Below, in pieces: positions 1 to 64,000 of a DNA stretch of 64,000 bases; position 1 is the stretch's first letter; each line of letters opens with the position of its first letter. The position numbers and the translations under genes were made by a program. Below the pieces are notes generated by a model, which worked only from the letters and a program-made list of their open reading frames with translations, did no database searches and was not told the DNA's origin. Source of the stretch: an uncultured Lysobacteraceae bacterium (GTDB lineage: Bacteria > Pseudomonadota > Gammaproteobacteria > Xanthomonadales > Xanthomonadaceae); the NCBI GenBank assembly GCA_902825775.1, contig CADECF010000014.1, forward strand, positions 1 through 64,000, written 5' to 3'.

Positions 1-1272
1 AAGGCGCTACGCGCAGAGCGGCGACTGAGTGTCTACAGAACTCTGGCCGGTCCAGACCGACTATGCCCCAGTACCCCATCCTGTCGACATAACTGACGTT
101 GTCGCTATCAATTATGTAGCTCCAACCAGCATATTGATGGGACCTAATTTCTGCTAAGTCTCCCAAGTGAGGGGTTGAAGTCCACATGACCCCGTCTCGG
201 GGGGTGGGATGGGTGTGAAAATCTCCTTTAACAAGAAGTCCTTTAAATAGACCATTCGAGCCAACCCGGGGCGTGTCTATGGTGTGCTTCTTACCGGACT
301 CCCAACGTCTTACTCCCAATGTTCCATCTCGCTCAACTCCCCAGAAGCCGCCTTCTTCATGTCTATTCTTGGGGTCGCTTGACTTCGTGTCGGACCAGGC
401 ATCACGCATTTCAGATAAGACGTCATCATTTCTAAGTTCTGCGGGGTATTTAAACCAACGCAAAATCTGATTGATGATCCCGCCGTCTTTCTGTGGACGT
501 TCTTGCTTTACTGAGTAATTGGAATTGAAGCTCCCAGAATCACAACCGCCGATATCGCATAGATGACCAGTCCAACCACTTGGCTGCCTGCCATCGGGAT
601 CAACGAAGCGATACGGATTGTTATTTGCATACCAATACCGATTGAAGTTTCCGCCCAAGCTCGTCGCGGTGACCGGATCCACACTCAAGAACCTACCCAG
701 CGGGTCATAGTAGCGCTGCTGCATATAGGTCAGCCCGGTCGCCGCATCGGCCACGTGCCCGGTGAATGCCGGTCCATCGGTCATCGGCCGGTTCAGCAAT
801 TTGCCGTACGGCTCGTACTCGCTGCGCTCGATCACGTTGCGGTTGGCATCGGTCACCGCCACCGGCGTGCCTAACGCGTCGGTGTGCGGGTAGGTCACCG
901 TGCTGGCGCCGCCGCCGTACGGGGTGGCGCGCACCGCCACCAGGCTGCCGCCCAGGTACAGGTAGTTCAGGATCTGCTGGCTGCGGTCGTTGCGCTGGTA
1001 GCGCAGCGCACCCCGTCCTGGCCGTACAGCGAGCGGATCTCGCCCAGCGTAGGCGAGGTGGCCAGCACCCGCCGGCCCTGGCCGTCGTAGCGGTAGCTTT
1101 CCTTGTTCTCCACCTGATGCAAGCGGTTGCCGTAGTCGAAGGTGTAGTCGGTGCCGTTCTTGTTGGCCAGGTTGCCTTGATCGTCGTAACCCAGCCGATC
1201 ACGCTGGCGCCGCTGGCGCAGGTGCCGGTCTTGATATTGCTCAGCCGGAAACGCGTCGTAGCAGCGCGGTAG
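1..1272 (-). pseudogene. RHS-repeat protein C-terminal fragment with toxin tip (partial, frameshifted)
   Basis: Reading leftward, the fragment encodes YD/RHS repeats (YDDQGN, YRYDGQGRR) and then the RHS-associated core, with GLTYMQQRYYDPLGRFLSVDP at about 660-735. After the core a variable tip of roughly 200 residues continues open to the left edge, so the stop lies outside the window. The tip contains GDFHTHP followed by S and D residues, resembling JAB/DUF4329-type metal-dependent toxin domains. There is no plausible start: homology begins near 1270 beside a palindrome. A one-base frameshift is visible near 1005-1012 and a second reading-frame change near 1200. The tip is more AT-rich than the core. 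It is best read as a displaced (orphan) RHS tip; the toxin class is inference, the RHS core is clear. Confidence 0.8.
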
Positions 1273-1354
1273 GTTGGGGTGAAACCCCAACGTCGTTTCC
1301 TTTCAAACACCGCGATAGTGGAGATGGCGATGTTGGTGTTTCACCCCAACCTAC
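1269..1354. repeat. Imperfect palindrome bounding the RHS fragment
   Basis: Two 23-base arms, 1269-1291 and 1332-1354, are reverse complements with a single mismatch (GTAGGTTGGGGTGAAACCCC type). The element sits exactly where recognizable RHS coding sequence ends and may mark a recombination or truncation point. Confidence 0.75.
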
Positions 1355-1360
1355 AGCCCT

Positions 1361-1898
1361 TCATGGGTTATCTGTAGATGAATTTGACCTCTTATTTATC
1401 TCTTTCATTTCGGAATCAAAACGTATTCCGCCTTGTTTCAACATCTCTCGACTTTCCTCATACATCTTTTTGTTTAGCTCAGTAGATAAGCGAACTGAAA
1501 CCGCAGAAAATTTCTTTCCAGCATCTGTTTCGTAAAATCTCAGGACTGCCATCATCTCTTCTTTACTCAATGCGCCTTCGTAGAGCGAAGCAGCGAGATC
1601 AACATAACTCTCAATATCCTGAGGAACGCACGTGGAAACGGCATAACGCAGGTAGGCGGCGCGGGCATCAGGCCACCATGAACTTCGAGAATCAATCCCC
1701 TGGAACATCGAAGGGCTACCAATAGCGATGCGCTCGATATCACCCACCTGCTCGTTGGCTTTGCAAGTTTCCCACGTATCAATCAGCTGTTCGTCAAGCT
1801 TCGTCGCCGAGACTATAGCTCGCGCAGGTTCACCAGCAAAAAACGTTACTAGCGGTGAGCATTGCCACCATCATGATTATTGTAATTGACCTACTCAT
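1361..1898 (-). pseudogene. Secreted DUF2059-like protein, apparent single-base frameshift
   Basis: The downstream frame carries a DUF2059/COG3184-like segment (LSKEEMMAVLRFYETDAGKKF) near the C-terminus. That frame has no good start, but an ATG at 1898 begins a signal peptide in another frame (MSRSITIIMMVAMLTA). The two join perfectly as ..NVF-AGEP.. if one T is removed from a run of six T near 1840, giving 178 residues. The ATG overlaps the stop of the upstream gene as ATGA, which supports this start. The frameshift could be a homopolymer sequencing error or a true lesion. By position between RHS pieces it may be a periplasmic immunity or accessory protein; that role is inference. Confidence 0.65.
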
Positions 1899-2206
1899 AG
1901 CCAGTTTCTGATTCCGTAGCTCACAAACATTAAGAGCATCGATACTGTCGAGAACCAATACAACACAATATACCAAAATACTGTTGATTTTGATTCCAGC
2001 GGTAATCTAGCGCGAGCTCGAAATAATGAGATAGACAAGAGGTCGCCGAACGAGAATACCGAGGTTCTGCGCGTCAACTCAGGAATTATTGGGTCCTCTT
2101 TGAACTTGGCAAATACCTGAATGCGAAAACCCCATGACGCGACTAAGGACAGTATGCAGAACACGAATAAAATTCCTTCCTGTCGATTTGGCTCGATACT
2201 ATTCAT
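1895..2206 (-). CDS. Small two-helix membrane protein, possible immunity protein
   Basis: The 103-residue product has two strongly hydrophobic segments, about residues 11-32 and 73-98, and no recognized motif. It starts 3 bases after the upstream reading frame and its stop overlaps the next start as ATGA, so the three small genes form one translationally coupled unit. The DNA is AT-richer than the neighbouring chromosome. Position downstream of RHS remnants suggests an immunity protein for a membrane-acting tip, but no family was recognized. The alternative is an unrelated inner-membrane protein. Confidence 0.6.
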   Translation of the reverse strand: MNSIEPNRQEGILFVFCILSLVASWGFRIQVFAKFKEDPIIPELTRRTSVFSFGDLLSISLFRARARLPLESKSTVFWYIVLYWFSTVSMLLMFVSYGIRNWL

Positions 2207-2208
2207 GC

Positions 2209-2520
2209 TTATTCGTTAACGTCTTCCGGCCGCGTGAAGCTTATTATCTTGGGTATGACCTTGAATGAAAAACCTCCTTCAACCGCCCAATTTCCTTTAC
2301 CGTCGCTACCCCATGAGGCATTGAAAGGTCCAACTGTTAGACTCGCCTTTGGAATATTCGAAATAACTTCTGCGCTTGTTTCATTCGATGTACCGAAGCT
2401 TGCACTAGGCCCGCTTGCGGCAGCGCCAACAGTCATGCCAGATGTCGGTTGACCACTCGTGAGATCCGCAGATCCTGCCATAGTGTCATTCTCGCTTATT
2501 GCTGTCTTAGAAACATGCAA
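2209..2520 (-). CDS. Hypothetical protein, possibly tail of a truncated effector
   Basis: The frame is open for 103 codons from a TTG at 2520; the first ATG is at 2481. The sequence is rich in Ser, Thr, Gly and Ala in its first half and ends in a short beta-like segment (GGFSFKVIPKIISF). No signal peptide or domain was recognized. Lack of a strong start, an upstream stop close by and its position at the head of the small RHS-associated genes make it a candidate remnant of a longer toxin tip. It could also be a genuine small gene. Confidence 0.4.
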   Translation of the reverse strand: MHVSKTAISENDTMAGSADLTSGQPTSGMTVGAAASGPSASFGTSNETSAEVISNIPKASLTVGPFNASWGSDGKGNWAVEGGFSFKVIPKIISFTRPEDVNE

Positions 2521-2593
2521 GTCTTGAGCAAGCCAGGCCCGTTTGCATCGCTATAAATACCCGCCGGGCTTTCACGCCTATTTCGACCCGCCG

Positions 2594-4780
2594 CTACGCC
2601 GGCTGCAAATTGGCATACGCAAGCACCAGCCACTTGCTGCCCGCATCGTCGAAATTGACCTGCACGCGCGCATGCGCGCCGCTGCCTTCGATGTCGGTGA
2701 CGGTGCCGCTGCCGAACTTCGCGTGTACCACGTTCTGGCCGAGACGGATGCCGGGCGACGCATCGACCACGGCATGACCGTAATCGCGCGGCGGGCGCGG
2801 CGCGTACAGCGGACGCGATACCTGCACGCGCGGCCGCACTTCGTGCAGCAGCGACGGCGGGATCTCGCGCAGGAAGCGCGACGGCAGGCCGTACATGTCC
2901 TGGCCGTGCAGTCGGCGCGCTTCGGCGTAGCTGAGGATCAGCTTCTGGCGCGCGCGGGTGATGCCGACGTAGGCGAGCCGGCGCTCTTCTTCCAAACGCC
3001 CGCTCTCTTCGATCGAACGGTTGTTGGGGAACAGGCCCTCCTCCATGCCGGCCAGGAAAACCAGCGGGAATTCCAGACCTTTGGCGCTGTGCAGCGTCAT
3101 CAATTGCACGCCGTCTTCGCCGGCCTGGGTCTGGCCTTCGCCGGCTTCGAGCGCGGCGTAGGCGAGGAAGGCGATCAGTTCGGACATGTCCGCGGCTTCC
3201 TCGTCGTCGTCGCGGCGCACGAAGCGCGAGGCGACGGAGACGAGCTCGTCCAGGTTGTCGGTGCGCGAATCGAGCTGGCCCTTGGATTCGTTGGCGTAGT
3301 GCATGCGCAGGCCCGAGCGCAGCAGCACGTGATCGATCTTGTCCTGCAGGCTGAGGTCGTGCACTTCACTTGATAAGGTGTCGATCAGCGCATGGAAGGT
3401 CGCCAGCGCATTGCGCGCGCGCCCTGCGAGCGCGTTTTCGCGCACGACGCGCAGCGCGGCTTCCCACAAAGAGACGCTGTCGGCGCGGGCGCGGCGGCGT
3501 ACTTCGTCGAGGGTGCGTTCGCCGATGCCTCGCGTCGGCGTGTTGACGGCGCGTTCGAAAGCCGCGTCGTCGGCGCGGTTGGCGATCAGGCGCAGATAGG
3601 CCAGCGTGTCCTTGATTTCGGCGCGTTCGAAGAAGCGCACGCCGCCGTAGACGCGGTACGGGATCTGCTCGGCCAACAGATTTTCTTCGAACGCGCGCGA
3701 TTGCGCGTTGCTGCGGTAGAGGATGGCGCAATCGCCGTAACTGCCGCCGTCGCGGACCCATTGGCCGATGCGTTCGATCACGAAGCGCGCTTCGTCGACT
3801 TCGTTGTAGGCCGCGTACAGGTCGACCGGATCGCCTTCGCCGCTGTCGGTCCACAACTGTTTTCCCAACCGCGCCGGGTTGTGCGCGATCACCGCGTTGG
3901 CGGCGTTGAGGATGTTGGCGCTGGAGCGGTAGTTCTGCTCCAGGCGGAAAGTCTGCGCGTCGGGATAGTCCTGCAGGAATTTCTGCACGTTCTCCACTTT
4001 CGCGCCGCGCCAGCCGTAGATGGCCTGGTCGTCGTCGCCGACCACGAACACGTGGCCTGTGTCGCCGGCGAGCACGCGCACGAAGGCGTACTGGATGCTG
4101 TTGGTGTCCTGGAACTCGTCGATCAGCAATTCGCCGAAACGCTGCCGGTAATGCGCGAGCAATGCCGGGTTGTCGCGCAGCAGTTCGTGCGCGCGCAGCA
4201 GCAGTTCGGCGAAATCGACCAGGCCGGCGCGGTCGCAGCGTTCCTGGTACAGCGCGTAGCTGCGCAGCATGACGCCGGCCCATTCGTCGCCGCCTTCGGC
4301 CTGGATGTGCTGCGGGCGGCGGCCTTCGTCCTTCTGCGCGTTGATCCACCACGCGATCTGGCGCGGCGGGAAGCGCGCTTCGTCCAACTCCAACTGCTGC
4401 ACGACGCGTTTGACCAGGCGCAGCTGGTCGTCGCTGTCGAGCACCTGAAAACCCTCGGGCAGTTTGGCGTCCTGCCAGTGCAGGCGCAGCAGCCGATGCG
4501 CCAGGCCGTGGAAGGTGCCTATCCACAAACCGCGGCTGCCATTGCGCAGCAACGCATCGGCGCGCGCGCGCATTTCGCCGGCCGCCTTGTTGGTGAAGGT
4601 GACCGCGAAGATGCCGTGCGCGGGTACCCGGTGCACCTCGTTCAACCAGGCGATGCGGTGGGTCAGTACGCGGGTCTTGCCGGAACCGGCGCCGGCCAGG
4701 ACCAGATAATGGCCGGGCGGTGCGGTGACGGCCTCGCGTTGGGCGGGGTTGAGGCCGTCCAGCAAATAAGAAACATCCAT
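2594..4780 (-). CDS. uvrD: DNA helicase II UvrD
   Basis: This 728-residue superfamily 1A helicase unwinds DNA 3' to 5' in nucleotide excision and mismatch repair. Walker A GAGSGKT lies near residue 30, the Walker B/motif II DEFQDTN near 218, then GDDDQAIYGWRG (motif III), the QNYRSS motif, and the C-terminal helicase motifs TLHSAKGLEF and VGITRAR. The extreme C-terminus (VTDIEGSGAHARVQVNFDD) matches the Tudor-like RNA-polymerase-binding end of UvrD/PcrA. Length matches the family (about 720). Starts at ATG 4780, divergent from a secreted protein gene 64 bases away. PcrA and Rep are related, but the C-terminal extension favours UvrD. Confidence 0.95.
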   Translation of the reverse strand: MDVSYLLDGLNPAQREAVTAPPGHYLVLAGAGSGKTRVLTHRIAWLNEVHRVPAHGIFAVTFTNKAAGEMRARADALLRNGSRGLWIGTFHGLAHRLLRLHWQDAKLPEGFQVLDSDDQLRLVKRVVQQLELDEARFPPRQIAWWINAQKDEGRRPQHIQAEGGDEWAGVMLRSYALYQERCDRAGLVDFAELLLRAHELLRDNPALLAHYRQRFGELLIDEFQDTNSIQYAFVRVLAGDTGHVFVVGDDDQAIYGWRGAKVENVQKFLQDYPDAQTFRLEQNYRSSANILNAANAVIAHNPARLGKQLWTDSGEGDPVDLYAAYNEVDEARFVIERIGQWVRDGGSYGDCAILYRSNAQSRAFEENLLAEQIPYRVYGGVRFFERAEIKDTLAYLRLIANRADDAAFERAVNTPTRGIGERTLDEVRRRARADSVSLWEAALRVVRENALAGRARNALATFHALIDTLSSEVHDLSLQDKIDHVLLRSGLRMHYANESKGQLDSRTDNLDELVSVASRFVRRDDDEEAADMSELIAFLAYAALEAGEGQTQAGEDGVQLMTLHSAKGLEFPLVFLAGMEEGLFPNNRSIEESGRLEEERRLAYVGITRARQKLILSYAEARRLHGQDMYGLPSRFLREIPPSLLHEVRPRVQVSRPLYAPRPPRDYGHAVVDASPGIRLGQNVVHAKFGSGTVTDIEGSGAHARVQVNFDDAGSKWLVLAYANLQPA

Positions 4781-4844
4781 GCCGGCATTTTACGTGAGCC
4801 GGCGTTCACGGAACCTTAGCCCGGGTCCGGCATCCAATCCGGGG

Positions 4845-5777
4845 ATGGATTCGCGGCCTCTCCTGCCCCTGCTGCTGCTCGCCAGCGCCGCCGCGCTCGC
4901 GCAGGACGCGGACGAGCGCGTGCTGCGGGCGGGCGATACGGCGCTGAGGGTCGATGTGATCGAGGTCTCCGACCGAAGCCGCGCCGAGTTGCTGCAGCGT
5001 TGGATCGCCGAAACCGCAGCCGCGCCGCTGTCGGTCTTCGGCCGTTTCCCGTTGCGGGATGCGCAGGTGCGGATCAAGCAGGTCGACAGCGACGACGACA
5101 GCCCGGTGCCCTGGGGTCAGACCCTGCGCCGCGACGGCGTGTCGGTGCTGCTGTTCGTACGCCGGGACGCGACGCTGCAGCAATTGCGCGACGACTGGAC
5201 CGCGGCGCACGAACTGTCGCATCTGTTCCACCCTTATCTGGGCGACCGCGGCCGCTGGCTGGCCGAGGGTTTGGCCAGCTACTACCAGAACGTGTTGCGC
5301 GCACGTATCGGCGCGTTGGAGGGCGAAGAGGCGTGGCGGCGGCTCGACGCTGGTTTCCAACGCGGCCGCAAGGCATTGTCCGGCGTGGCGCTGGACGAGC
5401 TGGGCCGGCGTCGCGGCGGAACGATGCGGGTGTACTGGGCCGGTGCGGCGTTCTGGTTGGAAGCGGATCTGGCTTTGCGCAAACAGCCGGGCCGTTCGCT
5501 GGACACGGTGCTGTCGGCGTATTCGACGTGCTGCCTGGGCGAAGGCACGGCGTTGGTCGAGCCCGAAGCGTTCATGGCGGAACTGGACCGGATCGCGGGT
5601 GGCGATATTTTCGCCAGCCGGTATCGGCGGTATGCGGCTGCGGAGGAATTCCCTTCGCTGGATGCGGCTTATCACGAGTTGGGGATCGATGTGGTTGATC
5701 GCCGATTGCGTTTTTCGCAAGGCGATGCCGCGATGCGTTTGCGCCAGGCGATCGTGGGTCGCCGGCAGCCGCACTAA
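4845..5777 (+). CDS. Secreted HExxH (gluzincin-like) putative metallopeptidase
   Basis: A 310-residue exported protein with an N-terminal signal sequence (MDSRPLLPLLLLASAAALAQ). The motif AAHELSHLFHP followed about 17 residues later by WLAEGLASYYQ gives HExxH plus a downstream Glu, the zinc-site layout of gluzincin (M1/M61-like) peptidases. Start chosen at ATG 4845 because it immediately precedes the signal peptide; an in-frame ATG at 4779 overlaps the uvrD start and adds a non-signal extension. No other domain is recognized, and substrate is unknown. It is a single gene divergent from uvrD and followed by a palindromic repeat. Confidence 0.75.
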   Translation: MDSRPLLPLLLLASAAALAQDADERVLRAGDTALRVDVIEVSDRSRAELLQRWIAETAAAPLSVFGRFPLRDAQVRIKQVDSDDDSPVPWGQTLRRDGVSVLLFVRRDATLQQLRDDWTAAHELSHLFHPYLGDRGRWLAEGLASYYQNVLRARIGALEGEEAWRRLDAGFQRGRKALSGVALDELGRRRGGTMRVYWAGAAFWLEADLALRKQPGRSLDTVLSAYSTCCLGEGTALVEPEAFMAELDRIAGGDIFASRYRRYAAAEEFPSLDAAYHELGIDVVDRRLRFSQGDAAMRLRQAIVGRRQPH

Positions 5778-5811
5778 GTTGTAGTCGGCGCGGAGCGGAA
5801 GACCCACCCTC

Positions 5812-5910
5812 CGTCATCCCAGCGAAAGCGGGGACCCAACTTGATCTTGCCTTCCGCTTTTATTTCGAAAGCAACCGCAAAATGGGTCCCAGCTTTCGCT
5901 GGGATGACGG
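5812..5910. repeat. Palindromic intergenic repeat (GTCATCCCAGCGAAAGC type)
   Basis: Arms at 5812-5837 and 5883-5910 are inverted copies of CGTCATCCCAGCGAAAGC(G)GGGACCCA. It fills the gap between convergent genes and could act as a transcription end point. A partial copy appears near 33350. Confidence 0.8.
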
Positions 5911-5964
5911 GTTACTGATGATTTCGGACGCTACTGCGATCGGACAACCTGCGCACGTCGAATT

Positions 5965-6594
5965 TCAGTGCGAGTGAGCCTGCTCGCGTTTGCCCGAAGT
6001 CGCGGTCATCAGCTTGTCGGTGTAGGCGATGCCGATCGCCGACAGGATGAATACGCAGTGGATGATGGTCTGCCACATCACGCCCACCGCGGTGGCGGTG
6101 GTGCAACGCAGGTTGGACGCCGCCGCGCCGGTCGCTTCGCTCATCGCGCGGAAGTCGGCCGAATTGCAGCTGGGCAGGCCGAGCGATCCGGCTTCGATGA
6201 AGGTCTTGAGCAGGTGGATGGACGAGATGCCGATGATCGCCATCGCCAGCTTCACCTTCAGCACCGAGGCGTTGACGTGGCTCAGCCATTCCGGCTGGTC
6301 GGGATGGCCCTGCAGGCCCAGCCGCGATACGAAAGTCTCGTAGCCGCCGACGATCACCATCACCAGCAGATTGGAGATCATCACCACGTCGATCAGGCCC
6401 AGCACGATCAGCATGATGCCCTGCTCGTTGAGGCTGTTGGCGCCGTGGATCAGGTGCCACAGTTCCTTGACGAACAGGAATACGTACACGCCCTGCGCGA
6501 CGATCAGTCCCAAATACAGCGGCAATTGCAGCCAGCGCGAGCTGAAGATCAGCGCCGGCAGCGGATTCAGGCGGGGCGAACGGACGTCGGTCAT
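5965..6594 (-). CDS. UPF0114 (YqhA-like) inner-membrane protein
   Basis: The 209-residue product has about four membrane segments, including [43 protein letters not shown] and a C-terminal helix before a short polar, His-rich tail. The signature [17 protein letters not shown] and the [16 protein letters not shown]-like stretch ([20 protein letters not shown]) match the TIGR00645/UPF0114 family, whose function is unknown. Start at ATG 6594 gives the conserved N-terminus; the frame extends further upstream without support. Divergent from the glutathione transferase gene, with 136 bases between the two starts. Confidence 0.88.
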
Positions 6595-6730
6595 GCGGGA
6601 CGGAACCTTGGGCGAAGTCAGCGCGCAGGGTAACGGCCTGCGATGACGCTGCCAAGCGCAACACACCATTGCGCGCAGCGCTGCGGGGTCCGCGCTACAG
6701 TCCCGTCACCCCCCACGCGAAGCCACGGAC

Positions 6731-7423
6731 ATGATCGAACTGCATTACTGGCCGACGCCCAACGGCCACAAAATCCCCATTTTTCTCGAAGAAGCGGGTC
6801 TGGAATACGCGATCAAGCCGGTCGACATCGGCAAAGGCGACCAGTTCAAATCCGATTACCTGGCGATCTCGCCCAACAACAAGATGCCGGCCATCGTCGA
6901 CACCGCGCCGGCCGACGGCGGCGCACCGATCAGCGTGTTCGAATCCGGCGCGATCCTGATCTATCTGGCCGACAAGAGCGGGCGCTTCCTGCCGCAGGAT
7001 CTGCGCGGCCGCAGCGCCGTGTTGGAATGGCTGTTCTGGCAAGTCGGCGGACTGGGCCCGATGAACGGACAGTACGGCCACTTCAGCGTATACGCGCCGG
7101 AGAAGATCCCCTACGCGATCGACCGTTACACCCAGGAAGCGCACCGGTTGTTGAGCGTGCTCGACAAGCGGCTTGCGGGGCGCGAATTCGTCGCCGGCGA
7201 ATACAGCATCGCCGACATGGCCATTCACCCGTGGATCAACGCCTACAAAAAAGCGCCGTTGGATCTGGCCCCGTATGCGGAAGTGCGGCGCTGGCATGCG
7301 GCGATCGATGCGCGGCCGGCGGTGCAACGCGCGTATGCGCTGACCGAGAAGGTGAACCCGAATGCGGATGCGCCGTTGAGCGAAGAGGAACGCAAGCACC
7401 TGTTCGGCCAAGGCCCGAGGTAG
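6731..7423 (+). CDS. Glutathione S-transferase family protein (YfcG/YghU-like)
   Basis: A 230-residue cytosolic protein with an N-terminal thioredoxin-like GST domain (residues 1-85) containing PTPNGHKI, the Thr/Asn motif of the Nu-class disulfide-bond oxidoreductases YfcG and YghU, and the glutathione-binding ESGAIL. The C-terminal helical domain holds WQVGGLGPMNGQ and the N-capping motif SIADMAIHPW. These enzymes typically reduce disulfides or peroxides with glutathione. Single gene, divergent from the UPF0114 gene. Which of the two E. coli paralogues it corresponds to cannot be decided from sequence alone; length is between them. Confidence 0.88.
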   Translation: MIELHYWPTPNGHKIPIFLEEAGLEYAIKPVDIGKGDQFKSDYLAISPNNKMPAIVDTAPADGGAPISVFESGAILIYLADKSGRFLPQDLRGRSAVLEWLFWQVGGLGPMNGQYGHFSVYAPEKIPYAIDRYTQEAHRLLSVLDKRLAGREFVAGEYSIADMAIHPWINAYKKAPLDLAPYAEVRRWHAAIDARPAVQRAYALTEKVNPNADAPLSEEERKHLFGQGPR

Positions 7424-7430
7424 TCCGCTT

Positions 7431-7573
7431 TGTAGCGCGGGGCTGGCCCCGCTGCTCTTGCTTTATGTGGGCGCGGCTGTCGTGGGCGCGGCTTTTTGTG
7501 GGAGCGGCTTTAGCCGCGAGCTCTTAGTGGCTTCATCGCGACTCGAAAAGCTCGCGGCTAAAGCCGCTCCCAC
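7431..7573. repeat. Cluster of palindromic repeats (two REP types)
   Basis: A GTAG..GGGGCTGGCCCCGCTGCT unit at about 7431-7460 is followed by an inverted pair of the GTGGGAGCGGCTTTAGCCGCGAGCT unit at 7497-7573. The gap up to the protease stop at 7747 holds only GC-rich, low-information sequence; no gene is seen. Confidence 0.8.
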
Positions 7574-7746
7574 GAAAAGCGCCGCTCCATGTTAAAGCAA
7601 CCGCGACGGCGAGTTCGCGCGCCCTCACCCAACCCCGCTCCGCGCCCGGCCCGCACTTACGTGCGGGCGCTCAGCTGCACGCGCGGCAGTGCCGCGCAAG
7701 CATGTGCAGCCTCACCCCGCAAGCGGGAGAAGGCTAAATCCAAAGC

Positions 7747-10080
7747 TCAGGGCGCCGGCATCTTCAACGCGTATTCCTTCGGCGGCTCGGCGCCGAGCAG
7801 GTTGCGCACGAAGTAATCCCAGCGCCGGCGCGTCATGTACAGCGAATCTTCGCCGTAGCCGTGGCGCGCGTTCGGGAACAGGATCAGGTCGAAGTCCTTG
7901 TTGGCCTTGATCAAAGCATCGACCACCAGCCAGGTGTTGTAGGGCGGCACGTTGTCGTCCATGTTGCCGTGCGCCAGCAGGAGCTTGCCCTTCAGGTCTT
8001 TGGCGTACTTTTGGTTGGCGTGGGCGTCGTAGTTGTCGGTGCCGTCCTTGTTCTTGGTCAGCAGTCCCTGCCACTTCTCGGCCCAGTCGTCTTCGTACAC
8101 GCGGTTGTCGTGGTTGCCGCTCTCGGCGATGCCCACTTTGAAGAAATCCGGATACTTGAACATCGCCGTCGCGGTGGCGTTGCCGCCGCCGGAATGGCCC
8201 CACATGCCCGCGCGCGACAGGTCGATGAAGGGATAGCGCTTGGCCAGCTCCTTCATGCCCGCCACCTGGTCGGGCAGCGTGTTGTCGATGATGTTGGCGA
8301 AGTACGCGTCGTGGAACGCCTTGGAGCGGTACGGCGTGCCCATGCCGTCGATGGCGACGACGATGAAACCCAACTCGGCCAGCGCCTGGTGATCGTTGCG
8401 CGCGGGCGCGAAGCCGCGGCGGCCGACCGAACCGACCTGCGGACCCGGATAGACGTAATTGACGATCGGATACTTCTTGGACGGATCGAAGTTGGACGGC
8501 TTGAACATCAAACCGTACAAATCGGTCTTGCCGTCGCGCGCCTTGACCGTGAAGTCTTCCGGCGGCGTCCAGCCGGTCGCCTTCAAGCGGGCGATGTCGG
8601 CGCGGGCGATTTCCTTCACCACTTTGCCGTCGGCGCTGTCGCGCAGCACCGCGACCGGCGGTTCGATGGTGGTGGAATAGACGTCGACGAAATAGCGGCC
8701 GTCGTCCGACATCTTGATGCGGTGTTCGCCGTTCTCCGGGGTCAGCAAGGTCAGGCCCTTGCCGTCGATGCCGACTTTATAGAAGTGCTTGAAATAAGGG
8801 TCTCGCCCGGCTTCGCGGCCGGTGCCGGTGAACCAGATCGCGCCGGCCTTTTCATCGACGCGCATCACTTCGGCGACGTTCCAATCGCCTTGCGTGATCG
8901 CATGCATGAGCTTGCCGCTGGCCAAGTCGTACAGATACAGATGGCCCCAGTTGCTGCGCTGGCTCCACCACAGCACCGCATTGCTGTCTGGCAGGTAGCG
9001 CCAGTTGATGGCGTCGATGCCGCTTTCGAACCAGGTCTTCGCCTTCTCGCTGAAGACTTCGCGCACCGCGCCGGTGGAAGCGTCTGCGATGCGCAGCCAG
9101 GCCTGCTTGTGGTCGCGCGAGCTCGACGCGAACGCCAGCGTCTTGCCGTCGGGCGCCCATTGCACGTCTTCCCAGCCGCCGAAGCAACTGACGTCGTCGC
9201 ACTGGGTGGAGCGGTGCTGGTCGGGCGGCATCTTCAAACGCACGACTTTGGCGCCATCGACGTCGACGATCACGCGCTCGATCATCGTGATGTCCTTGTC
9301 GCCCACCAGCGGATACTTCCAGGTCTCGACCTTGGGATGGCCGACGCCGGTGCCGACCAGCGTCATCTCGCCGGTCTTGCGCTGATCCTGCTGGAACGTG
9401 GCGATCTGCTTGGAATCGGGCGACCAGACCAGGATCGCGCGGTCGCTGTGGGTCCAGCCGGCGTTGTCGGTGGCGTAGCCGTAATCCTTCACGCCGTCGC
9501 GGGTGAGTTGGGTTTCCTTGCCGCCGGCGAGGTCGCGCACCCACAGGTTCCAATCGCGGATGAAGGCTTCGCGTTTCTTGTCCGGCGACAGGACGCCGGG
9601 GCCGTCGTTCTTGGCGCTGCCGGATTTTTCTTTCGCGTCCTTGGCGACGCAGGTGCCGCGGCCTTTCAGGTCGCACAGGTATTCGCCGCTGCGCAGGGAT
9701 ATCTCGTAACGGCCGTCGGCGGCCATCTCGTAGCCGGTGACCGGCAGTTTTTCGGCTTTTACCGGCTTGCCGGTGGCTTTGCTCAAGGCCTTGGCCAGCT
9801 TGGCCTGGTCGAAGGCCGGCGCAGTATTGCCGGTGGCCACGTCCATCTGCAGGAAACGGTCGCCCTTGGCGTCGTGGTCGCGGTACCAGACATGGCCATC
9901 GTCGAGCCAGGAAGGATCCACCGAGTGATCGACCAGCGGCGCCGTGTTGTAGGACAGCCGGCGCTCGGCGCGGGCGTAGTCGTCTTTGGTGAGGGCGCCG
10001 CCCTGCGCCGCCGCGGCCATGGAAGCCAGCCCGATCGCCAATGCGCCGATCAGGCGCGCCATATGCATTTTCGAAACCAT
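7747..10080 (-). CDS. Secreted S9 prolyl oligopeptidase, dipeptidyl-peptidase IV-like
   Basis: The 777-residue protein has a signal peptide (MVSKMHMARLIGALAIGLAS), a DPP IV-type eight-bladed beta-propeller (about residues 90-510) and a C-terminal alpha/beta-hydrolase domain. The catalytic Ser lies in GMWGHSGGGNATA, the Asp in HGNMDDNVPP and the His in NARHGYG, giving a complete triad. Enzymes of this family release Xaa-Pro dipeptides from peptides outside the cytoplasm. The nucleophile elbow is GHSGG rather than the usual GWSYGG of DPP IV, so specificity may differ. Start at ATG 10080 precedes the signal peptide; a second ATG at 10068 is possible. Confidence 0.88.
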   Translation of the reverse strand: MVSKMHMARLIGALAIGLASMAAAAQGGALTKDDYARAERRLSYNTAPLVDHSVDPSWLDDGHVWYRDHDAKGDRFLQMDVATGNTAPAFDQAKLAKALSKATGKPVKAEKLPVTGYEMAADGRYEISLRSGEYLCDLKGRGTCVAKDAKEKSGSAKNDGPGVLSPDKKREAFIRDWNLWVRDLAGGKETQLTRDGVKDYGYATDNAGWTHSDRAILVWSPDSKQIATFQQDQRKTGEMTLVGTGVGHPKVETWKYPLVGDKDITMIERVIVDVDGAKVVRLKMPPDQHRSTQCDDVSCFGGWEDVQWAPDGKTLAFASSSRDHKQAWLRIADASTGAVREVFSEKAKTWFESGIDAINWRYLPDSNAVLWWSQRSNWGHLYLYDLASGKLMHAITQGDWNVAEVMRVDEKAGAIWFTGTGREAGRDPYFKHFYKVGIDGKGLTLLTPENGEHRIKMSDDGRYFVDVYSTTIEPPVAVLRDSADGKVVKEIARADIARLKATGWTPPEDFTVKARDGKTDLYGLMFKPSNFDPSKKYPIVNYVYPGPQVGSVGRRGFAPARNDHQALAELGFIVVAIDGMGTPYRSKAFHDAYFANIIDNTLPDQVAGMKELAKRYPFIDLSRAGMWGHSGGGNATATAMFKYPDFFKVGIAESGNHDNRVYEDDWAEKWQGLLTKNKDGTDNYDAHANQKYAKDLKGKLLLAHGNMDDNVPPYNTWLVVDALIKANKDFDLILFPNARHGYGEDSLYMTRRRWDYFVRNLLGAEPPKEYALKMPAP

Positions 10081-10197
10081 GTCGTCCCCTCGCAGTTCGC
10101 GCGCTGCCGCCAAACCGGAGGCGCGCATGAAGCCCGAATGCTAACCCGGGGGAGCGATCCCCTCCCCCTGCCTATGGTCCTGCCCGGACCGGCCGCC

Positions 10198-13100
10198 TCA
10201 CGGATCGGCGGCCGGCGCGGCCGCAATCCGGAGCCGGGTGCCCGCGGTGCGGGCGCGGCTGGCTTCGCCGTACATGAGTTCGGCCAGCGCAGGCGCGGCC
10301 AGGTAGTCGCCGGCATTGCCGGCACGCACGAAATAATGGATTTCGTGGCGGCCCGCCGGCAGGTATTCGGCATAGAAGCGCGGATTCTTGGGGTCGAGCT
10401 TGCGTGTGGAGAACGCCCAGCTGCCCGGGTCCGACAATCGTTCGAGCACCGGGCCGGCCACGCCCTTCAAGGAAAGGTCGGTAGGCCGCAATCCGCCCGG
10501 CACGCTGTCGGTGACGGCGACGAAATACCGCGGCGCGCCGCTGTCCACCGTCAGCGTGATGCGGAGCCAGTCGCCTTCACGAACCTGGACGTCGTCGCCC
10601 ACGAGTCGCCAGCGGCCGTCGCGCAGCACTTCATGGCGGCGCTGCAAGCCGAAGCCGACCGCTTTCGCATCCGCCCGCCGCGCATCTTCGCGATACTGCA
10701 ACTGGGCGATGAATGCCGTGGGCGTATCGGCCGTCTGGGCCGCCAGATTCAGCGTCTTCTGCTCCGGCAAGGCGATATCCCAATCGGCACGATCCTGTCC
10801 GGCCGGCAGCGACAACTGCGTGCGCTGGTCGCCGATTTGCGCCGACAACGATAGCGGCGCCTCCTTGGCCGCATCGGCCCCGCGCAGCGCCATCAGGCAG
10901 ATCGCGCCGGCCTGCGTATCCGTCGGGCCGGTGCCGCCGGCATAAAGATCGAACAATCCCGCTTGCAGTGCGCGCAATGTTTCCGCGCCGGCGAGTTGCG
11001 GGTATTGGCGCAGCAAGCCGATCAGCGCGCATTGTTCGCGCAGGGACGAACTCATCCAGCGCGTCGATGCCCCGCCGGTCCGCAACACCCGGGCCCGGCC
11101 TCGCACCTGCGCTTCGCCCAACAGGCGCGCCACGGCTTGCGGGGCCGCCGCGTGGCCGTTGCGCGCGAAGGCTTCCGCGGCGGCGACGCGCGCGCCGAGC
11201 GCGAGGCGATTCCACGCGAGCCACAACGCATCCAGTTGCGGGGCCGACGGCTCGACGGCCGCGAGCGCATAAGCCGACTCGTCGATCCGGGCGTCTTTGG
11301 ATTTTTCGCTCTTGCCGGCGTCCAATTGCTTGCCCAGAAATCCTTCGGCGCTAGGTTCGATGTCGCGATCGACCGGATGGCCGAGCTCGCGCAGCAACCG
11401 CAGCGCATGCACGCTGTACGCGGTAAGGGCCACCTGCGCTTGCGGTTCGTCTTCGAAGAATTCGTCGTCGGAGTTTTCGGCCTGGACGAAGTAGCGGAAG
11501 CCGCCATTCTCGTCCTGGAACACGGCGGCGTTGTCCACCGCTTCCTGCACGGCAGCGGATGCGTCCGGCCAGGTCTTGTCGCCGCGTTCCAACGCCAAAG
11601 CCGCGGCAACGGCGCGGCTCAGGATCTGTTCCCAACAGCGGTGCGGATAATCGCGCAGGTCGTCGGTCCAGCGTTGCACCACGCCGGCGTCGCCGCGCAC
11701 CAGGCTGAGTTTGAAGCGGGCGTCGCTGGCGCCGGCCGGAAGCGCCGGCAGTTCCAGCGACAAACGGTCGGCGCCGAGCCAACCGACCTGCACGACACGC
11801 GCATCGATCGCCGGCGACGCGACCTCGATCGTCGCCGCGACCGCATCGCGGCCGTCCGGCGTTTCGGCGTAGGCGGTCGCGGTCAGCGCGCCGGTGCGTT
11901 GCGGCGCGATCTCGGCGCCGAAACTCGACTGCCCGCGCGCGGCCAACGGCAGCGGTTGCTCGTGATCCAGCGCGGCATCGCCTTGTTCGCCGCCTTCCAC
12001 GCGCAGTCCTGCTTGGGCCTGCACGGCGGCGTCGCCGGTCTGGCGCACATTGGCCGCGATGCGCGAGCGATCGCCCGGGAAAATCCGCACCGGCGCCTGC
12101 AGCCGCGCTTCCACCGGCAAGCCCACTGCGAGTGTGGCTTCGGTCTTGTCGAAGCCGTCGTCGGCATCGCTGCTCCAGACCACCGCACGCCAACGGGTGA
12201 GATTGTCCGGTAGCCTCAGTTCGATCGTGCGCGATTCCCCCGGCGCGAGCCGAAGGTCCGGCAGCCACAACGCGGTATCGGCGAAACGGGTGCGCACTTG
12301 CGCCAGCGTCAACGCACTGCGGCGTTCCTCGCGTTGCAGTTGGGCATCTTCGCGTTTGCGGTTTGCGCCTTGCGGTTCCAAGGGGCCTAACGCGGCGGCG
12401 CCCACCACCGTGACCGAATCCAGCGAGGTCGCTCGCGCTTCGGTGACCATCGACGGTGGCGCTGGTGCTGGCTGCGGTGCGCTGAGCGTGCCCGGCGCAA
12501 GTAAGGCGACAGAGGTGGAATCTCGTGCCACCGGCAAGCGGCTGATCTGTTCCGCGCTCAGCACGGTCGTGGATTCCACCGACGTGACATCGATCGGATT
12601 CACCGCCTCATAACCGAGAACCTCCACCGTGTCGTGCTCGACGATGTCCCCTGCCGCCGCTGCCGCTGCGTCTGCGGCGGCCATAGCCGCATCGGCGGCG
12701 CAGTTAGCGGCAGTGGCCGCGTCATCGACGGCATCGCATTCCGGGCGCGGTGTGCGTGGGATGGCGGGCGCGCTCAGCCAGCGGCGCCACGGCATGTCGT
12801 TCCAATCCGTGAAGCCAGCGGTGGGCAGATAACTGCCGCCGCCCAAACCGCCCAACCACGCGTCGCCCAGCGGATCGAAGGCTTGCCACTGTTCCTGCGC
12901 CAGGGCCAGCATCGCATCGTCCATCACCGCCAGTACGGCGCTGCGCGCAGCTTTGCTGCGATTGCGTACGACGATGCGCACGGTGTCGCCCGGCTTGACC
13001 GAAGCGGCGTCGAAAGACAACGCCATCGCCGCCGGCGGTGCGTTGCCCGGCGTCCATTCGACCTGCGTTTCCAGCGACGATACCGCCGCGGGTCGACGCC

Positions 13101-16094
13101 ATGGACCGCCTTCGTCCCCTGCTTTCGGCGTAGTGCGGACATAGGCCAACAATTTGATCTTGGCGGGCCAGTCCGGCTGCGTGTCCAGCGCGAAGGTCTG
13201 GGTGGGCGAAGCGAAAGGCATCGCGCGGCGCTGCAGGACGCGGTCGCCCGCTACGAATGCGAACAGCACATCGCCGCGTTCGCCGTTCTGCTTGAGCACT
13301 ACGCGCAGCGGTTCGCCTGGGTGCGGCGCCGCGCCGACCACATCCAATCCGTTATTCGCGCCGCGATCCGACGCGTCGTCGCCCCGGACCCAGACATAAC
13401 GCTCGAGCTGTGCCGGTGCCGCTTCGCCGTTGCGCGCGATCAAGCGATAGCGGCCGCTTTTTTCGCGTGGGAAATTGCAGCCGGACGTTTGTCCGGTTTT
13501 CAAACGGCAGCGATGGACGACCCGCCCCGGCGCGTCGTCGGAAAACCCGGGTCTGAATTCGACTTCGACTTCAAGCTCCGCGCCGGGCTGTTCGCGGCCG
13601 TCCGCATCGATGACCACGCCCTGCAGTTCCACCGGCGTGCGCTCGTCCAACCACGCCGGCTGCATGCGCAGGCCGACGTAGCGCTGGTAACGCGCATAAC
13701 GCGCGTAGACGGGCGTCGAAACCGTACTCTCCCGATCGCTGGGCTTGACCTCGGCGCTGAACTGGACGCGGCCGAAAGCCGGCGGCCCTTCGCCAGGCTC
13801 TTGAGCGAAGGCAACGGCCAGATCGCCGCGCGCCCGGCCCTCGCCGTCGGCCGTGGACGCCAGCTCCGAGGTGCCGTCCAGGGCCAGCGGCTCGTACGCA
13901 TCGTCGTCGACGAACTCGAATTCGCGGTATTGCGGATAGGCCTTCTGCAACGGATAAGGTACGACGTAGGCGCTGATGGTGGTGATCGGCACGCCGGCCG
14001 CAACGCCGCCGGAGTAGTAGCCGGCCTGGATCTCGTAATGCAGCCGGTCGCCGTCGCGCAGCACGCGATCTTCGAGCTTGGCCTCTGCCCAGAGATCCTG
14101 CGTCCGGAACGTGCCGACGTAGAAACAAACGCCGTCGGGCGCATAGTCCTTGTCCGGGGATATGCAGTACGTGTCGTCCGGCAAATGGATCGGCAAGGCG
14201 ACCTCGCCGGAGAGGCTGCCGTCCTCGGCGACCGTCGCCGTCCAGCGCTTCACCGGCGACCGGTATTGGCGCGACAAGCGCAGTTCGCGAGATGTCGTCG
14301 CCGCTTGCGGCCTGAGGAGGCGGCCTCCGGTCGAGTCGCGCAGCCACAGGCGATAACGCACGGTCTCGCCCGCGCGATAGAGCGGGCGATCGGCCACACC
14401 CCACAGCTTCTGCTTCGCCGGCGCGCCCAGCTTCTCGCCGTACCTGTCCATGGCGTTCATCGGCAGCACCGCGCGCTGCGCGTCCGCGCGGGTCCGGAGG
14501 CCGCACGCAGCAACCACATCGGATACTGTCCCGTGTCGCGCTGTTCCGGCAGAACGAACTTGTCGGGCAATGCGATCAACGCCGTGCCGTCGGCGGCGGT
14601 CGTGCCCTGCGCGATCACTTCCGGCTGCGCCCGGGCGTTTTGCTGCCATAGCAATTCCACTTCCGCGCCCGCGATCGGCGCGCCCTGCCACGCATTGGCC
14701 CAAGCGAGCACTTCGCGGCGTCCGGCGACCGCGAACAGATCGAAATCGGGCGCCGCGAACTGCAACGCGATGCGCGGTTGCGCTTTCGGACCGGACGACG
14801 GGAACGACCAGTTCGCCCATCCGCCTTCGGCCAAGGTTTGCGCGGTGGTTTCGGACAGGATCGGCAACGCCTGATTGTCGGCGCGCGATGGCGTGGCCAT
14901 CGTTTCGCGACGCACCTCAGCGCCGATCCCTTCCACCACCAAGGTGGCCGGCGACGCATGGATCGTTTCGGCCAACGTCGGCAGCGCGACATCGCCGCGC
15001 AACAGGCTGCGCTGGTGGCCGGCGCGCAAGGTCGGCCGGTAATCGACGGTGCCGATCCGCACCATCGCGGCGGAGGCCAGCGGTTTGCCTTCACTGCGCA
15101 ATCCGGCCGGCGGCGGCAGCACCGTTTCGATGCGTGCGGCATCGATCTGCAAATCGACCCATTGCGCCGGCGCGCGCCGCAATTCGGCGGCTTGGTTGTC
15201 GCGGTAGTACGAGTACTCGTTGCCCGAACCCAGGAACTTGGCCTGCCCGGGCCAGCTTGCGACCCAGGCCTGTAGCGTTTGCTTGGAAACGGCACGCGAG
15301 AAGAACAGCCGTATGGTTTCTCCCGGCATGCAGTCCAGCGTCAGCCGATCCTGCTTCACCGCACCCAACACCGGTTCCAGCGCGCCTGCGCACGCGCCGC
15401 CGCGCAAACGGAAGGGCTCGTCCAACGCTACCTCCAGCAGCCGCTTCCGCTGCGTGCCGGTCAGCGGACCCGCTGTGGATTTCAGGCCCGGTACGATGTT
15501 CAGCGCGAATGCCGCTTCGCGGGTCGATGGCGGCGGCAGTTCGAGCGCGAAGCGGCGGGTGCGATCCCAGTCGCCGCGGGCAGGCAAGGCTTGCAAGCCC
15601 GGAACCACGGGCTTGCCGGCTAAAGTCGCGCGCAACACCGCTGCGGCGGATGCGGCCGTGATCGGAGCTTGGCTCTGCAAAACGATACGCGGCCGGGCAT
15701 CCGACCAACTTTCCATCGACGCGACGAGTTCGGGCCTGGCGGTGTCGGCGTGCAGCGTCTGCGCCGGCAGCGTGGCGCCGGTCTGCGTCTTCAGCCCGGC
15801 AGGGACATGAATGCGATAGCGCGTGGCGGCGGCAGGACCCTCATCCCCGAACCCGCAATAAAGCGTGTCGTCGGACTGCCAGTGGCATACCGCCGGTACC
15901 CGCGGCTCCAATCGCACGGCCGTTTCGCGCGTCCCTTGCCAAGTCTGCATAGGTTCGGCGAAGGTCAGTTGCAAGGCGCCGTCTTCGAAGGCAGCCGTTA
16001 CCGCCGCTTTCGGCGCCGTGGCGGCGGCCGCCGCGAACGCTGCGAACAAACACACGCAGGACCATAGCCCCGCGACCGTCACGTGACGTCGCAT
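10198..16094 (-). CDS. Large bacterial alpha-2-macroglobulin family protein, one apparent frameshift
   Basis: A COG2373-type protein of about 1965 residues if one base missing near 14490-14500 is restored; the two frames join as ..MWLLRAASG / DAQRAVLPMN... The N-terminus is a signal peptide (from ATG 16094, MRRHVTVAG..). Macroglobulin repeats follow, then the A2M domain signature DTALWLPDL..LPDNLTRW, and the thioester motif CWEQ (bases 11629-11640, about residue 1485), so it should be a covalent protease trap of the periplasm or outer membrane. Immediately before the A2M domain, in the bait-region position, is an unusual TonB-plug-like segment (see findings). It lies next to a secreted protease gene. 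The total length becomes an exact codon multiple after repair, supporting a simple deletion or sequencing error. Confidence 0.85.
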
Positions 16095-16154
16095 ACGACA
16101 CTCCCCCTGTTCGCTGCAGTTTGGCCGCATCGTTCGACAGCGGCAAGCCGCGGC

Positions 16155-16853
16155 TCAGGTGACCCGCGCCAGCATCCTTCGCGAACCGATCAGGCGCGCC
16201 CAACGCGTGCCCAGGTCGGTGCAGCAGACATAGGCCGCTTCGCCGGCGATCCGCCACAACGTGCCCGGCGACCAGCGCAGCCGCGTTTCTGCGGCGCACA
16301 GCTCCCAGTCGAAGCCGAGCTGGCGCGCGAACAGCGCGCAGCGGGCCAGGTGATAACGGCTGCTGAGCAGGGTGACGCGGCGGGAAACGTTTTGCGGCAC
16401 CGCGGCTTGGGCCAGCATCTGGCGAGCGTTGCGCAGGTTCTGCAGCGTGTCGCGCGAGCCGGCTTCCAGCTGGAGCGGCGCATCCACGGCGATGCCGCGC
16501 GCCCACAGCGCGGCGCGGGCCACTTCCGCTTCGCTGGCCACGCCCGGCGGACCGCCACCCAACAGCACCAGGGTGTGCGGCGCGCACTCGCGCCACAACC
16601 ATGCGGCGCGCTCCACGCGCGCGTCGAAATCGCGATCGACCCGACCGCGCGGCGCGTGTTTGCCGAACAGCAGCACGCATTGGCCATGCTCGGGCACGCA
16701 AGGCGCATTGCGCGCCACGCGCAGCACAAGCACGAAATAGGCGACGTACACCAAGCCGGCGCTGAATACGCACGCGGCGGCGCTGACCGCCATCGCATGC
16801 AATACGTCGGGGTCGCTGAACAAGCTGAAGCGATGGGCGATTCGGCTGGACAT
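16155..16853 (-). CDS. DUF218/YdcF-like membrane-anchored protein
   Basis: The 232-residue protein has one N-terminal membrane helix (about residues 20-45) followed by a DUF218 domain. Family features are LLFGKHA near the start of the domain, LVLLGGGPPG, the SRDTLQNLRNAR stretch and TLLSSRYHLARC. SanA and YdcF relatives are implicated in envelope integrity, but biochemical function is unsettled. Start ATG 16853 gives the shortest version with an intact helix; the frame runs further upstream into the promoter region of the pigment operon. It is divergent from the first ketosynthase, leaving 98 bases for both promoters. Confidence 0.8.
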   Translation of the reverse strand: MSSRIAHRFSLFSDPDVLHAMAVSAAACVFSAGLVYVAYFVLVLRVARNAPCVPEHGQCVLLFGKHAPRGRVDRDFDARVERAAWLWRECAPHTLVLLGGGPPGVASEAEVARAALWARGIAVDAPLQLEAGSRDTLQNLRNARQMLAQAAVPQNVSRRVTLLSSRYHLARCALFARQLGFDWELCAAETRLRWSPGTLWRIAGEAAYVCCTDLGTRWARLIGSRRMLARVT

Positions 16854-16951
16854 GCTGCGGGCAAACTGGACCGAGGAGTTCAGTTTAACGTTGCGATGAG
16901 ACCGTTGCGCGACGCTCGCTATACTCCGCGGCCACGAGAACGGAGTCGCCA

Positions 16952-18142
16952 GTGCCGCCGATCCAGCCGTTGGCCATCCGCGCCTACACCGCCACCACTG
17001 CGCTCGGCCGTGGCCGCGATGCCCAGGCCGACAGCTTGCGCGAGCGCCGCAGCGGGCTGCGCCGGAACGATTTCGGCAAAACGCCGCTGGAAACCTGGAT
17101 CGGCCGCGTCGACGGCCTTGAAGACGCCGCACTGCCGCAGACGCTGGCGCTTTGGGAATGCCGCAATAACCGACTGGCCTGGCTGGCGCTGCAGCAGGAC
17201 GGCGTGACCGATGCCGTCGAAACGCTCAAAAGCCGCTACGGCGCGGACCGCATTGCGGTGGTGCTGGGCACTTCCACCGCCAGCATCGGCGCCACCGAAG
17301 AAGCCTACGAGCGGCTCGATGGCGAGGGTCGCTTCCCCGCCGACCTGGACCGGCCGCGCGTGCATACGCCGCATTCGCTCGGCGGTTTCGTGCTGGAGGC
17401 GCTGCAGTTGCGCGGACCTTGCGCCACGGTCGCCACCGCCTGCTCTTCCAGCGCGAAAGTATTCGCCCAGGCGTCGCGCCTGATCGATGCCGGTTTGGCC
17501 GACGCGGCACTGGTCGGCGGCGTGGATACGTTGTGCGGCAGCGTGCTGTTCGGCTTCAATTCGCTGGAATTGGTTTCGGCGCAGCCGTGCCGTCCGTTCG
17601 ATGCCGCTCGCAACGGTTTGTCGCTGGGCGAAGCGGGCGGCTTCGCGGTGCTGGAACGCGCGGCGGCCGGGGAATCGGGATTGCAGTTGCTCGGTTATGG
17701 CGAATCCAGCGATGCGCACCACATGTCGGCGCCGCATCCGGAAGGCCTGGGCGCGCAGTTGGCGATGCGCGATGCGCTCGCGCGCGCGGGCATCGGCGCG
17801 GACGATGTCGGCTATCTGAACCTGCACGGCACCGCCACGCCGGCCAACGACACGATCGAAGCGCGCGCGGTCGCCGGGCTGTTTCCGTCGACATTGCATG
17901 CCAGCTCCACCAAGGGTTGGACCGGCCACACGCTGGGCGCCGCCGGCATCGTCGAATCGGTATTCGCGCTGCTGGCGCTGGAGCACGGGATTCTGCCCGG
18001 CATACTCAACAGCGAGATGCCGGATGCGGACAACGGTCCGCAGATCCGTTTCGACAACGCGTCGCGCGAAATTAGATACGCAATGAACAATTCGTTCGGC
18101 TTCGGCGGCAACAACTGCTCGCTGGTGTTTGGGCGCGCATGA
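16952..18142 (+). CDS. Beta-ketoacyl-ACP synthase of aryl polyene/xanthomonadin pathway
   Basis: A 396-residue FabF/FabB-type condensing enzyme that elongates the ACP-bound polyene chain with malonyl units. The active-site Cys is C164 (TACSSSAK), with H292 in LHGTATPAND and H326 in WTGHTLGAAG, so the Cys-His-His triad is complete. The C-terminal NNSFGFGGNN glycine loop is typical. A GTG at 16952 is the start. It opens the plus-strand pigment operon; the next gene is a partial ketosynthase partner. Ketosynthase plus degenerate partner is the arrangement expected of the ApeO/ApeC-like heterodimers of aryl polyene clusters. Confidence 0.9.
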   Translation: MPPIQPLAIRAYTATTALGRGRDAQADSLRERRSGLRRNDFGKTPLETWIGRVDGLEDAALPQTLALWECRNNRLAWLALQQDGVTDAVETLKSRYGADRIAVVLGTSTASIGATEEAYERLDGEGRFPADLDRPRVHTPHSLGGFVLEALQLRGPCATVATACSSSAKVFAQASRLIDAGLADAALVGGVDTLCGSVLFGFNSLELVSAQPCRPFDAARNGLSLGEAGGFAVLERAAAGESGLQLLGYGESSDAHHMSAPHPEGLGAQLAMRDALARAGIGADDVGYLNLHGTATPANDTIEARAVAGLFPSTLHASSTKGWTGHTLGAAGIVESVFALLALEHGILPGILNSEMPDADNGPQIRFDNASREIRYAMNNSFGFGGNNCSLVFGRA

Positions 18143-18161
18143 ACAGGACGCTCAGGCTCTT

Positions 18162-18239
18162 CGTGGGAGCGGCTTCAGCCGCGAGCTTTTGCAAGACTAT
18201 CGCTATCGACAAGAGCTCGCGGCTGAAGCCGCTCCCACA
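18162..18239. repeat. Palindromic REP pair within the pigment operon
   Basis: Inverted copies of GTGGGAGCGGCTTCAGCCGCGAGCT face each other around a short spacer, ending 6 bases before the next start codon. Its position between two operon genes could attenuate or stabilize the transcript. Confidence 0.85.
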
Positions 18240-18245
18240 AAAAAT

Positions 18246-19040
18246 ATGACCGCGCTTTCCGCCACCATCGAAGGCATCGGCTTCTGGAGCAACGGCGTGC
18301 CGTCTTGGCAGGCCGCGCGCGACTATGCGCGCGACGGGACTTTGAGCGAAGGCGCGCCATCGCGGCCATCGCCGCAATTGCTGGCGCCGAACGAGCGCCG
18401 CCGCGCGCCGGACACGGTTGCGGTGGCGCTGGACGTCGCGCTCGCCGCCTGCCAAGCCGCGGGCCGCGATCCGAAAACGCTGCCGTCGGTGTTCGCATCC
18501 ACTCACGGCGACCTGGGCATCACCGACTATATGGCGGCGACCCTGGCCAGCGATCCGCGCGCGATTTCGCCGATCCGGTTCCACAACTCGGTGCACAACG
18601 CCGCCGCCGGTTACTGGACCATCGGCGCGGGCTGCATGGCGCCGACCACCGCCATCTCCGCTTTCGACGCCAGTTTCGCGCAGGGTCTGCTGGAAGCCTT
18701 GGCGCAGCTGGCCGCGGGTAGCGAAGCCGTGCTGCTGGTCGGTTACGACAGCGCCGCCCCGGGACCGTTGAGTACGGTTTGGAGCAGCGCGGGATTGCTG
18801 GGCGGCGCGCTGGTGCTGTCGCCCGCCCGTCCCGGCACGTTGCTGCTGAACGCGAGTCTGGCCGACGGCGAGCCGCCTCCCGCGCCAGGGCCGCTCGCAC
18901 GGCTGGCCGGCGGCAACGCCATGGCGCCGATGCTGCCTTTGTTCGACGCGCTGGCCATCGACGCTCCGCACACGCGCGATTCAGTGATACTCCACGCAGG
19001 ACCCGGGCGCGTGCTGCGGGTGGAGCTGGCCGATGCTTGA
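18246..19040 (+). CDS. Partial ketosynthase-like protein (chain-length-factor-like partner)
   Basis: The 264-residue protein corresponds to the N-terminal half-type ketoacyl synthase domain (PF13723-like): SVFASTHGDLGITDYM, then FHNSVHNAAAGYWTIG and CMAPTTAISAFD. It lacks the clear TACSS nucleophile and the His-containing C-terminal half of its neighbour, so it is probably a non-catalytic or chain-length-determining partner in the pigment ketosynthase heterodimer. Start at ATG 18246 lies just after a palindromic repeat; an upstream in-frame ATG would translate the repeat and is rejected. Its end overlaps the next gene by 8 bases, indicating translational coupling. Confidence 0.8.
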   Translation: MTALSATIEGIGFWSNGVPSWQAARDYARDGTLSEGAPSRPSPQLLAPNERRRAPDTVAVALDVALAACQAAGRDPKTLPSVFASTHGDLGITDYMAATLASDPRAISPIRFHNSVHNAAAGYWTIGAGCMAPTTAISAFDASFAQGLLEALAQLAAGSEAVLLVGYDSAAPGPLSTVWSSAGLLGGALVLSPARPGTLLLNASLADGEPPPAPGPLARLAGGNAMAPMLPLFDALAIDAPHTRDSVILHAGPGRVLRVELADA

Positions 19041-19848
19041 TCGCAACCACGTCGCTGTCGTGATCCCCGCGCTCAACGAGTCGCTGCGGATCCGCGAAGT
19101 GGTGCAAGGCGCGCTGGCGCAATGCCCGCACGTGATCGTCGTCGACGACGGCTCCGACGACGGCACCGCCGAGTGCGTTTCCGACCTGCCGGTCACGTTG
19201 CTGCGGCACGCGCGACGCATGGGCAAGGGCGCTTCGTTGCGCGATGGTTTCCGCGAAGCGCTGCGCCAGGGCCATGCCGGCGTATTGACCATGGACGGCG
19301 ATGGCCAGCATTCCGCCGCCGACCTGTCGCGCCTGCTCGACGCCGCCAACCGCCACCCCGGCTGCATTGTGATCGGCGCGCGTTTGCGCAAGCGTTCGCA
19401 GCAACCTACGTACCGGCGCTTGGCCAACGAGTTCGGCGACTGGGGTGTGGCCTGGGGCACGGGCTACCAGATCGCCGACAGTCAGAGCGGGCAGCGTTTC
19501 TATCCGGCCGCAGTCGCCGCCATGGAGCATGTGCCCGGCGAAGATTTCGTATTCGAAGCGCAGATACTGATCTCGGCCGCGCAGCAGCTAGGCACGCGTT
19601 GCGTGTCGGTGCCGATCGAATCGCGCTACAAGAGCGTGCACAGCGGCGAACAGTTCCGCGCCAGCCACTTCAAGCCGGTGCGAGATTTCACCCGCATCAC
19701 CTCGCACATCGTCCTGCAATGCCTGAAACGCGGCGGCATCCCGGCGATGTACCGCCGCATCCGCGCCAACCCGGCGGTGATCGACGACCCCAGCGGCGAG
19801 TTCGGCACCGCCTTCGAACCGGGACTGACCACCGCGAGACGGATATGA
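19033..19848 (+). CDS. Family 2 glycosyltransferase in pigment operon
   Basis: A 271-residue GT-A enzyme with the nucleotide-sugar binding pattern VVIPALNES, VVDDGSDDGT and the metal-binding LTMDGDGQH. It resembles dolichyl-phosphate-mannose synthase-like glycosyltransferases, without membrane helices. It starts inside the preceding ketosynthase-like gene and ends in an ATGA overlap with the following flavoprotein gene. Such glycosyltransferases are common members of aryl polyene clusters and presumably add a sugar to the polyene-lipid or its carrier; acceptor and donor cannot be read from sequence. Confidence 0.88.
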   Translation: MLDRNHVAVVIPALNESLRIREVVQGALAQCPHVIVVDDGSDDGTAECVSDLPVTLLRHARRMGKGASLRDGFREALRQGHAGVLTMDGDGQHSAADLSRLLDAANRHPGCIVIGARLRKRSQQPTYRRLANEFGDWGVAWGTGYQIADSQSGQRFYPAAVAAMEHVPGEDFVFEAQILISAAQQLGTRCVSVPIESRYKSVHSGEQFRASHFKPVRDFTRITSHIVLQCLKRGGIPAMYRRIRANPAVIDDPSGEFGTAFEPGLTTARRI

Positions 19849-21461
19849 GCCGCACGAGCGATGTCGCGATCCTCGGCGGCGGACTGGCCGGGCTGAGCCT
19901 GGCGATCCAGCTGAAGCAACGCGATCCATCGCTCGTCGTCACGGTGATAGAGCGGCGCACGCATCCGGTGCGCGAAGCGGCGTTCAAGGTCGGCGAATCC
20001 ACGGTGGAGATCGGCGCGCATTATTTCGCCCACGTGCTGGGCTTGCGCGAGCACTTGGAAAGCGAGCAGATCCGCAAGTTCGGCTTCCGCTTCTTCTTCT
20101 CCGAAGGCCGCAACGACATCGACCGCTGCACCGAACTGGGCGTGAGCCAGTTGCTGCCGACGCCTTCCTGGCAACTCGACCGCGGCCGCTTCGAAAATTT
20201 CCTCGGCGAACGGGCGCGCGAACTGGGCGTGGATTTCATCGACGGCGCGACCGTGCGCGGCATCGCCTTCGGCGACGGCGAAGAAGCGCACACGGTGGAT
20301 TTCGAACGAACGCAGGGCACGGATGCGATCGTCGCGCGCTGGCTGGTCGACGCCAGCGGCCGCGCCGGCCTGATCAAGCGCAAGCTCGATTTGGCGCAGG
20401 CCAACGATCACGACGCCAATGCGGTGTGGTGGCGCGTGGACGGCTTCGTGAATCCGAACCAGTGGTCGGCGGACGCCGACTGGTTGCAGCGTTGCGACCC
20501 GCCGGACCGCTGGCGTTCGACCAACCACATGTGCGGCCCGGGCTATTGGTTCTGGCTGATCCCGCTGGCGTCCGGCGCGCATTCGCTGGGCATCGTCTGC
20601 GACGCCAAGATGCATCCGCTGGAGACGATGAACACCTTCGACAAGGCGATGGCCTGGCTGTACGAGCACCAGCCGCAGGTCGCCGCGTCCGTGGACAAGC
20701 CCGAGCACAAGCTGCAGGACTTCCTGTTCTTCCGCCATTTCTCGTACGGCTGCAAGCAGGTGTTCTCCGGCGAGCGTTGGGCGCTGACCGGCGAGGCGGG
20801 TTTGTTCCTGGACCCGTTCTATTCGCCCGGCAGCGACTTCATCGCGATCAGCAACACCTATATCTGCGACCTGATCGGCAAGGACCGCGCCGGGGAGGAC
20901 TTCGCGCCTTACGCGGCGATCTACCAGCAACTGTATTTTTCGTTCTACGAGAACACGCTGTCGCTCTACCAGGACCAGTATCCGTTGTTCGGCGATGCGC
21001 AGGTGATGCCGATCAAAGTGATCTGGGACTACACCTTCTACTGGGCGCTGCTGGCGCCGTTGTTCTTCGCCGGCCGGATCGCCGACCTGCGCATGTTGAG
21101 CCGCCTGAAAGCGGAATTCGCCCGCGGCCGCGCGCTGAACCGCGCGGTGCAGGCGTTGCTGCGCGAATGGGGCGCGCGCAACGCCGCGCCGCTGGAACCC
21201 GACCGCCGCCTGCTGGATCAATACCGCATCGATTGGTTTCATGAGATGAACCGCGCCTTGGCCGATACGCTCGACGATGCCGCTTTCGCCTCGCGCATCG
21301 GCGCCAATCTCGCAGTCATGGAGTCGCTGGCCGCCGAAGTGCTGGCGCGGGCGCGCACGCAGCACCCCGGCATGCCCTGCGGCGACATCGTTCCCGACAC
21401 GGATCGGCCGGGCATGCGAGAGCCGCTGCTCCCGCCGGCTTGGTACATGGAGGTCGCGTAG
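19845..21461 (+). CDS. FAD-dependent tryptophan-halogenase-like protein
   Basis: The 538-residue flavoprotein begins with a Rossmann dinucleotide motif ILGGGLAGLSLA, has the family KVGESTVE element, and the halogenase signature WxWxIP as YWFWLIP (near residue 233). A lysine in RKFGFRF lies where the catalytic Lys of flavin halogenases is expected. It is followed by GEAGLFLDPFYSPGSDF, the second FAD site. Xanthomonadins are brominated, making this a candidate brominating enzyme. Start ATG overlaps the previous stop (ATGA). An alternative is a flavin monooxygenase or polyene desaturase without halogenase activity. Longer than the second halogenase-like protein of this locus by nearly 100 residues. 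Confidence 0.85.
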   Translation: MSRTSDVAILGGGLAGLSLAIQLKQRDPSLVVTVIERRTHPVREAAFKVGESTVEIGAHYFAHVLGLREHLESEQIRKFGFRFFFSEGRNDIDRCTELGVSQLLPTPSWQLDRGRFENFLGERARELGVDFIDGATVRGIAFGDGEEAHTVDFERTQGTDAIVARWLVDASGRAGLIKRKLDLAQANDHDANAVWWRVDGFVNPNQWSADADWLQRCDPPDRWRSTNHMCGPGYWFWLIPLASGAHSLGIVCDAKMHPLETMNTFDKAMAWLYEHQPQVAASVDKPEHKLQDFLFFRHFSYGCKQVFSGERWALTGEAGLFLDPFYSPGSDFIAISNTYICDLIGKDRAGEDFAPYAAIYQQLYFSFYENTLSLYQDQYPLFGDAQVMPIKVIWDYTFYWALLAPLFFAGRIADLRMLSRLKAEFARGRALNRAVQALLREWGARNAAPLEPDRRLLDQYRIDWFHEMNRALADTLDDAAFASRIGANLAVMESLAAEVLARARTQHPGMPCGDIVPDTDRPGMREPLLPPAWYMEVA

Positions 21462-22331
21462 GTGGCGTTCGAACTGTTCGTCGATGAAGGCGGCGTTCCT
21501 TACAGCGACTATGGAATCTACGAAGGCTTGCAGATAGGCCGGCAGCGCAGCGTGCTTTCGGTCGCCGAACGCGGGTTGTGGTACTGGGACAACTTCGGGT
21601 TCGGCCGTTCTGCCGATAAAGCGCTGCTCAGCTGCCGGTGGAATCGATTCCCTAAAGACCGATCGCGCAATCCCGCCGACGCCGCAGCCGCGCGGCCGAT
21701 GCTCGGCCGGTGCGCCGATTGGCTGCTCGACAATCTGCGGCAGCGCCGGACTTCGCTGGTTTGGGAGTACGGCTATCCGATGACCTACGGCACCGCAGCG
21801 GGGTGGTGCTCGGCGCATGCGCAGGCGGTTGGCATGCAACTCCTGTGCAGGATGCACGAGCTCACCGGCGACGCGAAATATCTGTCGCCGCTACCCGGCC
21901 TGCTGCAGGCCTACCGCGTCCCGATCGTCGAAGGCGGATTGCTGGACGATTCGGATCCAAGCCTGCCTTGGTACGAGAAGTTCGCCGATCCGGGCAACCA
22001 GAAACCGAAAGTGTTGAACGGGATGCTGTTTGCCATCATCGGTCTGCAGGACGTCGCCGATAGGGTCGGCAATGCGGAAGCGCGCGCTTTGGCCCGTGAG
22101 GGCGCGCATTCTGCGCAGGCGCTGCTCGAACGCTTCGATCTGGGCGATTGGTCGGCTTACGACATTCTCGGCAAGCCGGCTTCGTCGCATTACCACGCGA
22201 TCCACATCAAGCAGATGGCGCTGGCGCACCAGCTATTCGGCGGCGCCGTTTTCGCCGACTACCTGAATCGTTTCGAGCGGTATCGCGATGCGCGGTCCGC
22301 CGCGAACGCTTCCTCCCCGGCCCAGGATTAG
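21462..22331 (+). CDS. D-glucuronyl C5-epimerase C-terminal domain-like protein
   Basis: The 289-residue protein resembles the alpha/alpha-barrel C-terminal domain of glucuronyl C5-epimerases (PF06662): TSLVWEYGYPM, the core KVLNGMLFAIIGLQDV and SSHYHAIHIKQMALAHQLF near the C-terminus. There is no signal peptide or membrane helix. A GTG start follows the upstream stop codon directly, so it is part of the pigment operon. In animals and some bacteria this fold epimerizes uronic acids in polymers; here, beside a glycosyltransferase, it may modify a pigment-linked sugar. That role is inference; sequence match is to motifs only. Confidence 0.7.
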   Translation: MAFELFVDEGGVPYSDYGIYEGLQIGRQRSVLSVAERGLWYWDNFGFGRSADKALLSCRWNRFPKDRSRNPADAAAARPMLGRCADWLLDNLRQRRTSLVWEYGYPMTYGTAAGWCSAHAQAVGMQLLCRMHELTGDAKYLSPLPGLLQAYRVPIVEGGLLDDSDPSLPWYEKFADPGNQKPKVLNGMLFAIIGLQDVADRVGNAEARALAREGAHSAQALLERFDLGDWSAYDILGKPASSHYHAIHIKQMALAHQLFGGAVFADYLNRFERYRDARSAANASSPAQD

Positions 22332-22400
22332 CCGCACCGAAGCCGACCGCAACCATCCTCCTTTCCGAAGCAAACCCTCGTCGCGCACAATCGGCCACTT

Positions 22401-23660
22401 ATGACTCATTCGATATTGCTGCTGCAGCTCGTCGTCATCCTCGCGGTAGCCCGCGCCTGCGGCTTGCTGCTGCGTCGCTTCGGCCAGCCGGCGGTGATCG
22501 GCGAGATGGCCGCGGGCATCCTGCTCGGGCCGATCGTGTTTGGCGCCCTGTTTCCGGAATTCCATGCGGTGCTGTTCGCTAAAGAATCGCTGCCGGGCCT
22601 GTCGTCGCTGTCGATGCTGGGGCTGGTGCTTTTCATGTTCATCGTCGGCGCCGAATTGCGCGCGCCGGACGGCGCGCGCGCGCAGCTGAAGGCGGCCGGC
22701 GCGGTCGGCGCGCTCGGCGTGCTGCTGCCGATGGCGCTCGGCATCGGCATTTCGCCCTGGCTGTATCCGACGCTGGCGCCGGACGGTGTGGGTTTCTGGC
22801 CGTTCGCGCTGTTCATGGCGGCGGCGATGTCGATCACCGCGTTCCCGGTGATGGCGCGCATCCTCAAGGATCGCGGCATGACTCAAACGCGGCTTGGGCG
22901 GCTCGCGCTGAGTTCGGCGGCGATCGCCGATGTGTTCGCCTGGATCATGCTCGCGTTCGTAGTGGCGCTGATCGGGTCTGGCGAGGGCTACCTGGGATTC
23001 GCCAAAACCACGCTGGGCTTGCTCGCCCTGTGCGCCTTCGTGTTCGGCGCGCTCAAGCCGCTGTTCTCGCATCTGCTGCGCACGCATGCGCCCGATGGAC
23101 GGCCTTCGCTGATGTTGCTGGCGGCGATACTGATCGCCCTGCTCGTCTGCGCCGCGCTCACCGAATGGCTGGGCCTGCATGCGGTTTTCGGCGCTTTCCT
23201 GTTCGGCGCCTGCCTGCCGCGCGACGACCGCCTGCTGCAATACCTGTCCGAGCGCGTCGAATATCTGGCGATCGTGCTGCTGATGCCGATCTTCTTCGCG
23301 CTGGCGGGCTTGAACACGACCGCCGACGCGTTCGCCGGCGCCGGATTGGGCGCATTGGCGCTGATCCTGTTCGCGGCGATCTTCGGCAAGCTCGCCGGCG
23401 GCGCAGCGGGCGCAAGGCTGGCCGGTTATGGCTGGCGCGAAAGCCTGGCGACCGGCTCGCTGATGAATGCGCGCGGCCTGATGGAACTGATCGTGATGAA
23501 GGTCGGCCTGGATGCGGGATTGATCGGTCCGGAATTGTTCACCATGCTGTTGGTGATGGCGTTGCTGACGACGGTGATGACCGGACCGCTGTTGAACCTA
23601 TTCGCCGGCCGCATCGATAACGCCGTCGTGCCGCAGGCGCGCCGCAACGGCAACGCGTGA
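22401..23660 (+). CDS. CPA2 family cation/proton antiporter
   Basis: A 419-residue integral membrane protein with about 12-13 helices. Family signatures are FGQPAVIGEMAAGILLGP near the N-terminus, FMFIVGAEL, the discontinuous-helix region SITAFPVMARIL, FGAFLFGACLPR and GSLMNARGLMELIV. It should exchange Na+ or K+ for protons at the inner membrane. There is no C-terminal TrkA-N nucleotide-binding domain, unlike KefB/KefC. It follows the pigment operon on the same strand after 69 bases, so co-transcription is possible but a pigment role is not implied by family. Confidence 0.9.
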   Translation: MTHSILLLQLVVILAVARACGLLLRRFGQPAVIGEMAAGILLGPIVFGALFPEFHAVLFAKESLPGLSSLSMLGLVLFMFIVGAELRAPDGARAQLKAAGAVGALGVLLPMALGIGISPWLYPTLAPDGVGFWPFALFMAAAMSITAFPVMARILKDRGMTQTRLGRLALSSAAIADVFAWIMLAFVVALIGSGEGYLGFAKTTLGLLALCAFVFGALKPLFSHLLRTHAPDGRPSLMLLAAILIALLVCAALTEWLGLHAVFGAFLFGACLPRDDRLLQYLSERVEYLAIVLLMPIFFALAGLNTTADAFAGAGLGALALILFAAIFGKLAGGAAGARLAGYGWRESLATGSLMNARGLMELIVMKVGLDAGLIGPELFTMLLVMALLTTVMTGPLLNLFAGRIDNAVVPQARRNGNA

Positions 23661-23672
23661 TGCGACGTCGGC

Positions 23673-24146
23673 TTACTTGCTCGGCGGCGCCACCGGCGCG
23701 CTGTATTGCGCCGGTGGCGGATTGGCCACGTAGATAGCCAATCCGTACGCGTATTTCTGGCTGGGGCTGATGCTGACGCCGATCCCGCCGCTGCTGAAAC
23801 CGCTGCCGCCGACGCGGCCGCCGCCCGCACCGACGCCGACGCTGCTGCCGCCGTAGCCGTCTTCGGTACCGGTGAACAGCACGCCGTTGGCGCCGAGTTT
23901 CGCGGCTTCCTTGCGCAACTTGGCGATCACCGCATTCATCTTGTTCTGTTCGCCGTAAGTGAAAGCGCCGCTGCCGGTCTGCAGCCGTGCGATCTCTTCG
24001 TAAGGCGACGGCGGCGCGGAGAAATAGACGCGCACCTGCGCCGGATCGATCGGCGGGCGCGTACGTCCGGTGACCAGCGCGGAGCTGGCGCAGGCGGCCG
24101 CCGACAGCGCGACGACGGCAACGACGAAGGCATGGGACAGGCGCAT
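23673..24146 (-). CDS. Putative lipoprotein with glycine-rich C-terminal half
   Basis: The 157-residue product has a signal sequence ending ..VALSAAAC, a plausible though non-canonical lipobox, at ATG 24146. The middle region (KLRKEAAKLGANGVLF) resembles small DUF4156-like envelope lipoproteins, and is followed by a Gly/Ser-rich stretch and a Pro-rich end. It is convergent with the antiporter gene, with 12 bases between stops; an inverted repeat inside its own last codons (23690-23717) may serve as a transcription end for either side. No function can be assigned. Confidence 0.65.
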   Translation of the reverse strand: MRLSHAFVVAVVALSAAACASSALVTGRTRPPIDPAQVRVYFSAPPSPYEEIARLQTGSGAFTYGEQNKMNAVIAKLRKEAAKLGANGVLFTGTEDGYGGSSVGVGAGGGRVGGSGFSSGGIGVSISPSQKYAYGLAIYVANPPPAQYSAPVAPPSK

Positions 24147-24232
24147 GGCGGCGGCCTCAGGAGGGTCTGCGGCGATCATCCCGCGCGCAGGCTGAACCGA
24201 TCGTCACCATGCCGCCGGCATTGCTGAAGCGT

Positions 24233-24964
24233 TCAAGTCATCGCGCCATCGACGCCGATCACCTGCCCGTTGATATAGCCGGCCGCATCCGAACACAGGA
24301 AGGCGACCAGTGCGGCGACCTCTTCGGGTGCGCCGGCACGGCCGGCCGGCACGAGCTGCTTGATCGTTTCAGGCGGGAATGCCGCATCCGCCATGCGTCC
24401 CGCGATCACGCCAGGCGCAATCACGTTGGCTGTGATGCCGCGCGAGGCCATTTCCCGCGCCAGCGACTTGGTCGCGCCGTGCAGTGCGGACTTGGCCGCG
24501 GCGTAGTTGGCCTGGCCGCGATTGCCGAGCACCGCCGCGACCGACGACACGCTGACGATGCGGCCCCAGCGCGTGCGCGCCATCGGCAGCAGCAGCGGCT
24601 GGGTGACGTGGAAGAAGCCGTGCAGCGAAACGTCGATCACCCGCTTCCATTGCGCATCGGACATGCCGGCCAGCGGCGCGTCGTCGTGGATGCCGGCGTT
24701 GTTGACCACGATCTGGATCGGGCCATCGGCCAGCAACGTTTCGATGGCGGCGCGCGCGGCTTCGCCGTCGGCCACATCGAACGCGATCGCCTGCGCGCCG
24801 CCGCCGTTGGCGACGATATCGGCGACGACCGCTTCGGCGCGTTCGCGGTTGGCATTCGCATGCACGATCACATGCGCGCCGCTGACGGCGAGCCGGCGGC
24901 AGATCGCACCGCCGATATCGCCGCTGCCGCCGGTGACGAGCGCACGTTTCATAGTCGTATTCAT
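24233..24964 (-). CDS. 3-ketoacyl-ACP reductase (FabG-like) of pigment pathway
   Basis: A 243-residue short-chain dehydrogenase with the NADPH motif TGGSGDIGGAIC, NNAGIHDD, the catalytic Ser in SVSSVAAVLG and YAAAK (Tyr, Lys). It reduces the beta-keto group formed by the ketosynthases before dehydration to the conjugated double bond, equivalent to ApeQ of aryl polyene clusters. Start at ATG 24964; an internal ATG at 24952 is also possible. It is the last gene of the minus-strand pigment operon, separated from the dehydratase by a palindromic repeat. Confidence 0.9.
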   Translation of the reverse strand: MNTTMKRALVTGGSGDIGGAICRRLAVSGAHVIVHANANRERAEAVVADIVANGGGAQAIAFDVADGEAARAAIETLLADGPIQIVVNNAGIHDDAPLAGMSDAQWKRVIDVSLHGFFHVTQPLLLPMARTRWGRIVSVSSVAAVLGNRGQANYAAAKSALHGATKSLAREMASRGITANVIAPGVIAGRMADAAFPPETIKQLVPAGRAGAPEEVAALVAFLCSDAAGYINGQVIGVDGAMT

Positions 24965-24984
24965 CCGGCAATCCTAACGGACCT

Positions 24985-25063
24985 GTAGCCCGGGTGGAGC
25001 CGAAGGCAGTACCCGGGACCTCGCGAAAGCCCCGGGTATCGCGTTCGGCTCCACCCGGGCTAC
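24985..25063. repeat. Palindromic repeat (GTAGCCCGGGTGGAGC type)
   Basis: Inverted arms reading GTAGCCCGGGTGGAGCCGAA lie at the two ends, around a second inverted ACCCGGGA/CCCCGGGT pair. The right arm contributes the TAG stop codon of the dehydratase gene. The same family recurs at 59101-59180. Confidence 0.85.
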
Positions 25064-25488
25064 GTTTGCAGCATGACCGCGGCGCGGCCTTCGGCCAGCA
25101 ACAGGCCGGCATGGGAGATGCGGAATGCGTATTGCTGGCTATTCTCGGCGGCGGCCAGCTGTTGCGCTTCGCATTCGAGCGCGCCGGGCAGATCGTCGAT
25201 GCGCGCGACGTGCAAGGCCACGCCGCGTAGCGCCACCAGCAGCCCCGGTTTGGCGGCACCGCCGGATTCGCGCGCCAACAAACCGCCGTGCACGGCCATC
25301 GCCTGCGCCCCGTACTCGCACAGATGCACCGCGCGCAACCGATCGTGCGAACGAAGCGGATGCGACGGATGGCGATGGTTTTGCGCGCGCAGCACGATCC
25401 GGGCCGGATCCCATTCGACCACTTCGTCCCACAGGCACATCGCGCCTTGGTGCGGGATCAGCGCCTGGATTTCGTCGCGTCCGATCAT
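25060..25488 (-). CDS. ApeP-like 3-hydroxyacyl-ACP dehydratase (hotdog fold)
   Basis: The 142-residue protein opens with the COG4706-type signature IQALIPHQGAMCLWDEVVEW and has HLCEYGAQAMAVHGG where the hotdog helix lies. It matches the stand-alone dehydratases of aryl polyene loci that remove water from 3-hydroxyacyl-ACP. In this family the partner or second dehydratase of the operon (29511-29834) may provide part of the active site. It lies between the MMPL exporter gene and the ketoreductase in the minus-strand operon, with a REP element on each side; its stop codon falls within one of them. Confidence 0.8.
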   Translation of the reverse strand: MIGRDEIQALIPHQGAMCLWDEVVEWDPARIVLRAQNHRHPSHPLRSHDRLRAVHLCEYGAQAMAVHGGLLARESGGAAKPGLLVALRGVALHVARIDDLPGALECEAQQLAAAENSQQYAFRISHAGLLLAEGRAAVMLQT

Positions 25489-25506
25489 CGCTCTTCTCTA
25501 GCTTTT

Positions 25507-25590
25507 CGTGGGAGCGGCTTCAGCCGCGAGCTTCTCCACGACTTCGGAAAAAACAGGTTCAAGGGCTCGCGGCTGAAGCCGCTCCCACAG
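25507..25590. repeat. Palindromic REP pair overlapping the exporter gene 3' end
   Basis: Inverted GTGGGAGCGGCTTCAGCCGCGAGCT units flank a 30-base spacer. The exporter reading frame ends inside it (stop at 25559), so the repeat encodes the exporter C-terminal tail. A further partial unit follows to about 25603. Confidence 0.85.
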
Positions 25591-27922
25591 AAGCCGTTCC
25601 CACAGGAGACGAATGCGCCGGCCGGCGCGACACCAGCAGCGCCAGCGCGAAATTGAACACGACCCCGAGCGCGACCGTGCTGCCGATCGCGCGCAGCACC
25701 GGTATCGACGACAAGGCCAGCAGCGCGAACACCAGCAGCGTCATCAGGCTGCAAACGATCAACGCGTGCAACGTGCGCAGCTGGTCGGCGTAATCGTCGC
25801 CGGCATGGTCGAAGAACAACGCGTAGTCCAGGCCCAGGCCCGCGGCGAGGATCAAAGCGACCAGATGGAACAGGGTCAGCTCCACGCCCAGTCCGCGCAG
25901 CACCGCCAGGATCAGCAGCGTCGTCAGCGCCATCGGCAACAGTACGCGCAGCACGCGGCGCGGCGCGCGCAATGCGATCCATACCGTCGCCGCCAGCAGC
26001 AGTGCGGCGATGCCGAGCGCGGCCAGCACGCGGCCGCGGTAGGCCGCCACCAGCGATTCGGACGCTTCTTTCATATCCAGCAGTTGCGCGCCGTGCGCCC
26101 GAGCGGCGCGCGCGACCGCGGCCGGGTCGGCCAGTCCGCTCAACGACACCAGCGCGGTGGCGTGATCGCCGCCGTCCAACAGCAAACCGGCGACGCTGAC
26201 GGCCAACGGCGTGCCTTCGAGATCGCGCGGGGTCAATGGCGGCACGCGTCCGGCTGCCTCGACATCGGCGACGAACTCGCCGAAAGCGTCGGCGCGGAAC
26301 GGGCTGGAGGCGACCGCGCCGGCGAGCGCAGGTTCGAGCGTCGCCGCATCCGGCAGTTTGCGTTGCCGCGCGAGCTGGGTCGCCGCGCTCGGCAGATAAC
26401 GCGCCGCCAGGTCGTAACCGGCGATGGCCCTGTCGGCGACCAGGCGATCGAGCGCCGGGCGCAATTTTTCCGACGCCCGCAACACGCTTTCGGCATCGCG
26501 CCCCTGTACGGTCATCACGTAACGCACGTCGGGCGCACCGAGCGCGTCGCGCAACTGCGCATCGTGCGCCAGCGCATCGGCCGGCACCGGCGTCAGCTTG
26601 GCCAGATCGTTTTGCCAGAAAGCGCCCGGCGCCAATGCCGCCGTCGCCAATGCGATCGCGGCCAATGCGAGCAGCGACCAGCGCGGCCGCGGCAATCGCG
26701 CCACGGTCGCCCACAGCCGCGCGAGCAGGCGCGAATCGGCGAAGTCGCGCGGCGCCGGATCGATCAGCGCCGGCAACAGGAACCTCGTCGACAACGCTGC
26801 GGTGGCGAGCCCGGCGATGGTGAACACCGCCAATTGCTTGAGGCCGTCGACGCCGGAAAACAGGAAAGTGACGTAGGCGATGCAGGTCGAGACCACGCCG
26901 GTGGCCAGCGTCGGCCACAGCGAGCGCGCATTGTCGCGCGGCGACAAGCCGGGCCGCTGATGGCTGAACAAATGGATCGGATAATCCTGCACCACGCCGA
27001 TCAACGTGAATCCGAACGCGACGGTGATGCCGTGCACGCCGTCGAATAGCGCTGCGACCGCACCGAGCCCGGCCAAGCCGGCGCTGGCCAGCGGCAGCAC
27101 GCCCAACAGCGGCATCTTCCAGCTGCGATACGCGATCCACAGCAGCAGCACCAAGCCGATCGTGTCGATGGTGCCGATCCATTGCGCTTCGCGTTGGGTG
27201 CGCCCGCCGATCTCGACCGAGAACGCGCCCGGCCCGCTCAACAATAGTTGCGATTTCGTATCGCCGCGCGCTTTGGCGAATGCGGCATGGATGGCGTCGA
27301 CCGCGACTTGTTGACCTGTCGGATCGAAGCCGGCGGCATGCGTCTCGGCGACCAGCAGCGCGCGTTTTCCGGCGCGATCGAACCAGACGCCGTGCAGGCG
27401 CTGCGGCGCCTGCGCTGGCTGCAATGCTTCGGCGATCTTCAAGGTTTCCAGGGTCGGATCGGCGCCGACCAGCGGTTCGATCAGCGCCGCTGCGGGCGAA
27501 CCCAGATCCTGCACGCGCGCCTCGAGCTCCTGTTGCAGATAGGCGCGATCGAAGTCCTGCGTGTCCAAGGTCGGCGACAGCAGATAGCGGTAGGGTCGCA
27601 GCCGTTCCGGAATCGCATCGAGACCGGCATCGCCGTTGGCGACCACGGCGAACAGCGGCAACGCGGATAGCTCGGCGCGCAACGCGTTGGATTGCGACGC
27701 CAACGTCTGCGCATCGGCGCCCGACAGCCCGATCAGCAACAAGCGCGAGCCCGGACCTTCGCCGAGCTCGTCGATCAGCAGTTTCTGCGCCGGCGTCTGC
27801 GCGCTGGGCATGAACTTGCGCAAGTCGCCGCTGAGCTGCAGATGTTGCCCGATCGCCCAGCCGGCTACGGCCAGCAACGCCAGCCACAGCAGCGCCAGCA
27901 TCAGGCGCGCGCTTGCGTTCAT
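25559..27922 (-). CDS. MMPL/RND-type exporter of aryl polyene cluster
   Basis: A 787-residue membrane transporter with the MMPL layout: N-terminal helix, a large periplasmic loop with LIGLSG, a block of about five helices (GTIDTIGLVLLLW.., GITVAFGFTLIGVVQDYPIHLFSH), a second loop and a final helix block (LILAAGLGLDYALFFDH). The VQDYPIHL and GLDYALF elements carry the acidic proton-relay residues typical of RND pumps. In aryl polyene clusters this protein, with a LolA-like partner, is thought to move the polyene lipid to the outer membrane. The last 15 or so residues are encoded by a REP element. It lies 7 bases from the LolA-like gene. Confidence 0.9.
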   Translation of the reverse strand: MNASARLMLALLWLALLAVAGWAIGQHLQLSGDLRKFMPSAQTPAQKLLIDELGEGPGSRLLLIGLSGADAQTLASQSNALRAELSALPLFAVVANGDAGLDAIPERLRPYRYLLSPTLDTQDFDRAYLQQELEARVQDLGSPAAALIEPLVGADPTLETLKIAEALQPAQAPQRLHGVWFDRAGKRALLVAETHAAGFDPTGQQVAVDAIHAAFAKARGDTKSQLLLSGPGAFSVEIGGRTQREAQWIGTIDTIGLVLLLWIAYRSWKMPLLGVLPLASAGLAGLGAVAALFDGVHGITVAFGFTLIGVVQDYPIHLFSHQRPGLSPRDNARSLWPTLATGVVSTCIAYVTFLFSGVDGLKQLAVFTIAGLATAALSTRFLLPALIDPAPRDFADSRLLARLWATVARLPRPRWSLLALAAIALATAALAPGAFWQNDLAKLTPVPADALAHDAQLRDALGAPDVRYVMTVQGRDAESVLRASEKLRPALDRLVADRAIAGYDLAARYLPSAATQLARQRKLPDAATLEPALAGAVASSPFRADAFGEFVADVEAAGRVPPLTPRDLEGTPLAVSVAGLLLDGGDHATALVSLSGLADPAAVARAARAHGAQLLDMKEASESLVAAYRGRVLAALGIAALLLAATVWIALRAPRRVLRVLLPMALTTLLILAVLRGLGVELTLFHLVALILAAGLGLDYALFFDHAGDDYADQLRTLHALIVCSLMTLLVFALLALSSIPVLRAIGSTVALGVVFNFALALLVSRRPAHSSPVGTASVGAASAASP

Positions 27923-27929
27923 CGCGACG

Positions 27930-28580
27930 TCACTGCGCGCCGCCGCGGCACAAAGCCGCTAGCGCTTCGGCGGTCGCAGCACCGTCTGCGGCGCGCGCAG
28001 CGCCGGCCAGCAGCGTGCGCTGCAGTTCGTCGCCCTTGGCGGCCTGCGTTTCGATGCAACGCAATTCGGCGCCGCGGCCGTACAGCACGATCTCGCGTAC
28101 CTTGGCCGCCAGTTGCGTATCTTTCGGCGACAGCGTCATCGTCCATTGCTGGCGGCTGCCGGCGGCAACGATGCGGTAGAACTTTTCCAGCGTGACGCGA
28201 TCGCCGGACAGCATCGCGCCGAAGCTGGTTTGCAGGCCGGCCAGTTCCGGCACGCGCGACAGCGAAAAGCGGCGCGGCGATTTGCCGGCGCGGGCGATGG
28301 TCGCCTCGCCGGCGCGGATGGTGGTGGTTTCCGCGTACGGCGCGCGCACTTCGCGAACCAGCGTATCCGGGTCGGGACGTGCGTATTCGCCGCTCAGCCG
28401 CAGCGGTTGCTTCAGGAGTTTGGAGCCGCGCAGCTCGACGAAATCGGTGCGCGTGGGCGTCGGACGCGCCAGCTTCTGCAGGATCCAGCCGGCGTCGACC
28501 GGCGCTTCAGGCGCCTCGCACGGCGCGCTGCTGGCGAAGCCGCCGGCGAGCAGCGTCAGCATCGCCGGCCAGTGGCGCAT
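27930..28580 (-). CDS. LolA-like outer-membrane lipid carrier protein
   Basis: The product of about 216 residues begins with a signal peptide (MRHWPAMLTLLAGGFAS) and then has a LolA/LppX-like beta fold: TRTDFVELRGSKLLKQPLRLSGEY and MTLSPKD near the second half, as in LolA-like proteins of aryl polyene clusters (COG2834). Its likely role is to pick up the lipidated pigment from the exporter and carry it across the periplasm. Start chosen at ATG 28580, which overlaps the acyltransferase 3' end by 74 bases; an ATG at 28613 would only add a basic extension. The MMPL gene follows 7 bases downstream. Confidence 0.8.
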   Translation of the reverse strand: MRHWPAMLTLLAGGFASSAPCEAPEAPVDAGWILQKLARPTPTRTDFVELRGSKLLKQPLRLSGEYARPDPDTLVREVRAPYAETTTIRAGEATIARAGKSPRRFSLSRVPELAGLQTSFGAMLSGDRVTLEKFYRIVAAGSRQQWTMTLSPKDTQLAAKVREIVLYGRGAELRCIETQAAKGDELQRTLLAGAARAADGAATAEALAALCRGGAQ

Positions 28581-29514
28581 GCGCCGCGTTTTGTTCCTGC
28601 CCGGTGCCTTCATCGTCGCGTTTCCAGAAATCGTAGAAGTTGAACCAGTTGTAGGGCGTGGCGCGGGCATGGTGCTCGAGCCGTTGCGCATAGCGCGCCA
28701 CGCATTCGGCCAAGGCCTGCGGACGGTTATGCCTTTCGATGACGATCCCGTCGCTGAACGTCTCGAACACCAGATCGTAGCGATTGCCGCCGCGATACAG
28801 GCCGAACGCCAGACTGACCGGCACCTGCAGCGCCGCGGCGATCAGCCAGGGCGACGACGGAAACTCGGCCGTTTCGCCCAGGAACGGCGCGCGCAGCACG
28901 GTTTCGCCCGGATACACCCGGTCGGCCAGCAGCGTCACCATCGCGCCTTGGTCGGTGGCCTGCTTGATCGCCAGCGTGACCCCCAGGCCGCCTTGCGCGG
29001 CATCGATCACGCCCGCGGCCACTTTCGGATTCAGCGCTTCCAGCAACTGCGTCATCGCGGGCGTTTGCGATTTGTCGAGCACCGCGCGCACTTCCAGGTC
29101 CGGGCGGCTTTGCGCCAATCCGCGCAGGGCTTCGAAGCTGCCCAGGTGCGAGCCGATCAGCAATACGCCGCGGCCGCGATCGATTTGCGCATGCACTTGT
29201 TCGATGCCGCTGACCCGGATATCGAAGCGGCGCATGTCGCCGTCGCCGAGCAGGTAGAGGCGGTCGAGGATGGTCGCGGCGAACGTATGGATGTGGCGGG
29301 CGACGTCGAGCAGCGTCGCCGGCCGGCCCAGCACGCGCGCGAGATAGGCGCGCGACGCGCGGCGCTCGGGCCCGCGCTTGATCAGAAAATACAGCGTGAT
29401 CGGATACAGGCATAGGCGCCCGACGCCGCGGCCGAAATAACGGCCGATGCAACGGATCACCCAGATCGCGAAACGTCCGCCGCCTTCGGGGCGCTGCCGC
29501 CATGCCGTACTCAC
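28507..29514 (-). CDS. Lipid A-type lysophospholipid acyltransferase (HtrB-like) of pigment cluster
   Basis: A 335-residue LpxL/HtrB-family acyltransferase with a membrane-proximal N-terminus (LCLYPITLYFLIKRG), the HX4E catalytic motif SHLGSFEALR, LADRVYPGE and the APFLGETAEF substrate motif. In aryl polyene loci it probably joins the finished polyene to a lipid or sugar-lipid anchor. The GTG start at 29514 overlaps the stop of the upstream dehydratase (GTGA); a long N-terminal extension of the frame is rejected. The final 35 residues after YDFWKRDDEG are low-complexity and may be a read-through tail overlapping the LolA-like start. Confidence 0.85.
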   Translation of the reverse strand: MSTAWRQRPEGGGRFAIWVIRCIGRYFGRGVGRLCLYPITLYFLIKRGPERRASRAYLARVLGRPATLLDVARHIHTFAATILDRLYLLGDGDMRRFDIRVSGIEQVHAQIDRGRGVLLIGSHLGSFEALRGLAQSRPDLEVRAVLDKSQTPAMTQLLEALNPKVAAGVIDAAQGGLGVTLAIKQATDQGAMVTLLADRVYPGETVLRAPFLGETAEFPSSPWLIAAALQVPVSLAFGLYRGGNRYDLVFETFSDGIVIERHNRPQALAECVARYAQRLEHHARATPYNWFNFYDFWKRDDEGTGQEQNAAHAPLAGDADAARRRLRQQRAVRGA

Positions 29515-29834
29515 GCCGCTACGACCTCGCCGCTCGCGATCGGTTCGTCGCCGCGCAAGATGCGGAAACGCCAGCGCGCTGCGGCCTGCGGGTCGCTCTC
29601 GATTTCGATCCGCGCCGGCTGTTCGGGCAGCAGCGGCTGCATGAATTTCACCTGCGGCAGGCGCAGCGCGCCGAGCGGTGCGAGCGAGGCGCGCTCGATC
29701 GCATCGAGCACCCGATCCAGCAAGACCACGCCCGGCACCACCGGCCGGCCCGGAAAATGCCCCGGGAGGCTGGGATGGTCCTCGGGTATGCGGAATTCGA
29801 AGCTGGCGTCGGCTAGCGTCATGGGCGCAAGCAT
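29511..29834 (-). CDS. FabZ/ApeI-like 3-hydroxyacyl-ACP dehydratase
   Basis: A 107-residue hotdog protein with the FabA/FabZ signature HPSLPGHFPGRPVVPGVVLLD, including the catalytic-type His and the GHFPG..P loop. It dehydrates 3-hydroxyacyl-ACP during polyene extension. Start at ATG 29834 (an internal ATG at 29822 is equally plausible). Its stop overlaps the GTG of the acyltransferase, and it follows the membrane-protein gene by 35 bases in the same operon. Confidence 0.85.
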   Translation of the reverse strand: MLAPMTLADASFEFRIPEDHPSLPGHFPGRPVVPGVVLLDRVLDAIERASLAPLGALRLPQVKFMQPLLPEQPARIEIESDPQAAARWRFRILRGDEPIASGEVVAA

Positions 29835-29869
29835 GGGCGGCCGTCCTGAACGCCGCAAGAGCGGCCCGC

Positions 29870-30544
29870 TCAGCGCAGGAAATCCCGCCAGAAAGCCGGG
29901 CCCAGACCCCGCAGTTTGCGCAGGAAATCGGCGAAGTTGTGGTAGCGGTCGGGGAAGCGGCGCTTGCGGATCGCGAACTCGATGGCGAAAAAACCGCCAA
30001 TCAAGCCGTAATTGAAGACATTGGCGAACCACGACCACTGCGTCTGCGTGATCGTCACCGGCGCCCGCACGCCGAACTGCGCCAGCAAACCGTCGGGGAC
30101 CGCGATCAGCGACAGCACCAGATTGATCGCGGCCAACAGCCCCAGCGCCCATGCCCAGGCCGCGGTCAGATTGCGGGTGTAGCGCAGTAGTTCCGGAGGC
30201 GCCGAGCCGCCTTCCAGCGCCATGACGATCTTGCTGATCAAGGGCGTGCGCCCGGCCGCCAGGCTGCGGCCGAACACGAAAGCGACCAACACGATGAACG
30301 CGGTCGGCGCCAGCAGCAGCGGCACCTGCGTATAGGGCGAGCGCGCCAGCCAGACCAAGCCGGCCAGGCTGGCGGCCAGGGCCATCCAGGCCCAAAGCCG
30401 TCGATGCGCCAACGGCGCGACCAGCACCATCAATACCAGCACCGCCATCGCCGCCACCGCCAACGGCCCGTCGTGGCGCGCGCTGGCCACGTGCGCGATC
30501 ACCGAGTAGGCCAGCGCCAGCAGGACTTCGAGGATCAGGATCAA
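29870..30544 (-). CDS. COG4648-type membrane protein of aryl polyene cluster
   Basis: An integral membrane protein with about six helices, including LILILEVLLALAYSVIAHV and FNYGLIGGFFAIEF, followed by a conserved basic tail (RKRRFPDRYHNFADFLRKL). This matches the predicted membrane protein (COG4648) found beside ACPs and dehydratases in aryl polyene and flexirubin-type clusters; its biochemical role is unknown. The start is uncertain: a TTG at 30544 avoids overlap with the ACP gene, whereas the only ATG in frame (30661) overlaps it by 74 bases and adds a polar, non-conserved leader. Confidence 0.75.
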   Translation of the reverse strand: MILILEVLLALAYSVIAHVASARHDGPLAVAAMAVLVLMVLVAPLAHRRLWAWMALAASLAGLVWLARSPYTQVPLLLAPTAFIVLVAFVFGRSLAAGRTPLISKIVMALEGGSAPPELLRYTRNLTAAWAWALGLLAAINLVLSLIAVPDGLLAQFGVRAPVTITQTQWSWFANVFNYGLIGGFFAIEFAIRKRRFPDRYHNFADFLRKLRGLGPAFWRDFLR

Positions 30545-30587
30545 GCCGATGCTGCCGAAAGACGCCGTCGAGCCGCCGGAAACCGGT

Positions 30588-30857
30588 TCAGGCCGGCTGG
30601 TGCTGTTGGATATGCGCCGACAATGCGCGCAGCGACGCGAACGCGCGGCGGTTTTCTTCATTGTCGGACTTCAGCTGGAAGCCGTAGCGTTTGCTGATGG
30701 CCAGCGCCAGTTCCAGCGCGTCGATCGAGTCCAGGCCCAGCCCGGCGCCGAACAGCGGCGCTTCCGGATCGATGTCGGCAGGCGCGACGCCTTCCAGGTT
30801 CAGGCTTTCGATCAGCAGTTCGGCGAGTTCTTGTTCGGCGGGGCTTTGCGTGGACAT
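30588..30857 (-). CDS. Acyl carrier protein of pigment pathway
   Basis: An 89-residue ACP with the phosphopantetheine attachment Ser44 in GLGLDSIDALEL and the usual acidic four-helix composition. It carries the aryl starter and growing polyene chain as thioesters. It is the first gene of the minus-strand pigment operon; the promoter should lie within the 98 bases shared with the divergent flavoprotein gene. Modification to the holo form is probably by the phosphopantetheinyl transferase encoded at 53136. Aryl polyene clusters normally have two ACPs; only this one is visible here. Confidence 0.92.
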   Translation of the reverse strand: MSTQSPAEQELAELLIESLNLEGVAPADIDPEAPLFGAGLGLDSIDALELALAISKRYGFQLKSDNEENRRAFASLRALSAHIQQHQPA

Positions 30858-30955
30858 GTTCGGTTCCGTGTGAAGTGCGCCCGATGGCGGCCGTGGAAGG
30901 CCGCGGTATCATTCGCGCCTGGCGAAATGATCGCATGGCCCGGCAGTTACCGCGA

Positions 30956-32281
30956 ATGACCCCCATCCCTGAGGACACGGACGTACTGGTGATCGGCGGC
31001 GGTCCGGCCGGCTCCACCGCGGCCACGCTGCTGGCGCGCAAGGGCTGGCGGGTCGTTCAGCTTGAAAAGGCCCAGCATCCGCGCTTTCACATCGGCGAAT
31101 CGCTGCTGCCGATGAACCTGCCCATCCTCGAGCGCCTGGGCGTGCTGGACCGGGTCCGCGACATGGGCATCTTCAAGCCCGGCGCCGAATTCCCGATCGA
31201 CGACACCAACTACAACACCTTCCGCTTCGAGCGCGCGCTCGATCCGAAATTCCCCTACGCGTATCAGGTCAAGCGCGAGCAGTTCGACCAGATGCTGTTC
31301 GAGCATGCCCGCGCCAACGGCGTCGATTCGCGCGAACAGACCGAGGTGCTGCGGGTCGATTTCGGCGCCGACGGCCGCCCTTCGCTGGCGCATGCGCGCC
31401 ATGCCGATGGCGAAGAATTCGCCATCCGGGCGCGATACATCGTAGACGCCAGCGGCCGCGATACGTTCTTCGGCAACAAGTTCAAGCTCAAGCAGAAGAG
31501 CGCAAAGCACCAGTCCGCGGCGATCTTCAGCCATTTCAGCGGCGTCGAACGGCGCCCGGGCGAAGACGCCGGCAACATCACCGTGCAGCGGTTCGCGCAC
31601 GGCTGGATGTGGCTGATCCCGCTGCAGAACGACGTGATGAGCGTGGGTGCGGTGTGCTTCCCCGAATATCTCAAGCAGCGCCGCGGCGAGACCGAAAGCT
31701 TCCTGATGAAAACGCTCGAATCCGAGCCGCAGGTGTGGGCGCGGATGCAAGGCGCGCGACGCGTGGCGCCGGTGCACGTGACCGGCAACTACTCGTACAC
31801 CTGCTCGCGCATGGCCGGGCCGGGCTGGGTGATGGTCGGCGACGCCTACGCCTTCGTGGATCCGGTGTTCTCCTCGGGCGTCTACCTGGGCATGAACAGC
31901 GCAGAGCAGGCGGCCGAAGTGGTCGACGGCGCATTGCGCGACCCGAGCCGCGAACCGGCGCTGCACAATGCCATGGAGAAGCGCCTGCGGCGCGGCCTGA
32001 AGCACTTCACCTGGTTCATTTACCGCTTCACCACGCCGGTGATGCAACGCTTGTTCAACGAGCCGCGCAACTACTGGCAGGTGGAACAGGCCGTGATCTC
32101 GATGCTGGCCGGAGACGTGTTCGACAACCGCGCGGTGCTGCGGCGCCTGCGCGTGTTCCGCGCGATCTACGCGCTGACCGCGCTGCGCATGGGGCCGACG
32201 GCATTGCGCGGCTGGTTGCGGCGACGCCGCCAGATCGGCGTCGAAGTCAGCGGCGATACGCTGCAGCGCGGGAATCCATGA
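30956..32281 (+). CDS. Second FAD-dependent halogenase-like flavoprotein of pigment locus
   Basis: The 441-residue protein has the FAD motif VLVIGGGPAGSTAA, the FHIGESLLP element, a lysine in GIFKPGAEF at the position of the catalytic Lys of phenolic FAD halogenases, the WxWxIP motif in HGWMWLIPL, and VMVGDAYAFVDPVFSSGV for FAD binding. This set fits flavin halogenases acting on carrier-bound aromatic substrates, agreeing with the halogenated head group of xanthomonadins. Start at ATG 30956 is favoured by proximity to the Rossmann motif; ATG 30935 is possible. It ends in an ATGA overlap with xanB2 and is divergent from the ACP gene. Confidence 0.85.
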   Translation: MTPIPEDTDVLVIGGGPAGSTAATLLARKGWRVVQLEKAQHPRFHIGESLLPMNLPILERLGVLDRVRDMGIFKPGAEFPIDDTNYNTFRFERALDPKFPYAYQVKREQFDQMLFEHARANGVDSREQTEVLRVDFGADGRPSLAHARHADGEEFAIRARYIVDASGRDTFFGNKFKLKQKSAKHQSAAIFSHFSGVERRPGEDAGNITVQRFAHGWMWLIPLQNDVMSVGAVCFPEYLKQRRGETESFLMKTLESEPQVWARMQGARRVAPVHVTGNYSYTCSRMAGPGWVMVGDAYAFVDPVFSSGVYLGMNSAEQAAEVVDGALRDPSREPALHNAMEKRLRRGLKHFTWFIYRFTTPVMQRLFNEPRNYWQVEQAVISMLAGDVFDNRAVLRRLRVFRAIYALTALRMGPTALRGWLRRRRQIGVEVSGDTLQRGNP

Positions 32282-33294
32282 GCGCACAACCCGACCATCT
32301 GCATGCGCCGCGGCTGGACGTGGATTACGTCGACGCCGCATCCCCCGACGCCCTGCTTGCCCATCCCGATACGCTGGCGGTGCTGGGTTTCGGCCGCGAC
32401 GCGCCGCACAACAACGATCCGCGCTACCTGCGCGTGCCGCTGCAGCCCTACAACGGTGCGGCGCCTTTCGAAGTCTGGCGTACGCAACAGCCGGTGACGC
32501 GCGGCCGCGATGGCGAGATCGCGTGGGCCTGCGACGGCCGACTGCAGTTCGGCGTGATCGAAGTCGACGAAAGCGCTTATGAGATCGAAGGCAAAGCCGG
32601 CATCGTCCCCGCCGCCGCGCACGCTTACGAACGCCTGACCGCCTTCATCCGCGACAGCGGCTATCCGCATCTGTTGCGGATCTGGAACTATCTGGATGCG
32701 ATCACGCTCGGCGACGGCGATGCCGAGCGCTACCGCCAGTTCTGCGTGGGCCGCGCGCGCGGGCTGGGCGATTTCGACCCCGCCACGCTGCCGGCGGCGA
32801 CCGCGATCGGCCGCTGCGACGACGATCGCGTGCTGCAGATCTACTGGCTGGCCGCGCGCACGCCGGGCACGCCGGTGGAGAATCCGCGCCAGGTCAGCGC
32901 TTACCGCTATCCGCGCCAACACGGCCCGCAGGCGCCGAGCTTCGCGAGGGCGATGCTGCCGCCGACCTACAGCGGTACGCCGTTGCTGCTGTCGGGCACC
33001 GCCAGCGTGGTGGGCCACGCATCGCAGCACGAGGGCGAACTGCTGGCCCAGCTCGACGAGACCTTCGCCAATTTCGACAGCTTGCTGGCCGCCGCGCGGC
33101 AGCGCCAGCCCGCTCTGCCCGCCCGCTTCGGCGCCGGCACTCGCCTCAAGGTTTACGTGCGCGATGCGCACGATCTGCCCACCGTCGCCAGCGCCTTGCA
33201 AGCGCGCTTCGGCGACAGCGTGCCGCGCGTGCTGCTGCACGCTGCGATCTGCCGCCGCGAGCTGTGCGTGGAGATCGACGGCGTCCACGGCTAG
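32278..33294 (+). CDS. xanB2: Chorismatase XanB2 (3-/4-hydroxybenzoate synthase)
   Basis: The 338-residue protein belongs to the FkbO/Hyg5/XanB2 chorismatase family, often labelled pteridine-dependent dioxygenase. Visible family blocks are YLRVPLQPYNGAAPFEVW, LLRIWNYLDAI..YRQFCVGRARGLGDF, VSAYRYPRQHGPQAPSF and LLSGTASVVGHASQHEG. XanB2 of Xanthomonas converts chorismate to 3-hydroxybenzoate and 4-hydroxybenzoate, supplying the pigment starter and ubiquinone precursor. Translationally coupled to the flavoprotein gene (ATGA). This gene identifies the locus as xanthomonadin-type and is followed by a repeat-rich gap. Confidence 0.9.
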   Translation: MSAQPDHLHAPRLDVDYVDAASPDALLAHPDTLAVLGFGRDAPHNNDPRYLRVPLQPYNGAAPFEVWRTQQPVTRGRDGEIAWACDGRLQFGVIEVDESAYEIEGKAGIVPAAAHAYERLTAFIRDSGYPHLLRIWNYLDAITLGDGDAERYRQFCVGRARGLGDFDPATLPAATAIGRCDDDRVLQIYWLAARTPGTPVENPRQVSAYRYPRQHGPQAPSFARAMLPPTYSGTPLLLSGTASVVGHASQHEGELLAQLDETFANFDSLLAAARQRQPALPARFGAGTRLKVYVRDAHDLPTVASALQARFGDSVPRVLLHAAICRRELCVEIDGVHG

Positions 33295-33306
33295 CCCGCC
33301 CGCCCT

Positions 33307-33470
33307 GTAGAGCGGAGCTTGCTCCGCTGCTCTTGCTCTTAAAGCCGTCATCCCAGCGAACACTGGGACCCTTTACCCTTGCTTCAAAGCCGTCATGCCC
33401 GCGAAGGCGAGCATCCAGCGACTTCGCTCTGCTCTTTGTAGAGCGGGGCTTGCCCCGCTGCTCTTGCCCT
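33307..33470. repeat. Cluster of single palindromic units
   Basis: Units of GTAGAGCGG(A/G)GCTTGC(T/C)CCGCTGCT lie at about 33307-33335 and 33438-33466, with a degenerate GTCATCCCAGCGAA unit between them. An inverted copy of the first unit is at 33988-34012. No coding sequence is seen in this part of the 863-base gap after xanB2. Confidence 0.75.
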
Positions 33471-33568
33471 TATTCCGTTATCCGGCGCATGCCGGGACCC
33501 AGGCTCGACGTGGCCGGTGAACGGCGCAGCGACTCGCGCCATGGAAAAGGGCTTCCGCGCTGCGCGCG

Positions 33569-33920
33569 GGTCACTTTCTTTGTTGGCCCAAAGAAAGTAA
33601 CCAAAGAAAGGGCCCGAAGCTTAAGAGATTCGAAGCCTCTGAAAGGCCGCAGGCGACCCGGCATTCATCGTGGCTGACCTTCTTACGCAGGTATTAGATT
33701 TTGATTCGCAGCAAGTGGGTGACGTGGCTTTTGCGGATTGGCGCTAGGGAGGCGTTCTTGTCGATCGCTTCGGATCTAAATGTCGAAGCGACGGAGGAAT
33801 CCCGAGGGCCGTCGAGCGATGGCCAGGAACACGGGGTTGCCCATCGCCGCCATCTCTTCCAAAGGCCTTTTTTCTTTGGTTACTTTTCTTTTTGGGCCGT
33901 ACAAAAGAAAGTAACCCGGC
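33569..33920. repeat. Long inverted pair of A/T-rich palindromic elements
   Basis: Two elements, 33569-33614 and 33864-33920, each an imperfect palindrome built from GGTTACTTTCTTT..GGGCC..AAAGAAAGTAACC, face each other around about 250 bases of unremarkable sequence. They contrast with the GC-rich surroundings. Short open frames over them are not convincing. With the units before and after, they fill the region 33295-34157, in which I see no gene. Confidence 0.75.
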
Positions 33921-34157
33921 CGTGTTTTTAGCGGACGGAACACCGGCCGGAACGGCTGGGAAATCGCGAGAAACCACAAGCAAAAGGCAGCGGAGCAAGC
34001 TCCGCTCTACAAAGCCACATCAGTCGCTGGATTCTCGCCTTCGCGGGGATGAAGGCTTTAAGGGCAAAGGTAGCGGAGCAAAAGCAATAGCCTTGAATCG
34101 CGCGGGCTTGTCCTCATACTGCAAGTACGGCGATCGCGCCGGTCGGGAGGAATCGCA

Positions 34158-34406
34158 ATGGGTCTGATCAGTCTGCTGTGGGGCATCGTGGCGATGCTGT
34201 GGATGGTGTTGGCGCTGATCCCGGTGATCGGCATCACCAACTGGCTGCTGATCCCGTTCGCAGCCGTCGGCGCGCTGATCGCGGCGATCGGCATCGCGCT
34301 CACCGCGCGCGAGAAACGCGGCCGCGCCAAGGCCGGGCTGGTGCTCAACGGCATCGTGATCGTGGTAGCGGCGGTGCGCCTGAGCATGTTCGGCGGCCTG
34401 CTCTGA
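34158..34406 (+). CDS. Small hydrophobic membrane protein
   Basis: An 82-residue protein dominated by hydrophobic segments: about residues 4-25, 28-48 and 60-77, separated by a basic stretch (TAREKRGRAKAG). A purine-rich GGTCGGGAGGAAT precedes the ATG, a good ribosome binding site. No family is recognized; it resembles small DUF4190-like or stress-related inner-membrane proteins only in general character. It is convergent with the adhesin gene. Confidence 0.65.
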   Translation: MGLISLLWGIVAMLWMVLALIPVIGITNWLLIPFAAVGALIAAIGIALTAREKRGRAKAGLVLNGIVIVVAAVRLSMFGGLL

Positions 34407-34425
34407 ATAGCGCGCACTGACCTAG

Positions 34426-34455
34426 AAAAAAGGGGTCCGGCCTGAGCCGGACCCC
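34426..34455 (-). terminator. Intrinsic terminator of the adhesin gene
   Basis: A perfect 10-base stem GGGGTCCGGC/GCCGGACCCC (34432-34441 with 34446-34455) with a 4-base loop is followed, on the minus strand, by six T. It lies 38 bases beyond the adhesin stop and also between two convergent genes. Confidence 0.85.
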
Positions 34456-34492
34456 CATTCTCGCCGACGATATCCCCGCGTCGGCGAAACCA

Positions 34493-37400
34493 TTACCAGC
34501 CGAAGGCCGCGCCTGCGCCTACCGAGCTGTCGTCGCCGTTGAACGCGCCGCCGATCGTGATCACCGCCTTGTCGGACAACGCACGCTGGTAGCCGAGCGC
34601 CATCGCGTTTTCGCCCTTGTAGCTGCCCACGCCGACCGCGATGCGGTTCGCCGCGCGCACGCCGGCGGCCGAAGCGGTCATGTTGGCCATCGCCGCGCCC
34701 ATCGAACCGACCTGGCTGATGCGCTTGTCCTGTTCGTCGAAGCGCCCGTCCACCTCGCTGCGGAAGTTGCTGAAATCCAGCGACATCGAAGCGAACTTCT
34801 GGTTGGTGTAGGTGTTGGCCGACTGCAGCGTGGTGGCATCGCCGGCCTGCGACTGGCGCAGGTTGACGGCATCCGTGCCGACCGTCGCATCCGAGACGTT
34901 GGATACGCGCGTTCCCGCGGCACCGCCGCCGAGCGTCAGCTGTCCATGGCCCGCATTGTCGTAGACCACGGCGTTCGGATCCGCAGCCGGGCCAGTGGGC
35001 CCGGTCGGGCCTTGCGGGCCGGTGGGTCCGGTCGGACCCGTCGGACCGGTAGGACCCGTCGGGCCTTGCGGACCTTGCGGACCGGCCGGGATGTTGGCGA
35101 CCTGCGTGTACAGATCGGTCAACGATCCATCGATGGCGGTGAGCGCCGAACCGACGTTGTTGTAGCTGCCGCCCTGGATCGTATAGGTCGGGGCCGTGAA
35201 CACGCCGCCGGCGAAGCTGGCGCCGCCGCCGAACGCGGTTGCGAACGGATGCAATTGGCCGACATTGACCGCATCGGTGTCCATGACGCCCGCGGCCAAA
35301 CTGACGATCTGCCGCTCCGCACCCGCCGCGCCGACCGAAACGGTGTTGTTGCGGTCCGCGATCGAATGGTCTCCCAGCGCGACGCTGCTGATGCCGGACA
35401 CCTGCGTCCAGTTGCCGAGCGCCATGCTGTCGGCACCGTTGACGACGTTGCTCGTGCCGACGGCGGTGGTATTGGCCGCGATGAGCACGTTCGCCGTGCC
35501 TACCGCGGTCGATCCCGGTTCGTATACGAGGTTCGTGGACCCGAAAGCGTTTCCGCGTTCGGCAGCGACGCTGTTGTTGTCGCCGAACGCATTCCCATCG
35601 GCTGCCGTAATGAAGTTCTCGGTACCGACCGCATTGCCTCTCATGCCGGAAACGGAGTTGCCGTCGCCGATCGCGTTGCTGAAGAGTCCCGTGACCGAGT
35701 TGCCTCTGCCCATGGCGACGCTGAAGTTCGCGGTCGCGAAGTTGCCGCCGCCGATCGCCATGCTGGCCTCTCCAGCCGCTTCGTTATAACTGCCGATCGC
35801 CACGCTGCTCGTATTGCTGGCCGTATTGCCGATGCCGGCTGCGACGCTGGACGTCCCGCTGGCGACCGAATCGTCGCTGCCGTCGTTGGCGCCATTGGCC
35901 TTGAAGTAACGGCTCGTTCCCGTTGCCGTCGCCGCCACCGCGTTCAGCTGGTCCAAGTTCACCGCATCGGTGCCCTGCGTACCGGCCGCGACATTGGTGA
36001 TCTGCCGCTCCGAACCGGCCGAACCGACCGAGATCGTGTTGACGCGATCGGCGATCGAACCGTTGCCCAGCGCGAAGCTGCCATCGGCGCTGGCCACGGC
36101 GCCGTTGCCGAACGCGAAGCTTTCGATGCCGCTGGCGGTGCTCATGCTGCCCATCGCAAAACTATTGGCGCCGCTGGCGGTGTTGCCGATGCCGATCGCG
36201 GTGGACAGATCGCCGCTGACGTTGTTGCCGGTGCCGAACGCATTGCTGGCGAAACCGGTGCTCTGGTTGCCGAGGCCGACGGCGGCGCTGAAATCGCCGC
36301 TGGCGGTGTTGCCCGTACCGATCGCTGTCGAGGCCAGGCCGGTGGCAGTGTTGTAGTTGCCGACCGCCGTGGCGTCTTCGCCATCGACGATGTTTTCGCC
36401 GCCGAACGCATTGCCGTTCAAGCCGGTCACCGTATTGCTGCGGCCGAAGGCGTTGCTGCCGTCGGCATCGGCCAGGTTGAAGTAACCCACCGCGCTGCTG
36501 CTGTCGCCGTTGGCGTTGTTGACGAAACCGACTGCGGTCGCGCCGATGTTGGTGGCTTCGTTGCCCGCACCCACCGCGGTGCTGTCGTCGCCGGTCGCAT
36601 GGCTGGCCACGCCGGCGGCCATGCTGCCGATGCCGCTGGCGACGGCGTCGTCGCTGCCGTCGTTGGCGCCGTTGGCCTTGAAGTAGCGCGACGCGTTTGC
36701 GGATGCCGCGTTGAGCTGGTCCAGGTTCACCGCATCGGTGCCCTGCGTACCGGCGGCCACGTTGGTGATCTGGCGTTCGCCGCCGACGCTGCCGACCGAG
36801 ATCGTGTTGGCGCGATCGGCGATGGAGCCGCTGCCGAGCGCGACGCTGTCGGCGACGGTCGCTTGCGCGCCGCTGCCGAGCGCCACTGCATTCGCGGACG
36901 AAGCGACCGCACCGGTGCCGATCGCATTGCTGTCGCCGCCGGATGCCGCGGCCTGGTAACCGATCGCCGTGTCGTGCGTGCCGGAGGCATCGGCTTCGTT
37001 GCCGACCGCCAACGACTGCGTGCCGCTCGCATTGGCGAAATCGCCGATCGCGGCGGAAGAAACGCCGCCGCTGTTGGCGCCCGAACCCGCGGCCAGCGAG
37101 TACAGGCCGCCCGAACGCGCTTGCAGGCCGATCGCCATCGAGCCTTCGCCGCTGGCGATCGCATTGAAGCCGACCGCAGTCGCGCCGAAACCGCTGGCCT
37201 CGGTGTAACCGCCGATCGCAAGGCTGTAGCCGCCGGTGGCGCTGGCATCGTTGCCGAGCACCATGTCGTAATCGAGCGACGCGACCGAACGATTGCCGAC
37301 CACGATCGATTCGGCGCCGTCCGCGGTGCTGCCGTTGCCCAGCGCCATCGCGTTTTCGCCGCCGACGATGTTCTCGCCGCCGAACGCATTGGCATTGACG

Positions 37401-39481
37401 CCGGTGACCGTGTTGCCGCGGCCGAAGGCGTTGCTGCCGTCGGCATCGGCCAGGTTGAAGTAACCCACCGCGCTGCTGCTGTCGCCGTTGGCGTTGTTGA
37501 CGAAACCGACTGCGGTCGCGCCGATGTTGGTGGCTTCGTTGCCCGCACCCACCGCGGTGCTGTCGTCGCCGGTCGCATGGCTGGCCACGCCGGCGGCCAT
37601 GCTGCCGGTGCCGCTGGCGATGGCGTCGTCGCTACCGTCGTTGGCGCCGTTGGCCTTGAAGTAACGCGAGGCGTCGGCGGACACCGCATTGAGCTGAGCC
37701 AGGTTCACCGCATCGGTATCGGCCGTACCGGCCGCGACATCGGTGATCTGGCGTTCGCTGCCCGAGCTGCCGATCGACACGCTGTTGGCGCGCGTGGCGA
37801 CCGAACCTGCACCCAGTGCGACCGCATTCGGAATCAGCGTGCTGACCGTTGCGTTCTGGCCGATGGCCACGCTGCCCGCGCCGAGCGCGCTGGCATTGAA
37901 ACCGAGCGCGGCGGAACCGTCGCCCTGCGCGCGGCTGTTGCCGCCGACGGCCGTGCCGAGCACGCCCTGCGCATTGGCGCCGCTGCCTAGCGCGACGGAC
38001 GCATCGCCGGTGGCCTGGCTGAAGCTGCCGATCGCGGTGGCGGCAGCGCCGGTGGCGGCGGAGTTCACGCCGACCGCGACATTGCCGTCGCCGGTCGATT
38101 GGCTCAACGCGCCGACCGCGACGCTGCCGAACGCCGTGGCATCCGCTTCGTAACCCGCGGCGAAGCTGGCGATGCCCGTGGCGCTGTTGAACGCGCCGAC
38201 CGACGTAGCGACCAAACCGGTGGCGGTGCTGCGGTAGCCGATCGCGGTGCGATAGGCGTCCTGCGCGTCGCTGTTCGGGTCGGCGGTGGTGCCGGTATTG
38301 CTGTAGCTGCCGATCGCGGTGTCGCCGACGCCGCGCGCCTGTGCGGCGAAACCGACCGCGGAACCGAATTGGCCGGCGATGTTCGAACGAGTCGGATCGC
38401 CGAGGTCGCCGCCGCCGATCGCGGTGCCGCCGTACTGGCCCTGCGTGCTGGCGCCGGTGCCGATCGCGATCGCGCTGGCGCCGTTGGCGATGGCGCCGTT
38501 GCCCAGCGCGATCGTGTTGGCGTCGTTGGCGCTGCTGTTGGTGCCGCCGGCGAAGCTGTTGTCGCCGATCGCCTGGCTGTTCACGCCGGCGGCCATGCTG
38601 CCCAGACCGCTGGCGATGGCGTCGTCGCTGCCGTCGTTCGCGCCATTGGCTTTGAAGTAGCGGCTCGTGCCGGCTGCGGTCGCCGCCACGGCATCGAGCT
38701 GATCCAGATTGACCGCATCGGTACCCTGCGTACCGGCGGCCACGTTGGTAACCTGTCGTGCGCCGCCGGCGCGGCCCACCGAGATCGTATTGGCGCGATC
38801 GGCGATCGAACCATTGCCCAGCGCGAAGCTGCCGTTGGCGGTGGCCGATGCGTTATTGCCGAACGCGATGCTGCTGGTGCCGCTGGCCGTGCTGTTGCTG
38901 CCCATCGCAAAACTATTGGCGCCGCTGGCGGTGTTGCCCGCGCCGATTGCGGTCGACAGATCGCCGGTGACCGTATTGCCGGTGCCGAAAGCGTTGCTGA
39001 CCGAGCCGCTGCTCGTGTTGGCCAGGCCGACCGCGCTGCTGAAATTGCCGTTTACGGTGTTCGCCACGCCGAGCGCGCTCGAAGACTGTCCCGTAACGGT
39101 GTTGTAGTTGCCGACCGCCGTGGCGTCGGTGCCATCGACGGTGTTTTCTCCGCCGAACGCGTTGCCGTTCAAGCCGGTGACCGTGTTGGTGCGGCCGAAG
39201 GCGTTGCTGCCGTCGGCGTCGGCGAGATTGAAATTGCCTGCCGCGCTGCTGTTTTCGCCGTTGGCGGTGTTGAGGTATCCGAGCGCGCTGCTGTAATCGC
39301 CATTCGCGTTGTTCTGTACGCCGCATGCGACGGCGTCGGTGCCGCTCGCGGTGTCGTTGATGAGAAAGGCGCCGCCGTCGAACTGCAGGCAAACGTTGCC
39401 TGCCTTGGCGGGTGCAGTGGCTGCAAGAGAAAGGCCTGCCGCGATCGCTAGCGCGAGCGCGGTGTGGGTATTGCGATTCAT
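34493..39481 (-). CDS. YadA-like trimeric autotransporter adhesin with collagen-like segment
   Basis: A 1662-residue type Vc secreted adhesin. Signal peptide at [16 protein letters not shown]; a very long head of YadA/Hia-type repeats (AVG, AIG and SxAxG units); four copies of a [15 protein letters not shown] linker; and six neck-type motifs such as [18 protein letters not shown]. Residues about 1464-1499 are uninterrupted G-P-Q/T triplets, a collagen-like stalk. The final 70 or so residues ([21 protein letters not shown]...GAAFGW) are the YadA anchor that forms the trimeric beta-barrel. Start at ATG 39481 gives the signal sequence. Head blocks near 36443 and 37421 are nearly identical at DNA level. 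Expected role is surface adhesion or autoaggregation. Confidence 0.93.
36443..37620 (-). repeat. Direct repeat inside adhesin head (period 978 bases)
   Basis: About 190 bases starting at 36443 recur almost identically from 37421, an offset of 978 bases or exactly 326 codons. The surrounding module order is also shared. Recombination between copies would delete or add 326 residues in frame. Confidence 0.8.
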
Positions 39482-39940
39482 TCGGATCCCCCGTGTCGTT
39501 GATGGCCGACACCGCGCGCAAAAAACGCAGTCAGGGAGTCCGCACAGCGCTGCCCCCCCAGGCACCGGTCGTGCGCCTACCTTAGGGGGTATTGGCCCGT
39601 TTTGGAATGGGGGTCACAAAAACAATTTGAACTGAATCGTTTATCGGACGGCATGCCGTCACAGTTTGTGCGGCCGCAGCAAAACATGTGAAGACGCGCC
39701 CTCGGCGCTATACGCAGCAACGACTTACGTCCGATTACCGACAACTTTCATGCGCTTCGTGCACGCGCCCCGCGCACCGCATGCGCGTCGCGATCGGCTT
39801 CGAACATCGCGATCGATACGCATCAGTTTCCGATTTTTCTTACTCGCCCGATCGCATGTTCGTCCGTTTCGCGCGCTTTCTTTAATCGTCGATCGCATCG
39901 TCGACGACGAATGCATGCGCGACCGAAGGCGCAATGAGGG
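39482..39940. other. Intergenic region between adhesin and first protease unit
   Basis: The stretch between the divergent adhesin and protease-unit genes is less GC-rich than coding DNA around it. Short open frames here have no ribosome binding site or recognizable product. It presumably holds the adhesin promoter on the left; a promoter-like block for the protease unit begins at its right edge. Confidence 0.5.
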
Positions 39941-39944
39941 TCCC

Positions 39945-39974
39945 TTGTTTTTCACGCAAGACCCATTGCACACT
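39945..39974 (+). promoter_or_regulatory. Promoter-like block of first protease unit
   Basis: TTGTTT and CACACT hexamers are separated by 18 bases, within a longer block TCCCTTGTTTTTCACGC..GCACACTCGG that is conserved upstream of the second unit (42319-42355). It lies 111 bases before the ATG at 40086. Confidence 0.55.
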
Positions 39975-40085
39975 CGGGTCGCGAGGCGCAGCACACTCCA
40001 GTTTGCGTTGCTCGCCATTTGGTCCGGAATCGCGTCGCGATGCACCGGCCAAACCATCACAACACTTCTTCGGGGGAGTTCAGAT

Positions 40086-40418
40086 ATGAGGATGCGTTCA
40101 ATCGCAAGCCGGCTATTGCCCGGCTTGATCATCGGCGTGTGCTTTGCGGCCAATGCGGCCGAGACGCCGAGCAAGAACAGCAAGGAAGTGCGGCTGACGC
40201 CGTTCGTACTCGGCGCCGCCAGCTCGAAGGTCAAGCGTCATGTGGCTCCGAATACAGAACGCGAAGCGTTGGCGAAAAAGCGCGTCGTGCGCGCCGGCGT
40301 GATCGAAATGGAATTGCCCGAGGACCGCATGGTCAACCTGGTCGCGGTACCGGGTCCCGACGGTCGCATGCGGGTGGTGCACGAAGGCCAGGCGCCGCGC
40401 AGCGAGGAGATGAAGTGA
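40086..40418 (+). CDS. Small secreted protein paired with metalloprotease 1
   Basis: A 110-residue protein with a signal peptide (MRMRSIASRLLPGLIIGVCFAANA) and a short, basic, otherwise featureless mature part. A GGGGGAG ribosome site precedes the ATG. The stop overlaps the protease start (TGATG), so both are made from one message in a coupled manner. A paralogue with the same signal-peptide type (SIAxxxLPGLxxGVCFAA) occupies the same place before the second protease. It may be an inhibitor, chaperone or propeptide supplied in trans; no family was recognized. Confidence 0.75.
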   Translation: MRMRSIASRLLPGLIIGVCFAANAAETPSKNSKEVRLTPFVLGAASSKVKRHVAPNTEREALAKKRVVRAGVIEMELPEDRMVNLVAVPGPDGRMRVVHEGQAPRSEEMK

Positions 40419-42073
40419 TGAAGAAAACCTTCCTCGCCACGGCGCTCGCACTCGCATTCGTCGGCAGCGCCTATTCCGCCGAAATCGTTCCAGTCAATGC
40501 CGATCCGGCTAATCAGGGCCTCAACGACCCGACGCCGATCGCGCCCGCCGGCGGCAACCCCGGCACTACCGTCGGCGAACAGCGCCGCATCGCCTACCAG
40601 TACGCGGCCGATCTGTGGGGCGCAGTGCTGGAGAGCCCGGTGCAGATCCGCGTCGAAGCCAGCTTCCAGCCGTTGCGCTGCGACGCTACCGGCACGGTGC
40701 TGGGTTCCGCCGGTTCGGTGCCGCTCTACGTCCTCAGCGAACCCGGCCAGCCCGACACGATCTATCACGGCGCGTTGTCCGACGCCTTGATCGGCGAGGA
40801 TCTGGATGCCGGCACGCCCAACGCGGGCCGCGTCGATATCCGTAGCCGTTTCAATTCTTCGTTCGGCCTGACCAATCCCAACGGCACGCCCTGCTCGCCC
40901 GGTTCGGGCTGGTACTACGGCCTGGATGGCAACACGCCCGCCGGGCTGACCAGTTTCCTCGATACGGTAATGCACGAAATCGCCCATGGCCTGGGTTTCG
41001 CCGGTTTCGGCGACGTCACCAACGGCGCGCCGCTCGCCGGTTACCAGGACATCTTTTCGCGTTTCGCCTACGACAACGTCACCCAGCGCGGCTGGTATGC
41101 GATGGACAACAACGGCCGCAAGGCTGCCGTGATCGGCGGCGATATCGCCTTCCTCGGCCCGAACGTGGTCGCGCAAGCGCCGCTAGTGCTGGACGATAAG
41201 GTAGCGATGCAGTTCACCGGTGCGCTGGTAGCGAACTACGAGGTCTACGGCACGGCGTCCTTCGGCGCAGCGGCCACCACGGCCAACTTCACTGCGCCGG
41301 TAGCGCTCGCCAACGACAGCGTAGGCCCGGATACGGCCGACGCCTGCGAAGTGCTGCCAGCCGGCAGCCTGACGGGTAAGGTCGCATTCGTGAACCGCGG
41401 CGTCTGCGGCTTCGAAGCTAAGGCTTTGAATGCGCAGAACGCAGGCGCTACTGCGGTGATCATCGGCAACGTCGCCAGCTCCGGATCGCCCAACACGGCA
41501 CCGGGCATGGCCGATGATCCTGCGGTCGCAGCGAGCGTGCCGACCCTGAGCCTGCGCCTCGCCGATGCCAATGCGATGCGCACGGCGCTGGCCGGCGGCG
41601 CGGCGAACGTGACGCTCGGTGTCGTGCCCGGCCAGTTCGCCGGTGCCGATGCGCTGGATCGTCCGCGCCTGTACTCGCCCAATCCGGTGGTGGTGGGTTC
41701 GTCGTTCTCGCATTACGACACCGGTGCGATGCCGAACCTGCTGATGGAACCGGCGATCAACGACAGCTTGGCCGCCAATGCCAATCTCGACCTGACCCCG
41801 GCGCTGTTGGTCGACGAAGGTTGGACGCTCAACGCGGGCAACGGCATGATCGGTACCTGCGATACCGGTATCGATGCGGTGCAGGAAGGCGGCCTCGCGA
41901 TCGGCGCCAGCATGCAAGCCTATGCGCGCGTCTGCCTCAACAACGCCGGCGGCAGCCGCGCCAACTACCTGCGTTGCGTCACCGACCAGGCGACCAAGCT
42001 GAAGAACGCCGGCTTGATCACCAACACGCAGCTGGCCAAAGTGCGTACCTGCGCTTCGAAAGTCACTCCGTAA
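40418..42073 (+). CDS. Secreted PA-domain zinc metalloprotease 1
   Basis: The 551-residue exported protein (signal MKKTFLATALALAFVGSAYS) has a metzincin-like zinc site HEIAHGLGF (H186, E187, H190) in an N-terminal catalytic region, followed by a protease-associated (PA) domain at about residues 270-410 containing GKVAFVNRGVCGFEAKALNAQ. The sequence returns after the PA insert to a conserved block SHYDTGAMPNLLMEPAIN, then a C-terminal Cys-containing tail. The role is probably degradation of external protein. A paralogue follows at 42824. A strong terminator lies downstream. Confidence 0.85.
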   Translation: MKKTFLATALALAFVGSAYSAEIVPVNADPANQGLNDPTPIAPAGGNPGTTVGEQRRIAYQYAADLWGAVLESPVQIRVEASFQPLRCDATGTVLGSAGSVPLYVLSEPGQPDTIYHGALSDALIGEDLDAGTPNAGRVDIRSRFNSSFGLTNPNGTPCSPGSGWYYGLDGNTPAGLTSFLDTVMHEIAHGLGFAGFGDVTNGAPLAGYQDIFSRFAYDNVTQRGWYAMDNNGRKAAVIGGDIAFLGPNVVAQAPLVLDDKVAMQFTGALVANYEVYGTASFGAAATTANFTAPVALANDSVGPDTADACEVLPAGSLTGKVAFVNRGVCGFEAKALNAQNAGATAVIIGNVASSGSPNTAPGMADDPAVAASVPTLSLRLADANAMRTALAGGAANVTLGVVPGQFAGADALDRPRLYSPNPVVVGSSFSHYDTGAMPNLLMEPAINDSLAANANLDLTPALLVDEGWTLNAGNGMIGTCDTGIDAVQEGGLAIGASMQAYARVCLNNAGGSRANYLRCVTDQATKLKNAGLITNTQLAKVRTCASKVTP

Positions 42074-42100
42074 CAGAAGCGATACGTTTTGCGATGACGA

Positions 42101-42129
42101 CCGGCGCCCTCGCGGCGCCGGTTTTTTTT
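42101..42129 (+). terminator. Intrinsic terminator of protease unit 1
   Basis: Stem CCGGCGCC/GGCGCCGG (42101-42108 with 42114-42121) followed by eight T. The same stem ends the second unit. Confidence 0.88.
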
Positions 42130-42322
42130 CGTCGCCGTTCCGGCCGCGATCAGTACACTAAGTAGCAAAATGCGTGCCGCCGGGCACGTCCTGACGAAAA
42201 ACTAACTTCGGTGCGATGCAACATCGCGGCAAGATGTTGCAGGCGCGAAACGCACCCGCGCAGCGCCCGCCCCGCCCTTGCTCGCGGCCCGCTCCCGGTC
42301 CGAGAAAAACGCGGAACATCCC

Positions 42323-42352
42323 TTGTTTTTCACGCGAAACGGGGAGCACACT
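42323..42352 (+). promoter_or_regulatory. Promoter-like block of second protease unit
   Basis: TTGTTT and CACACT with the same 18-base spacing as at 39945-39974 and shared flanks (CCCTTGTTTTTCACGC, GCACACTCGG). It lies 97 bases before the ATG at 42450. The 376-base gap between the two units otherwise shows no gene. Confidence 0.55.
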
Positions 42353-42449
42353 CGGCCGGCGAACATCGCAACCCCCTGTTTGCGTCACGTCGCCGCCATC
42401 GCGCAATGCGGTGCGCGCACCCTCCACATCCACCCCCGGGGAAACAAAC

Positions 42450-42827
42450 ATGAGGACTTCCATCGCAGGCTGCGCATTGCCAGGCTTGTTGCTTGGCGTA
42501 TGTTTCGCAGCGACCGCAGCAACACCGCAGCACTCGGCAGTAGATGCCAAGACCGGAAAACTGCTGCGCGCGCCGACGGCGCAGGAACGCAACAGCATGG
42601 CCAAATCCGTCGCCGCACGGCAACGCACGCTGAAACAGCCGCGCACCGAAGCCGAAGCCAAGCCCACGCTGAAGAACACGCCCAACGGCACCGGCGCGAC
42701 GATGCAGGTTCCGACCAATCTTTGGAGCAGCCTCGCGGCGCAGAAGGATGCGCAAGGCAACGTGCAAGTGCGCGAATACGAAGGCAACGAGCCGGCACCG
42801 GTCGTCAACGCGGAGGAAGTGAAATGA
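42450..42827 (+). CDS. Small secreted protein paired with metalloprotease 2
   Basis: A 125-residue exported protein with signal peptide MRTSIAGCALPGLLLGVCFA, followed by a polar, Lys/Arg/Gln-rich region without recognized domain. Its last codons (NAEEVK) overlap the protease start (ATGA), mirroring the first unit. Similarity to the first small protein is clear in the signal peptide and in the general layout but weak in the mature part, suggesting rapid divergence while the pairing is kept. Confidence 0.75.
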   Translation: MRTSIAGCALPGLLLGVCFAATAATPQHSAVDAKTGKLLRAPTAQERNSMAKSVAARQRTLKQPRTEAEAKPTLKNTPNGTGATMQVPTNLWSSLAAQKDAQGNVQVREYEGNEPAPVVNAEEVK

Positions 42828-44422
42828 AAAAGTCACTCCTACTGCTGAGTACCGCCATCGCGCTCGCACTGTCCGCCTCTGCGCACGCCGCCGAAGTCAT
42901 TCCGGTGGTTTTCGACGATCCGGGCGAAGGCTATAACGATCCCACGCCGGTCGCCCCCGTCGGCGGCAATCCGGGCACCACGCGCGGACAGCAGCGCCTG
43001 ATCGTCGCGCAGTTCGCCGCCAAGCTCTGGGGCTCGGTGCTGCAGAGCGACGTGCCGATCTTCGTCGGCGCGCAGTTCAATCCGCTGGGCGCGAACGTGC
43101 TCGGCTCGGCCGGCGCGAGCTTCGTGTTCGACGATTTCGCGGGCGGCATCGTGCCTAACACCTGGTACAGCTCGGCGCTGGCCGATGCGATCGCCGGCGT
43201 CGACTTGAATCCGGGTTTCACCGACATCGGTTCGCAGTACAGCTCCGACTTCGATTTCTATTACGGCCTCGACGGCCAGACTCCGGCCGGACAGGTCAAT
43301 TTCCTCGACGTGGCGATGCACGAGTTCGGCCACGGGCTCGGCTTCCAGAACTTCGAGAACGAGGGCAACGGCACGTTCCTCCAAGGCCAGCAGGACATCT
43401 ATTCGGTCTTCACCTACGACAACACGGCCGCCAAGTTCTGGACCCAGATGACCGTCGCCGAGCGCATCGCTTCCGCGCTCAACTACGGCAAGGTGGTGTT
43501 CACCGGCGCCAGCGCCGTCGCAGGCGCAGGCTTGATCCTGGACGATCGCACCGCGTTCCGCGCGACCGCGCCGGCCGGACTGGTCGGCGAGTACGAATAC
43601 GGCACGGCCGGGTTCGGCGCGCCGGTGTCTCCGGCCAACTTCACCGGCACGGTCATCGTCGCCACCGACGCCGCCGACGCCGCCGGTCCGTCGACCACCG
43701 ACGGCTGCAGCCCGATCAGCAACGCGGCGGCGGTCGCCGGCAAGATCGCGTTGATGGATCGCGGCACCTGCGGCTTCATCGTCAAGGTGAAGAATGCGCA
43801 GAACGCGGGCGCTATCGGCGCGATCATCGCCGACAACGTCGCGGGCACGCCGCCGCCGGGATTGGGCGGCGCCGATCCGACCATCACGATCCCGTCGATC
43901 CGGATCACGCTGCCCGACGGCAACGCGTTCAAGGCGGCGTTGCCGGGCGTGCAGGTCACTTTCACCGTCGATCCGACCAAGCTGCAGGGCGCCGACGATC
44001 TGGGCCGTCCGCGTCTGTTCATGCCCAACCCGGTGCAGGGCGGTTCGTCCGGTTCGCATTACGACACCGCGACGTCGCCCAATACGCTGATGGAGCCCTC
44101 GATCAATGCGACGCTGCTGTCGACCTACAACATCGACATCACGCCGAATCTGCTCAAGGACACGGGCTGGACGCTCAATCCCGGCAACGCCAAGATCGGC
44201 GGAACCTGCGATACCGGCGTGGACGTGGTCAACGATGTCGGCATCATCATCGGCGCCAACATCCAGGCGTTCGACGACCTGTGCCGCACCTACGCCAACG
44301 GCGGCCGCGCCAAGTACATGCGCTGCATGACCGACCATAACAACGAGATGAAGCAACTCGGCCTGATCGACCGCAACCAGCACGTCGCCGTGCGCGCTTG
44401 CGTCGCCCAGACCGCTCCGTAA
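42824..44422 (+). CDS. Secreted PA-domain zinc metalloprotease 2
   Basis: A 532-residue paralogue of the preceding protease: signal peptide MKKSLLLLSTAIALALSASA, zinc site HEFGHGLGF (H166, E167, H170), PA-type insert with GKIALMDRGTCGFIVKVKNAQ, and the conserved SHYDTATSPNTLMEPSINA block. It shares with protease 1 the N-terminal NDPTP.AP.GGNPGTT block and the C-terminal R(Y/A)MRCMTD-like region. Translationally coupled to the small secreted protein upstream. The duplication includes promoter-like block and terminator, so it is a whole-unit tandem duplication. Confidence 0.85.
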   Translation: MKKSLLLLSTAIALALSASAHAAEVIPVVFDDPGEGYNDPTPVAPVGGNPGTTRGQQRLIVAQFAAKLWGSVLQSDVPIFVGAQFNPLGANVLGSAGASFVFDDFAGGIVPNTWYSSALADAIAGVDLNPGFTDIGSQYSSDFDFYYGLDGQTPAGQVNFLDVAMHEFGHGLGFQNFENEGNGTFLQGQQDIYSVFTYDNTAAKFWTQMTVAERIASALNYGKVVFTGASAVAGAGLILDDRTAFRATAPAGLVGEYEYGTAGFGAPVSPANFTGTVIVATDAADAAGPSTTDGCSPISNAAAVAGKIALMDRGTCGFIVKVKNAQNAGAIGAIIADNVAGTPPPGLGGADPTITIPSIRITLPDGNAFKAALPGVQVTFTVDPTKLQGADDLGRPRLFMPNPVQGGSSGSHYDTATSPNTLMEPSINATLLSTYNIDITPNLLKDTGWTLNPGNAKIGGTCDTGVDVVNDVGIIIGANIQAFDDLCRTYANGGRAKYMRCMTDHNNEMKQLGLIDRNQHVAVRACVAQTAP

Positions 44423-44451
44423 TTCCTTACCGCGCGATTGGCGGCAAGCGA

Positions 44452-44478
44452 CCGGCGCCCTTGTGGCGCCGGTTTTTT
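44452..44478 (+). terminator. Intrinsic terminator of protease unit 2
   Basis: Stem CCGGCGCC/GGCGCCGG (44452-44459 with 44465-44472) plus six T, equivalent to the terminator of unit 1. Confidence 0.88.
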
Positions 44479-44480
44479 AG

Positions 44481-45503
<1,023 letters not shown>

Positions 45504-45519
45504 CGCGCGGCAAGAAGCC

Positions 45520-45963
45520 ATGTCCTCCGCCATGCCCGCCATTCGCGATGCGACGCCGGAGGATACGGCGGAAATCGCGCGCTTGTCGGCGCAATTGGGC
45601 TACCCCGCATCGCTGGAAACCTTCGCCGCACGCCTGCAAAAACTGCTCGAATCGCCACGGCATGCGGTGCTCGTCGCGATCGGCGAAAGCGATCGGCTCA
45701 GCGGCTTCGTGGCGACCGAGCAACGCATTTCGTTGGAGCTGGGCGAGCGCGTGGAGATCGTGGCGCTGGTGGTGGATGCGGATGCGCGCCGCGGCGGCGT
45801 GGGCAAAGCCCTGGTGCTGGCCGCGGAACAGTGGGCCGTCGATAAGGGGACGCCGCACATCTTCCTGCGTTCGAACATTTTGCGGCAGGAATCGCATCCG
45901 TTCTACGAAAGCATCGGCTATACCCGGACCAAGACGCAGCACGCTTACACCAAACCCCTGTAG
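45520..45963 (+). CDS. GNAT family N-acetyltransferase
   Basis: A 147-residue acetyltransferase with the acetyl-CoA site VVDADARRGGVGKALV (motif A, R/QxxGxG/A) and a C-terminal HPFYESIGYTRTKTQHAYTK block. Substrate is unknown. Start at ATG 45520; an internal ATG at 45532 is also near the first beta strand (IRDATPEDTAEIARL). It probably shares the hemB transcript (16-base gap). Its TAG stop is the first bases of a palindromic repeat. Confidence 0.85.
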   Translation: MSSAMPAIRDATPEDTAEIARLSAQLGYPASLETFAARLQKLLESPRHAVLVAIGESDRLSGFVATEQRISLELGERVEIVALVVDADARRGGVGKALVLAAEQWAVDKGTPHIFLRSNILRQESHPFYESIGYTRTKTQHAYTKPL

Positions 45964-46079
45964 GGTGGGCCTCGGCCCACCATCGCCATATACCGGATCG
46001 CCGCGAAAAGCCGTCGAGGCTGCTCAAGGACACGGAGCGACTCGCAGTGTCGCAACGGTGGGCCAAGGCCCACCCTACG
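45960..46079. repeat. Palindromic repeat (GTAGGGTGGGCC type)
   Basis: Inverted arms GTAGGGTGGGCCTCGGCCCACC lie at 45960-45981 and about 46057-46079. The arms supply the stop codons of both convergent flanking genes. Confidence 0.85.
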
Positions 46080-46959
46080 TGCAGCCGTTTTTGCCGGTGG
46101 CGATCGGCGCGCGCACGCGGTAAATATCCATGCCGCCGGCTTTCGGCGCCTTGGCCGATCCGCTCACCAGCATTTCGCCGGGTTTGTTGGCATCGAGCAC
46201 CGGGCCGAGCGTGTAGCCGTCCGCGGTATTGAACGACAGGGCCCACGGCGCGGAGGCGGCATACGCCTTGCCGTCGCAATGCGCCACCCGCAAGCGGATC
46301 GGCTGCTTTTCCACATCGATCGATTGCGCGTAAACGATCGTCTTGCCGTCGCTGATCCAGGCCGCATCGAATTCGTCCGCCGCGGTGTTCACGCCGGGCA
46401 CCGGTTGCGGATCGACGAAGGCCTTGCCGTCCCAATGCGCAACCAGCAGGTCGTGCCGGCCGGCGCCGCCGAAACCATCGCTGGCGAACAGCAGCCGGCG
46501 GCCGTCGCGGCTGGGCGTGGGCGCCCATTCGTCGCCTTTGCCGTTGACGCCGCGGCCCAGGTTCTCGACCTCGCCGAAGCTGCCGTCTTCATTCGCCGCG
46601 GCGCGATACAGATCGTCGCCGCCGAAACCGCCGTCGCGGTTGGAGAAGAAGTAGAGCCATTCGCCGTCGGCGCTGAACAGCGGATCGAAATCGTTGCTGC
46701 GCGAGTTGACCGACAACGGCTGCGGATCGGACCAGCGGCCATCGCGCAGGCGGGCCTGCCACAGGTCCCAACCGCCGGCGCCGCCCTTACGATTGGTACT
46801 GCCCCAGACGATGCGCTGACCGTCCGGGCTGATGCTGGCGCGGACTTCACTGTCCTGGGTCGACACTACGCCCATGCCTTCGATGCCGAACTCGGCGAAA
46901 CCGGCGCTGGCCGTTGCCGAGAGTAAGATGGCCACTGCGGCGAGCGGTAAGCGTTTCAT
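46075..46959 (-). CDS. Exported PD40/TolB-like beta-propeller protein
   Basis: The 294-residue protein has a signal peptide ([22 protein letters not shown] 46959) and five or so PD40 repeats such as [47 protein letters not shown] and [16 protein letters not shown]40 propellers occur in TolB and in many secreted binding proteins; there is no TolB N-terminal domain, so it is not TolB itself. Ligand unknown. Divergent from aroE with 53 bases between the starts. Confidence 0.82.
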
Positions 46960-47012
46960 CAATAAACCCTCGCGTTCCAACCGTTCGTTACAAGTCTAGA
47001 GCGAGTCTTCAC

Positions 47013-47858
47013 ATGTCGATACCCCGCTACGCCGTCCTGGGCCATCCCGTCGCGCACTCGCTGTCGCCGCGCATCCATACCGCGTTCGGCCGGCAAATGT
47101 CGGTCGCGTTGGATTACTCGGCTATCGATACCACGGCGGAGGAATTCGACATGGCGCTGGGCGCGTTCGCCGCGTCCGGCGGCGTCGGCGCCAATATCAC
47201 CCTGCCGCACAAGCAGCGCGCCGCGGCCGCGTGCGACACGCTCAGCGAACGCGCGCGCCGCGCCGGCGCAGCCAATACGATCACCCGCGGCGCCACCGGC
47301 TGGCATGGCGACAATACCGACGGCGTCGGCTTGGTGCGCGATCTCACCGGCCGCCACGCGCTGGACCTGCGTTCGCGGCGCACCTTGCTGATCGGCGCCG
47401 GCGGCGCCGCGCGCGGCGTGGCGCCGGCGCTGCTCGATGCCGGCATCGGCGACCTGTTCATCGTCAACCGCACCTCCGAACGCACCGATGCGCTGGCCGA
47501 TGCGCTGGCCCAGCCCGGACGCGTGCACCCCCGTTACCTCGACGATCTGAAGGCGCTGGGCGAATTCGATCTGGTCGTCAACGCCACGTCGGCTGCGCGC
47601 GAAGGCGCTATGCCGGTGTTGCCGATGTCGCTGGTCGGCCCGCGCACGGCCGCGATCGATTTGAGCTACGGCGAAGTGGCGATCCCGTTCCTGGCCTGGG
47701 CGCGCGCGGCCGGCGCGCGCGATGCCATCGACGGGCTGGGCATGCTGGTGGAACAGGCGGCGGAAAGCTTCGCGCTATGGCATGGCGCGCGTCCAGATAC
47801 CGATCCGGTGTTCGCCGAGCTGCGCGAACATCGCGCCGCACTAGTCACTGCGGACTGA
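47013..47858 (+). CDS. aroE: Shikimate dehydrogenase
   Basis: The 281-residue enzyme reduces 3-dehydroshikimate to shikimate with NADPH on the route to chorismate, the precursor used by XanB2. It contains the substrate motif [20 protein letters not shown] with the catalytic Lys, GDNTDGVG, and the NADP fold [14 protein letters not shown]-terminal [17 protein letters not shown] is typical. Start at ATG 47013. A YkgJ-type gene follows after 8 bases. Confidence 0.94.
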
Positions 47859-47866
47859 GCGCTGCG

Positions 47867-48127
47867 ATGGACTGCCGCGATGGCTGCGGTGCGTGCTGCA
47901 TCGCGCCGTCGATCACTTCGCCGATACCGGGCATGCCGTTCGGCAAGCCGGCGGGGATTCCGTGCGTGCAACTGGACGACGATTATCGCTGCCGATTGTT
48001 CGGTCGGCCGGAACGGCCGAAATTCTGCACCTCGCTGCGGCCGCAAATTTCGATGTGCGGCGAAGATCGCGCCGCGGCGTTCGCTGTTCTCGATGCGTTG
48101 GAAATCGCCACGCAACCGCTCGCATAG
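47867..48127 (+). CDS. YkgJ-type cysteine cluster protein
   Basis: An 86-residue protein with the CxxxCGxCC start (MDCRDGCGACC), PGIPC-like GIPCVQLDDDYRCRLFG and FCTSLRPQISMCGE. The seven or so conserved cysteines fit the UPF0153/YkgJ zinc- or iron-binding family, function unknown. Start at ATG 47867, 8 bases after aroE, so likely co-transcribed with it. A palindromic repeat lies directly downstream. Confidence 0.85.
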   Translation: MDCRDGCGACCIAPSITSPIPGMPFGKPAGIPCVQLDDDYRCRLFGRPERPKFCTSLRPQISMCGEDRAAAFAVLDALEIATQPLA

Positions 48128-48143
48128 CGCCCTCTTCCAAAGT

Positions 48144-48210
48144 GTCATCCCGAGCGAAGCGAGGGATCTGCTTGCCGACGAAGCAGATCCCTCGCTTCGC
48201 TCGGGATGAC
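48144..48210. repeat. Palindromic repeat (GTCATCCCGAGCGAAGCGAGG type)
   Basis: Near-perfect inverted arms of about 28 bases (GTCATCCCGAGCGAAGCGAG) flank a short loop in the gap between convergent genes. A degenerate relative lies at 58590-58667. Confidence 0.88.
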
Positions 48211-48250
48211 AACATAAAGAATGGGCGTTGAAGGCGCACCCATCGAACGG

Positions 48251-48793
48251 TTACGCGAATGGCTCCGCCAGGTATTGGTCCTTCATCCGCACATAGTGCT
48301 GCGCGCTGTAATAAAGCGCTTCGATCTCGGCATCGGTAAGCCGTCGCGCGAACCGGCCCGGATTGCCCAGCCACATCTCGCCTTCGCCCACCGTCTTGCC
48401 CGGCGCGATCAACGCGCCTGCGCCGACGAAGCCGTGCTTCTTCACCACCGCGCCGTCGAGCACGATCGCGCCCATGCCGATCAACGCCGCATCCTCGATC
48501 CGGCACGCATGGATGATGGCCTTGTGGCCGATGGTGACGTCTTCGCCGATCACGGTGGCGAAGCCGCCGAGCTTGGCGTGCGGGCCGTCGTGGCTCACAT
48601 GCACCACGGTGCCGTCCTGGATATTGGTGCGCGCGCCGATGCGGATGAAATTGACGTCGCCGCGCACCACGGTGCCGGGCCAGATCGACACGTCGTCGCC
48701 GAGCACCGTATCGCCGATCACGGTCGCGGCCGGATCGATGTAGACGCGCTGGCCGAGCTCGGGAAGTTTGCCTAGATAGGGACGCAGGTTCAT
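48251..48793 (-). CDS. Gamma-carbonic anhydrase family protein (YrdA-like)
   Basis: A 180-residue left-handed beta-helix (hexapeptide repeat) protein. The repeat core AATVIGDTVLGDDVSIWPGTVVRGDVNFIRIG is typical of YrdA/PaaY proteins, and the three zinc-binding histidines are visible in HVSH and GHKAIIHA. Carbonic anhydrase or thioesterase activity has been reported in the family, but many members have no defined activity. Divergent from the aldehyde dehydrogenase, with only 41 bases between starts, so promoters overlap. Confidence 0.9.
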   Translation of the reverse strand: MNLRPYLGKLPELGQRVYIDPAATVIGDTVLGDDVSIWPGTVVRGDVNFIRIGARTNIQDGTVVHVSHDGPHAKLGGFATVIGEDVTIGHKAIIHACRIEDAALIGMGAIVLDGAVVKKHGFVGAGALIAPGKTVGEGEMWLGNPGRFARRLTDAEIEALYYSAQHYVRMKDQYLAEPFA

Positions 48794-48834
48794 TGCATGA
48801 TTGTAAGCCGCCCACTGGCCTTACACTGCCCCGC

Positions 48835-50238
48835 ATGGACTCCGCCGCCGATACGCCCGCCGCCGAACTGCGCCCGACGCTGGCCCGCCTGCGCACCGCC
48901 TGGCAGGCCGACAAGCCCGACTACGCCCAGCGCCGCGGCGATCTGGAACGCCTGCGCCAGGCGGTGAAATCGCGCCTGGACGAGATGGCGCGGACCATCT
49001 CCGCCGATTTCGGCCACCGCTCGACGCACGAGACGCTGATCTCCGACGGCATGACCGTGCTGGGCGAGATCGACCATCTGCTCGGCAAACTGCGGCGCTG
49101 GATGAAGCCGCAGCGCGTCGGCGTGGGCTGGAAATTCTGGCCGGCGCGGGCCGAGGTGCGTGCCGAACCGCTCGGCGTGGTCGGCGTGATCGCGCCTTGG
49201 AACTATCCGGTGAACCTGGCGCTGATCCCGCTGGCCACCGCGATCGCCGCCGGCAACCACGTCTATCTGAAACCGTCCGAACACACGCCGCGCTCGGCGC
49301 GTTTCCTGCGCGATCTGCTGGCCGACGTGTTTCCCGACGACCGCGTCGCGGTCGCGTTCGGCGGCGCCGACATCGCCGCGGAATTCGCCGCGTTGCCGTT
49401 CGACCATCTGGTGTTCACCGGCTCCACCGCGGTCGGCCGCAAAGTGATGATGGCCGCCGCGCAGAACCTCACGCCGGTCACACTGGAACTGGGCGGCAAG
49501 TCGCCGGCGATCGTCTGCCCGGATTTCCCGATCGAACTGGCCGCGGCGCGGCTGGCCACCGGCAAATGGTTCAACGGCGGACAGACCTGCATCGCCCCCG
49601 ATTACGTCTTCATCGACGCGCCGCGTCGCGACGCCTTCGTCGAAGCGTTGCGCGGACAGATCCGCGCGCGCTACGCCGGCGGCGATGCGGGCGATTACAC
49701 GCGGATCATCAACGACGGCCAGTTCCGGCGCCTGAGCGGCTACCTCGACGATGCGCGCGCCAAGGGCCTGCAAGTCCTCGAACTGTCGTCCGCGAGCGCG
49801 GGCGAGCGCTCGCTGCCGCCGACGCTGGTGATCGAGCCCGGCGACGACGCCACGGTGATGCAGGACGAGATCTTCGGCCCGATCCTGCCGATCAAGACCT
49901 ATCGCGCATTGGACGAGGCCATCGCTTACGTCAATGCGCACGACCGGCCGCTGGCGCTGTATCCCTTCAGCAACGACCGCAACAGCGTCGAGCTGATCCT
50001 GCGCAATACGTTGGCCGGCGGCGTCACCGTCAACGACAGCCTGATCCATTTCGCGATCAACGCGCTGCCGTTCGGCGGCGTCGGCGCCAGCGGCATGGGC
50101 GCTTACCACGGCAAGGCCGGGTTCGACGCCTTCAGCAAGCTGCTGCCGATCGTGTGGCAATCGCGCTGGGCCGGCAGCGACCTGCTGAAACCGCCGTATT
50201 CCAAGGTCGAACGCTTCATCCGCCTGTTGGTGCGCTAG
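48835..50238 (+). CDS. Coniferyl-aldehyde-dehydrogenase-like NAD(P) aldehyde dehydrogenase
   Basis: A 467-residue class 3-type aldehyde dehydrogenase: GVVGVIAPWNYPVNLAL, the NAD motif FTGSTAVGRKV, catalytic Glu in LELGGKSPAIV and catalytic Cys in FNGGQTCIAPDYV, then QDEIFGPILPI. The closest described group is bacterial coniferyl aldehyde dehydrogenase (CalB), which oxidizes aromatic aldehydes; long-chain fatty aldehydes are an alternative substrate class. Start at ATG 48835 avoids overlap with the divergent gene start. Confidence 0.88.
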   Translation: MDSAADTPAAELRPTLARLRTAWQADKPDYAQRRGDLERLRQAVKSRLDEMARTISADFGHRSTHETLISDGMTVLGEIDHLLGKLRRWMKPQRVGVGWKFWPARAEVRAEPLGVVGVIAPWNYPVNLALIPLATAIAAGNHVYLKPSEHTPRSARFLRDLLADVFPDDRVAVAFGGADIAAEFAALPFDHLVFTGSTAVGRKVMMAAAQNLTPVTLELGGKSPAIVCPDFPIELAAARLATGKWFNGGQTCIAPDYVFIDAPRRDAFVEALRGQIRARYAGGDAGDYTRIINDGQFRRLSGYLDDARAKGLQVLELSSASAGERSLPPTLVIEPGDDATVMQDEIFGPILPIKTYRALDEAIAYVNAHDRPLALYPFSNDRNSVELILRNTLAGGVTVNDSLIHFAINALPFGGVGASGMGAYHGKAGFDAFSKLLPIVWQSRWAGSDLLKPPYSKVERFIRLLVR

Positions 50239-50266
50239 GCGCAGCGGCCGATGTCTCCGCTTTTTT

Positions 50267-50331
50267 GTAGAGTCGAGCTTGCTCGACTGCTCTTGCTTTC
50301 GGGAAAAGCAGTCGAGCAAGCTCGACTCTAC
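50267..50331. repeat. Palindromic repeat (GTAGAGTCGAGCTTGCTCGACTGCT type)
   Basis: Inverted arms GTAGAGTCGAGCTTGCTCGA surround a short spacer just before xthA. An almost identical pair lies directly after xthA at 51134-51198, so the gene is bracketed. Confidence 0.9.
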
Positions 50332-50356
50332 AAAGCAATTTCGATACGAGGTCGGC

Positions 50357-51127
50357 ATGAAGATCGCTAGTTGGAACGTCAATTCGCTGAACGTGCGCCT
50401 GCCGCACCTGGAGCAATGGCTGCGCGATGCCGCGCCGGACGTCGTGGGTATCCAGGAAACCAAACTGGAAGACAACAAATTCCCGGACGCGGTGCTCGCC
50501 GGCCTGGGCTACCGCAGCGTGTTCGCCGGGCAGAAGACCTACAACGGCGTCGCCATCCTGGCGCGCGAGCACGCCATCGAAGACGTCTGCATCGGCATTC
50601 CCGGATTCGACGACGCGCAACGGCGCGCGATCGCGGCGACCGTCGACGGCGTGCGCGTGGTCAATCTGTACGTGGTCAACGGCCAGGACGTCGGCACCGA
50701 AAAATACGAATACAAACTGCGCTGGCTCGACGCGGTGCACGGCTGGCTCGCCGAAGAATCGCGCGCCAACCCGCGCATGGTGGTGCTGGGCGATTTCAAC
50801 ATCGCGCCCGACGACCGCGACGTGCACGACCCGGCGGTCTGGAACGACGGCCACATCCTCACTTCAAGCGCCGAGCGCCAGGCGCTGAAACGGCTTACCG
50901 ATTTGGGCTTGCACGACGCCTACCGCCTGCACCACGACGACGCTGGGCAGTTCAGCTGGTGGGATTACCGCCAGGCCGCCTTCCGCCGCAACATGGGGCT
51001 GCGCATCGACCTGACCCTGGTATCGGATGCGCTGCGCGGCACCGCAGCGGCGGCCGGCATCGACCGCGAACCGCGCACCTGGGAAAGGCCGAGCGACCAT
51101 GCGCCGGTGTGGGTGCAGCTGGCGTAG
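50357..51127 (+). CDS. xthA: Exodeoxyribonuclease III
   Basis: The 256-residue AP endonuclease/3'-5' exonuclease acts in base excision repair. Family motifs are KIASWNVNSLNVRLPHL at the start, GIQETKLED with the catalytic Glu, NLYVVNGQ, GDFNIAPDDRDVHDP (Asp/Asn) and the final SDHAPVWVQL with the catalytic His. Start at ATG 50357 directly yields the conserved MKIASWN. It stands alone between two copies of the same palindromic repeat. Confidence 0.95.
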   Translation: MKIASWNVNSLNVRLPHLEQWLRDAAPDVVGIQETKLEDNKFPDAVLAGLGYRSVFAGQKTYNGVAILAREHAIEDVCIGIPGFDDAQRRAIAATVDGVRVVNLYVVNGQDVGTEKYEYKLRWLDAVHGWLAEESRANPRMVVLGDFNIAPDDRDVHDPAVWNDGHILTSSAERQALKRLTDLGLHDAYRLHHDDAGQFSWWDYRQAAFRRNMGLRIDLTLVSDALRGTAAAAGIDREPRTWERPSDHAPVWVQLA

Positions 51128-51133
51128 CTCTTT

Positions 51134-51198
51134 GTAGAGTCGAGCTTGCTCGACTGCTTTTGATTGTCGAAAAAGCAGTCGAGCAAGCTCGACTCTAC
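51134..51198. repeat. Palindromic repeat after xthA
   Basis: Inverted GTAGAGTCGAGCTTGCTCGACTGCT arms, same family and near-identical sequence to the element at 50267-50331. Confidence 0.9.
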
Positions 51199-51219
51199 AG
51201 AACGACAGCCCAAAAGCAG

Positions 51220-51242
51220 AAGGCCCGGCGATGCCGGGCCTT
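51220..51242. terminator. Hairpin terminator between convergent xthA and GlsB-like gene
   Basis: A 10-base stem AAGGCCCGGC/GCCGGGCCTT with a 3-base loop. On the minus strand it is followed by a CTGCTTTT stretch, so it best serves the GlsB-like gene. Confidence 0.7.
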
Positions 51243-51267
51243 CGCTATCTCGATGAGCGATCGCGGT

Positions 51268-51534
51268 TCAGCGCACGCGCCCGCGGCGGAACAGGTTGAC
51301 GATGGCCAGCAGGATGATGGCGCCGACCAGCGACACCACGAAACTCATGATCGAGAACCCGTCGTTGATCGAACCGGCACCGACCAACGGGCCGATCAGC
51401 CAACCGCCGATGAAGGCGCCGACGATCCCGACCACGACGTTGAGCAGAATGCCCTGCTGCGCGTCTGTCTTCATGATCATGCTGGCGAGCCAGCCGACGA
51501 CACCGCCCACGATCAACCAGATGATGATGCCCAT
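51268..51534 (-). CDS. GlsB/YeaQ/YmgE family stress-associated membrane protein
   Basis: An 88-residue, very hydrophobic protein with three membrane segments and Gly-rich motifs: GIIIWLIVGGVVGWLASMIM, NVVVGIVGAFIGGWLIGP and FVVSLVGAIILLAIVNL, ending RRGRVR. It matches the transglycosylase-associated (GlsB/YeaQ/YmgE) family, small inner-membrane proteins linked to envelope or general stress responses. Confidence 0.92.
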   Translation of the reverse strand: MGIIIWLIVGGVVGWLASMIMKTDAQQGILLNVVVGIVGAFIGGWLIGPLVGAGSINDGFSIMSFVVSLVGAIILLAIVNLFRRGRVR

Positions 51535-51686
51535 GCTCCAGACTCCTTGACAGGTGAAGGGTGGTAGCGCTCCCCTGCGTGGGGGCGAACGCCAGTCTGG
51601 CGAGCCGTATGTGACGGGGACGTCAGCGCTGGCGTCGGACCGGAGCGGGGCGTTCCGGCCGAACCTTTCTTAGCCGAAACAGACGC

Positions 51687-53048
51687 TTATTGCACGCGGC
51701 TGCGCAACAGCGCCAGCAGAGTGTCGCGCGGCAGTTTGCCGGTTTCGTTGCGCGGCAAGGCGGCCACGCGCAGCAAGGGGCGCGGCAGGAATACCGCATC
51801 CACGCCGCGTTGCAGATGGGCCAGGATGTCCGATTCGCTGATCGAGGGCGCCACCGCCAACGCCGCGATGCGGCGCACGCCGGCGGCGTCGGTTTCGTCG
51901 AGCTGGAATACGACGCCGTCTTCCACGCCCGCGATCGACAGCAGCTTGCGGTTCAAATCGCCGAGCGAAGCGCGCTTGCCGGCGATCTCCAGAAGATCGG
52001 CATTGCGGCCGCGCAGATGGAAGCCGTGTTCGCCTTCCAGTTCGACCAGGTCGGCCAATACCACCGGCGCGTCCAGATGCACGGCGTGCACCAGCGTGCC
52101 GTCGGGCTGCGGCGCCAGGCGCACGCCGGGCAGCAATTGCCAAGCGTCTTCGCGCGCGGTGCGGCGACGCGCGATCACGCAGGTTTCGGTGGAGCCGAAA
52201 ACTTCGCGCACTTCGCAGCCGAAACGCTGCTCGGCCGCCGCGGCCAGAGCCTGCGGCAACGGTGCGGTGGCCGACACGATGCCCGCCAGCGGCGGCAGTT
52301 CGACGCCGGATTCGACCAGCGCGCGCAGATGCACCGGCGTGGTCACCAGCACGCGCGGCGCGGCGGCTTGCTGCAGCGCGCGTACGACATCGCCGGGGAA
52401 GAAAGGACGCTCCGCATGCACCGCCGCCTCGCCCAGCAACGGCATCAGCACCGACATTTCCATGCCGTACATATGCTGCGGCGGCACGGTGGCGACGAAA
52501 CGCGGCACCGCGCCCGCCGGCCACAGGTCGCGCAATGCGGCCAGATTCTGCGCCGTGCTGGTGTGCAAGCTGCCCCACGTCTTGAGATTGGGTTTGGGCG
52601 AACCGGTGCTGCCGGAGGTGAATCCGATCGCGATCAGCGCATCGCTGTCGATCATCGGCGGCGGGCCTTCCTGCCGCGGCATCTGCTCGGGCAGGCGCCA
52701 GTAATGCGGCGGCGCATCGGCGAAGACCTGCTCGCCCAGGCAATAGCTGTCCGGATATCGCGCGCGCACTTCGTCGATCACCGCCGGCGCGCGCGACGAT
52801 GGCAAAAGCGTCACCTGGCCGCGCAGCGCGGCCGCGCCGAACGCGACCAGGAATTTGTAGCGGTCCTCGCACAGGTTGATGACATGGCCGGCGGCCGGCA
52901 GCATCGCCGCCAGGCCTCGCACCTGCGCGAAATAATCGGCCAGCGCGATCGCGCCGTCGCCATCGAACAACAACGCGCGCGCGCCGTCGCCGCTGGCGAG
53001 AACTTGTTGCGTAGCGCCGGAATCCCGGTGCTCGACCACTGCGGACAT
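51687..53048 (-). CDS. Acyl/aryl-adenylate ligase of pigment pathway
   Basis: The 453-residue ANL-superfamily enzyme has the AMP-binding P-loop IGFTSGSTGSPKPNLKTW, PPQHMYGMEMSV, VFGSTETC and a shortened C-terminal domain ending ETGKLPRDTL with the catalytic Lys. It corresponds to the adenylation enzyme of aryl polyene clusters (ApeH-like), which activates the aromatic starter, here probably 3-hydroxybenzoate, for loading onto the ACP. Start at ATG 53048, just before MSAVVEHRDSG; the frame extends far upstream through the divergent gene and this is rejected. It is about 18 kb from the main pigment locus and divergent from a phosphopantetheinyl transferase. Confidence 0.85.
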   Translation of the reverse strand: MSAVVEHRDSGATQQVLASGDGARALLFDGDGAIALADYFAQVRGLAAMLPAAGHVINLCEDRYKFLVAFGAAALRGQVTLLPSSRAPAVIDEVRARYPDSYCLGEQVFADAPPHYWRLPEQMPRQEGPPPMIDSDALIAIGFTSGSTGSPKPNLKTWGSLHTSTAQNLAALRDLWPAGAVPRFVATVPPQHMYGMEMSVLMPLLGEAAVHAERPFFPGDVVRALQQAAAPRVLVTTPVHLRALVESGVELPPLAGIVSATAPLPQALAAAAEQRFGCEVREVFGSTETCVIARRRTAREDAWQLLPGVRLAPQPDGTLVHAVHLDAPVVLADLVELEGEHGFHLRGRNADLLEIAGKRASLGDLNRKLLSIAGVEDGVVFQLDETDAAGVRRIAALAVAPSISESDILAHLQRGVDAVFLPRPLLRVAALPRNETGKLPRDTLLALLRSRVQ

Positions 53049-53135
53049 GCCTGGCTCCTTGCGCGGCCTGAGCCGCCCCCTGTCTTTTAGCTTACGCTGA
53101 CCATCCCAATTCGCGCCAAAACGCCGTTCATCATC

Positions 53136-53726
53136 ATGTCCGCGAACGACGCCGGCCATGCCTTCGGCCCGATCCGTTGGGCTTGGCAGCCCCATCCACG
53201 CACGCAACCGGCCGAAATCCCGGCACGACGTTGGCTGGAACGGCGCCTGGACCTGGCCCAGGACACGCTGCCGTTGGAACGCGAGGCGCGGGGCCGGCCG
53301 CGGATCAAGCCGCCGGGCGGACGCCACGACGCCAGCTGGAGCCACAGCGGCGAGGGCCTGCTGATCGCGCTCGGCGAAGACGTCGAGGTGGGCGTGGACA
53401 TGGAATGGCGCCGTCCGCGGCCGCGCGCGCTGGAATTGGCCGAGCGCTATTTCGCGCCCCCGGAAACGCAATGGCTGTCGACGCTGGCCCAGGCCGCGCG
53501 CGAGGATGCCTTCCTGCGCCTGTGGTGCGCCAAAGAAGCCGTACTGAAGGCCGATGGATATGGCCTGGCGTTCGGCCTGCATCGCTTGACGTTCGCCGAA
53601 TCGGGCCGGGGTCTGTCGTTGACCGTATGCGATGCGGCATTGGGCCAACCACAGGATTGGCATCTGCATGAGATGGCGCCGGCGCCGGGTTATCTCGCTG
53701 CGATCGCGTGGCGTTCGCCGCCGTGA
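53136..53726 (+). CDS. 4'-phosphopantetheinyl transferase (Sfp type)
   Basis: The 196-residue enzyme transfers phosphopantetheine from CoA to the ACP serine. It has the family motifs SWSHSGEGLLIAL, VGVDMEW (metal-binding Asp, Glu) and LRLWCAKEAVLKADG with the catalytic WxxKEAxxK. It is divergent from the adenylate ligase gene with 87 bases between starts, an arrangement suggesting co-regulation. Its natural target is likely the pigment ACP at 30588, although one Sfp-type enzyme may serve other secondary-metabolite carriers. Confidence 0.9.
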   Translation: MSANDAGHAFGPIRWAWQPHPRTQPAEIPARRWLERRLDLAQDTLPLEREARGRPRIKPPGGRHDASWSHSGEGLLIALGEDVEVGVDMEWRRPRPRALELAERYFAPPETQWLSTLAQAAREDAFLRLWCAKEAVLKADGYGLAFGLHRLTFAESGRGLSLTVCDAALGQPQDWHLHEMAPAPGYLAAIAWRSPP

Positions 53727-53730
53727 TTTT

Positions 53731-53855
53731 GTGAGAGCGGCTTTGTGGAGCTTTGTGGGAGCGGCTTCAGCCGCGAGCTCTTTGGGCCACGGTTCACAAG
53801 TCTGAGCAAAAAAGCTCGCGGCTGAAGCCGCTCCCACAAAAGCCGCTCCCACAAA
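53731..53855. repeat. REP pair with extra half-units before rsmG
   Basis: An inverted pair of GTGGGAGCGGCTTCAGCCGCGAGCT (53753-53840) is flanked by truncated copies of the same unit at about 53731-53745 and 53841-53855, showing stepwise expansion of the element. Confidence 0.85.
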
Positions 53856-53886
53856 GACCTTCCGCTGGTGGGCGATACTGTCACTC

Positions 53887-54528
53887 ATGAACCAAGACTC
53901 TTTGCGCGCCGAACTCGACGCAGGCCTCTCCGCCCTCTCGCTGGATGCGGCGCTGGGCGATCCGCTGATGGCCTACCTGTCGCTGCTCGACCGCTGGAAC
54001 CGCACCTACAACCTCACCGCGATCCGCGACCCGCACGACATGATCGCCAAGCATCTGCTCGATTCGCTGGCGATGCTGCCGTATGTGCTCGATGTCGCCA
54101 TGCTAGCGGATCTGGGCACCGGCCCGGGCTTGCCCGGCATCCCGCTGGCCATCGCCCTGCCGTCGCTGCAGGTGACGCTGGTGGAATCCAACGGCAAGAA
54201 AGCGCGTTTCCTGCGCGAAGCCGTGCGCGCACTCGGCCTGGGCAATGCGCGCGTGGCCGAATCGCGCGCCGAAGCGCTGGACGAACCCGGCGCCTACGCC
54301 GCGATCACGGCGCGGGCCTTGGCCACGCTACCGGAGATTCTCGCCGTCGGCGGGCATCTGCTGGCGCCCGGCGGGCGGCTGCTGGCGATGAAGGGCGTGA
54401 GGCCGGACGATGAGATCGCGGCTTTGCCTGCGGGATGGCGGCTGGAGGCCGTTCATGTCCTCAAAGTGCCTGGATTGGCCGCGGAGCGGCATTTGGTGGT
54501 GGTGGGACGGGAATCGGGCGGGCTGTAG
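53887..54528 (+). CDS. rsmG: 16S rRNA (guanine527-N7)-methyltransferase RsmG
   Basis: A 213-residue SAM-dependent methyltransferase (GidB). Visible features are the N-terminal [28 protein letters not shown], the SAM-binding [16 protein letters not shown] and [13 protein letters not shown], and [13 protein letters not shown]. It methylates G527 of 16S rRNA. Its position directly before parA and parB is the conserved gammaproteobacterial gidB-parA-parB order often near the replication origin. Confidence 0.95.
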
Positions 54529-54545
54529 GCCGGGCTTCAGCGGTT

Positions 54546-54575
54546 TTTGTGGGAGCGGCTTTAGCCGCGAGCTGT
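54546..54575. repeat. Single REP unit after rsmG
   Basis: One copy of TTTGTGGGAGCGGCTTTAGCCGCGAGCT without its inverted partner, 18 bases after the rsmG stop. Confidence 0.8.
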
Positions 54576-54750
54576 TGGGCACGGTGACGGTTTCCGGCCG
54601 CGACTCGGTAAAGCTGTCGTAATCGACCTTCTACAGCGCGCGGCGGCGCGTTGGGACATCGGCGCAAGCCAATAGGCACCTGGCGCGGCATAATCCCCTG
54701 TCCGGGCGCGCTCGCCCGGCTCCCGCAACGTATCGAGGCAAACGGACCCC

Positions 54751-55545
54751 ATGGCCCGCATCATCGCCATCGCCAACCAGAAAGGCGGCGTCGGCAAGAC
54801 CACCACCGCCGTCAACCTGGCCGCTGCGCTGGCGCGCACGCCCAAGCGCGTGCTGCTGGTCGACCTCGACGCGCAAGGCAACGCCACGATGGGCAGCGGC
54901 ATCGACAAGCGCGAGCTGTCGGCGTCGAGCTGCGATGTGCTGCTCGAAGAGATGCACGCCGACGCGGCGATCGTGAAAACCGCCGAAGGCTTCGACCTGC
55001 TGCCCGGCAATACCGACCTGACCGCGGCCGAAATCGAACTGATGGACGAGGAAGGCCGCGAGCAACGCCTCAAGCGCGCGCTCGATCCGTTGCGCGAGCG
55101 TTACGACTTCATCATCGTCGACTGCCCGCCGGCGTTGTCGCTGCTTACCTTGAACGCGCTGACCGCGGCCGATTCGGTATTGGTGCCGATGCAATGCGAG
55201 TACTACGCGCTGGAAGGCCTGACCGCGCTGCTGCAGACCATCGACGCGCTCAAGGCCAAGCTCAACCCCGGTCTGGAAATCGAAGGCGTGCTGCGCACCA
55301 TGTTCGACGTGCGCAACAACCTGGCCAATGCGGTATCGGCCGAACTCACCAACCATTTCGGCGACAAGGTGTTCCGCACCATCGTGCCGCGCAACGTGCG
55401 TCTGGCCGAGGCGCCGAGCCATGGCCAGAGCATCGTCGGTTACGACAAGGCCTCGCGCGGCTCGATCGCCTACCTGGGCCTGGCAGGAGAAGTGCTGCGT
55501 CGCCAGCACGAGCGCAACAAGAACGCTACGGAGAAGGCGGCATGA
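54751..55545 (+). CDS. parA: Chromosome partitioning ATPase ParA
   Basis: The 264-residue Walker-type ATPase has the deviant Walker A NQKGGVGKTTT (residues about 9-18), the Walker A' DLDAQGNATMG and Walker B IIVDCPPALS. It drives segregation of chromosome origins with ParB. Starts at ATG 54751 and overlaps parB by an ATGA. No parS-like palindrome (TGTTNCACGTGAAACA type) was found in the window. Confidence 0.96.
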   Translation: MARIIAIANQKGGVGKTTTAVNLAAALARTPKRVLLVDLDAQGNATMGSGIDKRELSASSCDVLLEEMHADAAIVKTAEGFDLLPGNTDLTAAEIELMDEEGREQRLKRALDPLRERYDFIIVDCPPALSLLTLNALTAADSVLVPMQCEYYALEGLTALLQTIDALKAKLNPGLEIEGVLRTMFDVRNNLANAVSAELTNHFGDKVFRTIVPRNVRLAEAPSHGQSIVGYDKASRGSIAYLGLAGEVLRRQHERNKNATEKAA

Positions 55546-56459
55546 CCGCGACCAAACCCAATCCCGGCAAGAAGCGCGGCCTGGGCCGCGGCCTGGAGGC
55601 CCTGCTGGGCCCGAAAGCCGCCGCCGAAGCGCCGGTGCTGGAAGCCACGCCGACCGACAAGCTGCATTCGCTGCCGGTCGACTCGCTGTCGCCGGGCAAG
55701 TACCAGCCGCGCCGCAACATGGATCCGGACAAGCTGACCGAGCTGGCCGAATCGATCCGCGCACAAGGCGTGATCCAGCCGATCGTGGTCCGCGACCTGG
55801 GCGGCAAACGTTACGAAATCATCGCCGGCGAACGCCGTTGGCGCGCCTCGCAACAGGCCGGGCTGTCGGAAATTCCGGTGGTGGTGCGCGAAGTCGACGA
55901 CCGCACCGTGGTGGCGATGGCGCTGATCGAAAACATCCAGCGCGAAGACCTCAATCCGCTGGAAGAAGCGCAGGCGCTGCATCGGCTGATCGAAGAATTC
56001 GCGCTGACCCATGCGCAGGCCGCCGAAGCGGTCGGCCGCTCGCGCGCTGCGGTCTCCAATCTGCTGCGACTGCTGGAGCTGCCGCCGGCGATCCGCGCGC
56101 TGCTGGAATCGCGGCGCCTGGAAATGGGCCATGCGCGCGCATTGCTGACGCTGTCGCCGGAACTCGCCAGCAGGCTCGCTTCGGACGCCGCCGAGCACGG
56201 CTGGTCGGTGCGCGAAGTCGAGCATCGCGCGCAGCAATTCGCGCATGGCGCGGTGCCGAGCGTCGGCAAGAAAAAAACGGCGGGCAAATCGCGGCCGAGC
56301 GCCGATATCGCATCGCTCGAGAACGAATTGTCCGAAAGCCTGGGCACCAAGGTCAGCATCGCGCATGGGCGCGCGGGCAAGGGCCGTCTGGTGATCCATT
56401 ACACCGATCTGGATACGCTGGACGGCGTGTTGGAACGTCTGCGCGGCAAGTCCGCCTGA
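55542..56459 (+). CDS. parB: Chromosome partitioning protein ParB
   Basis: The 305-residue CTPase/centromere-binding protein has the N-terminal ParA-interacting GKKRGLGRGLEALLG, the ParB box with GERRWRAS and ENIQREDLNPLEEA, a helix-turn-helix region ALTHAQAAEAVGRSRAAVSNLLRLL, and a C-terminal dimerization segment. It loads at parS sites and spreads as a clamp. Start at ATG 55542 overlaps the parA stop. A REP pair follows 18 bases after the stop. Confidence 0.95.
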   Translation: MTATKPNPGKKRGLGRGLEALLGPKAAAEAPVLEATPTDKLHSLPVDSLSPGKYQPRRNMDPDKLTELAESIRAQGVIQPIVVRDLGGKRYEIIAGERRWRASQQAGLSEIPVVVREVDDRTVVAMALIENIQREDLNPLEEAQALHRLIEEFALTHAQAAEAVGRSRAAVSNLLRLLELPPAIRALLESRRLEMGHARALLTLSPELASRLASDAAEHGWSVREVEHRAQQFAHGAVPSVGKKKTAGKSRPSADIASLENELSESLGTKVSIAHGRAGKGRLVIHYTDLDTLDGVLERLRGKSA

Positions 56460-56477
56460 CCGCTGCTCTTTGCTCTT

Positions 56478-56556
56478 CGTAGGAGCGGCTTCAGCCGCGA
56501 GCTCTTGATCTTGTTGTCCATGCTGGAAGAGCTCGCGGCTGAAGCCGCTCCTACGA
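56478..56556. repeat. REP pair after parB
   Basis: Inverted copies of GTAGGAGCGGCTTCAGCCGCGAGCT around a 25-base spacer. The rest of the gap to 56681 shows no gene, only a GCCTTCGCGGGAATGAC-type remnant near 56640. Confidence 0.88.
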
Positions 56557-56681
56557 AGAGCTAAAAGCCCCGCTCTACAGAGCAGGGTTTTGAACGATTC
56601 GCTCAGGTTCGGGCTGGCAGAATCCGGGGCACTGGATCCCGCCTTCGCGGGAATGACAGCTAAAAAGAGCAGTAACAGCCT

Positions 56682-57647
56682 ATGACCATCCTTGTCACCG
56701 GCGCAGCCGGCTTCATCGGCGCTTATGTGTGCCGCCAATTGCAGGAGCTCGGCGTAAGCGCCGTGGGCCTGGACAATTTCAACAGCTACTACGATCCGCA
56801 GCTCAAGCGGGACCGTATCGCCGCGTTGTGCCCGGACATCAATATCCGCACGCTCGATTTGACCGACCGCGACGGCCTGGCCGCGCTCTTCGACGAGATC
56901 AAGCCGACGCGCGTGATCCATCTCGCCGCCCAGGCCGGCGTGCGATATTCGCTCGAGAATCCGCACGCCTATGTCGACAGCAACGTGGTCGGCTTCGTCA
57001 ATCTGCTGGAATCGTGCCGCCGTCGCGGCGTGCAGCACCTGGTCTACGCCAGTTCCTCGTCGGTGTACGGCGATTCGGCCAAACCGCCCTTCTCCGAAGA
57101 CCAGCGCATCGACCAGCCGCGCTCGCTGTACGCGGCGACCAAGGCCGCCAACGAATTGATGGCGCATACCTACGCGCATCTGTACGGCCTGCGCGCGACC
57201 GGCTTGCGTTTCTTCACCGTGTACGGCGCGTGGGGCCGACCCGACATGGCGCCCTTGCTGTTTTCGCGCGCCGTATTGGCTGGACGCCCGATCGACGTGT
57301 TCAACCACGGCAGGATGCGGCGCGACTTCACCTATATCGACGACATCGTCGCCGGCGTGCTGGGCGCATTGAAGCACCCGCCGCAGGACGACCCGCCGCA
57401 CCGGGTGTTCAACCTGGGCAACCATACCCCGGTGGAACTGGAACGCTTCATCGCGGTAATCGAACAAGCCGCCGGCAAGACAGTCGAGAAGGTCTACAAG
57501 CCGATGCAGCCGGGAGATATGGTCGAGACGATGGCCGATACTGCGCGGGCTAAGGCCGCGTTCGGTTTCGAGCCGTCGACTCCGATCGACATCGGATTGC
57601 CGCGCGTAGTGGCGTGGTGCCGCGATTACTTCGGCGATAATGCGTAG
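56682..57647 (+). CDS. NAD-dependent UDP-glucuronate 4-epimerase-like protein
   Basis: A 321-residue extended short-chain dehydrogenase: NAD motif GAAGFIGAYVC, DNFNSYYDPQLKRDR (the insertion characteristic of UDP-glucuronate 4-epimerases), HLAAQAGVRYSLENP, the catalytic Ser/Tyr/Lys in SSSSVYGD and YAATKAAN, and TVYGAWGRPDMA. It should interconvert UDP-glucuronate and UDP-galacturonate or a related sugar pair for surface polysaccharide. It begins a short set of surface-glycan genes (glycosyltransferase, lipid A N-domain protein). It is also worth noting that a uronic-acid epimerase-like protein occurs in the pigment operon. Confidence 0.88.
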   Translation: MTILVTGAAGFIGAYVCRQLQELGVSAVGLDNFNSYYDPQLKRDRIAALCPDINIRTLDLTDRDGLAALFDEIKPTRVIHLAAQAGVRYSLENPHAYVDSNVVGFVNLLESCRRRGVQHLVYASSSSVYGDSAKPPFSEDQRIDQPRSLYAATKAANELMAHTYAHLYGLRATGLRFFTVYGAWGRPDMAPLLFSRAVLAGRPIDVFNHGRMRRDFTYIDDIVAGVLGALKHPPQDDPPHRVFNLGNHTPVELERFIAVIEQAAGKTVEKVYKPMQPGDMVETMADTARAKAAFGFEPSTPIDIGLPRVVAWCRDYFGDNA

Positions 57648-57659
57648 TCCTCCGCTTTT

Positions 57660-57822
57660 CCTTCTCCCCTCGGGAGAAGGTGCCCGGAGGGCGGATGAGG
57701 GTACGGCGAAGCTGGAATGCCGCAGAAGGCGCTGCGCATTCCGTACTAGCGTGCCAGGATTGGAATCATCACCGCTTCGCCGTACCCTCACCCCAACCCC
57801 TCTCCCGCAGGGAGAGGGGCTC
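57660..57822. repeat. Imperfect inverted repeat of CTCTCCC/TGAGGGTACGGCGAAG type
   Basis: TGAGGGTACGGCGAAG at 57695-57710 pairs with CTTCGCCGTACCCTCA at 57775-57790, and flanking CTTCTCCC..GGGAGAAGG and CCTCTCCC..GGGAGAGG hairpins add smaller stems. It separates epimerase and glycosyltransferase genes. Confidence 0.75.
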
Positions 57823-57840
57823 ACCCGTCGAGCCTTGTAA

Positions 57841-58572
57841 ATGTCGATAGAGAACCCGCAGCTGTCAGTGGTAGTGCCGGTGTTCAACGAGCAAGACAAC
57901 GTCGCGCCGTTGATAAACGAAATCACCGCCGCCCTGCGCGGCGTCGCTGATTTCGAAATCGTCTACGTCGACGACCATTCGCGCGACGCCACGCCGGAAG
58001 CGCTGAAAAAACTCAAGGCCGAAGTGCCCGAATTGCGCGTGCTGCGCCACGTCGCCCAGAGCGGCCAAAGCACCGCGGTGCGCACCGGCATCAAGGCCGC
58101 GCGCGGCGAATGGATCGCAACGCTGGACGGCGACGGCCAGAACGATCCGGCCGACATCCCCAAGCTGCTCGCGGCGCGCGCCGCGGCCGCGCCGGACACC
58201 AAGCTGTTCGCCGGCTGGCGCGTCAACCGCCAAGATTCGGGCAGCAAGCGCTGGGCTTCGAAATGGGCCAACGCGATCCGCGCACGCATGCTGCGCGACG
58301 ACACGCCCGACACCGGCTGCGGCATCAAGCTGTTCGAACGCGAAGCCTTCCTCGACCTGCCCTACTTCGATCACATGCATCGCTACCTGCCCGCGCTGAT
58401 GCAGCGCGCCGGCTGGAAGACGGTCAGCGTGCCGGTCAATCACCGCCACCGCGCGACCGGCGTATCCAAGTACAACAACCTCAACCGCGCGCTGGTCGGC
58501 ATCAGCGATCTGCGCGGGGTGGCATGGCTGATCCGGCGCAGCAAGCGTACGGCTGTGGAAGAAATTACGTAG
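57841..58572 (+). CDS. Family 2 glycosyltransferase (dolichol-phosphate mannosyltransferase-like)
   Basis: The 243-residue GT-A enzyme has LSVVVPVFNEQDNV, VYVDDHSRDAT, the TLDGDGQNDP metal site and a C-terminal HRHRATGVSKYNN block, as in DPM1/ArnC-type polyprenyl-phosphate glycosyltransferases. There are no C-terminal membrane helices; the small membrane protein encoded next (LAB_N domain) may provide anchoring. Expected role is transfer of a sugar to undecaprenyl phosphate for lipid A or glycan modification. Confidence 0.88.
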   Translation: MSIENPQLSVVVPVFNEQDNVAPLINEITAALRGVADFEIVYVDDHSRDATPEALKKLKAEVPELRVLRHVAQSGQSTAVRTGIKAARGEWIATLDGDGQNDPADIPKLLAARAAAAPDTKLFAGWRVNRQDSGSKRWASKWANAIRARMLRDDTPDTGCGIKLFEREAFLDLPYFDHMHRYLPALMQRAGWKTVSVPVNHRHRATGVSKYNNLNRALVGISDLRGVAWLIRRSKRTAVEEIT

Positions 58573-58589
58573 CCTGTTCCCTGGTTCCT

Positions 58590-58667
58590 GTCATCCCGAA
58601 CGCAGTGAGGGATCTACTGTGGGCAAAGCAGATCCCTCCCCCGGATCAAGTCCGGGGTCGGGATGAC
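58590..58667. repeat. Palindromic repeat (GTCATCCCGAACGCAGTGAGGGATCT type)
   Basis: Outer arms GTCATCCCGA/TCGGGATGAC with an inner GAGGGATCTACT..AGCAGATCCCTC pair. Relative of the element at 48144-48210. Confidence 0.8.
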
Positions 58668-58696
58668 AACATGTATCGCCTGACGAGAGCACCGCC

Positions 58697-59038
58697 ATGA
58701 CCCCCGATTTCATGAACGCCGCGATCCCCTGGCTGGAATGGACCGGCCTGCACATGTCGCCGTGGAAACTCATCGGCCTGACCGGCGCGCTGATGTTCGG
58801 CGGCCGCTGGGTGGTGCAGTTCGTGGCCTCGCGCAAGCACCGCAAGCCGGTGATCCCGCGCCTGTTCTGGTACATGAGCCTGGTCGGCAGCGTGATGACC
58901 CTGAGCTACTTCGTGTTCTCGCAGAAGCAGGACTCGGTGGGGGTGATCCAGAACCTGTTTCCGGCGTTCACGGCCGCCTATAGCCTGTGGCTGGATATCC
59001 GCCACCGCGGCTGGCGGCGGGACAAGGCCAGCCACTAG
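58697..59038 (+). CDS. Lipid A biosynthesis N-terminal (LAB_N) domain membrane protein
   Basis: A 113-residue membrane protein with three helices. The stretch KLIGLTGALMFGGRWVVQFVASRKHRKPVIP and FWYMSLVGSVMTLSYF is the LAB_N signature found at the N-terminus of some lipid-A-disaccharide synthases and as stand-alone partners of ArnC-like glycosyltransferases. It probably acts with the glycosyltransferase 125 bases upstream in lipid-linked sugar transfer. Start at ATG 58697; another at 58712 is possible. Confidence 0.85.
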   Translation: MTPDFMNAAIPWLEWTGLHMSPWKLIGLTGALMFGGRWVVQFVASRKHRKPVIPRLFWYMSLVGSVMTLSYFVFSQKQDSVGVIQNLFPAFTAAYSLWLDIRHRGWRRDKASH

Positions 59039-59100
59039 TTGCCTGAGTGGCGCGAAGCGATACCGCACCGCCGGGCGCTGCAGAATGTCGGCTATGTGAC

Positions 59101-59180
59101 GTAGCCCGGGTGGAGCGTAGCGATACCCGGGAGCCAGCCGCGACGTGCGTCCCGGGTATCGCTACGCTCCACCCGGCTAC
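59101..59180. repeat. Palindromic repeat (GTAGCCCGGGTGGAGC type)
   Basis: Inverted arms GTAGCCCGGGTGGAGCGTAG and their complement surround a short spacer; same family as 24985-25063. Confidence 0.88.
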
Positions 59181-59194
59181 CTGTGGATAAGTCC

Positions 59195-59223
59195 TTGCCT
59201 GGGCTCGTTTTCCCGGGCATAAT
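59195..59223 (+). promoter_or_regulatory. Sigma70-type promoter of rpmB-rpmG
   Basis: TTGCCT and CATAAT are separated by exactly 17 bases. It lies about 185 bases before the rpmB ATG, leaving a long leader with GC-rich hairpin potential, possibly used for ribosomal-protein regulation. Confidence 0.7.
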
Positions 59224-59407
59224 GCGCGGCTCGCTGCGTCTGACCGCCCGATTTTGGGAAGTCCGGACCGGGCCGGAAACGCGATTCCGCCCGCCTCTGC
59301 GTAACGATTTACTGCCTGGATTGCGTGGCGACCGACGCTTCAGCGTCGAACCGCCGGGGCCGCCGTCTCCCTGGCTAAGGGCGACAACAACTATTTCGAG
59401 GTGCGTT

Positions 59408-59644
59408 ATGTCCCGTGTATGCCAAGTCACCGGCAAGCGCGTGCAGACCGGCAACAACGTCTCGCACGCCAACAACAAAACCCGTCGCCGCTTCCTGCCC
59501 AACCTGCACGAGCGCCGCTTTTGGGTGGCCAGCGAAAACCGCTGGATCAAGCTGAAGGTTTCCGCGCAGGCACTGCGCACCATCGACAAGAACGGCATCG
59601 ACTCCGTTCTGGCCGAACTCCGCGCCCGCGGCGAAAAGGTCTGA
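59408..59644 (+). CDS. rpmB: 50S ribosomal protein L28
   Basis: The 78-residue basic protein opens with [28 protein letters not shown], which is diagnostic for L28, and ends with a short helical [16 protein letters not shown] segment. It belongs to the large ribosomal subunit. Start ATG 59408 follows a CGAGGTGCGT stretch. rpmG follows 10 bases downstream, the usual rpmBG operon. Confidence 0.97.
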
Positions 59645-59654
59645 GGAGGACATC

Positions 59655-59819
59655 ATGGCAAGCAAGCGCGACAAGATCCGTCTGATCTCCTCGGCCAACA
59701 CCGGCCACTTCTACACCACCGACAAGAACAAGAAGAACACGCCGAACAAGATGGAGGTCAAGAAGTACGACCCCGTCGTCCGGAAGCACGTGATCTACAA
59801 GGAAGGCAAGATTAAATAA
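59655..59819 (+). CDS. rpmG: 50S ribosomal protein L33
   Basis: A 54-residue ribosomal protein ([20 protein letters not shown]..) with the L33 pattern [20 protein letters not shown]. It lacks the four-cysteine zinc ribbon, so it is the zinc-free (C-minus) form. A strong AGGAGG ribosome binding site lies 7 bases before the ATG. Second gene of the rpmBG operon, ended by an intrinsic terminator. Confidence 0.97.
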
Positions 59820-59845
59820 GCCCTCCGGCTTGTCGATCCACGAAG

Positions 59846-59869
59846 AACCCGCCGCAAGGCGGGTTTTTT
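59846..59869 (+). terminator. Intrinsic terminator of rpmBG
   Basis: Stem AACCCGCC/GGCGGGTT with a GCAA tetraloop (59846-59865) followed by TTTTG, 27 bases after the rpmG stop. Confidence 0.92.
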
Positions 59870-59895
59870 GTTGCCTTTTTTATTGCCTTTGACTT

Positions 59896-59972
59896 TGTAG
59901 GAGCGGCTTTAGCCGCGAGCTTTTTGGCATCTGACCAAGAGCAAGAGCTCGCGGCTAAAGCCGCTCCTACAA
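59896..59972. repeat. REP pair before cardiolipin synthase gene
   Basis: Inverted GTAGGAGCGGCTTTAGCCGCGAGCT units around a short spacer, directly after the rpmBG terminator. Confidence 0.88.
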
Positions 59973-60055
59973 AAGCATTCCTCGGGGTTTTGTATTCGAC
60001 CGCCCCTCGCCGCAGAATCGGTGCGTACGCACTCCCGCACCGACGGAGCCACGCG

Positions 60056-61480
60056 ATGACGCTATCAGAATCGTACGGACTGTGGGTGCTGATCGCCGAC
60101 TGGCTGATCCGCATCGCCGCATTGTTCTGGATCCCGTCGCGCAGCCGGCCCGCCGCCGCGCGCAGTTGGCTGCTGCTGGTCGGCTTCGTGCCCCTGCTCG
60201 GCCTGCCGATCTACCTAGTGCTGGGCCAGCCTTGGGTGTCGGCGCAGCGGCGCGAGCGCCAGGCCGCGGCCTCGCGCCTGATCGTCGAAAAACAGGCGCC
60301 GCTATCGCAACTGCGCTGGAGCGTCCATCACGATCCGGCGATCGTCGGCGACGACATCGCGCGCCTGTCCGAACGTCTCGGCGGCTTCATGCCGATGACA
60401 GGCAACGATGTCACGCTGCTCGACGACTACGACGCCTCGCTCGACGCATTGCTGGCCGATATCGAGGCCGCGCAACACGAACTGCACTTGCTCTATTACC
60501 TGATGTTCGACGACGCGGTCGGCCAGGCGTTCGCCGATGCGCTGCAACGTGCGGTACGGCGCGGCGTGCGTTGCCGGCTGCTGCTGGATGCGGTCGGCGC
60601 CAAGCCTGGCCTGCGCGCCTTCGCCAAGCCGCTGCGCGCGGCCGGCGTCGATGTGCGGCCGATGCTGGCCGGCGGACTGGCTTGGCGGCGCAGCGCACGC
60701 ATGGATCTGCGCAACCACCGCAAGATCGCGGTGATCGACGGACGCATCGGCTATACCGGCTCGCAGAACCTGGCGAAAGCCGAATTCGTGCCCGGTTTTC
60801 CCAATCGCGAAGTGGTGGCGCGCGTGCGCGGCCCGGTCGTCGCGCAACTGGCGGCCTTGTTCGCCAGCGATTGGTACATCGAAACCGGCGAAGTGCTGGA
60901 GATCGATACGACCGTATCCGCAAGCGCCGGCAACACGCCCGCGCAAGTGCTGCCGAGCGGCCCGGCGTATCCTTTCGAGAACGCGCGCAACGTAGTGATC
61001 GCCATGCTCCAGCGCGCGCAGCGCAAAGTAGTGCTGGCCACGCCTTACTTCGTGCCGGACGACGCCACGCTCAATGCATTGCGCATCGCCGCGTTGTCGC
61101 GCATCGATGTGCGGTTGATCCTGTCCAAGGCCAACAACCAGCGACTCAGCGCGTGGACCCAGGCGTCGTATTACGACGAATTGCTGTCGGCCGGCGTGCG
61201 CGTCGCGCTGTACCGGCCGCATTTCCTGCACGCCAAGCATCTGAGCGTCGACGACGAGATCGCATTGGTCGGCTCGATCAATCTCGACATCCGCTCGTTC
61301 GCGCTCAACGCCGAAGTCGGCCTGTTGTGCTACGACCCGGCGGTGGTGGCGCGATTGCGCGCGATCGAGGACGACTGCCTGGCGCAATCGGACACCGTCG
61401 ACTTGGCTGACTGGCGCAAGCGTCCGGCCTGGCGGGGCAGCCTGGAAGGCATCGCCCGCCTGTCCGATTCGCTGCTGTAA
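60056..61480 (+). CDS. cls: Cardiolipin synthase (phospholipase D family)
   Basis: A 474-residue enzyme joining two phosphatidylglycerols into cardiolipin. Two N-terminal membrane helices (LWVLIADWLIRIAALFWIP and SWLLLVGFVPLLGLPIYL) precede two HKD motifs: NHRKIAVIDGRIGYTGSQN and HAKHLSVDDEIALVGSINLD. Start at ATG 60056; the frame extends back through the REP pair and is rejected there. Downstream a transporter-kinase gene starts after 37 bases. Confidence 0.92.
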   Translation: MTLSESYGLWVLIADWLIRIAALFWIPSRSRPAAARSWLLLVGFVPLLGLPIYLVLGQPWVSAQRRERQAAASRLIVEKQAPLSQLRWSVHHDPAIVGDDIARLSERLGGFMPMTGNDVTLLDDYDASLDALLADIEAAQHELHLLYYLMFDDAVGQAFADALQRAVRRGVRCRLLLDAVGAKPGLRAFAKPLRAAGVDVRPMLAGGLAWRRSARMDLRNHRKIAVIDGRIGYTGSQNLAKAEFVPGFPNREVVARVRGPVVAQLAALFASDWYIETGEVLEIDTTVSASAGNTPAQVLPSGPAYPFENARNVVIAMLQRAQRKVVLATPYFVPDDATLNALRIAALSRIDVRLILSKANNQRLSAWTQASYYDELLSAGVRVALYRPHFLHAKHLSVDDEIALVGSINLDIRSFALNAEVGLLCYDPAVVARLRAIEDDCLAQSDTVDLADWRKRPAWRGSLEGIARLSDSLL

Positions 61481-61517
61481 CGCAGGCCACGGCCGCGCGT
61501 ACACTCGGCGGATCGAC

Positions 61518-64000
61518 ATGACGGAATCGCCAATGCTGCCAGGCTGGGTGCTGCTGCTGGTGTCGCTGGGCTATGCCGCGCTGCTGTTCACGGTGGCGTG
61601 GTGGGGCGATCGCCGGCCGTTGTATCCGCAGCGGCCCTGGCTGCGCCCGCTGGTCTACAGCCTGGCGCTGGCGGTGTACTGCTCGTCGTGGACGTTCTAC
61701 GGCGCGGTCGGCAGCGCGGCGCGCACCGGCATCGGCTATTTGCCGATCTATCTCGGTCCATTGCTGCTGCTGCTGTTCGGCTGGCGCATCCTGGAACGGC
61801 TGGCGCTGATCGCGCAGACCCAGAACACGGTGTCGATCGCCGACTTCATCGCCGCGCGCTACGGCCGCGCGCAGCGGCTTGCGGCGCTGGTCACGCTGAT
61901 CGCGCTCACCGCGGCCGTGCCTTACCTGGCGCTGCAGTACAAAGCGGTCGCAATCAGCCTGAGCGTGCTCAGCGGACAGGCGCCGACGACGACGTTGAGC
62001 GACCCGGCGTTGTACGTCGCCGCGCTGATGGCGCTGTTCGCGATCCTGTACGGCACGCGCCAGGTCGACGCTACCGAGCACCACCACGGCATGATGCTCG
62101 CGATCGCGCTGGAATCGCTGGTCAAGCTGCTGGCGCTGGTGCTGGTCGGCGTGTTCGCGATCGGCTGGTTGGGCGATCACGATCTGCGCGTCGGCGATGC
62201 CACGCGCGCCTTGATCACCAATGCGCCGCCGGTCGGTTTCGTCGGCCAGACGCTGCTCGCTTTCGCCGCGATCATCTGCCTGCCGCGTCAATTCCATGTG
62301 GCGGTGGTCGAATGCGGCGACGTCGGCGACGTGCGCCGCGCGCGCTGGCTGTTCGGCGCGTATCTGGTGGTGGTGTCGCTGATGGTGCTGCCGATCGCCG
62401 GCGCCGGCATCGCCCTGTTCGGCCGCGACGGCGCCGTGTCCGCGGACAGTTTCGTACTGGCGTTGCCGCTGGCCGAATCGCACGAGACGCTGGCGCTGTT
62501 CGCCTATGTAGGCGGTTTTTCCGCCGCCACCGGCATGGTGATCGTGGCCAGCGTGGCGTTGGCGACGATGGTCAGCAACGATCTGGTGATGCCGCCGCTG
62601 CTGCGCCGCGGCTGGGCCGAACGCCATGGCGGCGATGTCGCCGGCACCGTGCTGTGGATACGTCGCGTGGCCATCGTCTGCTTCGCCGCGCTGGCCTACG
62701 GCTATTACCGCGCGAGCGGCAGCGATACCACACTGGCGGCTTACGGCCTGATGGCGTTCGCCGCGGTGGCGCAGTTCGCGCCGGCGCTGATCGGCGGCCT
62801 GTACTGGCGCGGCGCCAGCCGGCAGGGCGTCGAAATCGGCATGGCGCTCGGTTTTGCGATGTGGATCTATACCTTGCTGCTGCCCACGCTCACCGAAGCG
62901 GGCTGGCTGCAGAACGGATGGTTGACGCAAGGTCTGTTCGGCATCGCTTGGCTGCGGCCGCAACAGCTGTTCGGACTCAGCGGCTGGGATCCGCTGACGC
63001 ACGGCACGTTCTGGTCGCTATTGGTGAATATCGGCGCGTTGATGCTGGTGTCGGCGCGCTGGCGGCCCGGTTTCGACGAACGCTTGCGCGCCGCGCCGTT
63101 CCTCGATCCGTACGCGGAGCGGCAAACCCTGACCGAAGGCGGCTGGCGCGGCAACGTGCACATCGCCGATTTGTTGGCGCTGGCCGGCCGCGTGCTCGGC
63201 GAGCGCACCGCGCGCCGCGCTTTCAACGAACAGGCGCAAACGCTGGGCGTGGAATTGCAACCCGCGGCCGGCGCCGACCGCGCCTGGGTGCAGTTCACCG
63301 AGCGGCTGTTGGCCGCCGCGATCGGCGCGGCGTCCGCGCGATTGGTGCTGACCAGCGCCTTGAAAGGCTCGGGCATGGAAGTGGCAGAAGTCGTCGCCGT
63401 ACTCGACGAAGCCGGCCAGGAACTGCGCTTCAACCGCCAAGTGCTGGCGACCACGCTCGACAATATCGACCAGGGCGTCAGCGTGGTCGACCGCGATATG
63501 AAGCTGGTCGCCTGGAACCGCCGCTACCAGCAGATGTTCGGCTATCCCGACGGCATGCTGTATGTCGGCCGCCCGGTCGCCGAACTGATCCGCTTCAACG
63601 CCGAGCGTGGCGAGCTGGGCGACGGCGACATCGATGCGCAGGTCGACAAGCGCATCGCCTATATGCGCGCCGGCTCGCCCTACGTATTCGAACGCGTGCG
63701 CAGCACCGGCCAAGTCACCGAAATGCGCGGACAGCCGCTGCCCGGCGGCGGCTACGTGACCAGCTACAGCGACGTGACCGAATACAAGCGCGTGGAAGGC
63801 GCATTGCGCGAGATAAACGAGACGCTGGAGCAACGCGTCGCCGACCGCAGCCGCGAAGCCGAAGCCGCGCAGCAGTCGCGCACCCGCTTCCTGGCGGCGC
63901 TCAGCCACGACGTGTTGCAGCCGTTGAATGCAGCGCGGCTGTTCACGTCGGCGTTGCGCGACAGCAATCAAGCCGCGGAACAGCGCCATCTGGCCGAACG
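61518..64000 (+). CDS. CbrA-like hybrid solute-symporter/sensor histidine kinase (partial)
   Basis: The frame is open from ATG 61518 to the right edge (827 residues visible). The N-terminal 530 or so residues form a sodium/solute symporter-like membrane domain (AVYCSSWTFYGAVGSA, LPIYLGPLL, LPRQFHVAVVE), followed by a PAS domain (about 63450-63800; LDNIDQGVSVVDRDMKLVAWN) and a dimerization domain whose phospho-acceptor is His797 in LAALSHDVLQPLNAA. This is the CbrA-type architecture that senses nutrients, in pseudomonads for carbon/nitrogen balance. The ATPase domain and any receiver are outside the window. Confidence 0.92.
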   Translation, partial: MTESPMLPGWVLLLVSLGYAALLFTVAWWGDRRPLYPQRPWLRPLVYSLALAVYCSSWTFYGAVGSAARTGIGYLPIYLGPLLLLLFGWRILERLALIAQTQNTVSIADFIAARYGRAQRLAALVTLIALTAAVPYLALQYKAVAISLSVLSGQAPTTTLSDPALYVAALMALFAILYGTRQVDATEHHHGMMLAIALESLVKLLALVLVGVFAIGWLGDHDLRVGDATRALITNAPPVGFVGQTLLAFAAIICLPRQFHVAVVECGDVGDVRRARWLFGAYLVVVSLMVLPIAGAGIALFGRDGAVSADSFVLALPLAESHETLALFAYVGGFSAATGMVIVASVALATMVSNDLVMPPLLRRGWAERHGGDVAGTVLWIRRVAIVCFAALAYGYYRASGSDTTLAAYGLMAFAAVAQFAPALIGGLYWRGASRQGVEIGMALGFAMWIYTLLLPTLTEAGWLQNGWLTQGLFGIAWLRPQQLFGLSGWDPLTHGTFWSLLVNIGALMLVSARWRPGFDERLRAAPFLDPYAERQTLTEGGWRGNVHIADLLALAGRVLGERTARRAFNEQAQTLGVELQPAAGADRAWVQFTERLLAAAIGAASARLVLTSALKGSGMEVAEVVAVLDEAGQELRFNRQVLATTLDNIDQGVSVVDRDMKLVAWNRRYQQMFGYPDGMLYVGRPVAELIRFNAERGELGDGDIDAQVDKRIAYMRAGSPYVFERVRSTGQVTEMRGQPLPGGGYVTSYSDVTEYKRVEGALREINETLEQRVADRSREAEAAQQSRTRFLAALSHDVLQPLNAARLFTSALRDSNQAAEQRHLAE

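Follow-up and report, generated by a model that had tools for sequence, protein, structure and literature searches.

Receptor-like TonB box in the bait region of an alpha-2-macroglobulin from a Lysobacteraceae bacterium and its relatives

The alpha-2-macroglobulin (A2M) described here, a thioester protease trap that is probably periplasmic, almost certainly carries in its bait loop a genuine piece of the N-terminus of a TonB-dependent receptor (TBDR), kept there by selection; this is judged from sequence comparison. The gene lies in a 64,000-nucleotide stretch of contig CADECF010000014.1 from an uncultured Lysobacteraceae bacterium (the window). We put at about even odds (roughly 0.5) the reading that the TonB box in this bait mainly serves as a short TonB-docking motif, and we favour TonB docking over a pure protease lure.

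The window A2M is encoded by two overlapping frames on the minus strand, and no single open frame runs from the signal peptide to the C-terminus (Table 1). In the downstream frame, ORF2, Pfam recognises MG2 (1.5e-8), the A2M domain and bMG10 (3e-20), all above their cut-offs. The upstream frame, ORF1, has a start resembling a signal peptide by eye and a weak Pfam match to bMG3 (0.01). The switch between the frames is either a frameshift in the A2M gene or an assembly error. The A2M frames of relatives are 1895-2606 aa long in 18 of 20 cases and shorter in the other two; that of G014 likewise opens only just upstream of the bait box. Pfam finds no beta-barrel family in either window frame, and an NCBIfam scan of both returned no family for the receptor-like segment. 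The three stretches quoted in an earlier note on this DNA, including a second copy of SLDSVTVVGA, are all present in ORF2, and the CWEQ thioester is intact, as that note had said: its C, W, E and Q do not vary among 15 aligned orthologues, the window protein included. With PF00207 and MG domains, a CxEQ motif and a disordered bait between MG sandwiches, the protein has the features of a type I A2M. A second A2M, of another type, is encoded in the same genome (L118, G000:C3:193196-193438), with no TonB box in the stretch read.

Table 1. Positions of the A2M frames, their parts and the other proteins bearing the box
Feature	ORF2 residues	Position	Strand	Basis or remark
A2M N-terminal part, ORF1, 557 aa		14457..16130	-	aligns with N-termini of three orthologues, widest over residues 6-553
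A2M C-terminal part, ORF2, 1540 aa		10198..14820	-	MG2, bait-region domain, A2M domain, thioester domain, bMG10
Frame-switch zone		14460..14495	-	against three orthologues, ORF1 homology stops at residues 549-553 and ORF2 homology starts at residues 112-117
A2M_BRD (bait-region domain) match	499-640	12901..13326	-	E 7e-4, 20.4 bits against a cut-off of 22.7 (sub-threshold)
Bait linker between two MG-like sandwiches	726-847	12280..12645	-	predicted structure
TBDR-derived segment (Oar-type TonB box and plug start), 49 residues	730-778	12487..12633	-	homology to own-genome TBDRs
Second TonB box, SLDSVTVVG	799-807	12400..12426	-	TBDR-trained profile; aligns with family box LDx[VI]xVTGSR
A2M domain, PF00207	849-935	12016..12276	-	Pfam E 6e-7
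Thioester motif CWEQ	1062	11626..11637	-	motif and orthologue alignment
Non-trap box proteins (VWA/YfbK lipoprotein, anti-sigma-like)		L413 7619-9439 and 13010-14131; L414 9143-10297; L415 8725-10587		

A structure model of ORF2 residues 480-960 (481 residues) was built with 24 orthologues. Its quality is weak overall (mean pLDDT 66, pTM 0.42); two confident beta-sandwiches flank a stretch in which pLDDT falls below 50 at model residues 247-276 and 284-368, and the receptor-like segment (251-299) is nearly all inside. Foldseek neighbours of the model are A2M, C3, C5, CD109 and the Salmonella and E. coli A2Ms (4u48, 4ziq). By its position in this model the segment is the predicted bait linker, which bears out the placement proposed in the earlier note.

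When the 49-residue segment was used as a query against its own genome, it found the A2M itself and six TBDR frames (992-1070 aa) with 58-78% identity and E-values from 1.9e-9 to 3.7e-19. Plug matches (PF07715) above the Pfam cut-off overlap all six, and the sole TBDR of the six scanned in full (L002) also has CarboxypepD_reg and receptor-barrel families. Local alignment of the window bait with three own-genome TBDRs gave scores of 177-196, where the maximum from 300 shuffles each was 53. In-register DNA identity between the segment and three receptors is 68-69%, under the protein identity; silent sites have therefore drifted. The likeness to Oar-like TBDR N-termini that had been noticed by reading alone is thus true homology. 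Similarity to TonB plug sequences, also proposed, stands in part: the homology to TBDR N-termini is significant, and no Pfam plug family matches the segment itself or the window bait, which holds a TonB box and the first part of a plug only. A search of solved structures with the window bait found nothing. The SLDSVTV of the second box fits the TonB-box consensus tLDXVXV given for Xanthomonas in PMC1790865.

An orthologue survey, which the earlier note had suggested, was made with the A2M-thioester region as query against 395 genomes drawn from the family, and was limited to this region because a query including the receptor-like segment drew mostly receptors. The region matched in 50 of the 395 genomes, 31 of them (own included) at E <1e-50; it had no match in three other genomes of the window's genus. 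Thirty of the strong genomes are represented by loci L038-L067 and the 31st by L157, in which the box is present too; of the survey's A2M places that had come without loci, seven were taken up. It is clear that the receptor-like motif recurs. The strict box L[DE]x[VI]xVxG lies in the bait of 28 of the 30 loci and nowhere else in the available frame, the rest of the bait being hypervariable, and the Oar form (PIDVxSV) occurs in five, two of which are the loci without a strict box. In the bait alignment the box V is found in all 30 rows and the box G in all 29 rows with a letter there; L and G are invariant among 25 aligned sequences. Of the 48 residue differences in the box between nineteen within-group pairs, 37 fall on the residue preceding the L or on either X position; V/I accounts for 5, T for 3, the last residue for 2 and D for 1, and silent changes accompany these differences; that no pair shows a change of L, V, G or R follows by construction, since the box-picking pattern fixes these residues. 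A set of named loci (L158-L183, n=26, from Lysobacter, Luteimonas, Pseudoxanthomonas, Alkalisalibacterium, Arenimonas, Dokdonella and unassigned bins), which has many genomes in common with the G-numbered set, gave a box in the bait of 22; L165 and L169 have the Oar form, and the box is degenerate in L182 and L183, two of the three Dokdonella loci. Another motif that recurs in the baits, approximately PPVVFDDPSPMD, was seen by eye upstream of the TonB box in L039, L040, L043, L046, L047, L055, L061, L063 and others.

Beyond the box, plug residues (PVARDSTSVALLAPGT) are retained in the window and in four g58 genomes. The segment shares 23-35 identities over 36-47 aligned residues with these four relatives (62-74%), against 52-54% for the A2M-thioester region. 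The bait of L052 (G150) is nearer to an Oar receptor of the window genome (43/49) than to the window A2M (35/47). Oar-type and standard bait pieces alternate among the orthologues and the tree needs 2 changes; the Oar form may have been gained independently, or it may have a single origin. Such alternation would suit neutral hitch-hiking, in which recombination put receptor pieces without function into a loop that tolerates them, as baits do, and the frame of the window copy is broken. The box is nevertheless kept in those 28 divergent orthologue loci though the neighbouring bait hardly aligns, and a lineage-matched box occurs in another phylum (below), so that we consider a purely neutral origin very improbable.

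A profile of 14 columns was trained on 33 receptor boxes of G000 and G129; these were aligned by a pattern close to the consensus, and the profile is thus dependent on that choice. Receptor rows L354, L357 and L368, which had been misread, were left out of the counts of this analysis, and the truncated rows L325 and L339 out of a separate count. The best place for the profile in the whole frame was the bait in 18 of 20 A2M frames, at 12.9-37 bits (L077 and L086 being partial), and the top score among 300 shuffled proteins was 12.5. The two exceptions, L079 and L080, are Oar types without a strict box. In the window ORF2 the second box scored best (12.1 bits), followed by the first box (7.6) and the next place (1.0); the window boxes are weak by this measure and their case therefore rests on direct homology to Oar. 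Among window genes called by a simple codon-bias script, some of which are wrong or over-extended, the A2M had the top score of 12.1 and the next, 10.5, fell in an unrelated frame. The box of the G129 A2M, TTLDRIEVTGSRI, is identical to the boxes of 4 of the 15 G129 receptor loci examined. Scores of 11-19 bits were also seen outside the bait in the non-orthologous L139, L208, L229, L237, L330, L339 and L340, and one of 11.4 bits near the A2M domain of L301. A match in L231 was rejected as a bait box, as it sits 823 residues before the A2M domain, outside the bait.

Other A2M types were also compared. The strict box is missing from all 69 stretches compared from other A2M types within the class, the window genome's second A2M included, and a looser pattern was absent from the bait of all 54 more distant named loci L184-L237. 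A search for the L035 type matched 5 of 398 genomes at a cut-off of 1e-20; the type was considered as a second boxed subfamily and rejected, as none of the five loci found (L238-L242) has a box, so that within this type a box is known from L035 alone. From one set of A2M places without loci, all were taken except G509, G686:C12 and G516. In gammaproteobacterial L102 the resemblance to receptor starts was suggestive against shuffles (1/200 and 10/200). One proteobacterial contig (CAJXPB010000003.1) bears three A2M genes, L223, L231 and L235, within ~25 kb.

In other phyla, three Opitutales A2M baits read like EAIYDLSPFTVDAAAEEGYFAA, and receptors encoded in these genomes have starts like EEIYELSPFEVVTEGDRGYFAA (LSPFxV...GY). 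The best match place in the whole A2M stretch was the bait, and for each genome's best receptor 0 of 200 shuffles reached the score; a second receptor of the L213 genome gave 7/200. Among Bacteroidia, Plug matched at E 0.1 or better in 3 of 28 baits scanned, with L345 and L347 above the Pfam cut-off. Twenty of 52 further A2M stretches were taken and seven of those scanned: L417 has a CarboxypepD_reg-like domain and Plug, both above cut-offs, L416 has a CarboxypepD_reg-like domain and, by eye, a box, and of the remaining five, four have a CarboxypepD_reg-like match without plug (three above a cut-off) and one has no match. The matches without a plug indicate that the CarboxypepD_reg-like domain alone is not receptor-specific. 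In L345, L347, L416 and L417 the plug and/or CarboxypepD_reg-like domains come directly ahead of the A2M domain and resemble the N-terminal module of a receptor. By eye, most Bacteroidia and Opitutia baits showed no receptor piece; candidate receptor starts in Porphyromonadaceae L233 (SLQEVVVRG) and Opitutia L301 and L307 were not significant against shuffles, and L304 was marginal (2/200 for one receptor, 92/200 for another).

The box is also found outside traps. Searching three genomes of the family with a receptor peptide of 22 residues gave matches to receptors, A2Ms and two other protein types (Table 1). The first is a protein of the VWA/YfbK type; its start resembles a lipobox and its N-terminal linker contains the box (E 0.036 in G129, 0.74 in G265). 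The second, of 374-385 residues with one likely membrane span by eye, has the box in its distal part (E 6e-6 in G252, 0.007 in G129) and no match in Pfam or NCBIfam; its gene is directly downstream of a sigma factor gene, the product of which has Sigma70 regions 2 and 4 in G129, and we read it as anti-sigma-like from this gene position. The scores of these non-trap boxes are weak (E 6e-6 to 0.74), but the placing of the box repeats between genomes. In G129 a GGDEF-EAL protein is encoded between the VWA lipoprotein and the anti-sigma-like protein. That three unrelated protein types have the box in common, one of them encoded beside an ECF sigma factor, would agree with recognition by some other periplasmic or membrane protein with a TonB-like C-terminal domain, of which M56-type protease fusions may be an example, the box then being a sorting or cleavage signal in the A2M, the VWA lipoprotein and the anti-sigma-like protein alike. 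We regard this account of the box, with its hypothetical reader protein, as improbable.

A gene for an S9/DPP-IV-like peptidase (Pfam) adjoins the window A2M at 7747-10128, and in 15 of 20 loci a gene of similar look by eye occurs near the A2M, sharing its strand in 4 of those 15. Genes around the A2Ms and for the non-trap proteins were called by the same codon-bias script as the window genes, with the same liability to error. The remaining shared neighbours look like ordinary synteny, and no pbpC was recognised by eye among the A2M neighbours looked at. Elsewhere in the window, positions 34496-39613 hold a long frame of 1706 residues. A peptidase beside the trap is one of the points in favour of an integrated decoy, an idea close to the protease lure of the earlier note: the bait would imitate an unfolded, periplasm-exposed part of a receptor, so that a protease attacking receptors cuts the trap instead and is captured. 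The receptor pieces do sit in the predicted cleavage loop, and Plug exceeds its Pfam cut-off in three Bacteroidia baits (L345, L347, L417); the decoy is in play chiefly because plug residues past the box are kept in the window, the four g58 relatives, at an identity above that of the A2M-thioester region, and some Bacteroidia. Against it, the non-trap proteins have the same box, the common core is the TonB-box consensus, and position is weak evidence when the bait provides the main disorder in the modelled fragment. Furthermore, we know of no protease with such specificity for receptor N-termini, which also counts against a decoy. We therefore consider it possible but rather unlikely as the main role of the bait.

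The preferred reading, docking to TonB, starts from the receptors themselves, where the TonB box interacts with TonB according to PMC6434023 and PMC1790865; the same motif in a flexible periplasmic loop should be available for the same binding. In human A2M, as described in PMC9352918, a Gly/Ser bait keeps function and loss of bait continuity is what triggers the change in the protein. Trapping alone therefore need not conserve the bait, and conservation of a motif within it needs another reason. The conserved core matches the tLDXVXV consensus, the box recurs across the family baits, and the Opitutales versions are matched to their lineage, all of which we count for docking. A protease-bait role would make no sense in the VWA lipoprotein or the anti-sigma-like protein, so the presence of the same box there argues for a docking motif over a bait-specific lure. 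Of the two possibilities in the earlier note, a lure for receptor-attacking proteases or phage- or bacteriocin-associated enzymes, or interaction with the TonB machinery, the latter is favoured, since the family-wide core is the TonB box and not the plug and the box recurs in two unrelated non-trap protein types. Several observations point the other way: plug residues beyond the box, amounting to much of the plug in some Bacteroidia, are not explained by TonB binding alone; L079 and L080 lack a strict box, two of the three Dokdonella boxes are degenerate and other A2M types are mostly boxless; and the non-trap scores are weak and the window frame is broken.

If docking does occur, the C-terminal domain of TonB, or a protein with a TonB-like domain, would bind the bait's box as it binds that of a receptor, the bait being flexible, which would put the trap where TonB meets outer-membrane receptors. 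Since one loop holds both the box and the cleavage site, a cut in the bait would spring the trap and sever it from TonB at the same time. The homology, the position in the bait, the conservation across the family and the lineage-matched versions are computed results; the periplasmic location, the binding, the placement and the coupling to cleavage we infer. A bolder extension gives the TonB box a general use as a docking code of the periplasm beyond receptors, with traps, VWA lipoproteins and anti-sigma-like proteins among its users. In A2M the bait would then be pulled by TonB and the proton-motive force, and this pull would arm, spring or reset the trap, which would act as a force-gated inhibitor where receptors and TonB join. 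We would treat this as a long shot.

The role of bacterial A2Ms is unsettled, and a receptor docking motif matched to the lineage's own receptors provides a concrete, testable partner. The bait box suggests, too, that TonB has partners besides receptors; TonB systems in TBDR-rich bacteria would then be viewed differently. The box is common to related traps, and receptor pieces of a similar kind turn up in some traps of two other phyla, which points to a link between traps and TonB that has gone unrecognised. A literature search, thin on subscription papers, returned no report of a TonB box in an alpha-2-macroglobulin, which does not establish its absence in print; Pfam sees plug domains in some Bacteroidia A2Ms, so database annotations of such an architecture may exist.

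The closest known traps are ECAM/YfhM of E. coli and the Salmonella A2M, which resemble the window A2M in MG domains, disordered bait, A2M domain, CxEQ thioester and fold (4u48, 4ziq). To our knowledge, no TonB box has been reported in either; this is from general knowledge, their baits being outside the present comparison. In TonB-dependent transducers a receptor reportedly contacts an anti-sigma factor; the TonB system is likewise tied to an anti-sigma factor there, whereas here the anti-sigma-like protein itself bears a TonB-box-like motif. The own-genome Oar-like TBDRs share the TonB box and plug start with the A2M, at up to 78% identity over the 49 residues, but the A2M has no barrel family and part of a plug only. 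Oar/PopC of Myxococcus xanthus (PMC6434023) similarly has an Oar plug and TonB box working with a protease; there Oar is an intact receptor needed for export of the protease, whereas here it is a protease trap that bears the start of an Oar.
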